From: an uncultured Opitutia bacterium
GTDB lineage: Bacteria > Verrucomicrobiota > Verrucomicrobiia > Opitutales > Opitutaceae
DNA: 64,000 nt
Assembly (NCBI GenBank): GCA_903896015.1
Contig: CAITWF010000027.1
Location: 1 to 64,000, forward strand
Direction: 5' to 3'
In this document: piece by piece, positions 1-64,000 of the stretch
Layout of the letters: each line of letters opens with the position of its first letter
How positions within the stretch are numbered: the stretch's first letter is position 1
Translations under genes and position numbers: made by a program
The notes under the pieces: model-generated
Told to the model about the DNA's origin: nothing
Databases searched by the model: none
What the model saw: only the letters and a program-made list of their open reading frames with translations

Positions 1-666
1 GACGCGGTGAAAATCGCGCACCATCATCGGATAGGGATGGGCGCCGAGTGCTGAGCCGAGGATGTAGTGCGTGCCACGCACGTTGGTCACCCAGTCGCGC
101 ATCGCCTCGTTGACCGCATCCTTGAGGGTCTTCTGACCAGCCTCGACTGCGGTGACCTTCGCGCCCATGAGGCGCATGCGAAACACGTTCAGCGCCTGGC
201 GCTCCATATCCACCGCACCCATGTAAACGGTGCAATCGAGTCCAAACTTCGCACACACGGCCGCCGTTGCGACGCCATGCTGGCCCGCACCCGTCTCGGC
301 GATGATGCGCTGCTTGCCCATGCGCCGCGCGAGCAGCGCCTGACCGAGAGCGTTGTTGATCTTGTGCGCGCCCGTGTGGAGCAGGTCTTCGCGCTTGAGA
401 TAAATTTTGGCGCCACCGCAGTGCTGCGTGAGCCGTTCCGCGAAGTAAAGTTCGGTCGGGCGGCCCGCGAATTCCTTCAGGTGGTGGCGCAGTTCGCTGA
501 TGAACCCGGGATCTTTGCGTGCGACTTCATAGGCCGCACCCAGTTCCTCGAGTGCCGTCATCAGCGTCTCCGGCACAAATACTCCGCCGTAATTCCCAAA
601 ATGGCCGCCCGCATCGGGCAGCGTGGAGCGATCGAGGCGCGTAGGTTCGGCGGTGGCGATGGACAT
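1..666 (-). CDS. trpB: Tryptophan synthase beta chain, 3' part outside window
   Basis: This subunit condenses indole with serine to give tryptophan, using pyridoxal phosphate, in the cytoplasm with TrpA. The reverse strand reads 222 codons from an ATG at 666 and runs off the left edge, so only about the first half of the usual ~400 residues is seen. The N-terminal block with [10 protein letters not shown] is typical of TrpB. The [13 protein letters not shown] segment holds the PLP lysine (Lys102), and [12 protein letters not shown] follows. It lies 44 bases downstream of a GAF-domain gene on the same strand, and no trpA or trpC is seen on this side. The family call is secure. Confidence 0.95.
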
Positions 667-710
667 GACCCGACGAGATTGAGCACCGCGCGACGCGAGG
701 CAAGCGCCGG

Positions 711-1289
711 TCACCGATCCTTCGCATCGGCCAGTGCCGGAGCGGGCAACGCCGTCGCCGCCAAAATCGCGAGCGACTCAAACCGAGCGAAATCTTCCGA
801 TGTAAACGCCCCGCCACTGACGGAATTGGCCACGACCAGCACGCCACGCACCGTCCCGCGAAGCAGCACTGGCACAAAGATTATCGAGCGCACTGTCAAC
901 GCCGAGTCGGTATGCGCCACGATGCGTGCGTCCTCCGTGGCCTCAGCGATGAGTTCAGCCCTCCCCGACTCCGCAACTTGCGCGACAAGACTATCGCCGG
1001 ACAAATGCTCCGGCCCGCGGAGCACAAACTCGAGGCGCCGCGCCCGCGTGGAGAATTCCTCGAGCATGGCACCCGCGACAATCGTCTGCGGCGGAAACAA
1101 GCCCGCCACTGCGTAGCGGCAGAGTCGGCCGTCCGCCTCGCGTTCGTAGTAAGCCGCGCTCATCGCGCCCACCCACTCGGCCGCCGCCTCGACGATCGCT
1201 TGCGCGATTTCTGCCCGCGTGGCGCCACGTTTTTCTGCTTCGCTCAGGCGAAGCGCAAATCCGTCCGACCACTCGCGATTCGTCATCAT
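711..1289 (-). CDS. GAF-domain sensory protein
   Basis: A 192-residue soluble protein that looks like one GAF domain (about residues 25-180) with no output domain. GAF domains bind small ligands or act as dimer modules in signalling. The start was set at the MM pair (1287-1289, or 1284-1286) because a GGAA element sits just upstream and because the longer reading frame runs into the preceding STAS gene. It lies 53 bases behind a STAS-domain gene on the same strand and ahead of trpB. A stand-alone GAF protein beside a STAS protein suggests a small signalling pair, possibly partner switching; this is inference. The ligand is not predictable. Confidence 0.8.
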
Positions 1290-1342
1290 GCTTGTTCCGC
1301 GAAGTTCGCGTCGCCATCCGGGGCGATGCGCACCCGGCACCG

Positions 1343-1855
1343 TCACTTTTGCGCAACGCGGTTCTTGAGGAACGCGAGCACATCCTGAAATTTGGCCCGG
1401 TTGGCCTCATCGACCGACACGAGATGCTCATGCGCCTCAAGCACCAGACGGGCATTTTCGATCTCGGTATGGTTGGCGCACTGGAGCGCCGTATTGCACT
1501 TTTCGAAGCTGGTCGTTGCCGCGGCCGGATCGACGATTAGAAGCCGGTGCAGGCCGAGATTACGGATGAGTTCGAGATTGCGTGGGCCGACGCGCGCGAG
1601 CACGAGACTGCCGGGCGGCTTCGCTTTCTTGAGCTCAAGCGCGATACCCGCGAGCACGCCAAGGAACGTGCTGTCCATGCTCGCGCAGTTCTGAAAATCG
1701 AGTGCAAAGCGGGTTTTCCCCTGCTTCAGGAGCTCCGTGAAAAAATCGCGGAGACAGGGGCTGTTTTGAAAACACGCGCGGCCATCAATGCGCACGACCA
1801 CGGGGTCGGAATTAGCGTCGACGAGATAAACCGGCTTGTTGGCGACTTCAGGCAT
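1343..1855 (-). CDS. STAS-domain (anti-anti-sigma type) protein
   Basis: A 170-residue protein with a STAS domain. The segment SMDSTFLGVL at residues 59-68 matches the region around the phosphorylatable serine of SpoIIAA/RsbV proteins (Ser62 is the candidate here). Such proteins bind or release anti-sigma kinases according to their phosphorylation state. It is longer than classical SpoIIAA (~115 residues), with a C-terminal extension of unknown role. The start at MPEVANK was chosen over a longer frame whose extra N-terminus looks non-coding. No RsbW-like kinase is found in the window, so the partner is unknown. The GAF gene follows directly. Confidence 0.8.
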   Translation of the reverse strand: MPEVANKPVYLVDANSDPVVVRIDGRACFQNSPCLRDFFTELLKQGKTRFALDFQNCASMDSTFLGVLAGIALELKKAKPPGSLVLARVGPRNLELIRNLGLHRLLIVDPAAATTSFEKCNTALQCANHTEIENARLVLEAHEHLVSVDEANRAKFQDVLAFLKNRVAQK

Positions 1856-1955
1856 GGAACGTTGGAAGAATCTTCGGCGCCAATCGGCGCAACTGAAAGG
1901 TGAATGGAATGGAGTGCTCCGCAAGCACGCGAGCGCACGGCTTTGTTAAAGTGTT

Positions 1956-1979
1956 GGGCGGCACCCGGCGGTGCCGTCC
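1956..1979 (-). terminator. GC-rich hairpin between aconitase and STAS genes
   Basis: A near-perfect inverted repeat of about 10 pairs (one G-T pair) with loop CGGC lies 10-34 bases beyond the aconitase stop codon. On the minus strand no clear T tract follows, so it may be a weak or Rho-assisted terminator, or simply an mRNA 3' stem. Confidence 0.4.
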
Positions 1980-1989
1980 AAGGAAAAAT

Positions 1990-4686
<2,697 letters not shown>

Positions 4687-4764
4687 GGGTTTTTCGATTT
4701 CTGTGGTTCGGTTCTCGAATGAAAGGCAAAGGGCGGAACGCACCGCGTTCCGCCCACGGGGATT

Positions 4765-5238
4765 TTATTTGGCCAGTGCCGCCTTGACCGCGGCGAAGTT
4801 CGGCAGGTCCTTCGGCGTTGCCGTCTGCTCGGCGTATTTCACCACGCCGTCCTGGCCGATGACGAACGCCGCGCGCGCGCTCGTATCGCCAACGCCTGCG
4901 AGCATCGGGAAGAGGACGTCGTAGGCCTTCGTGGTCGTCTTGTTGAGATCGCTTGCGAGCGTGATGCCAATCTTGTTAGCTTTCGCCCACGCTTCTTGGG
5001 TGAACGGACTGTCGACGCTAATCGCGATCACGTTCGCACCGAGCGCTTCATACTCCGCGAGGCCGCTGGTCTGGTCGCACATTTCCTGTGTGCACACGCC
5101 GGTGTAGGCCAACGGGAAGAAGAGCAGCACGGTCTGCTTCTTGCCGAAATTGTCGCTCAGCTTGATGTCCTTCAGGCCGTCGGCCGCTTTGGACTTGAGG
5201 GTGAAATCAGGGGCTTTGGAGCCAACGGCGATGGGCAT
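4765..5238 (-). CDS. Peroxiredoxin (AhpC/TSA family)
   Basis: A thiol peroxidase of 157 residues that reduces H2O2 or organic peroxides. The active-site pattern PLAYTGVC places the peroxidatic cysteine at Cys49 with Thr46 and Pro42. A second cysteine, Cys54, lies five residues on, close to where some Bcp-type enzymes keep their resolving cysteine. The conserved arginine is in DTSARAAF. The start MPIAVGSKAPDF was chosen because the 34 residues before it in the open frame do not look coding. It is divergent from tyrS, with about 200 bases between the two starts that should carry both promoters. Whether it is AhpE-like or Bcp-like cannot be decided by eye. Confidence 0.92.
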   Translation of the reverse strand: MPIAVGSKAPDFTLKSKAADGLKDIKLSDNFGKKQTVLLFFPLAYTGVCTQEMCDQTSGLAEYEALGANVIAISVDSPFTQEAWAKANKIGITLASDLNKTTTKAYDVLFPMLAGVGDTSARAAFVIGQDGVVKYAEQTATPKDLPNFAAVKAALAK

Positions 5239-5444
5239 GGGAGGAGGAGTTTGGGTTGGTAGTGAGTGCGAAACAAAATCCCGCGCGACCATCGCCCGGG
5301 AAAGGATTGCCAAGTTGAGCCGCCGCCCGCGTCGCGGCAAATTGTTTTTCCCGGTAACAGCGGCGTTTCTATTTTCGCATCGCGCGTCATTAGAAACGCT
5401 CTTGCGCGCCCACTCCCCCGCCCCGTTTACTCTCGCCTCCCGAC

Positions 5445-6722
5445 ATGAACCTGATCGAAGACCTCCAATGGCGCGGCCTGCTGGCCGACTGCACCGACCT
5501 CGACGCGCTCGCGAAGCGCCTGAGCGAAGGGCCGCTGGCGCTTTATTGCGGCTTCGATCCGACCGGCGACTCGCTGCACGTCGGCCACCTGATGGGCCAG
5601 CTCACGCTCCGCCGCTTTCAGCAGGCCGGTCATCATCCCATCGCGCTCGCCGGCGGCGCCACCGGCATGGTCGGCGATCCGTCAGGCAAATCGGCCGAAC
5701 GCAATCTCCTCACCCGCGAACAACTCGCCCACAACGTCGCCTGCATCAAGACGCAGCTCGCCCGCCTCCTCGACTTCGATCGCGCAGGCAACCCGGCGCG
5801 CCTCGTCGACAACGCCGACTGGACCGCGCCCGTCTCGCTCCTCGATTTCCTGCGCGACATCGGAAAGCACTTTTCGCTGAACGTCATGCTCGCGAAGGAT
5901 TCGGTGAAGTCGCGCCTCGCTGGCGACGCTGGCATCAGCTTCACCGAGTTCAGCTACCAACTCCTGCAGGCAAACGACTTTCTCCACCTACGCGAGACGC
6001 GGACGTGCGAACTCCAAATCGGCGGCTCCGATCAATGGGGCAATATCACCGCCGGCACCGACCTCATCCGCAAAAAACTCGGCGCACCCGCATGGGGCTG
6101 GACTTTCCCGCTCATCACGAAAGCCGACGGCTCGAAGTTCGGCAAAACCGAGGGCGGCTCCGTCTGGCTCGATCCGAAAAAGACCAGCCCCTACCGCTTC
6201 TATCAGTTCTTCGTGAACACCGAGGACGCTAAGGTCTCCGAATACCTCCGGAAGTTCACGTTCCTCTCCCGCCCGGTGATCGAGGAACTCGAAGCCAGAC
6301 ACGCCGCCAACCCCGGCGCGCGCGAAGCCCACAAGGCGCTCGCCCGCGAAGTCACCGCGCTCGTCCACGGCGCCGACGCCCTCGCTGCCGCCGTAAAGGC
6401 GAGCGAGATCCTCTTTGGCGGATCACTCGACGGCGTGACCGAGGAAATTTTCCACGATGTCGTCGGCGAAGTCCCGACCAAGGATTTCGAGTCAGCGAAA
6501 CTCGCCGTCCCCGGCGCCTCGATCCTCGACCTCCTTGTCCACGCCGGGCTATGCCCGTCGCGCGGCCAGGCAAAGAAAGACGTCGAAGGCGGCGGCATCT
6601 ATCTGAACAACGTCCGCGTCGCCGAAGCCGCCCGCGCCGCCACGGAGAGCGATTTGCTTTTCAAAAAACATCTCCTGCTGCGCAAAGGGAAACGGACCTA
6701 CGCTGTGCTCAGTGTCCGCTAA
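5445..6722 (+). CDS. tyrS: Tyrosyl-tRNA synthetase
   Basis: Charges tRNA-Tyr. It is a class I synthetase of 425 residues, the usual bacterial length. The HIGH motif is HVGH at residues 45-48 in the YCGFDPTGDSLHVGH block. The tyrosine and tRNA site segments QLLQANDF and QIGGSDQWGNI are intact, and the KMSKS equivalent is KFGKT at 231-235. A C-terminal S4 RNA-binding domain spans roughly residues 355-420. The stop codon overlaps the next ATG by one base (TAATG), so the DUF4832 gene is probably co-translated. Confidence 0.97.
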   Translation: MNLIEDLQWRGLLADCTDLDALAKRLSEGPLALYCGFDPTGDSLHVGHLMGQLTLRRFQQAGHHPIALAGGATGMVGDPSGKSAERNLLTREQLAHNVACIKTQLARLLDFDRAGNPARLVDNADWTAPVSLLDFLRDIGKHFSLNVMLAKDSVKSRLAGDAGISFTEFSYQLLQANDFLHLRETRTCELQIGGSDQWGNITAGTDLIRKKLGAPAWGWTFPLITKADGSKFGKTEGGSVWLDPKKTSPYRFYQFFVNTEDAKVSEYLRKFTFLSRPVIEELEARHAANPGAREAHKALAREVTALVHGADALAAAVKASEILFGGSLDGVTEEIFHDVVGEVPTKDFESAKLAVPGASILDLLVHAGLCPSRGQAKKDVEGGGIYLNNVRVAEAARAATESDLLFKKHLLLRKGKRTYAVLSVR

Positions 6723-8110
6723 TGCAGATGGAAATCGCTCGACGCCACATCACATGTCGCGTTGCAGCGTGCGCATTGTTCGCTGCCTGCTCGATCGTCG
6801 CGATTGCCCAGGAGTTCCATCCCCTCGCCTACGCTCCCGCGCCGATCGACAATCCGCTGAAAGGCTTCGTCCCCTATGACACTGCGTCGGACAAGGACAG
6901 TTTTCCGCACAGCCTCGAATGGTTCTACGCCCCGCTCGCGGAGCTGATGCCGGCGGCAAAAACGTTCGATTGGGCGCCGATCGAAAAGCACCTCACAGCG
7001 ATCGCGGCGCGCGGACATCAGGCGGTATTTCGCATTTATCTCGACTATCCGAAGCAGGCGCCGGGCACGCCGAAGTTTTTGCTCGAGGCCGGCGTCGCCG
7101 CGCACGCGCACAATTACAATGGCAACAACGGCCGCAGCGTCTCGCCCGATTACGAAGACCCGCGTTTGCGCGGCGCGCTCGCCGAGTTCATCGCGGCGTT
7201 CGGCAAAAAATACGACGGCGATCCGCGGATCGGCTTTCTCACGGTCGGCCTGCTCGGCTACTGGGGTGAGTGGCACACCGCCGGAAATCCGGAATGGTTC
7301 GCCAGCAAAACCGTGCAGCGCGAAGTGATGGACGCCTACCTGCGCGCGTTTCACCGCACGCGGCTGCTGTTGCGCTACCCCGCCGGTCCCGACGATCCCA
7401 CCTACGCGGACAACAGCGATATCGCGATGGGCTACCACGACGACTCGTTTGCCTACGCGACGATGCCGACCAGCGATGCGAAAGGCTGGTTCTTTCTCGT
7501 GCGCATGAGGCAAGCAGGCGCACTCGACAAATGGCGCACGCAACCGATCGGCGGCGAGGTGCGCCCCGAAGTCTGGGACACGCTCTGGAACAATCCGACC
7601 GGCGCGCCCAAGGGCCAGGAATATTTGCCGTGCGTCGAAGCTACGCATGCGACGTGGCTCATGAACTCCGGCGTTTTTCGCACCGCGCTGGCCGGAGCGC
7701 CACGCGAGCGCGCCCTCGCCGGTGCGCGCCGGCTCGGCTACGAGTTGCAGGTGACGGAGGCCGCACTCACGCGAGATCCCAATGGAGGTGTCATTGTCGG
7801 CGTGCGGATTCAGAACCGCGGCGTCGCGCCTTTCTATTATCCGTGGCGCGTCGAGATCGGACTGCTCGACGGTCTCGGCAAACTCGTCGGCACCCTGCCC
7901 GCCGACTGGGATCTCACCAAAATTCTCCCCGGCGAAAAGCCATCGGAGTTTGAAGCGAGCGCGATCGATGACAGCATCGCACCGGGCAACTATCGTGTCC
8001 TGCTCCGCGTCGTAAATCCACTGCCGCTAGGCGCGCCGCTGCGGTTTGCGAATCAGGCGCAGGACGACTCGTTTACCGGGTGGTTGACGCTGGGCAGCGT
8101 CGCGCTGTGA
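6722..8110 (+). CDS. Exported DUF4832-type protein (glycoside-hydrolase-like)
   Basis: A 462-residue secreted protein. Residues 1-30 form a signal peptide (basic start, hydrophobic core, cut near AIAQ). NPLKGFVPY, FPHSLEW and a barrel-like segment ending in GLLGYWGEWH (about residues 177-185) are the pattern of DUF4832 proteins, which resemble TIM-barrel glycoside hydrolases; Glu183 sits where a catalytic acid could be. The C-terminal third (from about residue 350) is a beta-sandwich-like domain. The start ATG overlaps the tyrS stop (TAATG), with a second ATG two codons on. DUF4832 proteins are often found in polysaccharide-degrading Verrucomicrobia and Planctomycetes. No substrate can be assigned. 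Confidence 0.8.
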   Translation: MQMEIARRHITCRVAACALFAACSIVAIAQEFHPLAYAPAPIDNPLKGFVPYDTASDKDSFPHSLEWFYAPLAELMPAAKTFDWAPIEKHLTAIAARGHQAVFRIYLDYPKQAPGTPKFLLEAGVAAHAHNYNGNNGRSVSPDYEDPRLRGALAEFIAAFGKKYDGDPRIGFLTVGLLGYWGEWHTAGNPEWFASKTVQREVMDAYLRAFHRTRLLLRYPAGPDDPTYADNSDIAMGYHDDSFAYATMPTSDAKGWFFLVRMRQAGALDKWRTQPIGGEVRPEVWDTLWNNPTGAPKGQEYLPCVEATHATWLMNSGVFRTALAGAPRERALAGARRLGYELQVTEAALTRDPNGGVIVGVRIQNRGVAPFYYPWRVEIGLLDGLGKLVGTLPADWDLTKILPGEKPSEFEASAIDDSIAPGNYRVLLRVVNPLPLGAPLRFANQAQDDSFTGWLTLGSVAL

Positions 8111-8129
8111 GGTGACGCCGTCACCCGCC

Positions 8130-9920
8130 ATGTCGAACCACCCTGCCTACCCGCGCGCGCTGCGCTGGCTACCGTGGGTGGCAATCACCGCCCTGCTCGT
8201 CGTACGGCTTTGCCACGAGTGGTTCGGCCCCGACATCTGGTATCACCTTGCGCTCGGCGAACGAATCGCGCGCGCGGGCGTCGCGCAGCCCGCCGACAAT
8301 CTGATGCTCCAGCAGCCGGGCTTTGTGAATTTCTACTGGCTGTTCCAACTGCTCGTGCGCGGTGTTTTCGCGCTCGGCGGAATGTTCACTGTCAGCGCGC
8401 TGTTCATCGTGGTGTGGCTCGCAGCGTTTGCCGTCTGGCTGTGCACGACGGGCGCGTTCCGCGCTCCCCCTTGGGGCTCGGCAGTCGGACTCGCCGCCGT
8501 GCTCATCTGCCAAACGCGTTTCGAGGAGCGACCCGAAATTTTTTCCTACCTCTTCCTCGCGATCCAAGTCGGCTGGCTCGCGAACTGGAAGCTCGACGCG
8601 CCCGTCCGGCCACGTGCACTCGCCGGCTTTACACTCGTGCAGATCCTCTGGTCCAACATGCACGGCTACTTCGTGCTCGGCCCGCTGCTCGTCGCCGCGA
8701 AGATCGTCAGCATCGCGATCGATACGCGGCGCGCCGAGTGGCCGAGGATCGCCGCCGCGTGGCGCGGACTGTCGCTCCTCGCCACCCTCACAATCGGCGC
8801 GTCCCTCGCGTCGCCGTTCGGCCTGCACAACTGGAGCGGCGTGCTCACGCTTTGGAAATTTTTCGGTGCGATGCGCCACGAAGTGCAGGAATTCCTGCCA
8901 CCTACGGGTGCGTTTTTCGCCCTGTCCACCACCAAATTGTTTTGGCTCGGCTGGGCCGCCTCGCTTCTCGCCGCACTGTGGACGCTTCTCTTCGCCGCCC
9001 GCCGCGAGACCTTCGCAATCCTGCTCGCCGCCGCCGGCCTGTGGCTCAGCGCCACGTCCTTTCGCAGCATCCCGCTGCTCGTCTTTTTCTCCGCGCCACT
9101 CGCCGGCATCATCCTGCGACAACTCGCGGCCGCTCGCCCGTTCGAACAGCTTTTTTCAACTGTGATCAGTGTTCTTGCCCTTGGCTTGGTCACGCTGGCG
9201 ATCGCGAACCCATTCGGACCCTCAAGCTTTGGCATTCGCGAATCCTCGGTCGCGAGTCCGGTCCGCTTCGCCGACTATCTGCGAGCACACGGCTTTCGCG
9301 GCACGCTCTTCAACCACCCCACCGACGGCGGTTATCTCGAGTTTCACTTCCCTGCGCAGCGCCTCTACGGCGATTCGCGCTATGTCGAAGCCGAGCCCAT
9401 TCACGAATACTTCGCCGCGCTGCATCGGCCCGACGCTTTCCGCGCGCTCGACGGGAAATACCACTTCGATGCCGCACTCTTCAAACTCACCGAGAGTCGC
9501 GCCGTCCTCGTCTCCCTCGTCAACGATCCTCATTGGCGCATCGCTCACGCGGACCTGCAACGCGTGCTGCTCGCGAACACCGCGCGCCCCGGCGGCTCCG
9601 CCACCGTCTCCGAACCGGCTGCCTTCTACCACGGCGAAGATCTTTCCGTGTCCGCCAATCGCGAGGCAGCGCTCCAATGGGCCGGGTTCTTCGCCGAGGC
9701 CAACCACCCTGACGATCTCCTGCGCTTCCTCACCGCCCTCGATACCGCGCCGCGCATCCCCGCGCCCGTGCTCGAGGTTGCGCTGCGCTACGGTCTCGCG
9801 ATCCGTCACGCGCAGATTCTCGCTCTCGCCCGCTCGCTCCGCCCGAAAATGTTCGCCGCAAGTCTCGGCGACGCCGCCGTGATCGATCGGCTGCTCGCGC
9901 AGGCGGCAGTCACGCCGTAA
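8130..9920 (+). CDS. Polytopic membrane protein, unknown function
   Basis: A 596-residue inner-membrane protein with about ten hydrophobic segments in the first 390 residues and a soluble C-terminal part of roughly 200 residues. The extracytoplasmic loop after the first segment holds the acidic pair in FGPDIWYHL, a position where GT-C fold glycosyltransferases keep a catalytic Asp. The layout fits a GT-C-like or Wzy-like enzyme, but no diagnostic motif is clear. The start was set at ATG 8130; a GTG at 8112 is possible. It lies 19 bases after the DUF4832 gene, so tyrS, that gene and this one form a likely operon. Confidence 0.75.
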   Translation: MSNHPAYPRALRWLPWVAITALLVVRLCHEWFGPDIWYHLALGERIARAGVAQPADNLMLQQPGFVNFYWLFQLLVRGVFALGGMFTVSALFIVVWLAAFAVWLCTTGAFRAPPWGSAVGLAAVLICQTRFEERPEIFSYLFLAIQVGWLANWKLDAPVRPRALAGFTLVQILWSNMHGYFVLGPLLVAAKIVSIAIDTRRAEWPRIAAAWRGLSLLATLTIGASLASPFGLHNWSGVLTLWKFFGAMRHEVQEFLPPTGAFFALSTTKLFWLGWAASLLAALWTLLFAARRETFAILLAAAGLWLSATSFRSIPLLVFFSAPLAGIILRQLAAARPFEQLFSTVISVLALGLVTLAIANPFGPSSFGIRESSVASPVRFADYLRAHGFRGTLFNHPTDGGYLEFHFPAQRLYGDSRYVEAEPIHEYFAALHRPDAFRALDGKYHFDAALFKLTESRAVLVSLVNDPHWRIAHADLQRVLLANTARPGGSATVSEPAAFYHGEDLSVSANREAALQWAGFFAEANHPDDLLRFLTALDTAPRIPAPVLEVALRYGLAIRHAQILALARSLRPKMFAASLGDAAVIDRLLAQAAVTP

Positions 9921-9927
9921 GGCCGGC

Positions 9928-10329
9928 TCACTTCGCCCTCGGCGGCTCCCACAATTCGATCCGGTTGCCCTCGCAATCCATGATCCAGCCAAACTTCCCA
10001 AACTCGGACGCCTCACCCGATTTCGGATCGATCCACACACCCTCTTTTTTCAACTCCGCGAGCACACGCTGCCAGTTCGCGACGCGATAATTGATCATGA
10101 ACGGCCTTTTGCTCGGTTTAAAATAGCCCGTGGCGGCATCAAACACGCTCCACACCGTCGAGCCTTTTTTCTTCGGCGCTTTCGCCACGCGCCACTCAAA
10201 CGCGCATCCGCCCCAAGCCGAATCGATCGCGAGACCGAAGTGCTTCCTATACCAGGCCTGAACTTTCTTCGGGTTCTGCGCCTTGAAAAATATTCCGTCG
10301 ATGCCGGTCACGCGCGGTTTGGTTTTCAT
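9928..10329 (-). CDS. VOC-family (glyoxalase/bleomycin-resistance fold) protein
   Basis: A 133-residue protein of the vicinal oxygen chelate fold. The opening GIDGIFFKAQNPKKVQAWY and the ending DCEGNRIELWEPP are typical for stand-alone VOC proteins, where the final Glu is a metal ligand. The predicted function is metal-dependent chemistry or small-molecule binding; the substrate is unknown. It is convergent with the membrane protein gene (7 bases apart) and lies downstream of opcA-zwf on the same strand, separated by an inverted repeat. Confidence 0.85.
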   Translation of the reverse strand: MKTKPRVTGIDGIFFKAQNPKKVQAWYRKHFGLAIDSAWGGCAFEWRVAKAPKKKGSTVWSVFDAATGYFKPSKRPFMINYRVANWQRVLAELKKEGVWIDPKSGEASEFGKFGWIMDCEGNRIELWEPPRAK

Positions 10330-10347
10330 AGCGAACGCAACGCTGCG

Positions 10348-10376
10348 CTTTCGCCGGGCAAACGTCGCGGCGAAAG
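10348..10376. repeat. Inverted repeat after opcA
   Basis: CTTTCGCC at 10348-10355 pairs with GGCGAAAG at 10369-10376, with a 13-base loop. It starts one base past the opcA stop codon and ends upstream of the VOC gene. No T tract follows on either strand, so it may be a weak terminator or an mRNA-stabilising stem that separates opcA-zwf from the VOC gene. Confidence 0.45.
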
Positions 10377-10377
10377 G

Positions 10378-11370
10378 TCAGAAGAACATCGCCTCGCTCA
10401 ACGCGGCGTCGGGCGATAGCAGGCTCACCCCCGCCGACAGCGTCGTGGGACCATCGCCGAAATCCGCCTCAAACGCGGCAAACCCCGACATGAGGTCGCC
10501 GTTCCAGCGGAAAAACTTATTTACCCCCGCATAGTCAAAGCGCACACCCAGATTGCCGCCTGACTCCGCCGGCAGCGGCGCGACCGCAAACGTCACGCTC
10601 TCCGCCGCCACATTGCACGCCGCCAGCCGCCGGCAAAACCAGTTGAGCAGCACGCGTCCTTCCGCACTTCGCTCGACATCGTGCCCGACCGTCACCGCGC
10701 ACAGTCCGGCCGCGAGCTTTTCCGGCGCGTAGCTCGACAAAAACTGCCCGATCGTCCGCCGCACGGGGAGCAGCCGAGAGTAAACCAGATCGCGCAGCGC
10801 GTTCGGGTTCGGCCACGGAAAGGTGAACGCATCCGCCGGCGCGATTTCGCTGTCGATCATCACGCGCTTCGCGCGGCCGAGCAGGTAGCGGTAGTCGGCG
10901 AGCCGCGCGCTCGAGGAAAACCGGTGCGCCCAATAATACAGCGGCAGATCCGTCGAGAGGCAGATCGACACCTGGCTTTCGAGGAAAGGACGGGCGCTCC
11001 GCGGGTAGCTCAGCATCACGAACTCGACGCAGCGCTTGTCGCTCTTCGATTTTCCCAAAAAGCATTCGCCGTAGATTTTCGCGCGCATCTCCGTCGCTGG
11101 ATCATCGTCGTGCAGCGGGCAGAGCACCACGATGCGGCTCGGATAGCGTTTGGAGAATTCCTCGACCGTCTTGAACTGCGCCGCCGCATCCTCCGCCGTC
11201 GTGTTAAGCCCGAGGTGGAGGACAAAGTTCACCTGCGTCGCCTTCGCATCATCCGCCTCGATCGTCGGCGCGCCACTCGCGCCCGCGTCCGTCCAGAGTT
11301 CACCGAGGCGCTTGGCAATTGCGCCGACGGGGACCTCGATCCCCGGCAGGGCGTCGAAGATGGCAGGCAT
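10378..11370 (-). CDS. opcA: Glucose-6-phosphate dehydrogenase assembly protein OpcA-like
   Basis: A 330-residue protein lying 6 bases after zwf on the same strand. The central region (SRIVVLCPLHDD, VSICLSTDLPLYYWAHR) resembles OpcA of cyanobacteria and actinobacteria, where the protein activates or assembles G6PD and in cyanobacteria confers redox control. The position directly behind zwf is the classical one. Residues near the C-terminus are less conserved. The call rests on the motif likeness plus the neighbour; function in this lineage is inferred. Confidence 0.82.
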   Translation of the reverse strand: MPAIFDALPGIEVPVGAIAKRLGELWTDAGASGAPTIEADDAKATQVNFVLHLGLNTTAEDAAAQFKTVEEFSKRYPSRIVVLCPLHDDDPATEMRAKIYGECFLGKSKSDKRCVEFVMLSYPRSARPFLESQVSICLSTDLPLYYWAHRFSSSARLADYRYLLGRAKRVMIDSEIAPADAFTFPWPNPNALRDLVYSRLLPVRRTIGQFLSSYAPEKLAAGLCAVTVGHDVERSAEGRVLLNWFCRRLAACNVAAESVTFAVAPLPAESGGNLGVRFDYAGVNKFFRWNGDLMSGFAAFEADFGDGPTTLSAGVSLLSPDAALSEAMFF

Positions 11371-11376
11371 GGCGGA

Positions 11377-12915
11377 TCAGGGCTGGCGCCACACGTGATC
11401 GTTTTTCGCGAGGAGCGCATCGCTCGTCGGCGGCCCCCACGAGCCCGCGGCATAGCTGTCCATCCCGGCGCGCCCCGCCTTCGCCCACGCTTCGAGTACC
11501 GGCGTGCAGAGCGTCCATGACGCCAGCGCCTCGTCGCCGCGGATGAAAAGCGTGCCGTCGCCGATCATCGCATCGAGCACGAGTCGCTCGTAGGCCTCGG
11601 GGGTGTTGGAGCCAAACGTCGTCGCATAGCGGAAGCTCATTTTCACCGGCTGCGTGCGCGTCTCGAGTCCCGGCACCTTCGTGTTGAGAATCAAGCTCAG
11701 GCCCTCGTCCGGCTGGATTTGAAACGAGAGGGTGTTTGCTGCGAGGTCGAACTTCTGGCCCGCGGCGAAAAGCGTGCCCGGCGGACACTTGAAATTGATC
11801 GCGATCTCGGAGACGCGGCGAGCCATGCATTTGCCCGAGCGCAGATAAAACGGCACGCCCTGCCAGCGCCAATTGTTGATCGAGAGCCGCATTGCCGCGT
11901 AAGTCTCGGTGCCCGACTGCGGACTAATCCCGTCCTCCTGCAGGTAGCCTTTCACAGCCTTGCCCGCCATCATGCCGGCGGCGTATTGCGCGCGCGCCAC
12001 ATCGCCCCCCGCGCGGGGATCGAGCGGCTGAATCGCTTTCAACAGTTTCACCTTTTCATCGCGGATTGCCTCGGCGTCGAGCGTCACGGGCGGCTCCATC
12101 GCGGTGAGCGCAAGGAGTTGCATCGTGTGATTCTGAATCATGTCGCGCAGGCAGCCGGCCTGCTCGTAGTAGCCGCCGCGCGTGCCGACGCCGACTTCCT
12201 CGGCCACCGTGATTTGCACGCTGTCGATAAAGTTGCGGTTCCAGAGCGGCTCGAAAATCGCGTTGGCGAAACGCTGCACCAACAAATCCTGCACCGTCTC
12301 TTTGCCGAGGTAGTGATCGATGCGGTAAACCTGGTTCTCCTCGAAGACCGACCGGATGGTCTCGTTCAGGGCACGAGCGGACGCGAGGTCTTTGCCGAAC
12401 GGTTTCTCGATAATCACCTTCGAGTGGAGCGGCTGGCCGAGGTGTTTCGCGGCGAGCCCGCTCGCCCCGAGATTTTGCAGAATCGGGGTGAAGACCGACG
12501 GCGGCGTGGAGATGTAAAACAGCCGCTGCACATCGCGTCCGAGTTGCTTTTCCAGATCGTCGATGTGCGCGGCGAGCTTGTCGAAGGCCGCCTTCTCGTC
12601 ATAGCCGCCCGCGACGTAGCTCGTGCGGCTCGCGATGCGCGACCAGACGTCCGCGTTGAGTTCGCGGCGGGAGAACTCCTTGATCGCGTCGGAGGCGAGT
12701 GCGCGAAACTCATCATCCGGGATCGGTTTGCGACCGTAGCCGACAAGGTAGAAATCTGCCGGCAGCAGATTGTCGAAGCCAAGGTTATAGACCGCTGGAA
12801 TCAGCTTGCGCGCGGTGAGGTCGCCGGACGCGCCGAAGATAACGACGACCGTGGGCGGAGCGCCGCGATGTTTGCTGAGCCCGTGCAGAAACGGATGACG
12901 TTCGGTGTCGGCCAT
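11377..12915 (-). CDS. zwf: Glucose-6-phosphate 1-dehydrogenase
   Basis: Oxidises glucose 6-phosphate to 6-phosphogluconolactone with NADP, the entry to the oxidative pentose phosphate pathway. At 512 residues it has the normal length. The nucleotide-binding motif GASGDLT is at residues 28-34, the EKPFG block at 170-174, and the active-site signature RIDHYLGKE at 198-206 (His201). The start MADTERHPF (ATG at 12913-12915) was preferred to an upstream frame extension of 14 residues. It is co-directional with opcA, so both subunits are made from one message. Confidence 0.96.
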   Translation of the reverse strand: MADTERHPFLHGLSKHRGAPPTVVVIFGASGDLTARKLIPAVYNLGFDNLLPADFYLVGYGRKPIPDDEFRALASDAIKEFSRRELNADVWSRIASRTSYVAGGYDEKAAFDKLAAHIDDLEKQLGRDVQRLFYISTPPSVFTPILQNLGASGLAAKHLGQPLHSKVIIEKPFGKDLASARALNETIRSVFEENQVYRIDHYLGKETVQDLLVQRFANAIFEPLWNRNFIDSVQITVAEEVGVGTRGGYYEQAGCLRDMIQNHTMQLLALTAMEPPVTLDAEAIRDEKVKLLKAIQPLDPRAGGDVARAQYAAGMMAGKAVKGYLQEDGISPQSGTETYAAMRLSINNWRWQGVPFYLRSGKCMARRVSEIAINFKCPPGTLFAAGQKFDLAANTLSFQIQPDEGLSLILNTKVPGLETRTQPVKMSFRYATTFGSNTPEAYERLVLDAMIGDGTLFIRGDEALASWTLCTPVLEAWAKAGRAGMDSYAAGSWGPPTSDALLAKNDHVWRQP

Positions 12916-12989
12916 GGGAATGGAAAAAGGTTTTCGCGGCGCGCGCAGACGACGCAAGGGAAATGCGGGTCATGCCCCCGCGCAACCGA

Positions 12990-13422
12990 TCACGCGCGAA
13001 AATTCCGGGGGAAGAGCGCAATATTTTCGAAGTGCCGCACCTCGGGCGCGCCCGCCGTGCCGGCCGCAGGCGTTGCCACCTCGACAATATCGAAGCGCAC
13101 GGTCGCCGGTTTTTTCGCGCAGACCGCGCCGATATGCGGCCGCCGCGCGGCGGACGACGCGCTTCTTCCGCTCGTCGACCGCGTAGTAACCGGGCACGAG
13201 CGCATCGGCTGCGCGCGTCTTCACCTCGACGAACACCAGCGCCTCGCCCTCGCGCGCGATCACGTCGAGTTCGTCGCGCCGATCATGCGGGCTGCGCCAG
13301 TTGCGCGCCACGATCCGAAAGCCGCGCTCGCGCTCAAGCCACTCGGCGGCGAGTCGCTCGCCACGATCGCCCGCGGAGGTCGCGGTGCCTGCGCCGAAAA
13401 GTCGTCGAAGCCAGTTAAACAT
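12990..13422 (-). pseudogene. yraN: YraN/UPF0102 family protein, frameshifted
   Basis: The first ~104 codons from ATG 13422 give a good YraN protein: [21 protein letters not shown], then [20 protein letters not shown], the restriction-endonuclease-like core with the D...ExK residues. Near residue 104 the frame loses likeness to the family, while the +1 frame gives the expected C-terminus (VRFDIVEV ... HFENIALF). The switch falls on a run of six A on the coding strand (13110-13115); five A would restore one 140-residue product ending at 12990. It is either a real frameshift mutation or a homopolymer sequencing error. YraN is a nuclease-like protein of uncertain role, widely kept near rnhB. Confidence 0.85.
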
Positions 13423-13538
13423 GGAGTTTGCGCAATTGCCGCGCTGCTTTACGTGTTAGCCCCGGCGATTTCGCATTGCGAGCCCCCGCTCTGGCTGGCA
13501 ACTCCAGATCGCCTCCTCCCCCCCTCTTCGCGCTCATC

Positions 13539-15728
13539 ATGGCTTCCACCAACATCGCCGGCACGCTCCGCCGTTCGCTGCTCATCAAGGTCATCTCCAA
13601 GCCTGCGCCAAGCAAGGAAGACGTCAGCTCCGTGATCGAACTCACCGCCTCCAAAGTGGTCGAGGCGCTGCAGGCGCAGTCGATGACGTTCTACCTCGTC
13701 GAAGGCAACGAGATCGCCTTCAAGCAGGTTTACTACTCGCCGACGCTCTGGGCGGGCGATCCGGCCAAGGAGAAAAAATTCCACGACACGGCTGCGAAAC
13801 TCCTCGCCCTGAAAATCCCCACCGGCAAAGGCATCGTCGGCAAGGTCATCGAGACCGGCGAACCGATTTTTTTCCGCAACAGCGAAAGCCAGGCACCGTT
13901 CATGCAATCGATGGCGCAGACCACCGGCTTCGAGGTGCGCTCAATGCTCACCGTGCCGCTGAAGACCACGATCCCGCTTGGAGCCATCCAGGTGCTCAAC
14001 AAGGAAATGGCCGCGGGCACCGAGGGCGAGTTCACCGACCGGGATCTCGCTCTGCTCAAGGAGGTCGCCGAGTATTCGTCAACGCTCATCCACCGCATGG
14101 TCGATCCGAAGTTCGTGCCGAACGCGGAGGACACCGCGCGCTTCGTCTCGAAACTCACCGATCTCCCGCTCGTCACCAAGCCGGAGGAAATCGAGATCGA
14201 CGACAAGTTAATCGAGGTCATCGGCGACGCCGTCATTCGGCGCGAGGGAATTTTCCCCCACAAGCGACTCAGCCCGAATTCCGTCGCGGTGCTGATGACC
14301 AACCCGCTCGACTATGCCAAGCGCGAGTCGTTCTCGCAGACGACCGAGATGATGATCGAGGAAGTCAGCGTCATCTCGGCGACGCTGTTCGAAACCCTGC
14401 TCAAGAAATTCTTTAAGGACTCGAAAGCCGGACCCGCCGCCCCCGGCGACATCGACATCAACGCGGTCACCGAGGTCATCCAAAACGCCTACGCGACCGA
14501 CAGCGAGGGCAAGGAAATCAGCGCAAAGGATCTGGAGAGCGAAGACTCGGCGCCGATCGTGCAGCTCGCGAACCGCATCATTGAGGACGCCTACATCTCC
14601 GGCGCCTCCGACATCCACATCGAGCCGCAGGAAAAGGAACTGCTCGTGCGGTATCGCGTCGACGGTCTGCTGGCGGAAAAACTCCGCCTGCCCAAGCAGG
14701 TGACGGGCGGGCTCGTCGCCCGCCTGAAGATCATGTGCAACCTCGATATTTCCGAGCGCCGGTTGCCGCAGGATGGACGCATCGTCTTCAAGCAATTCAC
14801 GAAGAAAAACATGGACCTCGACCTGCGCGTCGCCACCGGTCCGATGAAGGACGGCGAGAAGGTCGTCATGCGCATCCTCGACAAGCAGAAGTCGACGCTG
14901 CCGCTGCCCGCGCTCGGTTTCTCCGAAGAAAATCTCGCCAAATACCGCGAGTGCATCCGCCAGCCTTACGGCATGATTCTGCACTGCGGCCCGACCGGCT
15001 CCGGCAAATCGATGACGCTCTACTCAGCGCTCGGCGAAGTAAACACGCCCGACGTCAACATCCAGACCGCCGAAGATCCGATCGAATACACGCTCACGGG
15101 CATCAACCAGATGCAGATGAACCGCCAGATCGGGCTCACGTTTGCGCGGGCGCTGCGGTGCTACCTCCGCATGGACCCTGATATCATTCTCGTCGGCGAA
15201 ATCCGCGACAATGAGACCGCCGGCATTGCCGTCGAAGCGGCACTGACCGGCCACTTGCTCGTGTCCACGCTTCACACCAACGATGCGCCCTCAACCGTCG
15301 CGCGCATCGGCGAGATGGGCGTGGAAGCGTTCAACATTTCCGCCTCGCTCGTGTGTGTCTGCGCGCAACGCCTGCTCCGCCGCGTCTGCAAGAACTGCAA
15401 GACGGCCTACGAACCGGCCGGCCGCGAAAAGGAAATCATGGAAAAGGCGCTCGGGTGGAGCGGCCAGGTTTTCAAGTCCAACCCGCAGGGTTGCCCCACG
15501 TGCAACGGCACCGGCTACAAGGGCCGCGTCGGCATCCACGAACTCATGGTCAACAGCGAGGAACTGACCGAGGGCATCAACAAAGAGCTGGAGGTCGCCG
15601 AGCTGAAACGCATCGCGATGAAAAACGGCATGAAGACGCTCCACCAGGATTCGATGCTCAAGGTCAAGATGGGCCTCACGACGATCGAGGAGGCGCTGAG
15701 CAACGTGCCGCCCGACCTGATCCTGTAG
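13539..15728 (+). CDS. GspE/PilB-type secretion or pilus ATPase with N-terminal GAF domain
   Basis: A 729-residue cytoplasmic hexameric ATPase. Residues ~15-190 form a GAF domain in place of the usual MshEN module. Residues ~300-440 carry the N2 domain (ASDIHIEP), and the core ATPase has Walker A GPTGSGKS at 484-491, the Asp box AEDPIEY, Walker B ([13 protein letters not shown]) and the His box STLHTNDA. A tetracysteine zinc motif (Cys617, 620, 652, 655) places it with GspE/PilB rather than PilT. The start at MASTNIAG was chosen because the frame before it is low-quality. No gspF, gspD or pilin gene is nearby, so the machine it serves cannot be named. Confidence 0.93.
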
Positions 15729-15742
15729 CGGCGCCTCGAAAA

Positions 15743-17665
15743 TTATTTCTTCGACTCGGGCAACTGGGACCACAGGCGGAGAGCGCTCTGAGCCGCGGCC
15801 AAATCCGGCGAAGCGCGCACCGACTCCTTCGCCAGCGTAATCGCCGTCGCGCGATCGCCCTCATCGAAAAGCGTCTGGCCCAGCTCAAGCACGCGCTGCG
15901 CGCGGTCAGCGTCGCCGTTGAGGAATAGTTTGCACCCCGCGATCAAGGCGATCGGCTCGTTGCGGCCGTGCGCAATCCGCACCTGCGCCCAGCGCAGATC
16001 GCTTTCCCGCGACTCCAGCCAGCGGGGCGGCGGCTTGGCGGTGCGCGCCTCGCGCACCGCGCGCTCGGCCTCTTCCCAGTCTTTCGTAGCCAGCAGCCCC
16101 TCGAGGCGCTGCCAATAGGGGCGCTCGCCAAGGGAGGTGTTGACGGGGACCGCTCCAACCGATTGCGCTGCTGCCACCACATCGCGACCGGCCACCAATC
16201 GCTCGATCTCGGCGAACTGGCGTTCGAACCAGGCGCTCGCGGGAAACGCCGCCATGCCGGCCCGTGCGGCGTCGCGCGCCGTCTCCAGCCGGTCCGCGCG
16301 GCGCAGCGTCTCGACCGAACTTCGAAAAATGCTCACGGGCCACGGCCGCTGGCGCAAAAACTCGACGAGAGTCGGCCCTGCGGTCTCACCCGGGCCGATC
16401 GCGGCGAGCAGGCGCACCCGCCACTCGCGCCAGATGCGCGCGGTCGGCGCCGTGCGCTCGTCGGGCGGTTTCATCGCGGCCAACCCCCGGGCGGCTTCGG
16501 CCCACTGGCCCGCTTGCAAGGCCGCCTGCACGGTCGCGGCCTGAAAACCCTCCGACGCGTAACCCCGCTCGACTGCCGCCGCTGCACATTGCGCCGTCAG
16601 TTCCCGCTGGCCAATCTCGGCCAGCGGATCGACGACCAGTTGCAAGTTTTTCGGCGAGCCGCCGAAGCGAAAAATATAGTCATCCAGCGCCGCGCGCGCC
16701 GATTCCTGGCGGCCCGCCATCGCTCGCTGCACGATACCATACACCCGCGGCCGCGGATCGGCCGGGGCGAGTTGCTGGAGCGCGTCCAGCGCCACTTCCA
16801 TCTCCGGAAAGTCTCCCGCCTCGCGCGAGGCGCGCGCACGCAGCCGCACCGTTGCGCCGCGATCGGCGCCGGGCCGCGCCGCCCACGCGGCGATCGCCGT
16901 AAGGGCGTCGGCGGCGCGATGCGCGCCGAGCAGCGCCAGCACCCGGTGCTCGTCCGCAGCGTTGCCCACCGGCTCCGCGTTCGCCATGCGCAGCGCGTCC
17001 GAAAAGCGCTCCGCCGCCATCAACGCCGCAAATTCCCTCTCCCGCAACCAAGCAGCGTCGGCGCGAGCCGACTCGCCGGCCAGCTGCGGGATGTAGCGCT
17101 CGGCCAGGCGCACGATGAAGTCGAAGTTCTCGCCCTGCTCCTCCAGCGCAAAGGCGCCACTCAAGAAATTCCGGCCTGGATAGATTTCTCCCATCCCATC
17201 CCCCAGCAATTTCGTCGCGAGCCCGCGCCGGCCGCTCAGGACATAGAATTGCGCGAGCCGGAGCCGCGCATTCACGTCGCCGGGATAATAGGCGAGCCCC
17301 TGGCGCAGCAGCGCCTCCGCCTCGCCGTAGCGTTTCGCCCGCAACGCATCGGTGCCCTGGGAGAGAAACGCCTGACCCTGTTTCGCCCGCACTTCGGCGC
17401 GCCGAATCGGCCGCAGCAGCGCGTCGAAATAAGTCAGCGTGCTATAGGGATTGCGCTGCCAGATCCAGAACATCGCGCTGATCGCGGCGAGGTACACCGC
17501 GGCCGCCGCGCCGGCGCTCCAATACAACAAACCGCGCACACTAATCGCGATCCCGCCCTCGCGCTCGCCCTCATGGCGATCGTAGAGGCCAACCACGCCG
17601 AGATACCAGTGTCCACGGATCACGTTGCCAGCGCCCCACACAAACTTGATCCGGCGGCGCTTCAT
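15743..17665 (-). CDS. Membrane-anchored TPR-repeat protein
   Basis: A 640-residue protein with a cytoplasmic N-terminus of about 45 residues, one transmembrane helix near residues 46-68 and a long alpha-helical region with TPR-like repeats (for example AKRYGEAEALLRQGLAYYPGD, and a final ATAITLAKESVRASPDL). Such proteins are scaffolds for envelope or secretion complexes. It converges on the GspE gene with 14 bases between stops and lies 11 bases downstream of smc, so it may be transcribed with smc. No enzymatic motif is seen. Confidence 0.75.
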   Translation of the reverse strand: MKRRRIKFVWGAGNVIRGHWYLGVVGLYDRHEGEREGGIAISVRGLLYWSAGAAAAVYLAAISAMFWIWQRNPYSTLTYFDALLRPIRRAEVRAKQGQAFLSQGTDALRAKRYGEAEALLRQGLAYYPGDVNARLRLAQFYVLSGRRGLATKLLGDGMGEIYPGRNFLSGAFALEEQGENFDFIVRLAERYIPQLAGESARADAAWLREREFAALMAAERFSDALRMANAEPVGNAADEHRVLALLGAHRAADALTAIAAWAARPGADRGATVRLRARASREAGDFPEMEVALDALQQLAPADPRPRVYGIVQRAMAGRQESARAALDDYIFRFGGSPKNLQLVVDPLAEIGQRELTAQCAAAAVERGYASEGFQAATVQAALQAGQWAEAARGLAAMKPPDERTAPTARIWREWRVRLLAAIGPGETAGPTLVEFLRQRPWPVSIFRSSVETLRRADRLETARDAARAGMAAFPASAWFERQFAEIERLVAGRDVVAAAQSVGAVPVNTSLGERPYWQRLEGLLATKDWEEAERAVREARTAKPPPRWLESRESDLRWAQVRIAHGRNEPIALIAGCKLFLNGDADRAQRVLELGQTLFDEGDRATAITLAKESVRASPDLAAAQSALRLWSQLPESKK

Positions 17666-17676
17666 GCTTGCCCCGA

Positions 17677-20600
17677 CTACACGGCCGGTACCGCCGGCTG
17701 CGCACCCCGCACACTCTCAGCGATGTTGCGCGGCTGGGCCTCAGCCTCGCCGCGTTCGGCGTTGAACTTCATCGACACGGTCTTCGATACGCCGCGCTCC
17801 TCCATCGTCACGCCATAGATCGCGCTCGCCGCCGAGACGGTGCGTTTGTTGTGCGTGATGATGATGAACTGCGACTCGTTCACGAACTTCTTTAATAGAT
17901 CCGTGAAGCGCCCGATGTTCGATTCGTCGAGCGGCGCATCCAACTCGTCGAGCAGGCAGAACGGCGACGGCTTCACCATGTAGAGCGCGAACAGCAGCGC
18001 GACCGCGGTGAGCGTCTTCTGCCCGCCCGACAGCAGCGTGATGCCTTTGAGCTTTGTGCCCGGCGGCTGCGCAACGATCTCGATGCCGCTCTCCAGAATA
18101 TCCTCGGCGAGCACGAGTTCGAGGTGCGCCCGGCCGCCGCCGAACAGCGTCTGGAACGTATACTCGAAGTTCTTTTTGATCTGCTCAAACGTGACCTGAA
18201 ACTGCTGCAACGACGTCTGATTAATCTCGTCGATCGCCTTTACGAGCTCCGCCTTCGCCGTCGTGAGATCGTTGACCTGACCGGTGAGGAAATCGTGACG
18301 CTGCTTCAGCTCCGCGTATTCCTCGATCGCAACCAGATTGACCGCGCCCATTGCATTAAGTCGCTGGCGCAGCGCATCAACCTCAGCCTTGATCGCGGTC
18401 CAGTCGGTCCCGTCAAGCTCCGCCAGATCGTCGGCCGTAGGCTCACCCTTCGGGCCCTTGGCCTTGCGGCGGCGCTTCGGCGCCTCACCCTCGGCCGCCT
18501 TCGGCGCGCCTTCTTCGGTCTCGTCGTCTTCGTCGAGATCGAGCGGCTTCACGCCCTCGGGCTCATCGTCGGCGTGCCACAACATATTTTTCCAATCGAG
18601 CGTGCCAACCTCGGCCTGAAACTCCCGTGTGACTTCCTCGACGAGGAACTTCGCGCGCTGCCTGTTCTCAGCCAGCTTGATCTCGTGCGCGCTCAATTCG
18701 TCGTGCGCCGACTCCGCTTCATCGCGGACGGCGTGCTGCGCCGATTCCAGTCCGCCGATCTCGCGCTCCACGGCGGTGAGTTCAATGCGCACTTGCTCGA
18801 CCTGCTCCTGCGCGACGCCAAAGGTTTCCGCGAGCTGGGCGGCGCGGGCCCGCTGCTGTTCGGATTCGCGCTCAAGCTCACCAGTCTGCTCCGTCCACAC
18901 CTCGATCTCGTGCTGGCGCTGCACGAGCAGTTCACCGAGTTGGTGGCGGCGCTTTTCCATTTCGCCCAATCCACGATCGAGCACCTCTACTTTTTGGCGG
19001 CGCTCCGCGAGCTCAAGTCGCGCCTGCGCGAGGGAGTCGCGCTTCACATCGCGATCCGTCCGGATCTCCGTGATGCGGGTCTCCACCTTTGAAATCTTCG
19101 CGCGCTGCGCTTCGGCGGCGGCGTTGGCCTCGTTGAGACCCTGCTGCGCTTTTTCCCAGCGGGCATGCGCCTCATTGCGCGCATGTTCCAGCGCCGTGAG
19201 TTCGCCTTCCATCCGGCGCACGCGACTCGTGGCGTCCTCAAGATTGCGCTGCGCGCCGCGCTGCTCGGCCTGCACGGCCGCCAGCGTCTGCGTAGCCGTC
19301 AAAACGTCCGCGCGCTTCTGTTCCAGCGTCTGCTCCGCCTCGGCGAGCCGCGCACTCAACAGATCGATCGCGGCTTTCTGTTCGTCGTGAACTTTCTGAT
19401 CGTCGGCGAGAGCCTTCGCGGTTTCGCGGAGATCAATTTCGCGCTGCACGATGCTGTGCGCGGATTTTTTTGAGCTGTGGTGCCCGCCAAAAATCAGCCC
19501 ACGCCGATCGACCAAGTCGCCCTTGCGCGTCGCCACCGCCAGAAACTCGAAGCCTGGGTTCGCCTGCCAAAACTCGAGGAACGCTCCGAGATCGTCCGCG
19601 ATGTAGCACGCCGCCAGCACGCTCGCGGCGGGGTGGTTGCCGCCGGTTTCGTTTAGAGCGGTGGCCGCCGGAATCAATCCGATCGGCAGTGCCGCCCCGC
19701 TCGCTGCGGACCGCGTTCCAAAATTTGAAACTTGCAGCACCGCCGAGCCGATTTGTTCGGCATCAAGCTGCGCCAGAATTTTTCCGGCCGTCGCCGCGTC
19801 CACGACGCTGATCGCTTCCGCGGCATTGCCGAGGAGCGCCTCGATCGCCTTGCCAAACTCCGGCAGCACCGCGAGGCCGGCCGTGATCGGCGCGGGCTTC
19901 GTGCCGCCGAGTGCCGCGTCGAGCCGGCCCTGCAGCACGGCTTTGGCGCCCTCGCCGAAACCTTCCCAGCGTTCCTGCAACTGCTGGAGCAGCCGCAGCC
20001 GCGCCGTGCGCTGCGCGAGCTGGCGATCGATTTCGGAAAGCCTGCGCTGCGATTCGCGAAACTCCCGCGTAAGGTCGGTGATCGTCTGCTGGGCGACGGA
20101 GGCTTCCTCGTTGGCGCGAGCCTTTTCAGTCAGGGCGGACTCGGCGCGGGCCTCGACTTCGGCCGCGGCCTGCTGCGTGGCGGTGGCCTGTTCGCGCGCT
20201 TTCGCGAGATCCTCGGCGACCGCGTCGTGGCGCACCACGCTCGTCTTCTGATCGACTTCGTAGCCAGAGCAGTCGGTGCGCAGACGCGCGACGGCGCTCT
20301 CAAGCTGGAGGAGGTGAAACTTCGCCTGCTGCAACTCTTGCTCAAGCTTGCTCAACTCGCCCTCGGCGATCGCGAGTTCGCGGTTGCGCTGCTGGAAGAC
20401 GGCGTCGCTGCTGCCGAGCAGCCCGAGTTGAAGCTGCTTGTCGTGCGCGCCGGTGTCGACCTGCTCGGACACTTCCTTCAACTGCATCTCAATCTCGCCG
20501 AGATTGTCGCGCGACGAGGTCAATCGATCCTCGAGGCCGGTGCGCTTGATGGTGGCTAGGTTGGCGGCGTTTTCGGCGGCTTCCTTTTGCGAACGAACGT

Positions 20601-21474
20601 CGAAAACCGACTGCTGCGCATCCTGCACGCGCTGGTTCAGCCGCGCGCGATGAGTTTTCTTTTCGTCGAGCGCGGCCTGCTGTGTTTCGAGATTGGCGCG
20701 GCGCGCATCGGCGTCGGCCCGGAGCGCGGCGACCTTCGTGTCGAGTCCGGCGAGGAGCGCGGTGAGTTCCGCGTGGTGGTAGCCGCTCCAGGCGAGCGCG
20801 AGGTGACGGAGGCGGTGGTTGACCCGCTTGAAGCGCATCGCCTTCGCCGCCTGCCGGCGCAGCGATCCGATCTGACGCGAGACTTCACCGATCACGTCGG
20901 CCACACGCGCGAGGTTCTGTTCGGTGAGCGCGAGCTTGTTCATCGCCTCGCGACGGGCGGACTTGTATTTTGTGATGCCCGCGGCCTCTTCAAACACCGA
21001 GCGCCGCTCCTCCGGTTTCGAGGACAGGATCAGATCGATCTGGCCCTGCGCCATGATCGAGTAGCTGGTTCGGCCAATGCCGGTATCCATAAACATCTTT
21101 TGGATGTCCTTCAGGCGACAGGCCTGGCCGTTGAAGAAATACTCGCTCTGCCCATCGCGGTGCACTCGGCGCATGATCTCGATCTCGTGAAACTCGCTGC
21201 CGAGTTGTTTCTCGCAATCGGTGAGGAGCAGACCGACTTCGCAGAGTTGGGCGGCCTTGCGCGTGTCGGCGCCCTCGAAAATCACGTCCTGCATTTTTCC
21301 GCCGCGCAGGGCTTTGGCGCTCTGTTCGCCGAGCACCCAGCGGATGGCGTCGGCGATGTTGGACTTGCCGCAACCGTTCGGGCCGACGACTGCGGTTACG
21401 CCGGGTTCGAAGCGAAGCGTCGTCTGGTCAGCGAAAGATTTGAAGCCATGAAGCTTGAGCGCCTTGAGATACAT
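17677..21474 (-). CDS. smc: Chromosome segregation protein SMC
   Basis: The condensin ATPase that organises and segregates the chromosome. Its 1265 residues include the N-terminal Walker A GPNGCGKS (31-38), the QGQIDLIL block, two long coiled coils around a hinge (about residues 500-680), the ABC signature [11 protein letters not shown] and Walker [12 protein letters not shown] near the C-terminus. It is longer than the typical ~1180 residues. Part of the excess is an acidic then Lys/Arg-rich low-complexity segment at about residues 961-1018, just before the conserved [11 protein letters not shown] block. No scpA or scpB is adjacent. Confidence 0.96.
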
Positions 21475-21610
21475 GCGGTGAGAAAGGGGTCATTGAAGGA
21501 CGCGGCATGGCTCCCGCAATGGAAAAACCGGAAAGTTTGTTTACAAGGGATTCAGGTTGACCCCTCGCTCGAAAGCGCGACGCACCCGGATTCCGCGCCG
21601 CGTTTACCCG

Positions 21611-22238
21611 ATAAACTTGCTGCGCCTTTCCGCTCTCGCCGTGTTGCTCCCGCTCCCCACATTCGCCGAAAACCCGCGACTCCCCGGCATCGCCGCCGCT
21701 ATCTAGCGGCACATCGACGCCGAGGAAATCACTGGCGCCGTCACGGTCGTCGTGACCAAGGACAAAATTCTCGATCCTGAAACGATCGCCCTCGCAGATA
21801 TCGCGAGCGGACGAGCGATGACGGACGACACGCTGTTTCAAATCATGTCGATGACGAAACCCGTCACCGCGACGGCGATCCTGATGCTGCAGGACGCAGG
21901 CAAGTTGAGCGTCACCGATCCGGTCGCGATGTTTATCCCGGAGGTCGCCGCGCTGAAAAAACCCTCCGGCGAGCCCGCCAATCTCACGATTGCGCAGCTC
22001 ATGAAGGCTGGGGCATCGGCACGTGCATTTTGAAGACACCGCACGACGGCCCCGCCGCGATGCTCTCACCCGACACCTATGGCCACGGGGCGCGTGGGGC
22101 ACACAGGCCTGGATCGATTCCGTGAATGGCGTGGCCTACATCCTGCTGATGCAGCGGACGAATTTCGCGGACAGCGCCGCGACAGATCTGCGCCGGGATT
22201 TTCAGCAGGCGGCAGCCCACGCGCTCGCGCGGCACTGA
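21611..22238 (+). pseudogene. Serine hydrolase (beta-lactamase/class C PBP-like) remnant
   Basis: Translation from 21611 gives a signal peptide (LRLSALAVLLPLPTFA) and then a TAG stop at 21704-21706. The frame continues as ITGAVTVVVTKDK ... LFQIMSMTKPVTATAIL, which holds the SxxK nucleophile motif of serine beta-lactamase-type hydrolases. After TIAQLM (about 22005) the middle of the protein is missing: the sequence jumps to the C-terminal GWGIG ... YGHG region. Near 22088 one base is lost and the adjacent frame continues with AWGTQAWID up to a stop at 22236. In-frame stop, large out-of-frame deletion and indel show it is dead. The start codon position now reads ATA. Confidence 0.85.
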
Positions 22239-22290
22239 GATCTACGGCGTCGCGCCCATCCAGCGCGCCTCCAGCAACCAGCCGCGAAAC

Positions 22291-24447
22291 TCACGCGCGC
22301 ATGTCGTGCCGAACGGATTGCACCCGACCACCGACCACCTCGTCGCCCGCGGCAAAGCCGTAGCAGTCGCTGCGTCCGCGCAGCGCCTCCACTCCGTTGA
22401 CGTGCACCCGCACCTCGCCGGCGCCGGCGCGACTGAAATTTTCGCCCAAGCGAAACGACGGCTGCCTGATCTCGATCGTGTGCTCGGTCAGCGGCGCGAG
22501 CGGCACGGGCGCGCTCACGTGATGCGGTGCGCCAAAGTGTTCGAAACGAAACTCCGCCCCACCCGCCGCCGCCCCGCGCACGAACACCATGTCCGATCCA
22601 TACAACGCGCCGGCGGCGAACCACGGCTCTCCCTCCGGCGCAAGCGTCGCCGGCAGGACGAGCCGCAGGCGAAGTGTCCCGCCGCGCGGCTCCGCGACGA
22701 CGGGCCACGCGGCAAATTCATCCTGTCGAAACAGCCGCACGACCGCGCTGTGCACGTCGCCAGAAAAATTTCCGCCAATCGCGCCGCCGGATTCGATGTC
22801 CGACGACGCATGCGGCGCAACGATCTCCGCCAGCGCGCGGCCGCCGCTAAACCACACGACCGCGCACGATCGTTCGCGAAACTCCTCCCCGCGCCTCAGT
22901 TCCCGCATCGCGCCGCCGGGATGACCGTAGAGTGAGGGCAGTTGCACCTCCACCGTGTGGGTGTGACCGAGTTCCCACGTAAGTCGCCGGCCCCACCGGA
23001 CCGGGGCGTCGCCGGCCCGCCAAAACGTCTCGATCGTCCCCGCAGGACGCGGCTGAAACCGCACCTTCAGCACGCGCGGTCCCGTGAACTCCCCCAGCCA
23101 GAGACCGACGCATGCCAGCGTGGCGTGACCTGCGCGCTCCAGCCGCGCCCACAGCTCCGGACTCCCCCGGCTCAACATACGCCTGTGATAATCGAAACTC
23201 ACCAGCACGCCCAGCACCACGCTCGCCAGCGCGCCCGCAAAAATCACCGGCCGCACGAAGACGCCAGCCCGCGTTGCCCGCGCCCAGCGTTCGAGCCCCC
23301 GGCCAGCCGCAGACGGCAAGTAGGCCCAGCGCCGGCGCAAACTCCGCGACGTAGCGCTCCGTGGTCGAAAAGAAGCCAGCAAGAATCCGCCGATCCCGAC
23401 ATACTGCCCGGCGACTGCCCCGAGGATCACGCGCACGCGGCGCCCGTCCGAGTGGTCCCGCCCGCGCCACGCCAGCGGTGCCGCCATCGCCAGCCAGAGG
23501 ATCGGCAGCGTCACGAGCAGCCCCGCCATTTCCTGCGAGCCCGCATGATCAGAGATCGCCGACAGCGGGGTCTGTGCGGCGACGAAAGGAAACTACCACG
23601 TCCAGCGCACCGGGAATAAATATTACACGAGAAAATTGTGCACCATTTAGTCGAGTCCGAAGTGCCGGTTGTTCAGCTCGCGCGCCGCCGTGAGTTGGTA
23701 GTTCTGGCCAAACTCGAGGGCGCTGCCAAACCGCGCGTAGTTGTGCGCCAGCATCGCCGCCCCACACAGGCCCAGCCCCGCCGCCAATCCGATCAGCACC
23801 CCCGCCACACCCAATGCGAGGACGGGACGGCGACCGTGCAAGGCGCGATCGACCGCGACGAGTGCGAGCATCGAAAACGCATAGCCCGCCGCGATCGGCA
23901 GCTCGTAGATCGGCGCGCCAGCGCCAGCACATGAGTTGCAAAGCCTAAAACCAAAATTCCGCTGACACCCGTCCACGCCGAGCTCGCCGGAAAATACCGC
24001 CGCCGCCACGCCAGCCTTACTCCACTCGCCGCCAAAAATTCGATCACGCAAAACACCCACACCGCCGCGCCCATCGGCAACGCGCGTCCGGTAATCACCG
24101 CATACGGCCACAACAGAAGCACCGCCGGTGCGGCGCCGAAGTAGAGATAATAGTGTCCCTGAAAATAGGTCGCGTCGGGCAGCCGATACGGCCCGTTCTG
24201 CGCGGAATCGTAGGGGTCGGCCAGCGTCAGCATTTCAGGCGCTGGCGCCTGATCGAGATAGAGGTGGCTTTTGCGATAACCGCGGACGAGCAAGTTGTAA
24301 TAATCCGAGTCGTCCGCCGGATCGAAACCGCCTGCCGCGCTGACCGTCCAAAAAAAATCCCACCACCGCCGCCATGGCTGCACCGATCAGCCAACGTGCG
24401 AACCGGCGCTACGGCGGCGCGGAGGGGCGGAGGGGATCAGAATTCAT
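22291..24447 (-). pseudogene. Large polytopic membrane protein, multiply disrupted
   Basis: From ATG 24447 the frame meets a TAG at 24409-24411, then shifts at a run of eight A on the plus strand (24350-24357; seven would keep GFFWTVSAAGG in frame). The next part reads DSDYYNLLVRGY ... PYRLPDATYFQGHYYLYFG, a pattern of large polytopic membrane proteins. A further shift lies near 23918, then stops at 23647, 23623 and 23593. The 412-codon open stretch 22291-23529 also changes frame: STTERYVAEFAPALGLLA appears only in another frame between about 23375 and 23300. So at least four indels and four stops break the gene. Predicted original role is unknown; GT-C-like envelope glycosyltransferase is one possibility. 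Confidence 0.8.
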
Positions 24448-24574
24448 CGGTCGCCGGGCAGCGTGCGACGTGCGCACGCCAAGCGCACGAGCAAACTTGC
24501 GATCACGACGGCGCAAAAGTTGCTGACTCCACCCGCGTGCCGTGAGGAACTTCGGCGCGCTTCGTTTCCCACCC

Positions 24575-26524
24575 ATGAACCTCCGCTCCCCCCTTTCCCA
24601 CGCGTGCCGTCTCGGTTGTCTCGGCGCGTTCTCCCTCGCTGCCTTCGGCCAACCGGCCGCGCCACCCGCAGCCGCGGCGGCGCCCGCCGCTCCCGCCGAA
24701 GACTACGTCAAAGCCCACTACACGAAATACGAGTATCGCATACCCGTGCGTGACGGAAAGAAACTCTTCACATCCGTTTACGTGCCGAAGGATTTTTCTC
24801 AGACCTACCCGATCATGATGGATCGCACGCCCTACAGCGTCGGGCCCTACGGCGAGGACCAATACAAAAAAAATCTCGGGCCGTCGGACGAGTTTGAGAA
24901 GGCCGGCTACATTTTCGTCTATCAAGACGTGCGCGGCCGCTACCTGAGCGAGGGCACGTTTCAGGAAATGACTCCGCATATCGACGCGAAGAAAACTCCA
25001 CAGGACGTCGACGACGCGAGCGACACCTATGACACGATCGAGTTTCTCCTGAAGCATGTGCCTAACAACAACGGCAAGGTCGGCATCTGGGGCATCTCCT
25101 ACCCCGGCTTCTACACGTCCGCATCGATCATCGACTCGCACCCGGCTTTGAAAGCCGCCTCGCCGCAGGCCCCCATGACCGATCTCTTCAAGGGCGATGA
25201 CGCCTACCACAACGGCGCCTTCAAGCTCGCCGCGAATTTCGGTTTCTACACCGGTTTCATGCCGCAGCCTGAGCCGACGCTCCCGCCGAAGGCCACCGTG
25301 CCCTTCGACATGGGCACGCCCAACGGCTATGAGTTTTACCTCAACGCTGGCGCGACCAGCAACCTCGACAAAAACTACCTCAAGGGCAGCAACTGGCTCT
25401 TCGTCGATCAGCTCAAGCACACCGTCTACGACGACTATTGGAAGGCGCGCGACCTCTCGCAGCACATGAACAAAGTGAACTGCGCCGTCCTCACTGTCGG
25501 CGGCTGGTTCGACGCCGAGGATCTCGCCGGCCCGTTCCGCACCTTCAAGTCGATCGGCGCGCGCAATCCCGGCACCGTGAATCAAATCGCGCTCGGACCT
25601 TGGGTGCACGGCGGCTGGGCACGCAGTGACGGCGATCGGCTGGGTGATGTGATGTTCAACACGAAAACCGCCGAATATTTTCGGAAGAACATTCAGTTTC
25701 CGTTTTTCGAATTTCACCTGAAGGGCAAGGGCAAGGGCCTCGCCAACGCGACCACCTTCGAGACCGGGACCAGCGTCTGGCGCACAAACGAAACATGGCC
25801 GCCCGCCGCAGCGAAACCTCAGACCCTCTACTTCGGTTCCGGCGGCAAACTCAGCTTCACCGCGCCCGCCGAAGCCGAGGGCGTCGACGACTATGTGAGC
25901 GACCCCGCGCACCCAGTGCCGTTCACGAGCTACATCACCGATACCGTCCCGCAGCGCTACATGATCGACGACCAGCGCTATGCCGCCCAACGCAGCGACG
26001 TGCTCGTCTATCAATCCGAAACGCTCGATGAGAGCGTCACGATCGCCGGCCCGATTTCTCCGAAACTTTTCGTCGCCACGAGCGGCACCGATTCCGACTT
26101 CGTCGTGAAACTGATCGACGTTTACCCGAACGACTACCCCGATCCCGTGGCGCCCGACCCGGCCGTGGGCAAACGGGTGCTTGGCCCACCGGCGGTGCGC
26201 ATGGGCGGCTACCAGCAACTCCTCCGCGCTGAGCCGTTCCGCGCGAAATTCCGCAACTCGTGGGAAAAGCCCGAGCCGATGACACCGGGCAAAATGGAAA
26301 AACTTTCCTTCGAGATGCCCGACGTGCACCACACCTTCCGCCGCGGCCACCGCATCATGGTGCAGGTGCAAAGCTCATGGTTCCCGCTCGTCGATCGGAA
26401 TCCCCAAACCTACTGCGACATCCCCAACGCGAAGCCCGAGGATTTCAAAAAGGCGACCGAGCAAGTCTTCCACTCGAAGACAGCGCCATCGGGTGTCGAA
26501 GTGCTGGTGCTGCCGCAGCCGTGA
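24575..26524 (+). CDS. Secreted CocE/NonD family hydrolase (X-Pro dipeptidyl-peptidase-like)
   Basis: A 649-residue exported alpha/beta hydrolase. Residues 1-28 are a signal peptide followed by an Ala/Pro-rich linker. The nucleophile elbow is GISYPG at 173-178 (Ser175). The N-terminal block VRDGKKLFTSVYVPKD and the C-terminal jelly-roll domain (VLVYQSETLDESVTIAGPI ... HRIMVQVQSSWFPL) are those of CocE and X-Pro dipeptidyl peptidases. HGGW near residue 349 probably carries the catalytic His. Likely substrates are esters, amides or acyl peptides in the periplasm. The start MNLRSPL was chosen because it begins the signal peptide. It is the only intact gene between three pseudogenes. Confidence 0.9.
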   Translation: MNLRSPLSHACRLGCLGAFSLAAFGQPAAPPAAAAAPAAPAEDYVKAHYTKYEYRIPVRDGKKLFTSVYVPKDFSQTYPIMMDRTPYSVGPYGEDQYKKNLGPSDEFEKAGYIFVYQDVRGRYLSEGTFQEMTPHIDAKKTPQDVDDASDTYDTIEFLLKHVPNNNGKVGIWGISYPGFYTSASIIDSHPALKAASPQAPMTDLFKGDDAYHNGAFKLAANFGFYTGFMPQPEPTLPPKATVPFDMGTPNGYEFYLNAGATSNLDKNYLKGSNWLFVDQLKHTVYDDYWKARDLSQHMNKVNCAVLTVGGWFDAEDLAGPFRTFKSIGARNPGTVNQIALGPWVHGGWARSDGDRLGDVMFNTKTAEYFRKNIQFPFFEFHLKGKGKGLANATTFETGTSVWRTNETWPPAAAKPQTLYFGSGGKLSFTAPAEAEGVDDYVSDPAHPVPFTSYITDTVPQRYMIDDQRYAAQRSDVLVYQSETLDESVTIAGPISPKLFVATSGTDSDFVVKLIDVYPNDYPDPVAPDPAVGKRVLGPPAVRMGGYQQLLRAEPFRAKFRNSWEKPEPMTPGKMEKLSFEMPDVHHTFRRGHRIMVQVQSSWFPLVDRNPQTYCDIPNAKPEDFKKATEQVFHSKTAPSGVEVLVLPQP

Positions 26525-27010
26525 AATCGTTACGGCTGTGTCTCCTTGCCGCGGGGTTTGCCGGTGAAATTTGAATCCATTGTCACTAGCGAATTCACGC
26601 GCGCGAGAGAGACCGGCGACATCATCGCGGCGGAGCTCGGTGCCACTTGCGCGCGCGACGGCTCCCCCAACGAAACGCTTCCACCCAGCCCCGCGCTGGT
26701 CGCCGTCAACCAGAAGCCGCTTGGGCGCGCTACACTTCGGCGCCAGCCGGCACGCCGCGAAGCGACCTGCTGGTGTGCCACGGTAATGTCATTCGCTGGT
26801 TCGTCTGCAAGGCACTTGGGGGCCGACCTCACGCTCTGGACGCAGATGGAGATCGCGAACTGTTCGCTGACCATGATCAGCATTCGCGCGAACGGCACCG
26901 CGATCCTGCAAATTTTCAACGATACCGCTCACGTGCCGATCGAGAAGCAGACTTGGTCCTTGGACAACGGCCCGCTCTGGACCGCATCAGTCCCGAACTC
27001 CCGCCGCTGA
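26521..27010 (+). pseudogene. Histidine phosphatase (phosphoglycerate mutase-like) remnant
   Basis: A GTG at 26521 overlaps the stop of the CocE gene (GTGA) and begins a signal-peptide-like stretch (LRLCLLAAGFAG) that stops at 26572. In other frames there follow FESIVTSEFTRARETGDIIAAEL and, near 26765-26800, LLVCHGNVIRWFVCKALG, which is the second-histidine block of PGAM-type histidine phosphatases. The tail WTQMEIANCSL ... IEKQTW follows in the earlier frame. The N-terminal RHG catalytic motif is missing. So the gene has lost its start region and has at least two further frame changes. It was formerly translationally coupled to the hydrolase. Confidence 0.7.
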
Positions 27011-27030
27011 GTTGGAAAAGTTCGTGCGCG

Positions 27031-27444
27031 CTACTCCCGCACTAATTTCTTCCCCATGCTGACAACCTCATCCACGGCGAAACCCAGTCGCTGGTAGAAT
27101 GCGATCACTTGGGTGTTGGTCGTGCGGACTTGCAGATTGATCTTCGCGCAGCCTACTCCGCGCAGAATACGCTCGGATTCGGCCATGAGCGCGCGGCCGA
27201 GTCCACCGCCTTGGAGCGCGGGCGCCACCGCGAGCCGATTGATCCAGCCGCGATGACCCTCGTAGCCGACGATGCACGTGGCGATCACGATGCCGTCGTG
27301 TTCGCCGACGAGAAACCATTCCGGGTTCACCCGCAGCTTGCGCGCAATGTCCTTCCGCGGATCGGTCCAGCCCGTCAGCCCAGATGCTTCCCAGAGTTGG
27401 AGCACCGCAATTTCGTCAGTCGGTCGGTAGGGTCGAATGGTCAT
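27031..27444 (-). CDS. ypeA: GNAT-family acetyltransferase, YpeA-like
   Basis: A 137-residue Gcn5-related N-acetyltransferase. The acetyl-CoA binding loop is LAVAPALQGGGLGRALM (Q/RxxGxG/A pattern). The opening MTIRPYRPTDEIAVLQLWE with the WTDPRKDIARKL segment and the ending YQRLGF ... SMGKKL follow the YpeA pattern of E. coli. The start at ATG 27444 removes 28 non-conserved residues of the open frame. It is divergent from the MFS transporter, with under 90 bases between starts. Substrate unknown. Confidence 0.88.
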   Translation of the reverse strand: MTIRPYRPTDEIAVLQLWEASGLTGWTDPRKDIARKLRVNPEWFLVGEHDGIVIATCIVGYEGHRGWINRLAVAPALQGGGLGRALMAESERILRGVGCAKINLQVRTTNTQVIAFYQRLGFAVDEVVSMGKKLVRE

Positions 27445-27531
27445 TGCGGCAAAAGCTAACTCGGCTCGCTTCGGGACCGGCAAGGGCAAAGCCGGTTGCG
27501 TTCCGGAAAATCTCATTAAACTCCCCACACC

Positions 27532-28983
27532 TTGCCGACCACCGACGCCGACTCACTGGCCCGCACCAAGCGCTACATGCCTTGGCTCGTCGCGGTGGCG
27601 CTGTTCATGGAGAACCTCGACGCGACGATCGTAAACACGGCGGTGCCCACGATGGCGACGAGCCTTAACGTCGCGCCACTCAGCCTGAAGGGCGTGCTCA
27701 CGAGCTACACGCTGAGCCTGGCAGTTTTTATTCCGATCAGCGGCTGGATGGCGGATCGGTTCGGCACGAAGCAGGTGTTCAAGCTCGCGATCGGGTTGTT
27801 CATCATCGGATCGCTGCTCTGTGGCGTCGCACCCAACGTCCCCTTTCTCGTCGCGTCGCGCATTCTGCAGGGCATCGGCGGCGCGATGATGACGCCGGTC
27901 GGGCGGCTCGCGCTGGTGCGGACGTTTCTGCGCTCAGAACTCCTGAGCGCCATGAACTACGTCATCATCCCGGCTCTGATCGGGCCGCTGCTGGGGCCGT
28001 TTGTCGGCGGATTGATTGTGCACTGGCTGCACTGGCGCGTGATCTTTTTTCTCAACCTGCCGTTTGGTTTTGTCGGGCTATGGATGGTGCGACGCTACAT
28101 GCCCGACTTTCGAGACGAAAACACGCCGCCGCTCGATCGGCTCGGGTTTCTGCTTTTCGGGACCGGCATTGCGCTGCTGTCCTACGTGCTCGAAGTCTTC
28201 GGCGAACACACGATGAAGCTCACCGACATCAGCTTTATGCTGGCCGGTGCCATCGTGTTGCTGGCAGTTTATGTCTGGCACGCGCAGCAGGCGGCGGCGC
28301 CGGTGCTCTCGCTCGCGTTGTTTCGCATCCGGACGTTCGCGATTTCGGTCGGCGGCGGATTCTTCACGCGCATCGGGATCGGCGGCATGCCGTTTCTGCT
28401 CCCGCTGCTGTATCAAATCGGCCTCGGCTATCCCGCTTGGCAGGCGGGCCTGCTGACCATGCCGCAGGCCGCCGCCGCGATCACGATGAAGATGTGCAGC
28501 AAGTGGATCCTCGCACGCCTCGGCCATCGCCTCGTGCTGATCTCCAACACCGTGCTGCTCGGCCTCAACATCATGCTCTTCACGCAAATCGGCCCCGGCT
28601 CGCCGCTACTCGCGATCCTCTCGCTGAGTTTTACGCAGGGCTTCTTCGCGTCGCTGCAATTCACGAGTATGAACACGCTCACGTTTGCCGATGTCGCCGA
28701 CAAGGATGCCTCGAAGGCGAGCAGCCTCTCAAGCACCTCGATGCAGATGTCGCTGAGCTTCGGCGTGGCGACCGCATCGCTGCTCGCCGCGTGGTTCATC
28801 GGCCACGTCGATCAAACGGACGCCACCCAAACGATCCCGGCGCTGCACAAGGCGTTTCTCGCGATGGGCGCTTTCACGATTCTGTCGTCGCTGATGTTCT
28901 GGCGACTCACATCGACGGACGGCGACAACGTCAGCAACCGCGTGCGCTCGCCTGACTCGTCCCGAGCTGCGACCGAAGCGTAA
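27532..28983 (+). CDS. MFS transporter, DHA2 (EmrB/HsrA-like) family
   Basis: A 483-residue inner-membrane drug/proton antiporter-like protein. The motif D1 type segment ALFMENLDATIVNTAVP in helix 1, GWMADRFGTK (motif A) in the loop between helices 2 and 3, and RILQGIGGAMMTPVGR (motif B) identify the DHA2 group with 14 helices. Helices run through to about residue 465, followed by a short polar tail. TTG 27532 is used as start; ATG 27577 (MPWLVAV) is an alternative that would still precede helix 1. Substrate cannot be inferred. Confidence 0.9.
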   Translation: MPTTDADSLARTKRYMPWLVAVALFMENLDATIVNTAVPTMATSLNVAPLSLKGVLTSYTLSLAVFIPISGWMADRFGTKQVFKLAIGLFIIGSLLCGVAPNVPFLVASRILQGIGGAMMTPVGRLALVRTFLRSELLSAMNYVIIPALIGPLLGPFVGGLIVHWLHWRVIFFLNLPFGFVGLWMVRRYMPDFRDENTPPLDRLGFLLFGTGIALLSYVLEVFGEHTMKLTDISFMLAGAIVLLAVYVWHAQQAAAPVLSLALFRIRTFAISVGGGFFTRIGIGGMPFLLPLLYQIGLGYPAWQAGLLTMPQAAAAITMKMCSKWILARLGHRLVLISNTVLLGLNIMLFTQIGPGSPLLAILSLSFTQGFFASLQFTSMNTLTFADVADKDASKASSLSSTSMQMSLSFGVATASLLAAWFIGHVDQTDATQTIPALHKAFLAMGAFTILSSLMFWRLTSTDGDNVSNRVRSPDSSRAATEA

Positions 28984-29256
28984 CATCCCGTCGATTGAAA
29001 CGCCGCAGGGGGCGAGCGGCAGGGAAAACGCCCGCCGAAGCGCGTGACAAATCGAGACGATGCGAGGCCGATGTCGGTCGTTGGTTTCTTCATGACGCCG
29101 CATGGTCTCACATCCGCATGCGCCTGCTAACGGACAGCTCGAATCCTCGGACAGGCGGGTCGCAAAGGTGTCCGTGGCACTTTCCCGTTGGTGATGTAGG
29201 TCGGCTTTGCGCCCGATAATTCAGAAAAACTGTCGGAGATAAACCCCGACCTGCAC

Positions 29257-29964
29257 TTACGACCGCACGCGTGTTTGCTTCGCGCGAAAACTGAGACCGA
29301 TCCGATTCGCAAGCTTGCGGAAACGCTCCTCCCAGTGACGGCCCGCGATATTTTTATTCGACCCGAACAGTCGCTCCAACAATTGCGCCGCCTCGCCCAC
29401 GCTGCGCAGCGCGGAAATTTCCGGCCAGTAAAGCCAGAGCAAGAGATAGATTCCCGTCGCGTCGGTCGTGTTGCGCGCCGCCTGCTGATCGAAGAGTTCG
29501 CGCACGCGATTGCCCGCCGCGAGACCTTCGGTGAACGCCCGCCGCTCCGCGGCATCGGCCGAGAACAGCCGCCCGATCACGTGGCACTGAAATTCGGGCG
29601 AGGCCGCCAGTTCGCCCGTCTCCACCTGCTTCACGACATCGCGCGACTCATTCGTGGGCAGTCGCTCGGCCACCTTGCGCGCGAACTGACTCTCGTTGGA
29701 ATCAGGCCGGCGGATTATATCCCGCGCGTGCGCCACCCACGCCACGCAGACACCTTCGCCAAAAACCGCACGATCCGCCGAGAGCATCGACGCAAACTCA
29801 GGCGGCACGAGCTGGTCCTTGAGGATGAGCATCACCTTCTGCGTCCAGCGCGGCAGCGCGGCGAATTTTTCCGGCTGCTTGCTCAGCTCCACCGCCTCGG
29901 CGAGCCGATCGGCGAAACGTTCCGGCGTGAATGCCGGCAGCTGCGCTGGCACGGCCGCGCTCAT
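29257..29964 (-). CDS. Conserved unknown protein coupled to FAD-linked oxidase
   Basis: A 235-residue soluble, mainly alpha-helical protein with no recognised domain; WTQKVMLILKDQLVPPEFASML and TDATGIYLLLWLYWPEISALRS are its most structured-looking segments. Its ATG (29962-29964) overlaps the stop of the oxidase gene (ATGA), so the two are translated together. This suggests an accessory or downstream role for the oxidase product. A longer frame to 30009 exists but would overlap the oxidase by 49 bases. Confidence 0.7.
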   Translation of the reverse strand: MSAAVPAQLPAFTPERFADRLAEAVELSKQPEKFAALPRWTQKVMLILKDQLVPPEFASMLSADRAVFGEGVCVAWVAHARDIIRRPDSNESQFARKVAERLPTNESRDVVKQVETGELAASPEFQCHVIGRLFSADAAERRAFTEGLAAGNRVRELFDQQAARNTTDATGIYLLLWLYWPEISALRSVGEAAQLLERLFGSNKNIAGRHWEERFRKLANRIGLSFRAKQTRVRS

Positions 29965-31397
29965 TTGTGATCCCACGGCAGGTGCACGTCCATGCGCGGA
30001 TGTTTCCACACTTGGAAGACGTCGAACATTTTTCCGGGGTTCAACACGCCGCGCGGATCGAGCGCGTGCTTCACCGCCTGCATCGCGCGCACCTGCGCAG
30101 GGGAATGCTGGATGCGCAGGAACGGCGTCTTCGCCAGCCCGATGCCGTGCTCCCCTGAGATCGATCCGCCGAGGGCGACGACGGTGCGCATCAAACGATC
30201 GACCGCCTTCTCCGCCGCGCGCGTCTCCTTCGGATCGGCGCGGTGATACATGATGTTGACGTGGAGATTGCCGTCGGCGAGGTGGCCAAACGTCGGCACG
30301 TGCAGGCCCGACTCGCGTTTCAGCCGGACGAGAAATTTCGCGAACTTAACGTAGCTGCGCATCGGCAGCACGACGTCCTCATTAAGCTTCGCGTCGCCGA
30401 GTTCGAACATCGCGCCGGAGCATTTGCGTCGCACCGCCCAGAGCTGCTCCGCCTCGTCGCGCGTGCGGGCGATGCGATGCCCGGTCGCGTTTCCCCCGGC
30501 CCACGCGAGCAACTGCGCGCGCTGCTCACGCACGTCCGCCTTCGATCCGGCGAGTTCCAACAAAATTACCGGCCGCCCCGCCTGCCCCGGAAAGATCGTC
30601 GTCTGCATCGCACGCTCCGCGCACAGCACGCTCTCGCGATCGAGAAACTCGCAGATGGCCGGTTGCACGCGCGCGCGGAAGAGCGCCAGCGCTGCACGCA
30701 GCGCCGCCGGCTCGTCGCGAAACGAGGTGAGCAACGTGAACCGCACTGCCGGCCTCGGAATGAGTTTCAGCACTGCGCCCGTCACCACGCCAAGCATGCC
30801 CTCGCCGCCGATCCAGAGATCGCGCATGTTGAAGCCGGCGGAAAATTTTTTCGTCGCGGTGCCCCACTCCACGAACTCGCCCGTCGGCAGGAAACCGCGC
30901 AGCGCGACGACAAAATCGCGCGTGACGCCATATTTGCCCCCGTGCATGCCGCCGGCGTTGCACGCGATATTCCCACCGATCGTGCAATATTCCTTCGACG
31001 ACGGATCAGGCGGATAAAACCAGCCCGCCGCGTCGGCCGCGCGCTGGATGTCGCCGACCTTCGCGCCTGCACCGACGTGCGCCATGCCCGCGTCGCCGTC
31101 GATTTCGATTTGGTTGAACGCGAGCATGTCAAGCACCCAGCCACCGTGAATCGGCGCCGCCGCGCCGGTGAGCGTGGTGCCCCGGCCGCGCGTCGTGACG
31201 GGCACCCGAAACGTGTTCGCGAGGGCAAGCACGACGCCGATGTCCGCCTCCTTGCGCGGCCGGATGACCGCCTCGGTCGAAAACAATATCTTGCTGCTGT
31301 CGAACGACGCCTCGTGCCGCGCCGCCTCGTCGGTCACGACGACGCGTGCGCCGAGTTTGCGTTTCAAGAGCGCCGTGGCTTGGGCGAACGACTTCAT
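29961..31397 (-). CDS. FAD-linked 2-hydroxyacid oxidase/dehydrogenase (GlcD/D-lactate dehydrogenase family)
   Basis: A 478-residue flavoprotein of the VAO/PCMH fold. The FAD-binding region shows VTTRGRGTTLTGAAAPIHGG, PPDPSSKEYCTIGGNIACNAGG and GGEGMLGVVTGAVLKL, and the C-terminal cap ends with SGEHGIG and a DPRGVLNPGKMF block typical of GlcD and D-lactate dehydrogenases. The protein oxidises an alpha-hydroxyacid such as glycolate or D-lactate, passing electrons to an unknown acceptor. No glcE or glcF lies nearby. The start MKSFAQAT was chosen over an upstream in-frame ATG at 31436 because the added residues are not family-like. Confidence 0.92.
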   Translation of the reverse strand: MKSFAQATALLKRKLGARVVVTDEAARHEASFDSSKILFSTEAVIRPRKEADIGVVLALANTFRVPVTTRGRGTTLTGAAAPIHGGWVLDMLAFNQIEIDGDAGMAHVGAGAKVGDIQRAADAAGWFYPPDPSSKEYCTIGGNIACNAGGMHGGKYGVTRDFVVALRGFLPTGEFVEWGTATKKFSAGFNMRDLWIGGEGMLGVVTGAVLKLIPRPAVRFTLLTSFRDEPAALRAALALFRARVQPAICEFLDRESVLCAERAMQTTIFPGQAGRPVILLELAGSKADVREQRAQLLAWAGGNATGHRIARTRDEAEQLWAVRRKCSGAMFELGDAKLNEDVVLPMRSYVKFAKFLVRLKRESGLHVPTFGHLADGNLHVNIMYHRADPKETRAAEKAVDRLMRTVVALGGSISGEHGIGLAKTPFLRIQHSPAQVRAMQAVKHALDPRGVLNPGKMFDVFQVWKHPRMDVHLPWDHK

Positions 31398-31441
31398 TGC
31401 CTTCAAGGCAACGCACCACACGCCACGCCGCAACACGTGAA

Positions 31442-32365
31442 TTATTTGTCCGCCGTCACGAGGCGCGCGAACACTCCGAGATTATTGCCCGTCGATCGTT
31501 GCTGGCACTCGTTAACGGATTTGCCGGCGTTGTCACTGGAGCCGAGCGCAACTCCGCTCGGCTGGTTGAGCACGACGGCCTTGTCGCCGTCCGCGCGCAC
31601 GAGCGCCGTCGATCCGCCACCGTCGAGGTTGAGCCCATCGCTCGCCCCAAAACGCAGCAGCCATGCCGCGACTTCATCTATCGTCGCGCCAATGCTGTAG
31701 CCCAGCTGCCGCCCATCGATCGCCATCAGGATAAGGTAGCGGGCGTCCTGCGTAAGTCCGACGGCGGTGCGCGGATGCGCCGCCTTGTTGAGCTCCGTTC
31801 CTGCCAGCGCGGGCACGGTGCCCCTGGCCAAAACGATCTCGGAGCCGGCGATCGCCGTCCAAATATTAGCGGTCGAAAATCCCGCACCGGTCTTGGTGAT
31901 CGTCGCGTGATTATCGCGCGTGATGACGAGCGCGGCCGAGCCGGTGCCCTTGACAACCGGTGGCGAAACCACCGTGCCACGCGAAACCGCGAGCCCAATC
32001 AGATCCTTGTCGCCGGGTGCGCAGCACGGTGCGTAGAAATTGCCATTGATGGCGACCTGCAGTTTGTAGTGGGTGAGAAATTCGCTCGTCGTTTCACTCG
32101 TGGTCTCCTTGGGTGCAGCGCCGTTGTCCGGCGTGGAAAACAGTTCGATTCCGGGCGCCTGCAAATCCACGCGCACGGCGAAGACCCTTTGTAGACGCGG
32201 CTCACTCGCGTCGGAGTCGCCGCGAGCCACCTCGACCCCCTGATAGAGAGTAGTCCAATCACCGACATTTATCGCCGAATGGCCGGCACTGGCAGCCACC
32301 AGAAAAACCAAGGCCAGCGCGACCGTCGAAAAACGGAGAACCCTCTGATCCAAGTCGATCATCAT
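31442..32365 (-). CDS. Exported phosphodiester glycosidase (NAGPA-domain) protein
   Basis: A 307-residue protein with an N-terminal signal sequence (VLRFSTVALALVFLVAASAG). The conserved blocks LQVAINGNFYAP, PRTAVGLTQDARYLILMAIDGR and GASDGLNLDGGGSTALV are those of the NAGPA/phosphodiester glycosidase family, whose human member uncovers mannose-6-phosphate. In bacteria the family is linked with cell-wall or exopolysaccharide sugars. The start MMIDLDQ was placed at the signal peptide. It is divergent from the 2-hydroxyacid dehydrogenase gene, 94 bases between starts. Confidence 0.85.
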   Translation of the reverse strand: MMIDLDQRVLRFSTVALALVFLVAASAGHSAINVGDWTTLYQGVEVARGDSDASEPRLQRVFAVRVDLQAPGIELFSTPDNGAAPKETTSETTSEFLTHYKLQVAINGNFYAPCCAPGDKDLIGLAVSRGTVVSPPVVKGTGSAALVITRDNHATITKTGAGFSTANIWTAIAGSEIVLARGTVPALAGTELNKAAHPRTAVGLTQDARYLILMAIDGRQLGYSIGATIDEVAAWLLRFGASDGLNLDGGGSTALVRADGDKAVVLNQPSGVALGSSDNAGKSVNECQQRSTGNNLGVFARLVTADK

Positions 32366-32459
32366 GTCGGCATCGAACGCCCGGCACCCGCCCCTGTCAT
32401 GCGCAAACTTTCGCTTTCCTTCCCCGGACACGTGTGCGAGAAAGATCCTCCCTGCCTCC

Positions 32460-33440
32460 ATGACGAAAATCCTCCTCACCACCACCTCGTTCCAAGACAC
32501 CCCGGGCGAGCACCACAAGCTCCTGGCCGATACCGGCTGGGATGTCATCACCGCCCGCGGCCCGCTCAACGAAGCCGATACGCTAGCGCTCGTCGGGGAT
32601 ATCGACGGCTACATCTGCGGCGACGATCTCATCACCCGCAAGGTCCTCGAAAAGGCCCTGCCGAAACTCAAAGTCATTTCCAAATACGGCATCGGAGTCG
32701 ACAAGATCGACGTCAAGTCCTGCACCGAGTTTGGCCTCCCGCTGCTCTTCACGCCGGGCGTGAACCACACCACGGTCGCTGAGCACACATTTCTCCTCCT
32801 CCTCGCGCTGGAGAAGAACCTCCTCTTCCACACAGACTCCACGCGCGCCAACGGCTGGAAACGCAAAACCGGCCACGAACTCCTCGAAAAAACGATTGGC
32901 ATCGTCGGCCTCGGCCGCATCGGCAAGGAAGTCGCCATCCGCGCCCGCGCCTTCGGCATGAACGTCATCGCCCATGATATTTACTGGGACGAAAAATTTG
33001 CCGCCGCGAACAACGTCAAGCGCGCCGCCAACCTCGACGAAATCTACGCCGCCTCCGACTACATCTCGCTCCACACCAACCTCACCCCCGAGACGCGTGA
33101 CATGATTAGCGCGAAGTCTTTCCCGAAAATGAAAAAGGGCGTGCTCATCCTCAACTGCGCCCGCGGGGAGATCGTCCACACGGCCGACATGGTGGCCGCA
33201 CTCAAGTCCGGCCAAGTCGGCGGCTACGGCACCGATGTGCTCGACTCCGAGCCGCCCACCCCCGACCACCCGCTGCTCAAGCTGCCAAACGTCGTCGTCA
33301 CGCCGCATGTCGGCTCGCGCACTTACGAGAGTGTTGTCCGTCAGGCAACCGCCGCCGTGAAAAATCTGATTCTCGCGATGCACGGCGAAAAGCCCCTCGC
33401 ACAGATCAATCCCGAAGTGCCGGTAAAAAAAGTCGTTTAA
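32460..33440 (+). CDS. D-isomer-specific 2-hydroxyacid dehydrogenase (SerA-like)
   Basis: A 326-residue NAD-dependent dehydrogenase. The Rossmann motif GLGRIG is at residues 150-155. The catalytic triad is visible: Arg235 (NCARGE), Glu264 (DSEPP) and His283 (TPHVG). It lacks the ACT/ASB regulatory domains of long SerA. It sits 23 bases ahead of an Ldh2-family gene on the same strand. The pair of opposite-specificity folds recalls the SlcC/ComC sulfolactate racemising pair, but this is only an analogy; phosphoglycerate or a sugar-acid keto compound are equally possible substrates. Confidence 0.92.
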   Translation: MTKILLTTTSFQDTPGEHHKLLADTGWDVITARGPLNEADTLALVGDIDGYICGDDLITRKVLEKALPKLKVISKYGIGVDKIDVKSCTEFGLPLLFTPGVNHTTVAEHTFLLLLALEKNLLFHTDSTRANGWKRKTGHELLEKTIGIVGLGRIGKEVAIRARAFGMNVIAHDIYWDEKFAAANNVKRAANLDEIYAASDYISLHTNLTPETRDMISAKSFPKMKKGVLILNCARGEIVHTADMVAALKSGQVGGYGTDVLDSEPPTPDHPLLKLPNVVVTPHVGSRTYESVVRQATAAVKNLILAMHGEKPLAQINPEVPVKKVV

Positions 33441-33463
33441 GCGCCCCCTAGAATTCCACGAAC

Positions 33464-34561
33464 ATGAGCGAAATCTTCTACGTCGTCCCCGAAGAACAAC
33501 ATAACGCCCTCGTCGAAGCCGCCTATAAAAAACGCGGTTATTCTTCGCAGGAAGCCGCCGCCGGCGCGCGTTTCTGCGCCGAGGCCACGCGCCACGGCAT
33601 CCGCACCCACAACGCCCTGAAAGCCCTCCACCTTGATCACCTCTTCGGCGCTGGCTCCGGCGGCTGCGTACCGAAGGCCAAGATCGAAAAGGTCAAGCTC
33701 CCCTATCGCGCCTCGCAGGTGTGGAACGCCAACAAGAAACTTGGACAGGCCACGGGCTACGCCGCGATCGAGCAGGCCATCAAGCTCGCCGACAAAAACG
33801 GCGTCGGCATGGTCTCCGTCGACAACGCCTTCCACTACCTCTGGGGCGGCGGCTACGTGATGGATGCCGCGAAGCGCGGCTACATCGCCTACACGAATTG
33901 CACCGCCGCGCTCGCGGAGGTCGTGCCGTTCGGCGGAAAATATCCCACGCTCGGCACCAACCCGCACTCGTGGGGCTTTCCCACCACCGAAGCGATCGGT
34001 TACCCGATCGTGATCGATTGGGCGACGTCCGTCGTCGCCATGGGCCGCGTGCAGCAACTCCTCCGCGAGGGAAAGCAGCTCCCGCCGAACGCCGCCGTCG
34101 ACATCAACGGCAACCCGACCACCGATCCGGCGCAGGCGAAATACCTCATCCCGTTCGGCGCGCACAAGGGCTACGGCCTCGCGCTCATGAACGAAATCAT
34201 CGGCGCGTTCATCGGCGGCTCGCTGCCCACGCTGCGCAACCGTTGGGACAAAGTCCCTGAGGGCGAGAAGGGCACCTGCGCGTTTTTCTTCCAAGTATGG
34301 AAGCCTGAGGCGATGAGCTCCGGTGCGTTCGCGAAAGGCCGCACTCAGTCCGAAAATGTTAAGGCCGTCATCGCCGACATCCTTGGTCACGGGAACGAGA
34401 ATTGCATGCTCCCCGGTCAACTCGAGGCGGCTGCTGCGGCCCTCTGCGCGAAAAACGGCGGCCTATTGTTCTCGGAAGCGGAAATCAACGCCTTCAACGA
34501 ACTCGCCACCGAGGCCCGCAAAAAGAAGTGGAATCTGACGGACTTCAAAGTCGCCGTGTGA
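33464..34561 (+). CDS. Ldh2/malate-lactate dehydrogenase family oxidoreductase
   Basis: A 365-residue NAD(P)-dependent oxidoreductase of the Ldh2/YlbC/YiaK fold, unrelated to the Rossmann-type lactate dehydrogenases. Family blocks: ATRHGIRTHN near residues 42-51, a DNAFHYLWGGGYVMDAAKRG region and the cofactor segment TLGTNPHSWGFPT, then FGAHKGYGLALMNEII. Family members reduce malate, sulfopyruvate, 2,3-diketogulonate or ureidoglycolate. The gene is followed by a strong terminator and is in one transcript with the upstream 2-hydroxyacid dehydrogenase. Confidence 0.9.
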   Translation: MSEIFYVVPEEQHNALVEAAYKKRGYSSQEAAAGARFCAEATRHGIRTHNALKALHLDHLFGAGSGGCVPKAKIEKVKLPYRASQVWNANKKLGQATGYAAIEQAIKLADKNGVGMVSVDNAFHYLWGGGYVMDAAKRGYIAYTNCTAALAEVVPFGGKYPTLGTNPHSWGFPTTEAIGYPIVIDWATSVVAMGRVQQLLREGKQLPPNAAVDINGNPTTDPAQAKYLIPFGAHKGYGLALMNEIIGAFIGGSLPTLRNRWDKVPEGEKGTCAFFFQVWKPEAMSSGAFAKGRTQSENVKAVIADILGHGNENCMLPGQLEAAAAALCAKNGGLLFSEAEINAFNELATEARKKKWNLTDFKVAV

Positions 34562-34590
34562 TTTCGGCTTCGGCCGGTTGCGCTCCCCAG

Positions 34591-34619
34591 CCCGCGGAAT
34601 TTTCCGCGGGTTTTTTTTT
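34591..34619 (+). terminator. Rho-independent terminator after Ldh2 gene
   Basis: CCCGCGGAA (34591-34599) pairs with TTCCGCGGG (34602-34610) and is followed by nine T. This is a textbook intrinsic terminator for the plus-strand dehydrogenase operon, 30 bases beyond its stop. It ends two bases before the stop of the convergent response-regulator gene. Confidence 0.92.
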
Positions 34620-34621
34620 GG

Positions 34622-35335
34622 TCAGGCGGATGCGGGCCGGAGCGCAAAACCGACACCCGAAATATTCTGGATCGAGAGCGCCTGCGTGCCGTCGTCGCCG
34701 AGCTTTTTTCGCAGCCGCCACAGGTGCGTGTCGAGGGTGTGCGAGTTTGCGTCGGACCCGCCCCAAACTTCCCCGAGGATCGTTGCCCGCGAAACCGGCA
34801 TCCCCTGCCCAGTGGACAAGAGCTGCAACAGTACAAACTCGGTGCGCGTCAGCTTGAGCGGGGCCCCGTCTCTCGTCGCCGTCTTGCGCCCCAAATCGAT
34901 CGTGGCGGCGCCAATCTGCAAAGGCGCCGCCTCGGGTGAGGCGGGCGGCGCGACGCGACGGAGCAGGGCCAGGACGCGTGCGAGCAGCTCGGGGCCGCTA
35001 AACGGCTTGACCAGATAGTCGTCGGCCCCGTGTTCAAGCCCGCGCACGCGCGAAGCCACATCGGCGACGCCCGTGAGCATGAGGATAGGCTGCTCGCAGC
35101 CGGCCTCGCGCAAAGCCTTCAGGGTGCTCCAACCGTCGAGCCGCTCCATGTTGACATCGAGCACGATCAGGGCCGGCCGGTCTTTTGCCCACCGCTCCAA
35201 CGCGTCGGCCCCGTCCGCGATCTCCACCGGCTCGTAGCCGGACTCCGTCACCAGTCGGCTCACCACGCTACGCAGCACGGCATCGTCATCGACGATCCAG
35301 ATTTTTTGCCCCGCTGGCTGAGCACGAGTAAACAT
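34622..35335 (-). CDS. OmpR-family response regulator
   Basis: A 237-residue two-component regulator. The receiver domain has the acid pair Asp16-17, phospho-acceptor Asp60 (LIVLDVNM), Thr88 and Lys110. A C-terminal winged-helix DNA-binding domain (about residues 140-232; KLTRTEFVLLQLL ... NSHTLDTHLWRLRKKLG) follows. No histidine kinase gene is adjacent, so it is an orphan. It lies head-to-head with the chemoreceptor gene, so it may control it. The start MFTRAQ was chosen from a much longer frame. Confidence 0.92.
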   Translation of the reverse strand: MFTRAQPAGQKIWIVDDDAVLRSVVSRLVTESGYEPVEIADGADALERWAKDRPALIVLDVNMERLDGWSTLKALREAGCEQPILMLTGVADVASRVRGLEHGADDYLVKPFSGPELLARVLALLRRVAPPASPEAAPLQIGAATIDLGRKTATRDGAPLKLTRTEFVLLQLLSTGQGMPVSRATILGEVWGGSDANSHTLDTHLWRLRKKLGDDGTQALSIQNISGVGFALRPASA

Positions 35336-35524
35336 CAGTGGGTGGCTTGGACGGGATTGGTTACAAAAGTGAGAAACATGTGAGTCAAGTCGAGCCCTCG
35401 CCGCACCGAATGAAGCCTTAGAGCGATTCCTCCGTGTTCTCAATGTGACCGGCCTTGGCGCCGGGGTCATGCGAATTCGGCGGGGCGCGTCCTCCTGTCT
35501 TATCCCACGCCCAACCTCTAACCC

Positions 35525-37441
35525 ATGAGTTCCCTCACGATCAGCCGAAAAATTGCCCTTGGCTTTGGCGCCTCGATTCTCATCACCGGCACGCTCGGCG
35601 GCTTCGCGGTCCTCGCGATGAAATCGGTCGCCTCGTCCTCCACGACCCTCGCCACGGAGTTCATTCCGGAGGTCGACGTCGCGGGCAACCTCCAAGCCAG
35701 CGTGTCGGCAGCCAATCTCGCCATCCGCAGCTACGGCTTCACCGCCGATCCGGCCTACCTCGCGGACGCCCGCGCGCAGCTCGTTCGCGTCCACGAAAGC
35801 GTGACGGCCGCGCAGGCGCTCTCCCGCTCGCATCCGAACCTCGTGCATCTACACGAAAATCTCACCCAGATCGAGGTCACCTTGCAGAGTTACGAGGAGG
35901 CGGTGAAAGCCACCGAGACGCGCAACGACAACATCACCGCCAGTCGCGCGAAACTCGATGTGACCGCCGCCAGCTTCATCACCGGAATCGATCAGCTGCT
36001 CGAAACCCAGCGCGCCCGCCTCCAAGCAGAAATCAAGTCTGGCACCGAGCCGGCCGCTCTCGCTGAGCGCGCGCGCAAGGTGTCTCTCGTGCAGGATATC
36101 CGCGGTCTCGGCAACTCCGCGCGTATCTCGGCTTTCAAGGCTCAAGCGTTGCGCGAAGCCGGGATTTTCGAGGATGGACTGAAACATTTTCAAACGATGG
36201 AAGCCGGCTTCACCGAGTTGCTCGGCGTACTAAAAGTCCCGAAGGACATCGAAGAACTTAATGCAGTCCGGACGTCTGCCGCCGCTTACCGGGACACAAT
36301 GCGGAGCGTTATGGCCGACACCGCCGCGCTCACCGAGATTAGCAAGACCCGCGCCGCCGCCGCCGCTCTGCTGCTTCAGCTTGCCGAAGACACGCAGACC
36401 ACCGGCCTCAAGCGCACCGTCGCCGCCGCCGACGCGTCCGTAAATCTCCTCTCCGCTTCTTCCCTGAAAATTGTCATCGGCGTCGGCATCGCCTTGCTCG
36501 TTGCCGGGGCTGTCGCGTTTCTGATCATTCGTGGCACGACCAAAGTTCTCACCACCGTGGCCGACTCGCTCAGCGAAACCTCGCTACAGGTGACCGCTGC
36601 CGCCGGTCAAGTCGCCGCCGCCAGCCAGACCCTCGCCGAAGGCTCCACGCAACAAGCCGCGAGCCTCGAGGAAACCAGCGCGTCACTTGAAGAAATGTCC
36701 TCGATGACGAAGCGTAATGCCGACAGCGCTCAGCAGGCGAAGGAACTCTCGCACCTCACGCGCGGCTCCGCCGACGCCGGCGCGACCCACATGCGCGACA
36801 TGCGCGAGGCCATGGACGCCATCAAAGCCTCCTCGGACGACATAGCCAAAATCATCAAAACGATCGACGAGATTGCCTTTCAAACCAACATCCTCGCGCT
36901 CAACGCTGCCGTCGAAGCCGCGCGCGCTGGCGAGGCCGGGATGGGCTTCGCCGTCGTTGCCGAGGAGGTGCGCGCGCTCGCTCAACGCTCCGCTCAATCC
37001 GCGAAGGAAACCGCCACCAAGATCGAAGACGCCATCAGCAAGAGCGAGCACGGCGTCGTCATCTCCGGCAAAGTGGCCGCTTCGCTCGCCGACATCGTCG
37101 AAAAAGCGCGACGGATGGACTCGCTTGTGGCCGAAATCGCCAACGCCTCCGCCGAACAAAGCCAAGGCATTCATCAGGTGAACACCGCCGTGTCCCAAAT
37201 GGACAAGGTCACCCAGTCCAACGCCAGCGGCGCTGAAGAGAGCGCCGCCGCCGCCGAGGAACTGAACGCCCAGGCCGCCGCAATGCAGCAATCCGTCACT
37301 GATCTTCGCCGGCTCATCACGTCCACCGGCGAAAATGCGCCGGTGTCCAGCACAATTCCGACCCGCTCGATCACCATGCCGCTCGCCCCGCACCGAAAAC
37401 CGGAACCGGCCTTCGCTGACGCCGCTACGTTCGAGAACTGA
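35525..37441 (+). CDS. Methyl-accepting chemotaxis protein
   Basis: A 638-residue chemoreceptor. Transmembrane helix 1 lies near residues 12-32 and helix 2 near 317-337; between them is a helical periplasmic ligand domain of about 285 residues. There is only a short linker with no clear HAMP domain before the signalling region. The hairpin tip shows [19 protein letters not shown] (about 450-470), which contacts CheA/CheW. The methylation helices carry many Gln/Glu/Ala pairs. No che genes are in the window, so it must feed a remote array. Confidence 0.95.
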
Positions 37442-37541
37442 TCGCCGTTCGTGGCGTTTGCTGCGCTTTTTTTGCGCTGACGAAACGCAGGGTTGACGCT
37501 CCCGCCGGGATGTCATCGGTTGCACCTCCTCTCTCGCAACC

Positions 37542-38636
37542 ATGAGCCTCCAAATCAAACCCGCCAACACCTGCGCCTTCGATCAAATCTCCCTCGGCGA
37601 AGTCATGCTTCGCCTCGACCCCGGTGAGGGTCGCATCCGCACCGCCCGCAATTTCCAAGTTTGGGAAGGCGGCGGCGAATACAACACGTCGCGCGGCCTT
37701 CGCAAAGCCTTTGGCCTGAAGACCGCCGTCGTCACGGCATTCGTCGACAATGAGGTCGGCCACCTCGTTGAGGACTTCATCATGCAGGGCGGCGTCGCCA
37801 CCGACTTCATCAAATGGCGCGAAGACGACGGTATCGGCCGCACCGTCCGCAACGGCCTCAACTTCACCGAGCGCGGCTTCGGCATCCGCGGCGCCGTCGG
37901 CAATCCCGATCGCGGCAACACCGCCGCCTCGCAGCTTAAGCCCGGCGACATCGACTGGGATCACATCTTCGGCAAACTCGGCGTCCGCTGGTTCCACACC
38001 GGCGGCATCTTCGCCGCACTCTCCGCGACGACCGCGGAGTTGACCGTCGAGGCCGTGAAGGCCGCGAATAAACACGGCACGATCGTCAGCTATGATCTCA
38101 ACTACCGTCCCTCGCTCTGGAAGACCATCGGCGGCCTCAAGAAGGCGCAAGAGGTCAACCGCGAGATCGCCAAATACGTCGACATCATGATCGGCAACGA
38201 GGAGGACTTCACCGCCTCCCTCGGCTTCGCCGTCAAGGGCGCCGAGGACCTCAAGCACATCGAGACCGACGCGTTCAAGGCGATGATCGAGACGGCCGTG
38301 AAGGAATTCAAAAACTTCAAGGTCGCCGCGACCACGCTGCGCCACGTCCACACCGCCACGGTGAACGACTGGAGCGCGATCCTCTGGCACGACGGAAAGT
38401 TTCACGAGAGCAAGAAGTATCCCCGCCTTGAGATCCTCGATCGCGTCGGCGGCGGCGACTCGTTCGCATCGGGCCTGCAGTTCGGTTTCCTTGAGTTCAA
38501 CGACGCCCAGAAGGCGGTCGAGTATGGCGCCGCCCACGGCGCTCTTGCCTCGACGACTCCCGGCGACACATCGATGGCCACCCGCAAGGAAGTCGAAAAG
38601 ACGATCGGCGGCGGCGGAGCCCGCGTCGTGCGCTGA
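37542..38636 (+). CDS. kdgK: PfkB-family sugar kinase, probably 2-keto-3-deoxygluconate kinase
   Basis: A 364-residue ribokinase-fold kinase. PfkB signatures: GGGEYNTSRGLRKAFG near residues 44-59 (substrate side) and DRVGGGDSFASGLQFG near 299-314 with the catalytic Asp. The middle SYDLNYRPSLW block is that of KdgK. It would phosphorylate 2-keto-3-deoxygluconate in uronate (pectin or alginate) breakdown. It stands alone between the chemoreceptor gene and a terminator; no kdgA aldolase is adjacent, so the substrate is less certain than the fold. Confidence 0.85.
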   Translation: MSLQIKPANTCAFDQISLGEVMLRLDPGEGRIRTARNFQVWEGGGEYNTSRGLRKAFGLKTAVVTAFVDNEVGHLVEDFIMQGGVATDFIKWREDDGIGRTVRNGLNFTERGFGIRGAVGNPDRGNTAASQLKPGDIDWDHIFGKLGVRWFHTGGIFAALSATTAELTVEAVKAANKHGTIVSYDLNYRPSLWKTIGGLKKAQEVNREIAKYVDIMIGNEEDFTASLGFAVKGAEDLKHIETDAFKAMIETAVKEFKNFKVAATTLRHVHTATVNDWSAILWHDGKFHESKKYPRLEILDRVGGGDSFASGLQFGFLEFNDAQKAVEYGAAHGALASTTPGDTSMATRKEVEKTIGGGGARVVR

Positions 38637-38663
38637 CGCGAAGCCGCTCTTTTTTAAATCGCA

Positions 38664-38692
38664 AAGCCCGGACTCAGGTCCGGGCTTTTTTT
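38664..38692 (+). terminator. Intrinsic terminator after PfkB kinase, overlapping the end of the opposing gene
   Basis: AAGCCCGGAC (38664-38673) and GTCCGGGCTT (38678-38687) form a 10-pair stem with loop TCAG, followed by T residues. It ends the plus-strand kinase transcript. The loop bases 38674-38676 are the complement of the TGA stop of the convergent 38674-39207 gene, so this hairpin is shared with coding sequence. Confidence 0.88.
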
Positions 38693-39207
38693 ATAGCCTC
38701 CTGCCAGAGTTCGACTTCGCCCGAGTGCCCGTGCGCGCGGAGGGCCGCGGTGATTTCGTCGGACGTCGGCTCCGCGATTCGGTGTCGCGGATCGCCGGGC
38801 AAATCGGGCGCCACCACGCGCACTAGCGCCCAGCACGCCCACGCGCGGGCCACGCGTTGCGCTCGGCGCGGCTCGTTCATCCGACCGGCGTAATGTTGAA
38901 AATGCACCCGCGGGTTGCCGATAAAAACATCCGCCGGCGTGCCCGCGATCAGCCACGCCATCGCGGCATACGGCAACGGCCACGCCCGCAACACCGGCTC
39001 GTCGCCGCGCAAATCTGCACCCAGCGCCCGATCCAGGCACAGAAGCGAGCGAGCCGCGAAGCCGCGCTGCCAGAGCGCATGGCCGTATTCGAGGCAGGCG
39101 AGGTAAAAGTCCGCCCCGCGGTCCGCGTCGCGATGCGCATGCAGCGAACGCCAGTCGAGGCCGGCGCGGGGCGCGGGCAGATGCGGACAAGGCGGGAGCG
39201 CGGGCAT
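38674..39207 (-). CDS. Conserved protein of unknown function
   Basis: A 177-residue soluble protein, rich in Trp, His and Arg, with features such as AMAWLIAGTPADVFIGNPR and VHFQHYAGRMNEPRRAQRVARAWACW. It has no signal peptide or recognised domain. The codon pattern fits a real gene: the GC content of third positions is high and the alternatives in this region are shorter. It converges on the kdgK-like gene, and its stop codon lies in the loop of their shared terminator. Confidence 0.65.
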   Translation of the reverse strand: MPALPPCPHLPAPRAGLDWRSLHAHRDADRGADFYLACLEYGHALWQRGFAARSLLCLDRALGADLRGDEPVLRAWPLPYAAMAWLIAGTPADVFIGNPRVHFQHYAGRMNEPRRAQRVARAWACWALVRVVAPDLPGDPRHRIAEPTSDEITAALRAHGHSGEVELWQEAIKKART

Positions 39208-39298
39208 GGCGGTTCGTGGCGGCGGACGCGCGAAACGTCAATCGCGAGGCGCGAGTCTTCGCTTGGCGGCGCGGCGGGTTTCAGTGAAAACGATTTGA

Positions 39299-39982
39299 TT
39301 GAACGATTCCGCACCACCTTCCCCCGCTCCGACCGCCTCCACGGATGTGCATAAAATTTTTGGCTGGCGGCGCGCGGCCCTTTGGCCGTTCGGCGTTTTA
39401 CTCCGGCTCTGGGGTCGCACGCTACGCTTCGATCTCACACCGCAGGATCTCGCGAACTATACGAAGAACGACAAACCCGTCGCGATCATCCTGTGGCACA
39501 ACCGGCTTTTTCTCGCGGCGGAGATCGTACGGCGATTTCGCCAGGGCCGGCCAGCCTATGCACTGGTCAGTGCGAGTCAGGACGGTGCGTGGCTCACGGC
39601 CTTTTTCTCCCTCGCCGGGTTGGGCACCGTGCGCGGATCAAGCAGCCGGCTGGGGCGCGAGGCGGCCAGCGCGCTCGTAGACGTGCTGCGCGACGGCTAC
39701 GACGTCGGCATCACGCCTGACGGCCCGCGCGGCCCGTGCTACGATTTAAAGCCCGGCGCGGTGATCGTGCCGCGGCGCACGCGCGCACCCGTGCTCCTCA
39801 TCGGCGCTGAATTCCAGTCGGCTTGGCGGCTAAAGAGCTGGGACCGGTTTTATGTGCCAAAACCGTTTTCGCGCGTGCGTATGCGCTGCGAGATGCTCAC
39901 GTCCGAGCAACTCGCCGATCGCGACGCAGGCCTGGCGTTGATGCGCGAACGGTTGCTCGCGATTAACCCCGACCGCGATTGA
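39299..39982 (+). CDS. DUF374 lysophospholipid acyltransferase-like protein
   Basis: A 227-residue membrane-associated protein of the DUF374 branch of acyltransferases. The HxxxxD-like site is in IILWHNRLFLA, followed by SASQDGAWLTAFF, VRGSSSRLG and ITPDGPRGP, the conserved DUF374 blocks. The family acts in lipid A or phospholipid acylation. TTG at 39299 is taken as start; GTG near 39346 is an alternative, and no ATG fits. Confidence 0.85.
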   Translation: MNDSAPPSPAPTASTDVHKIFGWRRAALWPFGVLLRLWGRTLRFDLTPQDLANYTKNDKPVAIILWHNRLFLAAEIVRRFRQGRPAYALVSASQDGAWLTAFFSLAGLGTVRGSSSRLGREAASALVDVLRDGYDVGITPDGPRGPCYDLKPGAVIVPRRTRAPVLLIGAEFQSAWRLKSWDRFYVPKPFSRVRMRCEMLTSEQLADRDAGLALMRERLLAINPDRD

Positions 39983-40000
39983 ACTGGCCTTCTCCAACGA

Positions 40001-40402
40001 TCAGAACGTCGGGGTCAGCGTCACTTTCGCGCCCGGCGCGGCGGTGTAGTCCTCGCCCGCGCTCCACGAGAGATCGTTAACGAGAAACTTGAAGAGGACC
40101 GGCCGCGCCGACTCGGGCAGCGTGATTTGCCACCGGTCGTCAGCGACGCAGTTCATCAGGGCGCCACGATCCCAGCTCAGGCCAGGGCCCTGGCCGCGAA
40201 TGTAGAGCGCGTTGCCGAAGCCAATGTCGATTTGAGCGGTGATCGTCGTCGCCACGGCGCTCGCGGCGACCGCCTTGACGGACGTCTTCTTGAGCATGGG
40301 CTTCGCCGGTTTCACCACAACGGGTGCGGGCGCGGGTGCTGGTTTTTTCGCTGGGGCAGGCGAAACGGTTTTCTTGGACGTGGACTTTTTCATGGCGGAC
40401 AT
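40001..40402 (-). CDS. Small protein with Lys/Ala/Pro-rich tail and CBM20/48-like domain
   Basis: A 133-residue protein in two parts. Residues 1-45 are basic and rich in Lys, Ala and Pro (KKPAPAPAPVVVKPAKP), resembling histone-H1-like tails. Residues ~53-133 form a compact beta domain (ALYIRGQGPGLSWDRG ... FKFLVNDLSWSAGEDY) that recalls starch/glycogen-binding CBM20/48 modules. No signal peptide is present, so it is likely cytoplasmic. A glycogen or nucleic-acid link is possible but not shown. ATG 40402 or 40393 could be the start. Confidence 0.7.
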   Translation of the reverse strand: MSAMKKSTSKKTVSPAPAKKPAPAPAPVVVKPAKPMLKKTSVKAVAASAVATTITAQIDIGFGNALYIRGQGPGLSWDRGALMNCVADDRWQITLPESARPVLFKFLVNDLSWSAGEDYTAAPGAKVTLTPTF

Positions 40403-40582
40403 AGTTTGTGTAAAACAGGAGTCGTTAAAATACCCCCAATCGAAGACTAACTTAGCAAATGGGGGGCCAATCCGCCAGAGCCGAGTTACCGAATCTCCGC
40501 AATCGTCACGTTGTGAACGAAGACCCGCTGCCGCAGCAGGTTGTGCGGCTAACGCCGCGCCTTTTCGCCTGTCGGCGCAAAT

Positions 40583-40658
40583 TGGTGGACCAGATCGGGA
40601 TCAAACCGACGACCTCGTCGTTGCGAACGACGCGCTCTATCAACTGAGCTACTGGCCC
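40583..40658 (-). tRNA. tRNA-Ala(CGC)
   Basis: A 76-base cloverleaf including encoded CCA. The acceptor stem carries the G3-U70 pair that defines tRNA-Ala. The anticodon loop TTCGCAA gives anticodon CGC, reading GCG. D-arm and T-arm pair well. It stands alone upstream of the 40001-40402 gene and downstream of the PIN-TRAM gene. Confidence 0.95.
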
Positions 40659-40738
40659 GTGTGGAACGTGACGTAGTGCGAAATCGTCGCGCCCAAGTAA
40701 ACAAAAATTTTTTGCGAGTTTCCGCCGCACTCGATCAC

Positions 40739-41746
40739 TCACTCGGCGTCCGCCACCCGGCGCGCAAAAATCATCTTTCCACCGGCCGTCGGCAGCACGC
40801 TTACAATCTCAGCCTGCACGCGCCGGCCCACGTGGTGACGCGAATCGCCCACCACCACCATCGAGCCGTCCTCGGTGAAGCCGACTGCCTGTCCCTCCTC
40901 CTTGCCCTGCTTCACGAGATCGATTTCGAGGCGCTCGCCGATCATCAACTCGGGGCGGAGCGACTTCGCGAGTGTGTTGAGGTTGAGCCACTGCACGCCC
41001 TGAAACTCGGCCATCTTCGCGAGATTGTAGTCGGTCGTGAGGAGCTTGGCGCCCATCGACTGGGCGAGGAAGACGAGTTTTGCGTCCACATCGTCGCGGC
41101 GGGCGACTTCGCTCTCCGTGATGCGGATGTCGAGATTCTTAATTTTGCGCAGTTCGTTGAGCACTTCGAGCCCGCGCCGGCCGCGGGCCTGCTTGTGCGG
41201 ATCAGCCGAGTCGGCGATCGCACTCAGTTCGTTGAGCACGAACCGTGGGATCACGAGCGCCGCACTGAGAAAGCCCGACTCGCACACCCGGGAGATGCGG
41301 CCATCAATCAGCACACTCGTGTCGACGACGACCAGCGGCACGTCGACCTCGTGGGAAATGAACCGCATGTAAGGAATAACGAGGTTGAACTCATCCTTGC
41401 CGCGCAGCGCGATCACCGTCGCGAGATACGGGCAGATCAAAAACAGGGCCAAGCGCACGAGGTAAATGATGGCCGGATCGCCTTGCTCCAGCAGCGGCGA
41501 CGTGCCGACGAGGTGCGCGATCAGCACGCCTACGCCGATCCCAAACGTCAGCGCCGACAGCCCGCGCAGCGAAAAACCCTTCAGCATCACGTCCACCAGC
41601 ACCACCAGTGTGCCGATGCAAAAGCCGACCACCACCGCCCGGACGCGAAAATGATCCCAGTCGCTGATCGCGTAGCAAACGAGCCAGCCCGCCGCCGCGC
41701 ACAGCGCGATGAAGACGATTCGGATGGGCAGAAGAGTTTTGTTCAT
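40739..41746 (-). CDS. PIN-TRAM domain membrane protein (YacL-like)
   Basis: A 335-residue protein with four N-terminal transmembrane helices (residues ~7-115), a PIN nuclease domain with acidic residues Asp142 and Asp148 (VVVDTSVLIDGR), and a C-terminal TRAM RNA-binding domain (EGQAVGFTEDGSMVVVGDS). The layout is that of Bacillus YacL and its homologues, thought to act as membrane-bound RNases. A 38-residue membrane peptide gene lies 22 bases upstream on the same strand. Confidence 0.92.
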   Translation of the reverse strand: MNKTLLPIRIVFIALCAAAGWLVCYAISDWDHFRVRAVVVGFCIGTLVVLVDVMLKGFSLRGLSALTFGIGVGVLIAHLVGTSPLLEQGDPAIIYLVRLALFLICPYLATVIALRGKDEFNLVIPYMRFISHEVDVPLVVVDTSVLIDGRISRVCESGFLSAALVIPRFVLNELSAIADSADPHKQARGRRGLEVLNELRKIKNLDIRITESEVARRDDVDAKLVFLAQSMGAKLLTTDYNLAKMAEFQGVQWLNLNTLAKSLRPELMIGERLEIDLVKQGKEEGQAVGFTEDGSMVVVGDSRHHVGRRVQAEIVSVLPTAGGKMIFARRVADAE

Positions 41747-41768
41747 GCGCCAGAATTCACCCCGCCGA

Positions 41769-41885
41769 TCACCGCGAGCGCAACCAGAAGATCACCACCG
41801 GCGCAAAAACCATGACAAACATCAGGACATAAAGAATCCTCTGCGTGCGCACGCCTTTTGCCTTTTCAGCCTCGGTCGGTTCCAT
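41769..41885 (-). CDS. Small single-pass membrane protein (38 residues)
   Basis: Reads from ATG 41885 to TGA 41769: a charged N-terminus (MEPTEAEKAKGVRTQR), one hydrophobic helix (ILYVLMFVMVFAPVVIFWL) and a basic end RSR. The TAGGA before the ATG is Shine-Dalgarno-like but close. It lies directly upstream of the PIN-TRAM gene in the same direction. Size and topology fit a real small membrane protein, but without homologues the call is moderate. Confidence 0.55.
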   Translation of the reverse strand: MEPTEAEKAKGVRTQRILYVLMFVMVFAPVVIFWLRSR

Positions 41886-41913
41886 TTCCTAACCGCACCA
41901 AACCCTCTCCTGC

Positions 41914-42327
41914 ATGACAACGCAATACTGGCTCGTTAAGTCGGAACCCGACACCTACGCGTGGACCGATCTGGTTCGCGACGGGAACACCGACTGGACG
42001 GGTGTGCGCAACTTCGCCGCCCGCCTTCACCTCAAAGCCATGCGCCCGGGCGATCGGGTCTTCTTTTACGAAAGCCAGGGCCCCAAGGCGATCGTCGGGC
42101 TTGCGCAGGTGACGCGCGTGGCGTTTCCCGATCCGACCGCCGACGAAGCGGGTTGGGTCGCGGTCGAACTCAAGGCCGTCAAACCGTTCGCGAAGCCCGT
42201 CACCCTCGCCCAGATCAAGGCGGAGCCGGCGCTCGCGAAGATGGCGCTCGTGCGCATCAGTCGGCTGTCCGTGCAGCCGGTCACGCCGGCCGAATTCGCG
42301 CGCGTTGAAAAACTTGGGAGCAAGTGA
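41914..42327 (+). CDS. EVE-domain protein
   Basis: A 137-residue EVE/PUA-like domain protein. QYWLVKSEPDTYAW opens the domain and VRNFAARLHLKAMRPGDRVFFYES is the conserved core. EVE domains bind modified bases in DNA or RNA. The gene stands alone and converges, 3 bases apart, on the FGE-like gene. No restriction or modification gene is near, so its role is open. Confidence 0.9.
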   Translation: MTTQYWLVKSEPDTYAWTDLVRDGNTDWTGVRNFAARLHLKAMRPGDRVFFYESQGPKAIVGLAQVTRVAFPDPTADEAGWVAVELKAVKPFAKPVTLAQIKAEPALAKMALVRISRLSVQPVTPAEFARVEKLGSK

Positions 42328-42330
42328 TGG

Positions 42331-44061
42331 TCACTCGGGTGCGCGTTCGACCACGACCCGAAACCCGATGTGCCGCGGGCGCTCGCGCTTGTCGAGCGGC
42401 GTGGTGGAAAACGCCGGGAGCGAACCCGCCGAATCGAGATAGCTGCCGCCGGCGACTGGCGCCGTCTCGCTCGGCTCGGTCGCCGGCTGCAACCACTCCG
42501 TGAGATTGCCCGCGAGGTCCTGCAAGCCGCTCGCGTTGCCTGCCGATTTCCCGGCTTCATGGCTGCGCCGCCCACTCGTCTCCGCCGACCATGCGTCCGG
42601 CGCCACGGTGAACACCGCGCGCATTTCCGCCTCCGTCGGCAGGCGCACGCGCACGCCGAGCACCCACGACAGGCGCCGGCGAAACTCTTGCGCATCGAGC
42701 CAGCTCACCGAATCCACCGGCAGCGACGGGCCGGCGTTGCGGCTCGGGTTCGCGTTCATCACGCGCGCGTAGAGTTCCTGAGCGACTTCGGTTTTGAGCA
42801 TCTGCGCCCCCTTCGTTGGCGGCAGCGGCGCGAGCTGCGCGAAAATCCCGCTCTGGAGTGAATCGAGCGCCTCGCGCTGTTGCGCCAGAAAGCTCAACTC
42901 AACTTGCAACGCGCGATCGACGGCGCGCGCTCGAGGGAAGCCCGCTGTCGCTTGTTCCATGAGCCCGGCCGCCTCGGTGATTTTTTCCCGCGCCGCGACG
43001 GTTTGGCGTCGCGCCAACGCGCGCGTGATTTCGAGTTCGAGCGCGGCGGCGCGGGCGATGAGCGGCACAGCCTGCGCGGTGTCGCGCTTGGCCGAGAGTT
43101 CGTCGGCGCGGGCCGCCGAGGCATAGCGGCTGCGGGGAAATTTTTCGTTGGCCTGGCGCTGCAAATCCGCCGCAGATGCAAAACTCGCCGCTGCCTCCAG
43201 CGCGCGGCCCGCGGCCTGCGCCGCGTCGCCATCGCGCTCCCGCGCCGCGATCGTCGCCGCCAGGCCCGAGGCCTGCAACGTCGACACTTCGTCGTCGATG
43301 CGAACCAGCGCCGCCGCGCTCGCATAGCGCGTCGTCCCATGCTGCCGGTTGATCTCGATCTGCGTGGCTCGCGCGTCGCCGAAGGCTCTCAACGCATCGT
43401 CCCAGTGCTCCTGTGCCGCCGCCGCGCGTGCGAGCGTCAGCGCGGACTCCAGCGCCACATGCAACGGCTCGACGTCGGCCAGTTCGATCGCTTGGGCGAG
43501 CTGCGCCTCGCGCGGAAAATTCTGCCCCTCGGGCGAGGCGGCCGCGGTGTTGGCCTCGCGCTGCAGCCGCAACGCTTCGCGCAATTTCTCCGCGACGCCC
43601 GCGATCCGCCCAGCTTCCTGCGCGACCCGCGCCTCATTTTCAAGCGCGTGGCTTTGGGCCGCCGCCGCACTCGCCCGCGTGCCGGCCCGCTGCGCCTCAA
43701 ATCGTGCCAGCCGCGCCGTCTCCGCCGGGTTCACACCGGGATCGAGGCGCAGCCGCTCGCGTTGCTTGACAATCGCGCGATCGAGCAGCCTCGCCGCATC
43801 ACCCAAGGCCCCGGTTTCCAGCGCGCGTTGCCGCGTCTTTTCCAACGCATCGACTTCACCCGAAAGCCGCGCCAGCGCGGTCGCCCGCGCAGCCGCGTCG
43901 GCAGGAACAATTTGATCCCGCCTCGCTTCACGCCGCGGCGCCAGTTCGTGCCACACCGCCCAGCCAGCCACGCCCAGCACAAGCAACACCGCCGCCGCCG
44001 GGCCCGCGAAAGGTTTCGCGTCCTCGAGGCGTTCCTTCCAAGTCGGCTCGTAGGGAGTCAC
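42331..44061 (-). CDS. Coiled-coil membrane protein with degenerate FGE-sulfatase (SUMF1-like) domain
   Basis: A 576-residue protein: one transmembrane helix near residues 19-40, then about 400 residues of Ala/Arg/Glu-rich helical or coiled-coil sequence, then a C-terminal FGE-sulfatase-like domain (SVSWLDAQEFRRRLSW ... GLQDLAGNLTEWL ... GFRVVVER). The catalytic cysteines of true formylglycine-generating enzymes are absent and the domain contains no Cys at all, so it is probably a binding module. The start is GTG 44061 (VTPYEPTWKERL); an upstream GTG/ATG would add sequence that does not look coding. Confidence 0.8.
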   Translation of the reverse strand: MTPYEPTWKERLEDAKPFAGPAAAVLLVLGVAGWAVWHELAPRREARRDQIVPADAAARATALARLSGEVDALEKTRQRALETGALGDAARLLDRAIVKQRERLRLDPGVNPAETARLARFEAQRAGTRASAAAAQSHALENEARVAQEAGRIAGVAEKLREALRLQREANTAAASPEGQNFPREAQLAQAIELADVEPLHVALESALTLARAAAAQEHWDDALRAFGDARATQIEINRQHGTTRYASAAALVRIDDEVSTLQASGLAATIAARERDGDAAQAAGRALEAAASFASAADLQRQANEKFPRSRYASAARADELSAKRDTAQAVPLIARAAALELEITRALARRQTVAAREKITEAAGLMEQATAGFPRARAVDRALQVELSFLAQQREALDSLQSGIFAQLAPLPPTKGAQMLKTEVAQELYARVMNANPSRNAGPSLPVDSVSWLDAQEFRRRLSWVLGVRVRLPTEAEMRAVFTVAPDAWSAETSGRRSHEAGKSAGNASGLQDLAGNLTEWLQPATEPSETAPVAGGSYLDSAGSLPAFSTTPLDKRERPRHIGFRVVVERAPE

Positions 44062-44165
44062 GACGCGAAAAAAAGCGGGCCGCGAAAAAACGCAACGCGA
44101 CCCCCCGCTCCCCATCGCCGCGAAGGGCTCGACACCGCGCGGGGATTTTGCGTGTTTGGCCTGAC

Positions 44166-45026
44166 ATGCCCGCCCTTGACCAGCTCACGATCCTCGCGCC
44201 CGGCCTCCTCGGCGGCTCGGTCGCGCGCGCGGCCAAGGCTCGCGGCCTGGCGCAGCGCGTGGTCGTCTGGGCGCGTCGGCCGGAAACGCGCCTGAAGTTG
44301 CGCGAGCAATCGTGGTGCGACGCCGTCGCCGACTCCCCCGAAGACGCCGTGAAAAAGGCGGCATTGGTCGTCCTCGCTGCCCCCGTCGATCAAATCGTCC
44401 CTCTCACCCAACAAATTGCTCCGCACCTCGCACCCGGCGCGATCGTCACCGATGTCGGCAGCGTGAAGGGCGAGATCGCCCGCGGCGGCCAACTCGCACT
44501 CGGCGCTCGCTTCCATTTTGTGGGCGCGCACCCGATGGCCGGCTCCGAGAAAACCGGCTGGGAGCACAGCACGGAAATCCTTTTCGAGCACCGCCCCTGT
44601 TTCGTCACGCCCCTCCCCGACACCGACCCGCGCGCCACCGAAACCGTCGTCCGCTTCTGGCACGATCTCGGGGCCGAAGTCGTCACGCTCGCGCCCGACG
44701 CCCACGACGAAATCGTCGCGCACATCAGCCACCTGCCGCAAGTGCTGGCCTCCACGCTCTGCTCGTTTCTCGCGAAAAAAGATCCCTCGTGGCGCAACCG
44801 CGCCGGCGGCGGCCTCCGCGACACCACCCGCATCGCCGCCAGCGATCCGAAAATCTGGCGCGCGATTCTTGAGCAGAACCGTGATGAAGTCCTCCGAGCG
44901 CTCAGCCAGTTCGAGGACGAGTTGCATGGCCTGCGCGCCGCCCTCTCCAACCGTGACTACGTTGAAGTGACCGCCCGCCTCGAGCGCGCCAAGGCTTACC
45001 GCGATCAATTCCGCCCGACGCCGTGA
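44166..45026 (+). CDS. tyrA: Prephenate dehydrogenase
   Basis: Converts prephenate to 4-hydroxyphenylpyruvate in tyrosine synthesis. It has 286 residues and no chorismate mutase or ACT domain. It begins with a Rossmann fold (ILAPGLLGGSVA, with Pro in place of the first motif Gly) and has AHPMAGSEKTGW and AHISHLPQVLAS, the conserved active-site blocks. The aroA GTG overlaps its stop (GTGA), so this opens a four-gene operon tyrA-aroA-cmk-plsC. Confidence 0.92.
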   Translation: MPALDQLTILAPGLLGGSVARAAKARGLAQRVVVWARRPETRLKLREQSWCDAVADSPEDAVKKAALVVLAAPVDQIVPLTQQIAPHLAPGAIVTDVGSVKGEIARGGQLALGARFHFVGAHPMAGSEKTGWEHSTEILFEHRPCFVTPLPDTDPRATETVVRFWHDLGAEVVTLAPDAHDEIVAHISHLPQVLASTLCSFLAKKDPSWRNRAGGGLRDTTRIAASDPKIWRAILEQNRDEVLRALSQFEDELHGLRAALSNRDYVEVTARLERAKAYRDQFRPTP

Positions 45027-46324
45027 CGCCACCGCTGCCCGACAAACTTCCGATCGTTCCCTTCACGCAGCCCGTCCGCGGCGAAGTCACGCTACCCGGC
45101 TCGAAAAGCATCACGAACCGCGCGCTGCTCCTCGCCGCGCTCTGCGATCAACCCGTCACCCTAACCGGCGCACTCTTTAGCGAAGACACTCACCTGATGG
45201 CGGAGGCCCTGCGCAACCTCGGCTTCACGGTCTTAGCCGACGAGCGCGCCCTCACCCTCCGCGTCGCCGATCAAGCGAAAGGTTTCCCTTCCGCGCACGA
45301 CGCCCAGCCGGTTGATATTTTTGTCGGCCTCGCCGGCACCGCCGCGCGTTTTCTCACCGCGTTGTGCGCCGCCGCCCCACGCGGCATCTACCGCATCGAC
45401 GGAGTGCCGCAGATGCGGAAGCGGCCAATGAAGCCGCTCATCGACGCCCTTCGCGCCCTCGGTGCCGACGTGCGCTGCACCGGCGCCGAGGGATTTTTCC
45501 CGCTCGAAATTCATGCTAACGGATTGAGCGGGGGCGCGGTCAAACTCGATGCCAGCGAAAGCAGTCAACTGTTGTCCGCCCTCCTCATGGTCGCGCCGCT
45601 CGCTCGCGCCCCAATCGAGATTTCGCTCACCGGCAGTATCCGCGAGTCGTTCGTCGCGATGACGCGGCGGCTGATGGCCGAGTTCGGCGTTCCGGCGAAC
45701 GGAGATTCGATCGCACCTGGTCGTTATGTTTCGCCAGGCACGCACGCCATCGAGCCGGACGCGACCGCCGCGAGTTATTTCCAAACGCTGCCGTTGGTCG
45801 TGGGCGGCGCGCTCACGCTCCCCGGCCTACGTCCGCTCGCAGCCAGCCTGCAAGGCGACTCGGCCTTCGCCAACGTCTTGGCTCGTGTCAGCGCGCAACC
45901 GCGCAACGAAAATTTTCACGAGATCTCCGACACCTTCCTCACCGTCGCCGCGATCGCACCATTGCTCGACGGACCGACCCGCCTCACCGGCATCGCACAT
46001 ACGCGGAAACAAGAGACCGATCGCGTCGCCGGCGCCGCACGTGAGTTGAAAACAATCGGGCAGGATGTCGTCGAGGAGCACGACGCACTCACGATTACGC
46101 CGCGGCTCGATGCACTCAAAGAAATCGCCACCCGCGGGCCGATCGAGATCGAGACCTATGGCGACCACCGGTTCGCGATGAGTTTCGGCATCCTCGGTTG
46201 TCGCGACCTGCGCGGCGACGGGCGTCCCTGGCTCACGATCAGAAATCCCGGGTGCTGCGCGAAAACATTTCCTCACTTTTTTGAGTTGCTGGAGTCGCTG
46301 CGCAAAAACTCCCTGAAGCCGTGA
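45023..46324 (+). CDS. aroA: 3-phosphoshikimate 1-carboxyvinyltransferase (EPSP synthase)
   Basis: Transfers enolpyruvyl from PEP to shikimate 3-phosphate in the chorismate pathway. At 433 residues it has the family length. LPGSKSITNRALLLAAL, LGNLGFTV-type and GTAARFLTAL blocks, MRKRPMKPLIDAL and HTRKQETDR are visible. The start is GTG at 45023, overlapping the tyrA stop by four bases. The cmk start overlaps its stop in the same way. Confidence 0.96.
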   Translation: MTPPLPDKLPIVPFTQPVRGEVTLPGSKSITNRALLLAALCDQPVTLTGALFSEDTHLMAEALRNLGFTVLADERALTLRVADQAKGFPSAHDAQPVDIFVGLAGTAARFLTALCAAAPRGIYRIDGVPQMRKRPMKPLIDALRALGADVRCTGAEGFFPLEIHANGLSGGAVKLDASESSQLLSALLMVAPLARAPIEISLTGSIRESFVAMTRRLMAEFGVPANGDSIAPGRYVSPGTHAIEPDATAASYFQTLPLVVGGALTLPGLRPLAASLQGDSAFANVLARVSAQPRNENFHEISDTFLTVAAIAPLLDGPTRLTGIAHTRKQETDRVAGAARELKTIGQDVVEEHDALTITPRLDALKEIATRGPIEIETYGDHRFAMSFGILGCRDLRGDGRPWLTIRNPGCCAKTFPHFFELLESLRKNSLKP

Positions 46325-47004
46325 CCGCTCCCACCGCCTCACCTTTTATCATCGTCGCAATCGACGGTGGTGCCGCCTCCGGCAAATCGACCAGTTCCAA
46401 GGTCCTCGCTGAGCGTTTCCACCTGCTGCACGTCGACACGGGATCGTTTTACCGCGGCGTGACGGCGGAATTTTTGCGCCTCGGGGTGAGCACGAAGGAT
46501 CACACGGCGGTTACCGCTGCAGCCCACGCACTGCGCTTCGGCACCAAGCTCCACGACCGATCCGCTGCGATGGAGATCGGCGGGCGCGTGATTCCCGACA
46601 CGGAAATCCGCAGCCGGATCGTGAACGAAAACGTCTCCCACTTCGCCGCGATCCCGGAGGTGCGCACGGCGTTGCTCGCCTATCAACGCGGGCTCGCGGA
46701 CTTCGCGCGCGAACAAAACTTCCGTGGCGTCGTGATGGAGGGTCGCGACATCGGCTCGGTGATTTTTCCCGGCGCGGATTTCCGTTTTTTCCTCCACGCC
46801 GATCCGCTCGAGCGGGCGCGACGCCGCGAAAAAGAGGGCCACCACGACTCGATCACCGAGCGCGATCGGATCGACTCCACGCGCAAGACCGCCCCCCTCT
46901 CCTGCCCCGCAGGCGCGCTCTCGATCGATACGACACATCTAACCCCCGCGCAGGTGGTCGAGACGCTGGCCGCGCCGATCGCGGCGGGGTTCGCCGCCCG
47001 ATGA
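46321..47004 (+). CDS. cmk: Cytidylate kinase
   Basis: Phosphorylates CMP and dCMP. The P-loop is DGGAASGKST near residues 14-23, followed by VDTGSFYRGVT, the LID-region EGRDIGSVIFP, and R-rich segments typical of Cmk. At 227 residues the length is normal. It starts with GTG overlapping the aroA stop and ends with an ATGA overlap into plsC. Position between aroA and plsC is common in bacteria. Confidence 0.95.
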   Translation: MTAPTASPFIIVAIDGGAASGKSTSSKVLAERFHLLHVDTGSFYRGVTAEFLRLGVSTKDHTAVTAAAHALRFGTKLHDRSAAMEIGGRVIPDTEIRSRIVNENVSHFAAIPEVRTALLAYQRGLADFAREQNFRGVVMEGRDIGSVIFPGADFRFFLHADPLERARRREKEGHHDSITERDRIDSTRKTAPLSCPAGALSIDTTHLTPAQVVETLAAPIAAGFAAR

Positions 47005-47663
47005 GCCACGCTTTTCCGCAGGTCGAAATGGAGCCGGTCTACGGCGTTTCGCATTATCTCTCGAACACGGCCTACGAGCTTTTATTTCGTGGCGACGTCG
47101 TCGGGATCGAACACGTGCCGCGCACGGGCGGATTTCTCGTCGCCGCGAATCACGCGAGTCACCTCGATCCGTTTATCGTCGGCTCGCAACTGCCGCGGCA
47201 GGTGACGTTCTTTGCGCGCAAAACCCTCTGGACACCCGGTCTGCCCTCCTGGTGGCTCAACGCCGTCGGCGTCATTCCCGTCGATCGCGATGGCGGCTCG
47301 GACGTCGCCGCGTTGAAGCGCGTGCTGACCGCGCTCAAGCAGCAAAAGGTGATCATCATGTTTCCCGAGGGCACGCGGTCGCCGGACGGTCAGTTACAAC
47401 CGCCGAAGCCGGGCGTCGGACTGTTCGCCTGCAAAACCCAAGTGCCGGTGGTGCCGGCTCGCATCTTCGGATCGTTTGAGGCCTTCGGCAAAGGCGGCAA
47501 GATTCCAAAATTCGGAACGCCGATCACGGTCGTCTACGGCGCGCCGATCGCGCCGGTCGACTACGATGCCCCGGAGGCCGGCAAAGAACGCTATCAGATC
47601 GCCAGCGATCGAATCATGGCACGCATCGCTGCACTCGCGGCACCGCGCACAAGCGTCCTCTGA
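47001..47663 (+). CDS. plsC: 1-acyl-sn-glycerol-3-phosphate acyltransferase
   Basis: Adds the second acyl chain to lysophosphatidic acid in phospholipid synthesis at the inner membrane. It has 220 residues. The HX4D motif is in ANHASHLDPFI and the second box is FPEGTRSPDG. It closes the tyrA operon and converges on trpS 12 bases further on. No terminator hairpin is visible between them. Confidence 0.94.
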   Translation: MSHAFPQVEMEPVYGVSHYLSNTAYELLFRGDVVGIEHVPRTGGFLVAANHASHLDPFIVGSQLPRQVTFFARKTLWTPGLPSWWLNAVGVIPVDRDGGSDVAALKRVLTALKQQKVIIMFPEGTRSPDGQLQPPKPGVGLFACKTQVPVVPARIFGSFEAFGKGGKIPKFGTPITVVYGAPIAPVDYDAPEAGKERYQIASDRIMARIAALAAPRTSVL

Positions 47664-47675
47664 GCGCGACGCGCT

Positions 47676-48644
47676 TCACTCGATCCCACTCGCAAGGCGC
47701 GCGCGCCGGAGAACAACGCTCGCCACCGCCCGGGCACGCTGCGCACCGTCGCGCAGCACGGCCTCGACGTGATCGAGATTGGCGACGAGTTCGGCGCGGC
47801 GAGCCCGGGCCGCGGAGAAATAATCCCAGTAGTGCTCGAACAGCGCCTTCTTCAGGTCGCCGTAGCCAAGGCCTCCGGCGCGGAGACGGCTTTCGAAATC
47901 GAGCGCGACGTCCTTCGGCGCGACGAGGCGCAGGAGTTGAATCGCGAGATTTCTGTCAGCGTCGGGCTTCGGCTCGGCGGGGGTGCGCGAGTCCATGACA
48001 ATGCCCATGATTTTTTTCCGCAGCGCCTTCTCCTCGCCGAAAATCTCAATCGTGTTGCCGTAACTCTTCGACATTTTCTGGCCGTCCAGCCCGGGGATAA
48101 TGGCGATCTCTTCGCCGATCACCGGCTCGGGCACGACGAGCGTGTTTTCGCCGTAGGCCTCGTTGAACTTGATCGCGATGTCGCGCGTCATTTCGAGGTG
48201 CTGCTTCTGGTCCTTGCCGACGGGCACGCGGTGGGTGTCGTAGAGCAAGATGTCGGCGGCCATGAGCACGGGATAGGCGAACAGGCCGAAGTTCGGCGAG
48301 ATGCCTTTGGCGGTTTTGTCCTTGTAGCTATGGGCGCGCTCGAGGAGCCCCATCGGCGTGAGCGAGCCGATGAGCCACGTGAGCTCGGTGACTTCGGGCA
48401 CGTCGCTTTGCCTCCAGAACACACTCACCTTCGGATCGAGACCGCACGCGAGCCAGTCGAGCGCGATGCCAAGGGTGTTTTTGCGGCGCTCGGCGGCGTC
48501 GGTGACCGAGGTCATCGAGTGGTAGTTCGCGATGAAATAAAAGCAGTCGCCCGACGCCTGCGCCTCGATCGCGGGGCGCATCGCACCGAAATAATTGCCG
48601 ATGTGAAGCGTGCCCGAGGGCGTGATGCCAGTAAGAGTGCGCAT
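47676..48644 (-). CDS. trpS: Tryptophanyl-tRNA synthetase
   Basis: Charges tRNA-Trp. It is a class I synthetase of 322 residues. The HIGH motif is LHIGN at residues 13-17 and KMSKS is exact near residues 189-193 (DGQKMSKSYGN). The start MRTLTGITPSG is family-typical; the 13-codon upstream extension of the open frame was rejected. It follows the LbH protein gene on the same strand, 35 bases apart, so it may be co-transcribed with it. Confidence 0.96.
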   Translation of the reverse strand: MRTLTGITPSGTLHIGNYFGAMRPAIEAQASGDCFYFIANYHSMTSVTDAAERRKNTLGIALDWLACGLDPKVSVFWRQSDVPEVTELTWLIGSLTPMGLLERAHSYKDKTAKGISPNFGLFAYPVLMAADILLYDTHRVPVGKDQKQHLEMTRDIAIKFNEAYGENTLVVPEPVIGEEIAIIPGLDGQKMSKSYGNTIEIFGEEKALRKKIMGIVMDSRTPAEPKPDADRNLAIQLLRLVAPKDVALDFESRLRAGGLGYGDLKKALFEHYWDYFSAARARRAELVANLDHVEAVLRDGAQRARAVASVVLRRARLASGIE

Positions 48645-48679
48645 GAAGGAGGAAGCTTCGCGGGACGGGCAAAGCGGCG

Positions 48680-49360
48680 TCAATCCCGCCGAGCGATCAA
48701 TTTAACCTGGGTTCGGGCGTGCGCGATCGTCGCCGCGGGGAGGAAACCGCTGAACGAGATCGATGGCGAGACGAGCGCGCGTTTGCCCAGCAACGTGCCC
48801 GGGTTGAGCACGGCGTTGCAGCCCACCTCAGCCTGATCGCCGAGGATTGCGCCCAGTTTCTTCAGACCCGTCTCGAACGAGCCCGTCGGGGCACGCACGA
48901 TCACGGGTTGCTGATCGAGCCGGAGATTCGAGCAAATCACCCCCGCACCGAGGTGCGCGCCGTTGCCGAGGATGGAATCGCCGACGTAGTTGAAGTGCGG
49001 CGCCTGCACGCGATCGAGCAGCAGGCACTGCTTGAACTCACAGGCGTTCCCGAGCACGCAGCCCTCACCGGTGATCACGTTGCCCCGAATAAACGCCCCC
49101 GGCCGAATTTCCGTACCCGCCCCGATCCAAGCCGGACCGATAATCGTCGCGCAGGCGGGGAGCTTCACGCCGGCCCCCAGCCAGACGCCGCCTTCGAGAT
49201 GGACTCCCGTTGGGATTTTCACGCCGGACTTCGGCAAGGGCAGGCTGGCAAGCGCATCACCGATTTTTTTCAACCACTCCCAAGGTGGCGCATCCGGCGG
49301 AAAATAGGCCGCAAACGGCGCCAGCGAGGCCGGCAGGGTGAAAAAATCTGAGGCTTGCAC
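48680..49360 (-). CDS. Left-handed beta-helix protein (nucleotide-sugar transferase-like)
   Basis: A 226-residue protein made largely of hexapeptide repeats (GVHLEGGVWLGAGVKL, GTEIRPGAFIRGN and further turns) as in the C-terminal half of GlmU and LpxA-type acyltransferases. The asparagine- and histidine-rich APHFNYVGDSILGN segment resembles GlmU-like sugar nucleotidyltransferase ends. No nucleotidyltransferase domain is present, so the protein may be a stand-alone acyltransferase or a partner subunit. Confidence 0.85.
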   Translation of the reverse strand: MQASDFFTLPASLAPFAAYFPPDAPPWEWLKKIGDALASLPLPKSGVKIPTGVHLEGGVWLGAGVKLPACATIIGPAWIGAGTEIRPGAFIRGNVITGEGCVLGNACEFKQCLLLDRVQAPHFNYVGDSILGNGAHLGAGVICSNLRLDQQPVIVRAPTGSFETGLKKLGAILGDQAEVGCNAVLNPGTLLGKRALVSPSISFSGFLPAATIAHARTQVKLIARRD

Positions 49361-49375
49361 GGGGCGAGAGTTAAG

Positions 49376-49404
49376 AAAAAAGCCGCTGTTGAACAGCGGC
49401 TTTT
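49376..49404 (-). terminator. Terminator downstream of tRNA-Gly
   Basis: An 8-pair stem (AGCCGCTG with CAGCGGCT) with a 5-base loop is flanked by T runs on both strands. On the minus strand it follows the tRNA-Gly gene by 4 bases, so it should end that transcript, just ahead of the LbH gene start. Confidence 0.85.
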
Positions 49405-49408
49405 AAAA

Positions 49409-49484
<76 letters not shown>

Positions 49485-49573
49485 AGAGCAGGGTGCAAGG
49501 AGTAGGCCCGGAGCCGCATCCGTCAACAGCTATTTTTCATCCGGCGAAAAAAAGGTTCGGCCGCATGAAATCT

Positions 49574-50461
49574 TCAGTTTTTCGCGAACGCTTGGACGAG
49601 CTGCGCCCGCGCCGCTGCGGACAAGACCGTGAGATCGGCCCGCACAGGCACGGCCGAAAATTCGTCGCTCAAGAGAAAGGTCAACAGCGGCCGCAGGCGC
49701 GCGGCCTCCTTGAGGGGAAATACCATTTGCAGCGGCAGAGCCAGCGGGTAGTCCCCTGAACGCACGTTTTCCGCGGTCAGCGAAAAAGCCGGCTCGCCCG
49801 GTCGCAGTGCGAGCCGTAGCTTCCGCACTTCGCTCAGCGCCGCTGGTCGCAACGATGCCAGGGCCAACGCGACGCGGTTGCCCGCCAGCCGCTGCACCAA
49901 CTCGGCACCTGACGCATAGCGCGCGACATTGGCCTTGAAGGGGTGACCCGCCATCACCGCGGCGCAGAAAAATTCCGCCACGATCCCCTGCCCCACTGCG
50001 GGCATTTGCAGCGCGATCGCACCGAATCTGCTTTTGCCTTTTCAGTCCGAGATCGCTCCAGCGGTTAACATTGTCCGAGCCACTAGCGCCAAAAAATCCC
50101 GAAGCTGCGTGAGACTGATCTCTTCGATCGGCACGATTGCGGGCACGAGGACAACGATCGTGTGGTAGGCGAGCGGCACCGTTTCAAAGTCGCCCAACGG
50201 TTCCCGCTTGGCCTCCGGCAGCGCAAGCAATACCAGGTCGGCGCGCCCCTCCTCCAGTCGATCGAGGCCCGCACGACTGCCGTCCAAAGCGAGCGCGAGC
50301 GAGAGCCCGGTGCAGCTGGAAAAATCATACAGCGCCTGCACAGCCTCGAACCCCAGCAAATCGGAAACGACCACGCGCAACTCCGCCGCTCCCACCGCAA
50401 ACGGGAGCAGCATAATCGAGACCCCCAACGCCAGCCTTAAGATCCGCGTCGCGATGGGCAT
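49574..50461 (-). pseudogene. PstS-like substrate-binding protein, interrupted by paired frameshifts
   Basis: The N-terminal part from ATG 50461 (signal peptide ending near AVGAAE) and the C-terminal part to 49574 are in one frame but separated by a TGA at 50042-50044. Reading the other frame between about 50090 and 50040 gives DFFGASGSDNVNRWSDLG, the type of loop expected for a phosphate-binding PstS-like protein. So a base lost in a T run (six T, 7 expected, near 50090) and one gained in an A run (four A, near 50040) would explain it. The gene lies directly behind the BY-kinase gene. Either a pseudogene or a pair of sequence errors. Confidence 0.72.
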
Positions 50462-50475
50462 AGCAGGCGCCGCGC

Positions 50476-52638
50476 CTAGGAATCTTTCTCCCTGTCCGGT
50501 TCACGCAACACGAGCTTGTCGGCTACCGGCGCGGCTGGGGCCGACCGGGAACGCGGCTTCTCGCCGGAACGGTCACTGTAGTACGCGTAGTTGTTTGTAT
50601 AGTAGCCGTAGTCTTCGCCGGAATTGGGCGGCACTTGGTTCAGCACGACGCCGACGAGCGGCGTCTTCAGGCTTTCGACGATCTGCTGCGCGCGGAGCAC
50701 CATGCTTTGCGGATTGCGGCGGTGCTGGATGAGCAGCACAGCCCCGTCCACGGCACTCGCGAGCACGCTGGCATCGCTGACGCCGATGATCGGCGGGGAA
50801 TCGAAGACAATTTTATCGTAACGACCGCGCAGCGTCGCGATGAGTTCGCGAAGCCGGTTCCCGTAGAGTAGGCTAAGGGTGAAGCCGGGCTGCCCGCCAC
50901 TTGGGATAAAATCGAGGCCCGGTGAGATGTCCTTCTGCGTGACTTCCTCGAGCGTCTTTTTTCCGAGCAAAAGATCGCTTAGACCGGGCTCCTTTGGCCG
51001 TTGCGCGAGGCGGTGCTGCGTCGGGCGGCGCAAGTCGGAATCGATCAGGATGACGCGTTCGCCGGCGGCGCCGATCAATCCAGCGAGCCGGTGCAGCGTC
51101 GTCGACTTGCCTTCGCCGGGTCCGGCGGAAAACAGCACCAGCGTATGCGGCTGGCCAGACTTCAGCGCGAGATTCAGATTGGTGTGCAACACGCGAAACG
51201 GCTCCGTATCGGCCGGGTCATCCGAGTGCGCGCCCAGCGGATCGCGTTGAAACGGGATCACGCCGAGCACGGGGAGTTTCAGGCGCGTCTCGACATCGCT
51301 GACCGTGCGGAAGCTCGTGTCAAAATACTCAAGCAGCAGCGCCACGCCGACCGCGAGGACAACGCCGAAGAGCATCGCAAACGTGAGGTTGAGCGCCCAA
51401 CTCGGGCGGCTCGCGAACTTCGCCGGCTCGGCCGTGTTGAGAATCTCGATCGTTTTTTTCGGGACCTGAAAATCGATTTCGCGCTGACGCAGCGTGAGGT
51501 TGAGCGTAGTGAACAAACGCTGCTCTTCCTCGAGCTTGCCGGCGGCTTCCTCAAAGGGCCGCATCCGATCGCGTGCGGAAAGAATTTGATCAACCTTGGC
51601 CTGGGCAAGCTGACTCTTGAGTTCGGTGACGCGTGATTCGGCCTCCTTCCACGCAATCTCGAGGGAGCTTTCGTAGCCGCGGAGCTGGCCATCGAGTTGC
51701 TCCTTGATCTTCGCCTTGTTTTCGACTGCAGAAATAAGATCGGGATGCGCCTCGCCGAGCCGGGCCTTGAGCTGAGTGACTTTTTGATCGGCAATGAGGT
51801 AGGCTTGGAGGAGATTCTGGATGTTGGAGTCGGGAATCAGCTCGGAGTTGACGAGGCTCATGCGATCCGCGGGGGCGATGGACTTGAAGCGCTCCCAGCG
51901 GGTCTTGCGGCCGATGGCATCGACGCTGAGTGCGATGAGCGAATTCTGCATCTGGCGCAGCGTCTCGATCTCCATGTCGGAGTAACGGGCGTTGAGATCG
52001 ACGCCGGAGATGTTGAGATCCTTGCGGAGTTTTTCGACGGCGTCGCGCTGGTTTTTCACGGCGAGAGCCTGGGCGTCAAGTTCCTTGCGGAGGTGCGCGA
52101 GGCCTTCGCGCTGCTCGGAGGTCGCGAGATCAATGCGATCGGACGAGTAGACGCGGGCGATCTCGTTGGCGATATCGGCGGCGAGTTGGGCGTCCTGCGC
52201 GTAAACGTTGATTTCGATCAACGAGGAACTGCGCTGCGACTCGATGCGGAGCATGTCGCGCACGAGAATCTGATAGGCGATCGCGTCGGTGAAGGGCGTG
52301 GTCGCGCCGCGGGCTGCAGCGAATCTCGCCCCGAGGCCGAGGTGCTGGATTACCGGGTAGAGAATCTTCTCCGCCTGCATGATCTTGAATTGATCCTGCA
52401 GGAAATACGGGTCGTAGCTGTTGGCGCTCTGGGCTTGGAAGAGTTTGATTTCACCCTCGGGCTTCTCGACGCGGACTTTTGTCGTCGCGAGATACCATTT
52501 AGGCAAAAACGCGGTGACGACGAGCGTGGTAATGACGACCAGGGAGAGGATGAGCGCCATGAGCGCGCGGCGCAGCCGGAGCACCGAGATGAAATCGGCA
52601 AGCGACGCGCTGTCCTTCGGGGCGTGGGGCGTGGCCAT
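50476..52638 (-). CDS. Polysaccharide biosynthesis tyrosine autokinase (Wzc/BY-kinase)
   Basis: A 720-residue inner-membrane protein controlling capsule or exopolysaccharide chain polymerisation. Transmembrane segments lie near residues 27-48 and 415-437, with a periplasmic Wzz-like coiled region between them. The cytoplasmic BY-kinase domain has Walker A SAGPGEGKST near residue 503, ILIDSDLRRPT (Walker A') and KIVFDSPP (Walker B). The tail ends in a tyrosine cluster (YGYYTNNYAYYSD, near residues 675-687), the autophosphorylation sites. The start MATPHAPK overlaps the end of the barrel gene region by 0 bases and lies 16 bases after its stop. Confidence 0.93.
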   Translation of the reverse strand: MATPHAPKDSASLADFISVLRLRRALMALILSLVVITTLVVTAFLPKWYLATTKVRVEKPEGEIKLFQAQSANSYDPYFLQDQFKIMQAEKILYPVIQHLGLGARFAAARGATTPFTDAIAYQILVRDMLRIESQRSSSLIEINVYAQDAQLAADIANEIARVYSSDRIDLATSEQREGLAHLRKELDAQALAVKNQRDAVEKLRKDLNISGVDLNARYSDMEIETLRQMQNSLIALSVDAIGRKTRWERFKSIAPADRMSLVNSELIPDSNIQNLLQAYLIADQKVTQLKARLGEAHPDLISAVENKAKIKEQLDGQLRGYESSLEIAWKEAESRVTELKSQLAQAKVDQILSARDRMRPFEEAAGKLEEEQRLFTTLNLTLRQREIDFQVPKKTIEILNTAEPAKFASRPSWALNLTFAMLFGVVLAVGVALLLEYFDTSFRTVSDVETRLKLPVLGVIPFQRDPLGAHSDDPADTEPFRVLHTNLNLALKSGQPHTLVLFSAGPGEGKSTTLHRLAGLIGAAGERVILIDSDLRRPTQHRLAQRPKEPGLSDLLLGKKTLEEVTQKDISPGLDFIPSGGQPGFTLSLLYGNRLRELIATLRGRYDKIVFDSPPIIGVSDASVLASAVDGAVLLIQHRRNPQSMVLRAQQIVESLKTPLVGVVLNQVPPNSGEDYGYYTNNYAYYSDRSGEKPRSRSAPAAPVADKLVLREPDREKDS

Positions 52639-52654
52639 GGGCGCGACGCGGCGC

Positions 52655-53833
52655 TCAGAACGCGTAGCCGGCGTTGAAACCAAAGCGCTGGCGATCGAGC
52701 CGGCGGGAAGCGTCGTCGGAATTCACGTGATCGTTGTCGTAGCTGGCGGAAAGCGTCCAGTGCTTCGTGGGGAGGTAACTCAGGGCGACACCGGCGCGAG
52801 TGGTGTCCTCGGCGACATTGAGGAGCGGGCGACGACCTTGGAGGATGGCGCTATCGTAGGTCAGCGAGGCCGAGGCCACAAGGAGCGGCATGAGCGTGTG
52901 CTGGGCGTTGACGAAAAAGCGGTTCACTTTGCTGTCGGTGAACCGGGCGGTATCGGACGGCTCGTCGATCGTGTAGGTGTAGCCGCCCGTGAGGAACGAT
53001 CCGTCGGCGTAATCGTATTTGCCCGAAAATTCGGCGTAAGGAGCCGTCGTGCTCCCGGCACCGCTGCGGTGGCGGAATTCCACACCGAGGCGACCGCTGG
53101 TCGTAAATTCCTTCGCGACGGCATAATCGGCCCCACCCATGACGAAGTCAGAGCGTTTGTTTTTAGTCTCGCCGAGCTTGTCGTAGAACACGTCCTGGTG
53201 CCGATACTCGGCGACGACTTTGGTCTCGGGGAGCACGGCATAGTCACCAGAAAGTCCGTAGAGATTTTCAAAACGATTGAGGCTGCGCGCGAGGACGCTG
53301 TTACGGTAATCGAAGTAGACCGTGCGCGCCTTGAGGGTCGTGCCGATCTTAGGGCCGATCGAGGCGGTGAAATTGCCGTCGAGTTCGTTGCGCTGGAAGG
53401 ATTGATCGGCGTTGAGCGGGATGCCGTTCAGCAGCGACTCGGGGTTGCGCGCCGATTGATACATCTCGACGATGTCGATCGTGCTTGTGGGCGAAAACTG
53501 GTGCGCGAGTCGAGCCGAGGCCGTGTGACTGTCGAGGTTCTTTTCACCGGGGCGGTTATCGAACCGATCGAGCGCGAGCTGGTAACTGAGGGAAACAAAG
53601 GTCGTAGCGCCAGCGAGGGAATGGTTGTAGGCCACCTTCGGAGAAAAATGCCACACCGTGCTCGCGAGCGCGCCCGTTGCGCCGCCAAAAATGTTGCTAT
53701 CGTGAGAAACCCCGAGCGTGAAATTGAACGCGAGATCGTTCGGCTGCTCCTGCTCTGGGATCGGCGCGTAGACCGCACGGGCAGGCAAAGCCGCAAGCAA
53801 TCCGCAGCCGAGGTATACGCGAAAGTAATTCAT
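52655..53833 (-). CDS. Outer-membrane beta-barrel protein of an exopolysaccharide locus
   Basis: A 392-residue protein with a signal peptide (about 1-23) and repeating amphipathic beta strands, ending in a terminal Phe (GFNAGYAF), a mark of outer-membrane barrels. Opening LAFNFTLGVSHDSNIFGG and the alternating pattern fit the BBP2-type barrel proteins encoded next to Wzc/BY-kinases in exopolysaccharide loci. No Wza-type export lipoprotein gene is in the window. A sigma-54-type promoter lies 43-58 bases ahead of its ATG. Confidence 0.85.
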   Translation of the reverse strand: MNYFRVYLGCGLLAALPARAVYAPIPEQEQPNDLAFNFTLGVSHDSNIFGGATGALASTVWHFSPKVAYNHSLAGATTFVSLSYQLALDRFDNRPGEKNLDSHTASARLAHQFSPTSTIDIVEMYQSARNPESLLNGIPLNADQSFQRNELDGNFTASIGPKIGTTLKARTVYFDYRNSVLARSLNRFENLYGLSGDYAVLPETKVVAEYRHQDVFYDKLGETKNKRSDFVMGGADYAVAKEFTTSGRLGVEFRHRSGAGSTTAPYAEFSGKYDYADGSFLTGGYTYTIDEPSDTARFTDSKVNRFFVNAQHTLMPLLVASASLTYDSAILQGRRPLLNVAEDTTRAGVALSYLPTKHWTLSASYDNDHVNSDDASRRLDRQRFGFNAGYAF

Positions 53834-53875
53834 GGGTCGGTCAAAGCGCCGGAAAAACAGCGCCTCGCACCTAGG

Positions 53876-53891
53876 CGCAAAATGTTGGCCG
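53876..53891 (-). promoter_or_regulatory. Candidate sigma-54 (-24/-12) promoter
   Basis: The minus strand reads CGGCCAACATTTTGCG. Aligned to TGGCAC-N5-TTGC it has GGC at -24 and TTGC at -12 with exact GG-N10-GC spacing. It lies in the only real gap of this block, 43-58 bases before the barrel ATG. An NtrC-type activator with a GAFTGA loop is encoded two genes upstream. The match is by eye and needs testing. Confidence 0.65.
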
Positions 53892-53897
53892 AAGCAA

Positions 53898-55694
53898 TTA
53901 TTTTCCCCGAGGCGGCGGCAGCGTGGGGTTGACGAGCACGTAGAGGTTTTCCGCCAGTTTTTGCGGCGCTATCAACGGGAATTCCCGCGGCAGAACCCCG
54001 GTCAAGAGGCCCGCGTAAATCTCACCCCACTCGCCGTAGCGGTTCGTCGCGGTCGTGAGCGAGCCGGGTAGCATGGGCTTGGCATTGAGCTCGCTGAAAA
54101 ACGGCCGATCGAGGGTGCGCGGGGTCAGGAGGAGTTCTCCGAGCGGTTGCTCCAGCGTCACGGCGTAGAAGTCGTGCAAACGCGGCGGCTGAGCCCACGC
54201 CCGCACGCCGCCATACCACGCGACCCCCGCCGGCACATCCGCCATCACGCCGAAGCGGCCGAGCGCGCCACGGCGGTCGAGCTCGGTCCGCATACCTTGG
54301 AAGAGTGCGGGGAAATACGGCGGATATTGAAAATGCAGCCGCCGCGGCTCAAGTGCGTCGTGCGCCAGTGGCAGAGCCTGCAAGCACAACAGCGCGATCG
54401 CCATCGAACCCGGCCAACGCGACAGCACCGCATGACTGCCGAGCAACACATAAAAAAAACCGGCGCCAAACACGATCACGAGCGGCGCCATCCACACCGC
54501 CACGAGTCGCTCGCTCTCGCCGGAATTCAACGCGGCTTGCGACACCAAGAGCACCGCGATCCCCGCCGTCAGCACCCAGCGCAGGCGCTCAACGACCGCG
54601 GAACGAAACGTATAGAGCAGGCCCGCGACGAAGAACGCCGCGAACCACATCGCGCCGCCGGACCACAGTCGCGTCTTCAAATTTTCCTGCAGTGAAGTGA
54701 GCGTCTTGTTGCCGAGCTTGTTGAGATCGATCGCCGGCAGGTCGGGTGAAAGCGTGGCCCGCAACGTTGCCGGCTCCGCCGTCGGATCGCCGAATTTAAG
54801 CGCGATGTTCTGCGCCGCGAGTGCCGCGGGTTGGCCGGTAAGCGCGACGTTGCGCGCGATCCACGGGCCCGCAATCAGCACAAAGCCGAGCGCGACGGCG
54901 CCCCACGCGAGACCGCGCGCGCCCCGAAAGCGAATCGGCGCGTAGACCAGCGCCACGAGCACGAGTGCCCCGGCGGAATACTCCGCGAGAAACATCAGAC
55001 CGCACACTGCGCCTAGCGCCGCGAGCCAACCGAGCAAGGCCGGCGACGGCGAAGGCTGGTCCGCCCGCGATTCGATCCGCTGCCAGATGAGAAAGGCCGT
55101 AAGTGCGAGCACCATCAGCAGCGGCGTGCCGTTGACCGCAACCGTCTGCTGCCAGATCGAAACTGCGAGCAGCACCGCAAACGCCGCGAGCCACCCCACC
55201 CTTGCCTCGAACAGCGAACGGCCGAGCAGAAATGTCAGCCACGCCGCGAGCCAGAGCAGCACGAGATTAAGCCCGAGCAAAAAATAGTCCGCCGCGAAAC
55301 CATCCGGCGGCATGGGCGGCGAGGCAAACAACGCCTCACGTTGCGCTTCCGGCCACAGCCGCAGTGCACCCGCGATTACGATCGAATAGAGTGGTGCCTG
55401 ATGCAGCTCCGGCGGCGGGTGCGAAGGATCAAACCGACGGCCGCGCTTCGCGAGAAACGCGACGTCCTGCGGGTAGTTGACGTTGGTCGTGAAGCCCGCG
55501 CCGCACGCGAGCTGCCGGCCGGTGTCAGCTTGCACAAGCGTGAGTTCGCTTACGGGGCCGTGAAATTGCTTCCACGCGACGAGCAGCGACAGCGCGAGGG
55601 TGCAGGCGAGCGCCGCCGCGAGCCGGATCCAGCGAGCGCCGCCGCCAACTTCGAGCCAGTGAACCAACTCCTGCGCGGTTTGCGGCCGGCTCAT
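53898..55694 (-). CDS. Polytopic GT-C-like membrane protein
   Basis: A 598-residue inner-membrane protein with about ten helices and a soluble C-terminal domain of about 170 residues. The first periplasmic loop (ELTLVQADTGRQLACGAGF ... NVNYPQDVAFLAKRG) is large, as in glycosyltransferase family 39/83 (ArnT/PMT) proteins. The first Asp that would act as catalytic base is not clear. ATG 55694 overlaps the stop of the NtrC regulator gene (ATGA), so the regulator and this protein are co-translated. Function in envelope glycan building is inferred from fold and neighbours. Confidence 0.78.
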   Translation of the reverse strand: MSRPQTAQELVHWLEVGGGARWIRLAAALACTLALSLLVAWKQFHGPVSELTLVQADTGRQLACGAGFTTNVNYPQDVAFLAKRGRRFDPSHPPPELHQAPLYSIVIAGALRLWPEAQREALFASPPMPPDGFAADYFLLGLNLVLLWLAAWLTFLLGRSLFEARVGWLAAFAVLLAVSIWQQTVAVNGTPLLMVLALTAFLIWQRIESRADQPSPSPALLGWLAALGAVCGLMFLAEYSAGALVLVALVYAPIRFRGARGLAWGAVALGFVLIAGPWIARNVALTGQPAALAAQNIALKFGDPTAEPATLRATLSPDLPAIDLNKLGNKTLTSLQENLKTRLWSGGAMWFAAFFVAGLLYTFRSAVVERLRWVLTAGIAVLLVSQAALNSGESERLVAVWMAPLVIVFGAGFFYVLLGSHAVLSRWPGSMAIALLCLQALPLAHDALEPRRLHFQYPPYFPALFQGMRTELDRRGALGRFGVMADVPAGVAWYGGVRAWAQPPRLHDFYAVTLEQPLGELLLTPRTLDRPFFSELNAKPMLPGSLTTATNRYGEWGEIYAGLLTGVLPREFPLIAPQKLAENLYVLVNPTLPPPRGK

Positions 55695-57082
55695 TTGTCC
55701 GTGACGTCGAGCTCCGGCCACTGCGCAATCTTGCGGTGCAGCGTGCGGCGGCTCACCCCCATCAGCTTGGCGGCAACCGTGCGGTTGCCGCGCGACTTGA
55801 GCAGCGCCTCGCGCAGGAGCCGCTTTTCGTTTTCCTCCACGGAAAATTGATTCACGACGGGCGCGCCGCCGGGAGTCGGCGCCGCATGGGTCGCGCTGCC
55901 GCCTTCGCCACGGAATTTCGGCTCAAGATCGTATTCGGTGAGACTGCCGCCGCGACGAAGCACGACGGCATTCTCGCAAAAATTCCGCAGCTCCCGGATG
56001 TTGCCCGGCCAGGCATAAGCTTGGAGCGTCTGAAGCGCACCGCTTTCGACCGTGAGCGGCGGGACGCCGTTTTCCTCGGAGAAGACTTTGATGAAGTGCG
56101 CGAGAAGGAGCGGAATATCCTCCCGGCGTTCCCGCAACGGAGGCATCGCGAGCCGCACGACGTTAAGTCGGAAAAATAGATCGTCGCGGAATTTTCCGTC
56201 GCGCACCATCTGCTCGAGGTTGCGGTTGGTCGCTGCGACGAGACGCACGTCGAGCTCCAGTGGCTTGCTGCCGCCGACGCGCTCGACGGATTTAGTCTCA
56301 AGGAAACGCAGCAGCTTGACCTGCGTCGAAGCGGAGATTTCGCCGATTTCGTCGAGGAAGATCGTGCCGCCGTCGGCGGACTCGAAGCGGCCAATGCGGC
56401 GCTCGACCGCCCCGGTAAACGCGCCGCGCTCGTGGCCGAAGAGTTCGCTTTCGAGGAGGTTTTCCGAAAGCGCCGCACAGTGGACCGCGACGAACGGCGC
56501 GCGGGCGCGCGGACTCGCCTGGTGGATCGCCTGCGCGATCAACTCCTTGCCCGTGCCCGACTCTCCTTCGATCAGGATCGTAGCGCGGGAGGGCGCGACG
56601 AGTTTCATCTTGTCGAGCACGGCCTTGAGTTTCGGCGAGGTGCCGATGATGCCATCGAGATTGAATTTTTCGTCGAGTCGCTCGTGCAACTGCTTCACCT
56701 CGACCTCGAGCGTCCGGGTCTTGAGCGCACGCTGGATGAGGACTTCAAGGCGCTCGATGTTGACGGGCTTTGTGAGAAAATCGACGGCGCCGCGCTTCAT
56801 CGCCTCGACGGCCGTATCGATGTTGCCGTAGGCGGTCATCATGAGGACGGCTGGGCGCTGCGCGAGCGCCAGGGCCTTGTCGATCACCTTGAGGCCGGAT
56901 TTGCCGGGCATCCGCAGGTCGGTGAGAACGACATCGAAGGGCTGCGCGTCGAGCAGGTTGAACGCCTCGTCAGCGCTCGCTGCGATCGTGACGTCGTAAT
57001 TTTCCGCAAGCGCCTGCTGAAGTCCCTCGCGGGTGTGTTTCTCGTCGTCGACGATGAGGACGCTGGGCACCATGCGCGTCAT
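55691..57082 (-). CDS. Sigma-54-dependent response regulator, NtrC family
   Basis: A 463-residue regulator. The receiver domain has Asp55 (VLTDLRMPG) and Lys105. The AAA+ domain has Walker A GESGTGKE at 173-180, the sigma-54-contacting loop GAFTGA at 220-225 and a Walker B GGTIFLDEIGE. The C-terminal Fis-type helix-turn-helix (GNRTVAAKLMGVSRRTLHRKI) binds DNA. The histidine kinase is not adjacent; a PAS kinase is encoded 3 kb away. The downstream barrel gene has a sigma-54-type promoter. Confidence 0.95.
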   Translation of the reverse strand: MTRMVPSVLIVDDEKHTREGLQQALAENYDVTIAASADEAFNLLDAQPFDVVLTDLRMPGKSGLKVIDKALALAQRPAVLMMTAYGNIDTAVEAMKRGAVDFLTKPVNIERLEVLIQRALKTRTLEVEVKQLHERLDEKFNLDGIIGTSPKLKAVLDKMKLVAPSRATILIEGESGTGKELIAQAIHQASPRARAPFVAVHCAALSENLLESELFGHERGAFTGAVERRIGRFESADGGTIFLDEIGEISASTQVKLLRFLETKSVERVGGSKPLELDVRLVAATNRNLEQMVRDGKFRDDLFFRLNVVRLAMPPLRERREDIPLLLAHFIKVFSEENGVPPLTVESGALQTLQAYAWPGNIRELRNFCENAVVLRRGGSLTEYDLEPKFRGEGGSATHAAPTPGGAPVVNQFSVEENEKRLLREALLKSRGNRTVAAKLMGVSRRTLHRKIAQWPELDVTDK

Positions 57083-57137
57083 TCACACGGTCGCGCGGGC
57101 GGCGGTCAAGCTCGCCCAACGGCGAATCCGTCCGCGG

Positions 57138-57815
57138 TCAACGCGGCGGAGCGGCTTCGACACCAATCTTCTCGGCGGCAAGCGCAATTTGACTGAGCGT
57201 GATCGTAGGCGGCGGAGTGTCGTCGATCAGCGCGAGAAATTTCGCCCGGCGCTCAGTGAGGAGTTCGCGCACTTTTGCTTCCTGGTCAGGCGCCAGCTTG
57301 AGTTCCTTCTTCAACTGATCAAACCGCATAGTCACGGAGACCGAGGAGAGCACACCGAAGAGTGGACGTTGCTGGAGTCGGAATATCTGCTCGTCGCTGA
57401 GCGGGGCGGTCTCGGCGGCGATGGCGGCTTCACCCTTCGCGCGTCGGTCGGCCCAGCGTTTTTGGAGGGTGGCGTATCGGCCGCGCTGGGTGGCGTCGAG
57501 GAGCGGCGTGAGGGCAAGGTCGAAGTTGGCGTCGAGCCGGTCGAGACTCGCGCGGTAACTTTTGATCTGGGAACTGTAGCGCTGAATTTCGTTGAAGAGT
57601 TTGGTGCGATCGAGGGGCTGCTCGCGACTGGCGCGTTTCGCATTTTTGGGATCAGCGGCGGACGCAGCGGCAGGGGTGCCAGGGCCGTGTGCGAACTCGC
57701 TGCCGATCGCCGCCGGCGGGGGCGGCACCGTGTCATCCGCGAGCCACATGTGAGCGCCGAAACCCGCGCCGAAGACGAGCGCGGTAAAAAGCACAATGAG
57801 CACCCGTTGCTTCAC
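57138..57815 (-). CDS. Periplasmic helical protein, possible CnrX/Spy-like sensor
   Basis: A 225-residue protein: N-terminal membrane helix (VLIVLFTALVFGAGFGAHMWL), then a proline- and Ala-rich linker, then a periplasmic helical region. LSDEQIFRLQQRPL and LAPDQEAKVRELLTERRAKFLAL resemble the LTxxQ segments of Spy/CpxP and the helical hairpin of CnrX-type sensors. The GTG start overlaps the stop of the upstream gene (GTGA). The likely role is a sensor for the neighbouring ECF sigma factor; the stimulus is not known. Confidence 0.68.
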   Translation of the reverse strand: MKQRVLIVLFTALVFGAGFGAHMWLADDTVPPPPAAIGSEFAHGPGTPAAASAADPKNAKRASREQPLDRTKLFNEIQRYSSQIKSYRASLDRLDANFDLALTPLLDATQRGRYATLQKRWADRRAKGEAAIAAETAPLSDEQIFRLQQRPLFGVLSSVSVTMRFDQLKKELKLAPDQEAKVRELLTERRAKFLALIDDTPPPTITLSQIALAAEKIGVEAAPPR

Positions 57816-58180
57816 AGCGTCTGATCCAGCTCGTCGGCTTCTTGGGCGAGTTGCTGCCAGCCGGCCAGATTGCGCTCGTTTTCGACGCGCGCGTTGTGGG
57901 CGTGGAGGTAGACGACAGCAAGGAGACACACGGCAGCTGTGGCGGCGCCGAAGACGAGCTGCTCGCTGAGCGTGAGGCGGCGCGGGATTTCGCGCGCGGC
58001 GCGGAGGACACGGGCGGCGAAGCCGGGGCGGAGTTGCGTGGCGGCGTGCGTGTGGAGCTGCTCCCACTCGGCGGCAGCGGGGCCGCGGGCAATTCGGAGG
58101 GTGCGATTGGCGAAGTCCGCGCGGAGTTGCGCGGAGGCGTGCATCTGTAAGTCACGCCAGGCTTGGTTTTCAGTCTTCAT
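57812..58180 (-). CDS. Short membrane protein with duplicated helix, probable anti-sigma factor
   Basis: A 122-residue protein: two copies of a 25-residue helical unit (residues 8-32 and 39-63), one transmembrane helix (about 74-96), then a short periplasmic helix. The units share 14 of 25 positions, including W, HA, QLR and FA. Cytoplasmic helices before a membrane anchor, right after an ECF sigma gene, fit an anti-sigma factor. No zinc HxxxCxxC motif is seen, so it is not a ZAS protein. The ATG overlaps the sigma gene end by 11 bases. Confidence 0.7.
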   Translation of the reverse strand: MKTENQAWRDLQMHASAQLRADFANRTLRIARGPAAAEWEQLHTHAATQLRPGFAARVLRAAREIPRRLTLSEQLVFGAATAAVCLLAVVYLHAHNARVENERNLAGWQQLAQEADELDQTL

Positions 58181-58718
58181 GGTCAGGTTGGTAATGTTCG
58201 CGAAGGTGTTCACGCGCGCGGTGGAGGCGGGCCTTCACGGCGGCGACGGAGGTCTCAAGGGTCTCGGCGATCTCCGCATGGCTGCGGCCTTCCTGCACGA
58301 GGGCGAGGAGGGCGCGATCCTGCGGGCGGAGTTGGGCTAACGCGTGGCGGAGAGCATCGAGTTCCTCGGTATCGACGGCTCCGGGCGGCTCGGGAATGTT
58401 TTCGTGCTCGTCACCAAAAGGAAGGAAGATGCGGCGGAGCTTCTGCCGGCGGAGCTGATCGATACACGTGTTGCGGGCGAGGCGGAAGAGCCACGACTCG
58501 AACTGCGCGGGCGCTTGCAGACGATCGAGCGCGCGGATCATTTTAATGAAGACCTGCTGCGACAGATCCTCGACGTAATCGCTCCGGTTGGTCATAGCGA
58601 AGACGAAGCCAGCGACCCGATGCTGGTAGGCGACAATGAGCTCCCGTTGGGCGATTTCGTCGCCCTTTTGAGCCCGGCGAACAAGGTCGGCCAGCGCGGT
58701 CGTTGCAGTTTGATCCAT
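58170..58718 (-). CDS. ECF-type RNA polymerase sigma factor
   Basis: A 182-residue sigma-70 family protein with region 2 (AYQHRVAGFVFAMTNRSDYVEDLSQQVFIKMI) and region 4 (LRPQDRALLALVQEGRSHAEIAETLETSVAAVKARLHRARE). The region-2 core W-F-R-L-A-R segment (ESWLFRLARNTCIDQ) is present. The start MDQTATTALAD was chosen over a longer frame. It overlaps the next gene, a probable anti-sigma protein. Confidence 0.93.
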   Translation of the reverse strand: MDQTATTALADLVRRAQKGDEIAQRELIVAYQHRVAGFVFAMTNRSDYVEDLSQQVFIKMIRALDRLQAPAQFESWLFRLARNTCIDQLRRQKLRRIFLPFGDEHENIPEPPGAVDTEELDALRHALAQLRPQDRALLALVQEGRSHAEIAETLETSVAAVKARLHRAREHLREHYQPDHED

Positions 58719-58836
58719 GCGGAGTCCATTGTGGTGTGCAGCAAGACGGGCGAATGGCCAGAAAGATTCGGCGCAGCGGAGCCGTCCTTGCAATCGGCGC
58801 AACCTTCGCCTGAACTAGGCATCCCACGTCTTTTCC

Positions 58837-59487
58837 ATGATCCTAACCACGCCCCGACTTCTTTGCGTCGCCGTCTTCAGCCTAGCTCTTGCCGGGCTCG
58901 CTGGTTGCAAAAGCGCCCCCTACCAGCGCGACATGATGACCGATGCCCTGACGGCCGGCGAGCAGCCGGTCGCGATGCGCGGCGAGAGCCTCTTTCTCGA
59001 TGGCAAAATTAGCGCCGTAGCCACAGTGAGCCGCGGCTTCGGCAAGGGCGGCAAAGGCGGAGTGGCCACCACCAAGGACCGCAAGCGCGATGCCGACGTC
59101 TTCGGGGAAGTCTACAATGTCGGCTACGGCGACTCCGAGGACGATCAGAAGGAAGCCATCGAGGAATACTATCGTATGGCCCGGGCCCAACGCGCCGCTG
59201 GCAGCCCCATGCCGCCCGTCACACTGCGCGTCGCCTTCGAGAACAAAGGCACTGCACCGATTGACGTGGAGATCACGGAGGTAAATTCCGAGCTCGGTAA
59301 CTTCGCCGTCCGCCCGCCCAAACTTTCGCTCGCGCCCGGCCAGTCCGGTGCACTCGAGCCGATGATTTCGCAACTCGGCGTTACAAGCGACGAAATCCCC
59401 CTGAAAGTCGAAGTCCGCTACGCCGGCAAAAAGGAATCAAAGATTCTCACGATCAAGAATCTGATTCTCCCGTCGCTGAAGAAATAG
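58837..59487 (+). CDS. Lipoprotein of unknown function
   Basis: A 216-residue lipoprotein with lipobox LAGC (Cys24). After it is a polar region with Lys-rich GKGGKGGVATTKDRK, and a beta domain near residues 125-205 (VTLRVAFENKGTAPIDVEITEVNSELGNFAV). The beta part suggests an Ig-like or binding domain. It is divergent from the ECF sigma gene, sharing a 118-base promoter region, so it is a candidate target of that sigma factor. Confidence 0.75.
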   Translation: MILTTPRLLCVAVFSLALAGLAGCKSAPYQRDMMTDALTAGEQPVAMRGESLFLDGKISAVATVSRGFGKGGKGGVATTKDRKRDADVFGEVYNVGYGDSEDDQKEAIEEYYRMARAQRAAGSPMPPVTLRVAFENKGTAPIDVEITEVNSELGNFAVRPPKLSLAPGQSGALEPMISQLGVTSDEIPLKVEVRYAGKKESKILTIKNLILPSLKK

Positions 59488-59569
59488 CGCTTCGTCGCAG
59501 ACAGATTGCGCACGGCAAAGGGGTCGGGTTCCGTTGCGCCGTTCGGCAACGCCACTGGAAACCCACCCC

Positions 59570-60064
59570 ATGAAAAGCCCGTTGTGGTTGACCGCAGTTC
59601 TGCTCTCCGGCTTTGCGCTGATCGTCGCTGGCTGCGCCGCCGCCGGCGACAAGCCTATCCGGCCGCGCACCGCATCCCGGACCTTTGCCCTTGTCGTGAC
59701 CGTCAACGGCGGCACGCAGCCCTCGCCCGAACAGTGGACCGCGTTGCGCACGACGTTCACCGAAATGCTCGCCAAGCGCCGCTACACCCTCATCGAAAAC
59801 CCAGTTCACGCGGCGACCCTTCTCCACGCCAACTTTGTCACTCCACCCAGCGATCCACTCGCCGGCACCGCCATCGTGCTCGCAGTTGAGCAATCGCCGC
59901 CGCCCCTCTCGATCGGTTATCCCGTGGCAGGCAACTACGGACCACCCCGCGTGTCCCTCGCCAGCTTCGATCCCGCGGCGCGCGCCGGCGATCGCACGAT
60001 CTACCTCGCGCCGAAAGCCGCAGTCCCCTCACCCGCCACCGCGCCGGAAATCGGGCGGTTCTGA
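59570..60064 (+). CDS. Small lipoprotein of unknown function
   Basis: A 164-residue lipoprotein with lipobox VAGC (Cys22). The mature region has a beta-helical domain of about 100 residues (FALVVTVNGGTQPSPEQWTALRTTFTEML) and a Pro-rich tail ending in APEIGRF. It lies 82 bases after the preceding lipoprotein on the same strand, and converges on the histidine kinase gene. No family is recognised. Confidence 0.72.
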   Translation: MKSPLWLTAVLLSGFALIVAGCAAAGDKPIRPRTASRTFALVVTVNGGTQPSPEQWTALRTTFTEMLAKRRYTLIENPVHAATLLHANFVTPPSDPLAGTAIVLAVEQSPPPLSIGYPVAGNYGPPRVSLASFDPAARAGDRTIYLAPKAAVPSPATAPEIGRF

Positions 60065-60077
60065 CTCGGCTGCACGC

Positions 60078-61241
60078 TTAGCGCAGCATCCGCACGCGGC
60101 GATCCTTGCGCGGAAACTGGAGCGTCACAACCGTCCCAATGCCCTCCTTGCTCTCCAATCCAATCTGTCCGCCGTGTTCGCGCATGATGCGCTGGACGAT
60201 CATCAGGCCGAGGCCGTGCCCGCCGGGCTTCGTCGTGTGATACGGCTGGAAGAGCCTCAGCAAATCCTCCTGCTTGATGCCCACACCGCTGTCACCAAAG
60301 AGGAGAAACACGCTGTCATCGTCCGCGCGCGATTTCACCTTCAACTTTCCGCCGGGCTGCATCGCCTCAAGTGCGTTCTTCGTGACGTTGAAAAAAACCT
60401 GCTTCAACTGGTTTCGATCGGCCATGACGGGTGGCAGCGTCGCCGGTGTCTCCGCCTCGACCGTGATGCCGCGATCGGCGAATTCCCGCTGCTGAAAACG
60501 CAGCACCTCGGCGAGCACGTCCGCGAGATTGGTCTCCGCCAGATCCGGCGGCTGCGGGCGGATTGCTTCAAGGAAGTTTCGCACGATGCCATCGAGCCGC
60601 GTGACCTCGTCGCGACACACGCGCACCGACTCCGCGATCGAATCGGCATCCTTGGACGCCTTCATTTTCTTCAGCTTTCGGTCAAGCAGCTGCAGGTGAA
60701 TCGTGAGCGAGTTTAGCGGGTTGCCGAGTTCGTGTGCCACACCGGCGGCGAGCAACAGCACCGACGAGGTGCGCTCGTCTTCGATTCGCTTTTCGGTCGT
60801 CAGCTTGTCGCGCGTGATATCGGTCAGGATGACCGCAAAACGTTTCGGCTCGCCGCGGACCTCGCTGCGAAACGGCACCAGGTAGAGTCGCACCGTGCGC
60901 GGCTCCGGATAGGTCAACTCAAACTCCCGCGCCATCACCGGCGATACCGCCGCGGCGTCCTCGTCGAGCGACGGGCGAAGGCCGGGCACGAGCCGCCAGA
61001 GCGTCTGCCCCGCGAGTTCGTCGTCGCCCAGCCCGATCAGCCGATGCGCCGCGGGATTCGCGTATTCGATCGTGCCGTCAGTGTCGATGACCAGCACGCC
61101 TTCCTGCAGCGCGTTGAAAATCTCCTCGAACAACCCACGCTCACGCGCGAGGCGCTGGACGAGGTTGGCCAGGTTGACCGAGTCGAGCGTGTCGAGTCGC
61201 CCGAGCACGCGATCGAGCGAGGTGTGTTTTTTTCCGGCCAT
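60078..61241 (-). CDS. PAS-domain histidine kinase (NtrB-like)
   Basis: A 387-residue cytoplasmic kinase: PAS domain at about 41-145, dimerisation and phospho-acceptor His170 (AAGVAHELGNPLNS), and an ATPase domain with N box (NVTKNALEAMQ), G1 (DSGVGI) and G2 (GGHGLGL). No transmembrane helix is seen, as in NtrB. It is the nearest kinase to the NtrC-type regulator at 55691-57082 and a candidate partner. The start MAGKKHTS is preferred to an in-frame ATG 27 bases upstream. Confidence 0.93.
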   Translation of the reverse strand: MAGKKHTSLDRVLGRLDTLDSVNLANLVQRLARERGLFEEIFNALQEGVLVIDTDGTIEYANPAAHRLIGLGDDELAGQTLWRLVPGLRPSLDEDAAAVSPVMAREFELTYPEPRTVRLYLVPFRSEVRGEPKRFAVILTDITRDKLTTEKRIEDERTSSVLLLAAGVAHELGNPLNSLTIHLQLLDRKLKKMKASKDADSIAESVRVCRDEVTRLDGIVRNFLEAIRPQPPDLAETNLADVLAEVLRFQQREFADRGITVEAETPATLPPVMADRNQLKQVFFNVTKNALEAMQPGGKLKVKSRADDDSVFLLFGDSGVGIKQEDLLRLFQPYHTTKPGGHGLGLMIVQRIMREHGGQIGLESKEGIGTVVTLQFPRKDRRVRMLR

Positions 61242-61287
61242 CGGAGGATTTTGTGCACGAGCGCGCACGCCCGGTCAACGATGCGCC

Positions 61288-62052
61288 TCAATTCTCGTCG
61301 GCGAGAAAATCCATCTGCGCCGGATCGGTGCGGCCGGCGAGGAGCTTCCGCAAAAACATCTCGCGGTGCTGCGGACAGCGTCCGAGCCGCAGCACCGCGT
61401 CGCGGTGCTCGTCGGTGCCGTAGCCCTTGTGCTGGGCAAAACCGTAGCCGGGAAACTTCGCCTCGAGTTCCGTCATCAGCCGATCGCGCGTCACCTTTGC
61501 GACGATCGACGCCATCGCGATGCAGAGCGAGCGCGCGTCGCCCTTCACGATCCCGGTGTGCGGATAAGGAAACCCGCGCAACGGAAGTCCGTCCACCAGC
61601 ACGCGGCACGACACGGTCGGCGTGAAGTTCGCAATCGTCTCGGCCGACGCAAAGAGGTCGGGCTCAGTTTTTCGCTCAAAGGCATCCGGCGCGTAAATCC
61701 CCTCAAGCGCGCGACGCATCGCGAGTTTCGTCGCGCCGAGAATATTCAGTGTTTCAATCTCCCCGACGTCGGCCACGCCGAAATTCGCATGGATCGCCCC
61801 CTGCGCGGCAAGCCTCTCGAAATCGAACCACAGTGTGTCGCGCTCGGCCGCGGTAAGTTGCTTGGAGTCGTTGATCCGGCCGCCATTGTTCACCGCCCAA
61901 CGGCTTTCGAGAAATTCCTTCGTTACCAATACCGCGCCCGCCACCACCGGCCCGGCCAGCGCCCCGCGCCCAGCCTCATCCACCCCGATGAGCTCAGCCA
62001 CGCCCTCGATCTGTTTGAGATCGAATCCGCGAAGTTGTCGGCGCTTGGGCAT
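61288..62052 (-). CDS. rnhB: Ribonuclease HII
   Basis: Removes RNA from RNA-DNA hybrids. The 254-residue protein has GVDEAGRGALAGPVVAGAV (catalytic Asp24/Glu25 region) and HKGYGTDEH near the C-terminus. The segment IASIVAKVTRDR is a conserved family block. It is placed 8 bases behind the FAD-dependent oxidoreductase gene and 46 bases ahead of the kinase gene, so it may be part of one transcript. rnhC-type sequence lies 1.6 kb upstream. Confidence 0.95.
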   Translation of the reverse strand: MPKRRQLRGFDLKQIEGVAELIGVDEAGRGALAGPVVAGAVLVTKEFLESRWAVNNGGRINDSKQLTAAERDTLWFDFERLAAQGAIHANFGVADVGEIETLNILGATKLAMRRALEGIYAPDAFERKTEPDLFASAETIANFTPTVSCRVLVDGLPLRGFPYPHTGIVKGDARSLCIAMASIVAKVTRDRLMTELEAKFPGYGFAQHKGYGTDEHRDAVLRLGRCPQHREMFLRKLLAGRTDPAQMDFLADEN

Positions 62053-62059
62053 GGACGCG

Positions 62060-63643
62060 TCAGCGTTTCGCCGCCGGCACCGGCTTCGTCCATTCCAGCA
62101 ACTGCCCGTCCGCGAGCAGCCGCGCGCGCAGTTTCGGGTAGTCGATCCTCTGCACCGCCACGCCCTCGTCGATCGCCTGCACCGCCGCCGTCGCCGAGGA
62201 CTGCCCGAGAATCATGAACACCGGCTCCATTCGGATCGAACCGTAGGCGATGTGCGAGGCTGAGAGGCAAACCGGCACGAAGAGATTCTCGCACTCGCCC
62301 GACTTCGGCACGATCGCGCGATACGAAATCGGATAAGGACTCATTGGAGGCACCTGCACATCGCCCTCGTTCTCGACGTGACCGTCCCGCACGATCCGGC
62401 GGGCGTTGTGCGAATCCATGTTGTAGGCGGCCAGTCCCACGGCGTCGTCAATGACTTCGACGCGGCGGCAGTTTTTTTCGCTCATCACGAAGTCGGAAAT
62501 CATCCGCCGCGCCTCACGGACGTAGAGTTGATGCGGCCAACCACCACTGTCGGTAAACTCATCCTTCGTCAGACCCCATTCACCCATCTCGGCGCGGATC
62601 GAAGCCGGCACGCGGGGACTCGTGGCAAGATAAGTCAGAAACCCACGCACGTAATCGAGGTGTTCACGGTAGATTTTTTCCCGCTCGGCATATCTCGCCT
62701 CCGGCCATGGGTAGCTGCCGCCGATAAAGTCTGTCGAGAACGCACCGTTGTTGTTGATATCGGTCTTCTCCGGCGTAACCAAATCGATCTTGATCAGCTG
62801 TTTCAACGTCAGCGTCTTTCCCGCCGCCGCGATCGCCTCGAAGTAGCGGCCGAGCAGTTCATACTTCGACGGATCGTAGTTAGCCGGCGCGTCGATCGGC
62901 TTGCGATTGGCCGGATTCTTGGTGAGGCAGAGCCGCAAATTATAAGCCTGCACGCAACGATCGCCGTCGCCTTCGCGGCCAAGCGGTTCTGCCTGGATGA
63001 ACGGCAGCAGCCCGCTCGCCGCGTCACCCGGCTTCACGTAGGGATCGACCGCCACGAGAAACTGGTGCTTCGGCGTCGTGCCACGCACGCCATCGAGCGT
63101 CTCGCCGTAGGTCGCGTTGGCCTCGCGCCCGACAAAATAGCTCACGCCCGCCTTGGCCATCAGGTCACCCTCGTAGGTGGCATCGACAAACATTTTTGCC
63201 CGGTAAACGTCGCCACCCTCAGTTGAAATTTCGACGATGCGAGCACCAGATTTTTTTACTGAAGCAAGCCGCTGATTAAAACGAGCGATCACTTTCGCCT
63301 CCGCCAGAAGTGCGTAAAATTCGCGCTCCGCCACGCTCGGCTCGAACGTCCATGCCTCGTCCCTGCCATAGTGCTTGCCTAGGCTCCGGTAGAATTCCCG
63401 AGAGAGTCCGCCAATTGCGGATTTGTTACCGATGTCGGTGAACCCGAGCCCGCCCGAAGTGAGCCCGCCGAGATGCCGGCCCGGCTCCACAACGATCGCG
63501 CAGCGGCCTAGCTTCGCCGTCTGCACCGCCGCAATCACCCCGGCCGACGTGCCGCCGAAAACACACACGTCCATCGTGATAATTTCGGACCGGACCGCAA
63601 CGACAGCCCCCAGCCAGAGGAGGAACAGTTTTGTTCGTCTCAT
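62060..63643 (-). CDS. Exported FAD-dependent oxidoreductase (FAD_oxidored family)
   Basis: A 527-residue protein with an N-terminal signal peptide or anchor (LFLLWLGAVVAVRSE) followed by the dinucleotide motif VFGGTSAGVIAAV. GRHLGGLTSGGLGFTD, VDATYEGDLMAKAGVSY and a C-terminal VCLSASHIAYGSIRMEPVFM block match FAD_oxidored proteins, common in polysaccharide-degrading Verrucomicrobia and Planctomycetes. The substrate may be a sugar, but this is inference. Its ATG is one base from the stop of the upstream rnhC gene. Confidence 0.88.
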   Translation of the reverse strand: MRRTKLFLLWLGAVVAVRSEIITMDVCVFGGTSAGVIAAVQTAKLGRCAIVVEPGRHLGGLTSGGLGFTDIGNKSAIGGLSREFYRSLGKHYGRDEAWTFEPSVAEREFYALLAEAKVIARFNQRLASVKKSGARIVEISTEGGDVYRAKMFVDATYEGDLMAKAGVSYFVGREANATYGETLDGVRGTTPKHQFLVAVDPYVKPGDAASGLLPFIQAEPLGREGDGDRCVQAYNLRLCLTKNPANRKPIDAPANYDPSKYELLGRYFEAIAAAGKTLTLKQLIKIDLVTPEKTDINNNGAFSTDFIGGSYPWPEARYAEREKIYREHLDYVRGFLTYLATSPRVPASIRAEMGEWGLTKDEFTDSGGWPHQLYVREARRMISDFVMSEKNCRRVEVIDDAVGLAAYNMDSHNARRIVRDGHVENEGDVQVPPMSPYPISYRAIVPKSGECENLFVPVCLSASHIAYGSIRMEPVFMILGQSSATAAVQAIDEGVAVQRIDYPKLRARLLADGQLLEWTKPVPAAKR

Positions 63644-63644
63644 G

Positions 63645-64000
63645 TTAATTCCACTCTGTTTTTTCCTTCGGCTCGGGAAGCGGCAACTCTTCGAGTTTGC
63701 CCGCGTCTTTGACCACCTCGTAGGCCGTGCGGAAATGCAGCTTCGCAAATTCGCCCAGAGCCCGAACCCCAAACTTATTGATGATTTCGTGCGCCTGTTG
63801 CTTCACCAGCGGACCGGCACCCTTTTGGAGTTTTGCGCCAAACTTTTTTGAAAGCAGGTGCATCTGCCGCACGAACTCTGCCCGAGCGACGACGGACGCC
63901 GCTGCGACGACCGGGTCTTCCTCGGCCTTCGTACGCATCGCCAGATCGAAGTCTTTCACGCCTTTCTTCTTCAGCTCGTTCTGCACGAGCGGTGATGTCG
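63645..64000 (-). CDS. rnhC: Ribonuclease HIII, 5' part outside window
   Basis: The last 117 codons of a gene cut by the right edge. Segments AEEDPVVAAASVVARAEFV, KLQKGAGPLVKQQAHEII and LHFRTAYEV are those of the RNase HIII C-terminal half. It would degrade RNA-DNA hybrids. The TAA stop is one base from the oxidoreductase ATG, so the two genes and rnhB are probably co-transcribed. Confidence 0.82.
   Translation of the reverse strand, partial: TSPLVQNELKKKGVKDFDLAMRTKAEEDPVVAAASVVARAEFVRQMHLLSKKFGAKLQKGAGPLVKQQAHEIINKFGVRALGEFAKLHFRTAYEVVKDAGKLEELPLPEPKEKTEWN

Follow-up and report, generated by a model that had tools for sequence, protein, structure and literature searches.

A sigma factor gene, a gene for a very small membrane protein and a gene for a membrane-anchored periplasmic helical protein form a conserved module in certain Opitutae, and they are likely to act together as an autoregulated envelope-stress unit of sigma factor, anti-sigma factor and sensor. 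Such a triad probably lets these bacteria switch on genes upon disturbance of the cell envelope; in its layout it recalls switches that are known to sense nickel and copper. The window, that is, the whole stretch of 64,000 nucleotides analysed here, comes from contig CAITWF010000027.1 (GCA_903896015.1) of an uncultured Opitutia bacterium (Opitutaceae). All three genes lie on its minus strand: the ECF sigma factor (182 amino acids) at 58170..58718, the anti-sigma candidate (122 amino acids) at 57812..58180, and the sensor candidate (225 amino acids, GTG start) at 57138..57815. The sigma and small protein genes overlap by 11 bases and the small protein and sensor genes by 4 bases; these coordinates, lengths and overlaps, and the gene order, had been given correctly in the first-pass annotation. 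The association of the three genes is more than chance, since their order recurs in every testable related locus and the differences between the window and locus L093 are concentrated at third codon positions (9/3/59 differences at positions 1/2/3 in the sigma gene, 21/9/51 in the small protein gene and 37/34/111 in the sensor gene). It was suggested at first that this is an envelope-stress or metal response unit. A self-contained unit of ECF sigma factor, membrane anti-sigma factor and periplasmic sensor is well supported by the operon structure, the deep co-conservation and the predicted autoregulatory promoter, whereas the metal part of that suggestion is unsupported.

Sigma relatives at E ≤ 1e-45 are found in 21 of the 61 genomes of the family; nine further matches, with E from 1e-26 to 1e-36, were counted as paralogues. 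All 20 parsed family loci (L039–L058) have the order sigma, small protein, sensor. The weakest of the 21 loci, L059 (53% identity), is without the motif used and was left unparsed. A pattern-based scan of one genome per species, covering 84,980 species, yielded 77 loci, 75 of them in records named Opitutae, Opitutaceae, Verrucomicrobia and similar; the other two are rhizobial sigma factors and were dropped. Two of the 75 were untestable (L145, where the contig ends 105 bases past sigma, and L161, where sigma runs off the contig). With frames starting near the sigma stop picked by a script, the small protein is found directly after sigma in all 73 testable contigs and in the window, and the sensor is next in 71 of these 73 contigs, those of L102 and L146 ending too early. 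With starts again chosen by the script, overlap between sigma and anti-sigma is seen in 72 of the 74 loci; between anti-sigma and sensor, it is seen in the window and in 63 of the 71 contig loci.

The same order was recovered by profile in six loci from five genomes that belong to two further families of this class (L074, L076, L077, L080, L083 and L086). These distant modules came from a sensor search of 286 class genomes, 17 of which gave matches. Among the 12 weaker or class-level loci inspected, the full triad was not seen in L079, L081, L082, L084, L087 and L088 within the stretch examined. In a sample of the phylum, the sensor profile reaches E ≤ 1e-6 in 9 of 387 genomes, indicating that the module is restricted.

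The protein encoded at 58170-58718 had been called a sigma factor from the outset, and this call holds: for an ECF (group IV) sigma-70 factor, regions 2 and 4 are expected, and both are present (Pfam Sigma70_r2, PF04542, 1.1e-16; Sigma70_r4_2, PF08281, 4.5e-15), and its PDB profile matches include RpoE, SigW and CnrH. The operon is preceded by an ECF-type promoter, GAATC-N16-CGTC(T), at 58744..58769 on the minus strand. Of 75 loci, made up of 74 contigs and the window, 74 keep the general form of this site, GNA[AT]C-N16-CGTC, at 48-78 bases before the start of sigma; the only miss is L140, which has GCACC at the equivalent place. In 200 rounds of shuffling these stretches, the pattern turned up on average in 0.335 loci and never in more than 3. 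All six distant modules also carry a sigma promoter site (five and L264), a count made without a shuffle control. Because the spacer is variable and the distance to the start shifts by single bases, coding conservation is no explanation for the site. Boxes of this −35/−10 kind with a spacing of 16–17 are typical of ECF sigma factors, and the conservation of the site predicts autoregulation of the sigma gene.

The −35 box is ATC in 62 loci and AAC in 12. Residue 159 of the sigma factor, located in the region 4 helix-turn-helix, is A in 61 of the 62 ATC loci and V in 11 of the 12 AAC loci; residues 141, 147, 150 and 154 also track the two forms. This covariation is as expected if this sigma factor reads the promoter, and it is confounded with descent, since the best separator of AAC and ATC loci, linker residue 106, splits them completely and lies outside the DNA-reading domain. 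A search for the exact long promoter pattern gave a single occurrence in the 4.96 Mb genome, suggesting either a small regulon or laxer sites. At two mismatches there are 101 sites versus 48 for a reversed control, which is too noisy for a regulon call.

A lipoprotein gene (216 amino acids; 58837..59487, plus strand) diverges from the operon and is possibly co-regulated with it; 59 of the 74 contig loci have a relative upstream in divergent orientation. The promoter-like site directed towards it in the window, GCAAC-N16-CATC (58799..58823, plus strand), is one base off the strict −10 box. An ECF-like promoter before this gene is a feature of a minority of loci: GMAAC-N16-CGTC is found in 17 of the 60 loci that have the gene and in 1 of the 15 without it (shuffled mean 0.16, maximum 2), and the looser GCAAC-N16-NGTC in 26 of the 60 (shuffled mean 0.3, maximum 2). 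A by-eye search of the divergent intergenic region for a sigma-54 promoter gave sites that had the wrong spacing or were unconserved, and these were dropped.

The pattern GMAACYTTC-N12-CGTCT is present in all eight triad-bearing genomes examined (12 sites in total), with one of them per genome placed no more than about 160 bases ahead of a TolC-like gene. A stricter 30-base pattern for the TolC-side site, with at most one mismatch, is found in 9 of the 61 genomes of the family; these 9 all belong to the set of 21 with the triad and are near relatives. A short, conserved open frame (..CPTCGQPV..SPKLSAPLSVSRARQAGFTVLKRTSAGEFEKQ) contains the TolC-side site at its 3′ end, so that coding conservation can account for the conservation of the site, and the TolC-like gene is not established as a member of the regulon. 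However, in genome G013 (L257/L332) the frame has strongly diverged and the site persists, which speaks against simple dismissal.

The sensor candidate carries an N-terminal hydrophobic segment in 68 of 72 homologues and is modelled as an N-terminal anchor helix, a disordered linker and a helical domain (pLDDT 85.5, pTM 0.66). The LTxxQ-like segments reported in the first-pass annotation are real but weak: LTXXQ (PF07813) scores 12.8 bits in the window protein (E 0.2), below the Pfam gathering cut-off of 24.3, and reaches E ≤ 0.1 in 9 of 20 homologues, with a best value of 4.9e-4. Profiles built from 20 or 72 sensors find E. coli Spy among PDB sequences (E 1.3e-4 and 1.7e-4), the match consisting of two stretches whose order is swapped. 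Both LTxxQ hairpins are thus present in the sensor, where hairpin A (residues 81-134; 57414..57575, minus strand) matches the second hairpin of Spy and hairpin B (residues 141-199; 57219..57395, minus strand) matches the first.

Circular permutants of Spy cut every 4 residues were scored against the sensor profile, with 25 shuffled sequences cut every 8 residues for comparison. The best single domain of Spy rises from 16.0 bits in the native order to 33.0 bits when permuted (shuffled mean 1.7, maximum 3.9), and that of CpxP from 5.7 to 12.5 bits (shuffled maximum 4.7). ZraP scores above the shuffles without gaining from permutation (9.4 to 9.9), CnrX is at chance (−0.6 native, −0.2 permuted, shuffled maximum 2.2), and four CnrX homologues reach 3.5 to 9.5 bits when permuted versus shuffled maxima of 3.0 to 6.4. 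Less than 1 bit is gained by permutation in the control comparisons, namely Spy versus CpxP, the CnrX family versus Spy, and the sensor profile versus two distant sensors. A class-level protein with the Spy order, from L084, gains little (15.3 to 17.0 bits), which counts against a clean generalisation of the permutation. Structural searches with the sensor model gave no Foldseek match at E ≤ 0.001 (best 0.75) and a best VIA-align Z of 5.1, to a designed helical protein, which is uninformative for a helix bundle. That Spy, CpxP and CnrX are not among the rows shown for these searches says nothing either way; a Spy fold could stay hidden from sequential aligners because of the swapped hairpin order. 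By analogy, the Spy-like domain suggests an envelope-protein or client signal.

The first-pass annotation called this sensor CnrX-like, and in the sense of a metal sensor that name is unsupported. No His or Cys column is conserved among the 72 sensors (best His 28/72, best Cys 2/72), which argues against a CnrX-type metal site, whereas the metal ligands of CnrX, H42, H46, E63, H119 and M123, are invariant in the nine CnrX-type proteins aligned. A comparison of the sensor and CnrX profiles gave a probability of 3.8%, and the profile is nearer to permuted Spy; with CnrX at chance in the permutation scan as well, placement of the sensor in the CnrX family was rejected. Neither a metal efflux gene adjacent to the triad nor any metal gene among the seven neighbours followed across loci was found. 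Four of these neighbours were identified by Pfam (two lipoprotein-like genes, the histidine kinase and the response regulator) and three by frame reading only (glycosyltransferase-like, outer-membrane and RNase HII genes). A true CnrYXH-type metal response, in which binding of a metal ion by the periplasmic protein would release sigma and thereby turn on metal efflux, is consequently unlikely, and the different gene order also speaks against it. In its favour are the equal three roles in one operon, as the first-pass annotation rightly saw for CnrH, CnrY and CnrX, the homologues of CnrX on alphaproteobacterial plasmids, which sit with a small protein and a sigma factor and mostly beside copper genes, and the response of SigAb to copper, as described for that system (PMC12153292).

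The triad is flanked by two-component genes. In the window, an NtrC-type (sigma-54) response regulator, identified by Pfam, lies 55 bases downstream of the sensor gene (55691..57082, minus strand) and is probably in the same operon; a PAS histidine kinase without a predicted membrane segment, also identified by Pfam, lies upstream of the triad (60078..61268, minus strand). Of the 74 contig loci that remain with L161 excluded, 60 have an NtrC-type regulator downstream and 61 a PAS histidine kinase upstream, both on the strand of the triad; contig ends lower these counts. The regulator is a close relative in 44 loci and a distant one (34–37% identity) in 16, so the position is kept and the gene can change. 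Within the family, the kinase (E ≤ 1e-100) is found in 60 of 61 genomes and the regulator (E ≤ 1e-200) in 56 of 61. There are 39 genomes with the kinase but no triad: 11 have the regulator next to the kinase (≤400 bases), 11 have it 1.1–6.6 kb away, and in the remaining 17 the two are far apart, on other contigs or opposite, or the regulator was undetected. The two genes are adjacent in none of the 21 triad genomes, and by coordinate comparison the triad lies between them in 14. The place taken by the triad is thus a variable one, within a two-component pair that is otherwise widespread.

This placement bears on a further explanation, in which the main role of the sensor is that of a chaperone in the periplasm, or of a modulator acting on the neighbouring kinase and NtrC-type regulator like ZraP with ZraS and ZraR, the sigma and anti-sigma factors only setting its dose. 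The similarity of the sensor to Spy and CpxP, the adjoining of zraP and zraSR in E. coli and the flanking pair itself, present in most contig loci and directly around the triad in those 14 of 21 family genomes, would all fit. Even so, we hold this explanation to be rather improbable: a kinase without a predicted membrane segment is unlikely to contact a periplasmic protein directly, the pair is common in the family with or without the triad, and triads without the pair exist (L164 and L166). The six distant modules, moreover, gave only a kinase relative of 31% identity (L266) and a partial regulator match of 29% (L265).

The small protein is the anti-sigma candidate. As first annotated, it is a single-pass membrane protein, with one strong hydrophobic segment in all 74 homologues (in the window, residues 75-93, the maximum Kyte-Doolittle window, at 57902..57958 on the minus strand). 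The accompanying statements that it has no zinc motif and no recognised homology were likewise confirmed: the HxxxCxxC motif of Class I (ASDI) anti-sigma factors is absent from all 74 homologues, the window protein matches no family in Pfam or NCBIfam, and the best match among 20 homologues scanned, a DUF in two members, has an unconvincing E of 0.018. In the four proteins examined, the net charge is positive on the N-terminal side of the membrane segment and negative on the other, which places the N-terminal units in the cytoplasm and the tail in the periplasm. This short tail keeps NLAxW, with an invariant W in the alignments made, and the putative cytoplasmic helical part is well conserved.

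A duplicated helix was also claimed for this protein. The duplication is real in the window, where W8-R32 and W39-R63 are 56% identical, but it is not a defining trait of the family of small proteins. Homologues fall into two length classes, 30 proteins of 87–108 amino acids with one unit and 44 of 120–127 amino acids with a tandem repeat of WxxLxxHAAxQLxPGFAxRVLRAAR. In every one of the 44 tandem proteins, the tryptophans of the two units are spaced by exactly 31 residues. Unit 2 of the window protein (residues 39-63; 57992..58066, minus strand), the membrane-proximal copy, aligns with the single unit of the short homologues, and unit 1 (residues 8-32; 58085..58159, minus strand) has no counterpart in those 30. 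AlphaFold places helices at 4-18, 23-32, 36-49, 54-63 and 71-121 (pLDDT 74.8, pTM 0.28), so that the two units are modelled, with moderate confidence, as two helix pairs. On the sigma tree, unit number needs three changes, and the starred branches force three. Parsimony favours two gains and one loss (L126) of the two-unit form; the identical 31-residue spacing in both clades would also agree with one gain followed by many losses. A tree of the units, with 26 columns only, cannot decide between these histories.

That the small protein is instead a membrane peptide for docking the sensor, with sigma controlled by expression alone, is highly improbable: its want of detected homology to known anti-sigma domains would agree with this, but it comes immediately after sigma in every one of the 74 testable loci and overlaps it in 72 of them, the helical part presumed to be cytoplasmic shows good conservation, and autoregulated ECF genes usually need a brake.

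With the small protein as anti-sigma factor, the unit could work as follows. At rest, the cytoplasmic helix pair or pairs of the small protein would keep the sigma factor at the membrane. The sensor, anchored alongside, would hold its Spy-like helical domain in the periplasm and contact the short periplasmic tail of the small protein. A periplasmic change would loosen the complex and free the sigma factor, the presumed trigger being a misfolded protein or other client taken up by the Spy-like domain and not a metal bound at ligands of the CnrX type. Free sigma would then transcribe its own operon from GNAWC-N16-CGTC, probably with the downstream NtrC-type regulator, and in some genomes the divergent lipoprotein gene as well.

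A more specific proposal, which we offer tentatively and regard as more doubtful than the general scheme, joins two elements. The sensor would be a circularly permuted Spy-type chaperone domain made into a membrane-bound stress sensor, and the anti-sigma factor would be a "valency-tuned" tether, in which a 31-residue helix-pair module, present once or twice in fixed phase and repeatedly gained and lost within one bacterial family, governs the strength of the grip on sigma (for instance, with each unit taking one sigma domain, or each unit taking one sigma factor).

The triad adds a lineage-specific variant to a little-studied form of sigma control that combines a very small, non-zinc anti-sigma factor with a periplasmic helical sensor. 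Its unusual features are the anti-sigma factor of one or two units, the sensor that best matches permuted Spy, and the position between a kinase and an NtrC-type regulator. The natural comparison of one and two putative sigma-binding units makes it testable how an anti-sigma domain of ~30–60 residues grips its sigma factor, and with the sensor it can be asked if a chaperone fold of the Spy kind is able to report directly on the state of the envelope. The conserved promoter is a ready reporter and, together with the residue 159 association, provides a handle on −35 recognition.

In literature searches, none of the titles and abstract openings was recognised as treating this module. The closest comparison is with CnrYXH of Cupriavidus metallidurans and its alphaproteobacterial relatives, which likewise comprise a small anti-sigma factor, an anchored helical periplasmic sensor and an ECF sigma factor encoded by adjoining or overlapping genes, and whose CnrX-type sensors likewise have two LTxxQ-like motifs. 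In contrast, the CnrYXH order is anti-sigma, sensor, sigma with adjacent metal genes, and here it is sigma, anti-sigma, sensor without such genes. Profile comparison detected no sequence homology of the anti-sigma and sensor candidates to CnrY (class II) and CnrX; for the small protein, hhalign against nine CnrY-like proteins gave probabilities of 0.6% (two-unit) and 4.0% (one-unit), values to be read with the fact that short proteins can diverge beyond detection. CnrY is described as binding CnrH through a pair of helices, of which one contacts sigma4 and the other sigma2 (PMC7406223), and one unit here is likewise modelled as a helix pair. The different gene order, the lack of counterparts to the CnrX ligands, the absence of metal neighbours and the undetected CnrY homology are the reasons for which we do not file the unit under Cnr.

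The hairpins of the sensor are shared with Spy, CpxP and ZraP. Unlike Spy and CpxP, the sensor has these hairpins swapped, is membrane-anchored, and is encoded with an ECF sigma factor and an anti-sigma candidate. The RpoE8 operon of Azospirillum brasilense is similar by description, encoding a sigma factor, a hypothetical protein and a periplasmic heavy metal sensor (PMC12826043). SigAb-AabA-AabB of Acinetobacter baumannii, for which anti-sigma activity was measured, shares the order seen here: sigma, a 107-amino-acid membrane anti-sigma factor modelled like CnrY, and a periplasmic protein (PMC12153292). The likeness, which is one of description and not of sequence, extends to overlapping genes and autoregulation; that system differs in its reported copper response and relA target (PMC12153292). 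By analogy, the Opitutae unit would work in the manner of CnrYXH and SigAb-AabA-AabB, and we file it as a member of neither.

In the window, the PAS histidine kinase (60078-61268, minus strand) and the NtrC-type regulator (55691-57082, minus strand) flank a slot, and this gene pair is widespread in genomes of the same family. Comparison of the family genomes found the slot occupied by the proposed sigma factor/anti-sigma/sensor triad in 14 genomes and measuring less than 400 bases in 11, while another 11 have other DNA there, 1.1-6.6 kb long. The slot is possibly a variable insertion site within a two-component operon. At 16 loci (L098, L099, L103, L113-L116, L120-L122, L124, L125, L128, L135, L136 and L165), the NtrC-type regulator located 3′ of the sensor shares no more than 34-37% identity with its counterpart in the window, indicating that a different regulator stands at this position.

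A second small lipoprotein-like gene (59570-60064, plus strand) has no above-threshold family match in Pfam or NCBIfam, and a relative is present in just 8 of 74 contig loci.

A promoter-like site, GMAACTTTC-N12-CGTCT, is kept upstream of a TolC-like gene in nine genomes (L254-L261 and L345), all of which carry the triad. A small conserved open frame contains the site at its 3′ end; in one triad-bearing genome (G013) this frame has diverged, yet the site is still there. It offers an unproven candidate lead to the regulon.

CnrX homologues on alphaproteobacterial plasmids (loci L171-L176 and L178) are accompanied by a sigma factor, with the CnrY position filled by a small protein annotated as "hypothetical"; copper genes adjoin these loci in six cases (L171, L173-L176 and L178).
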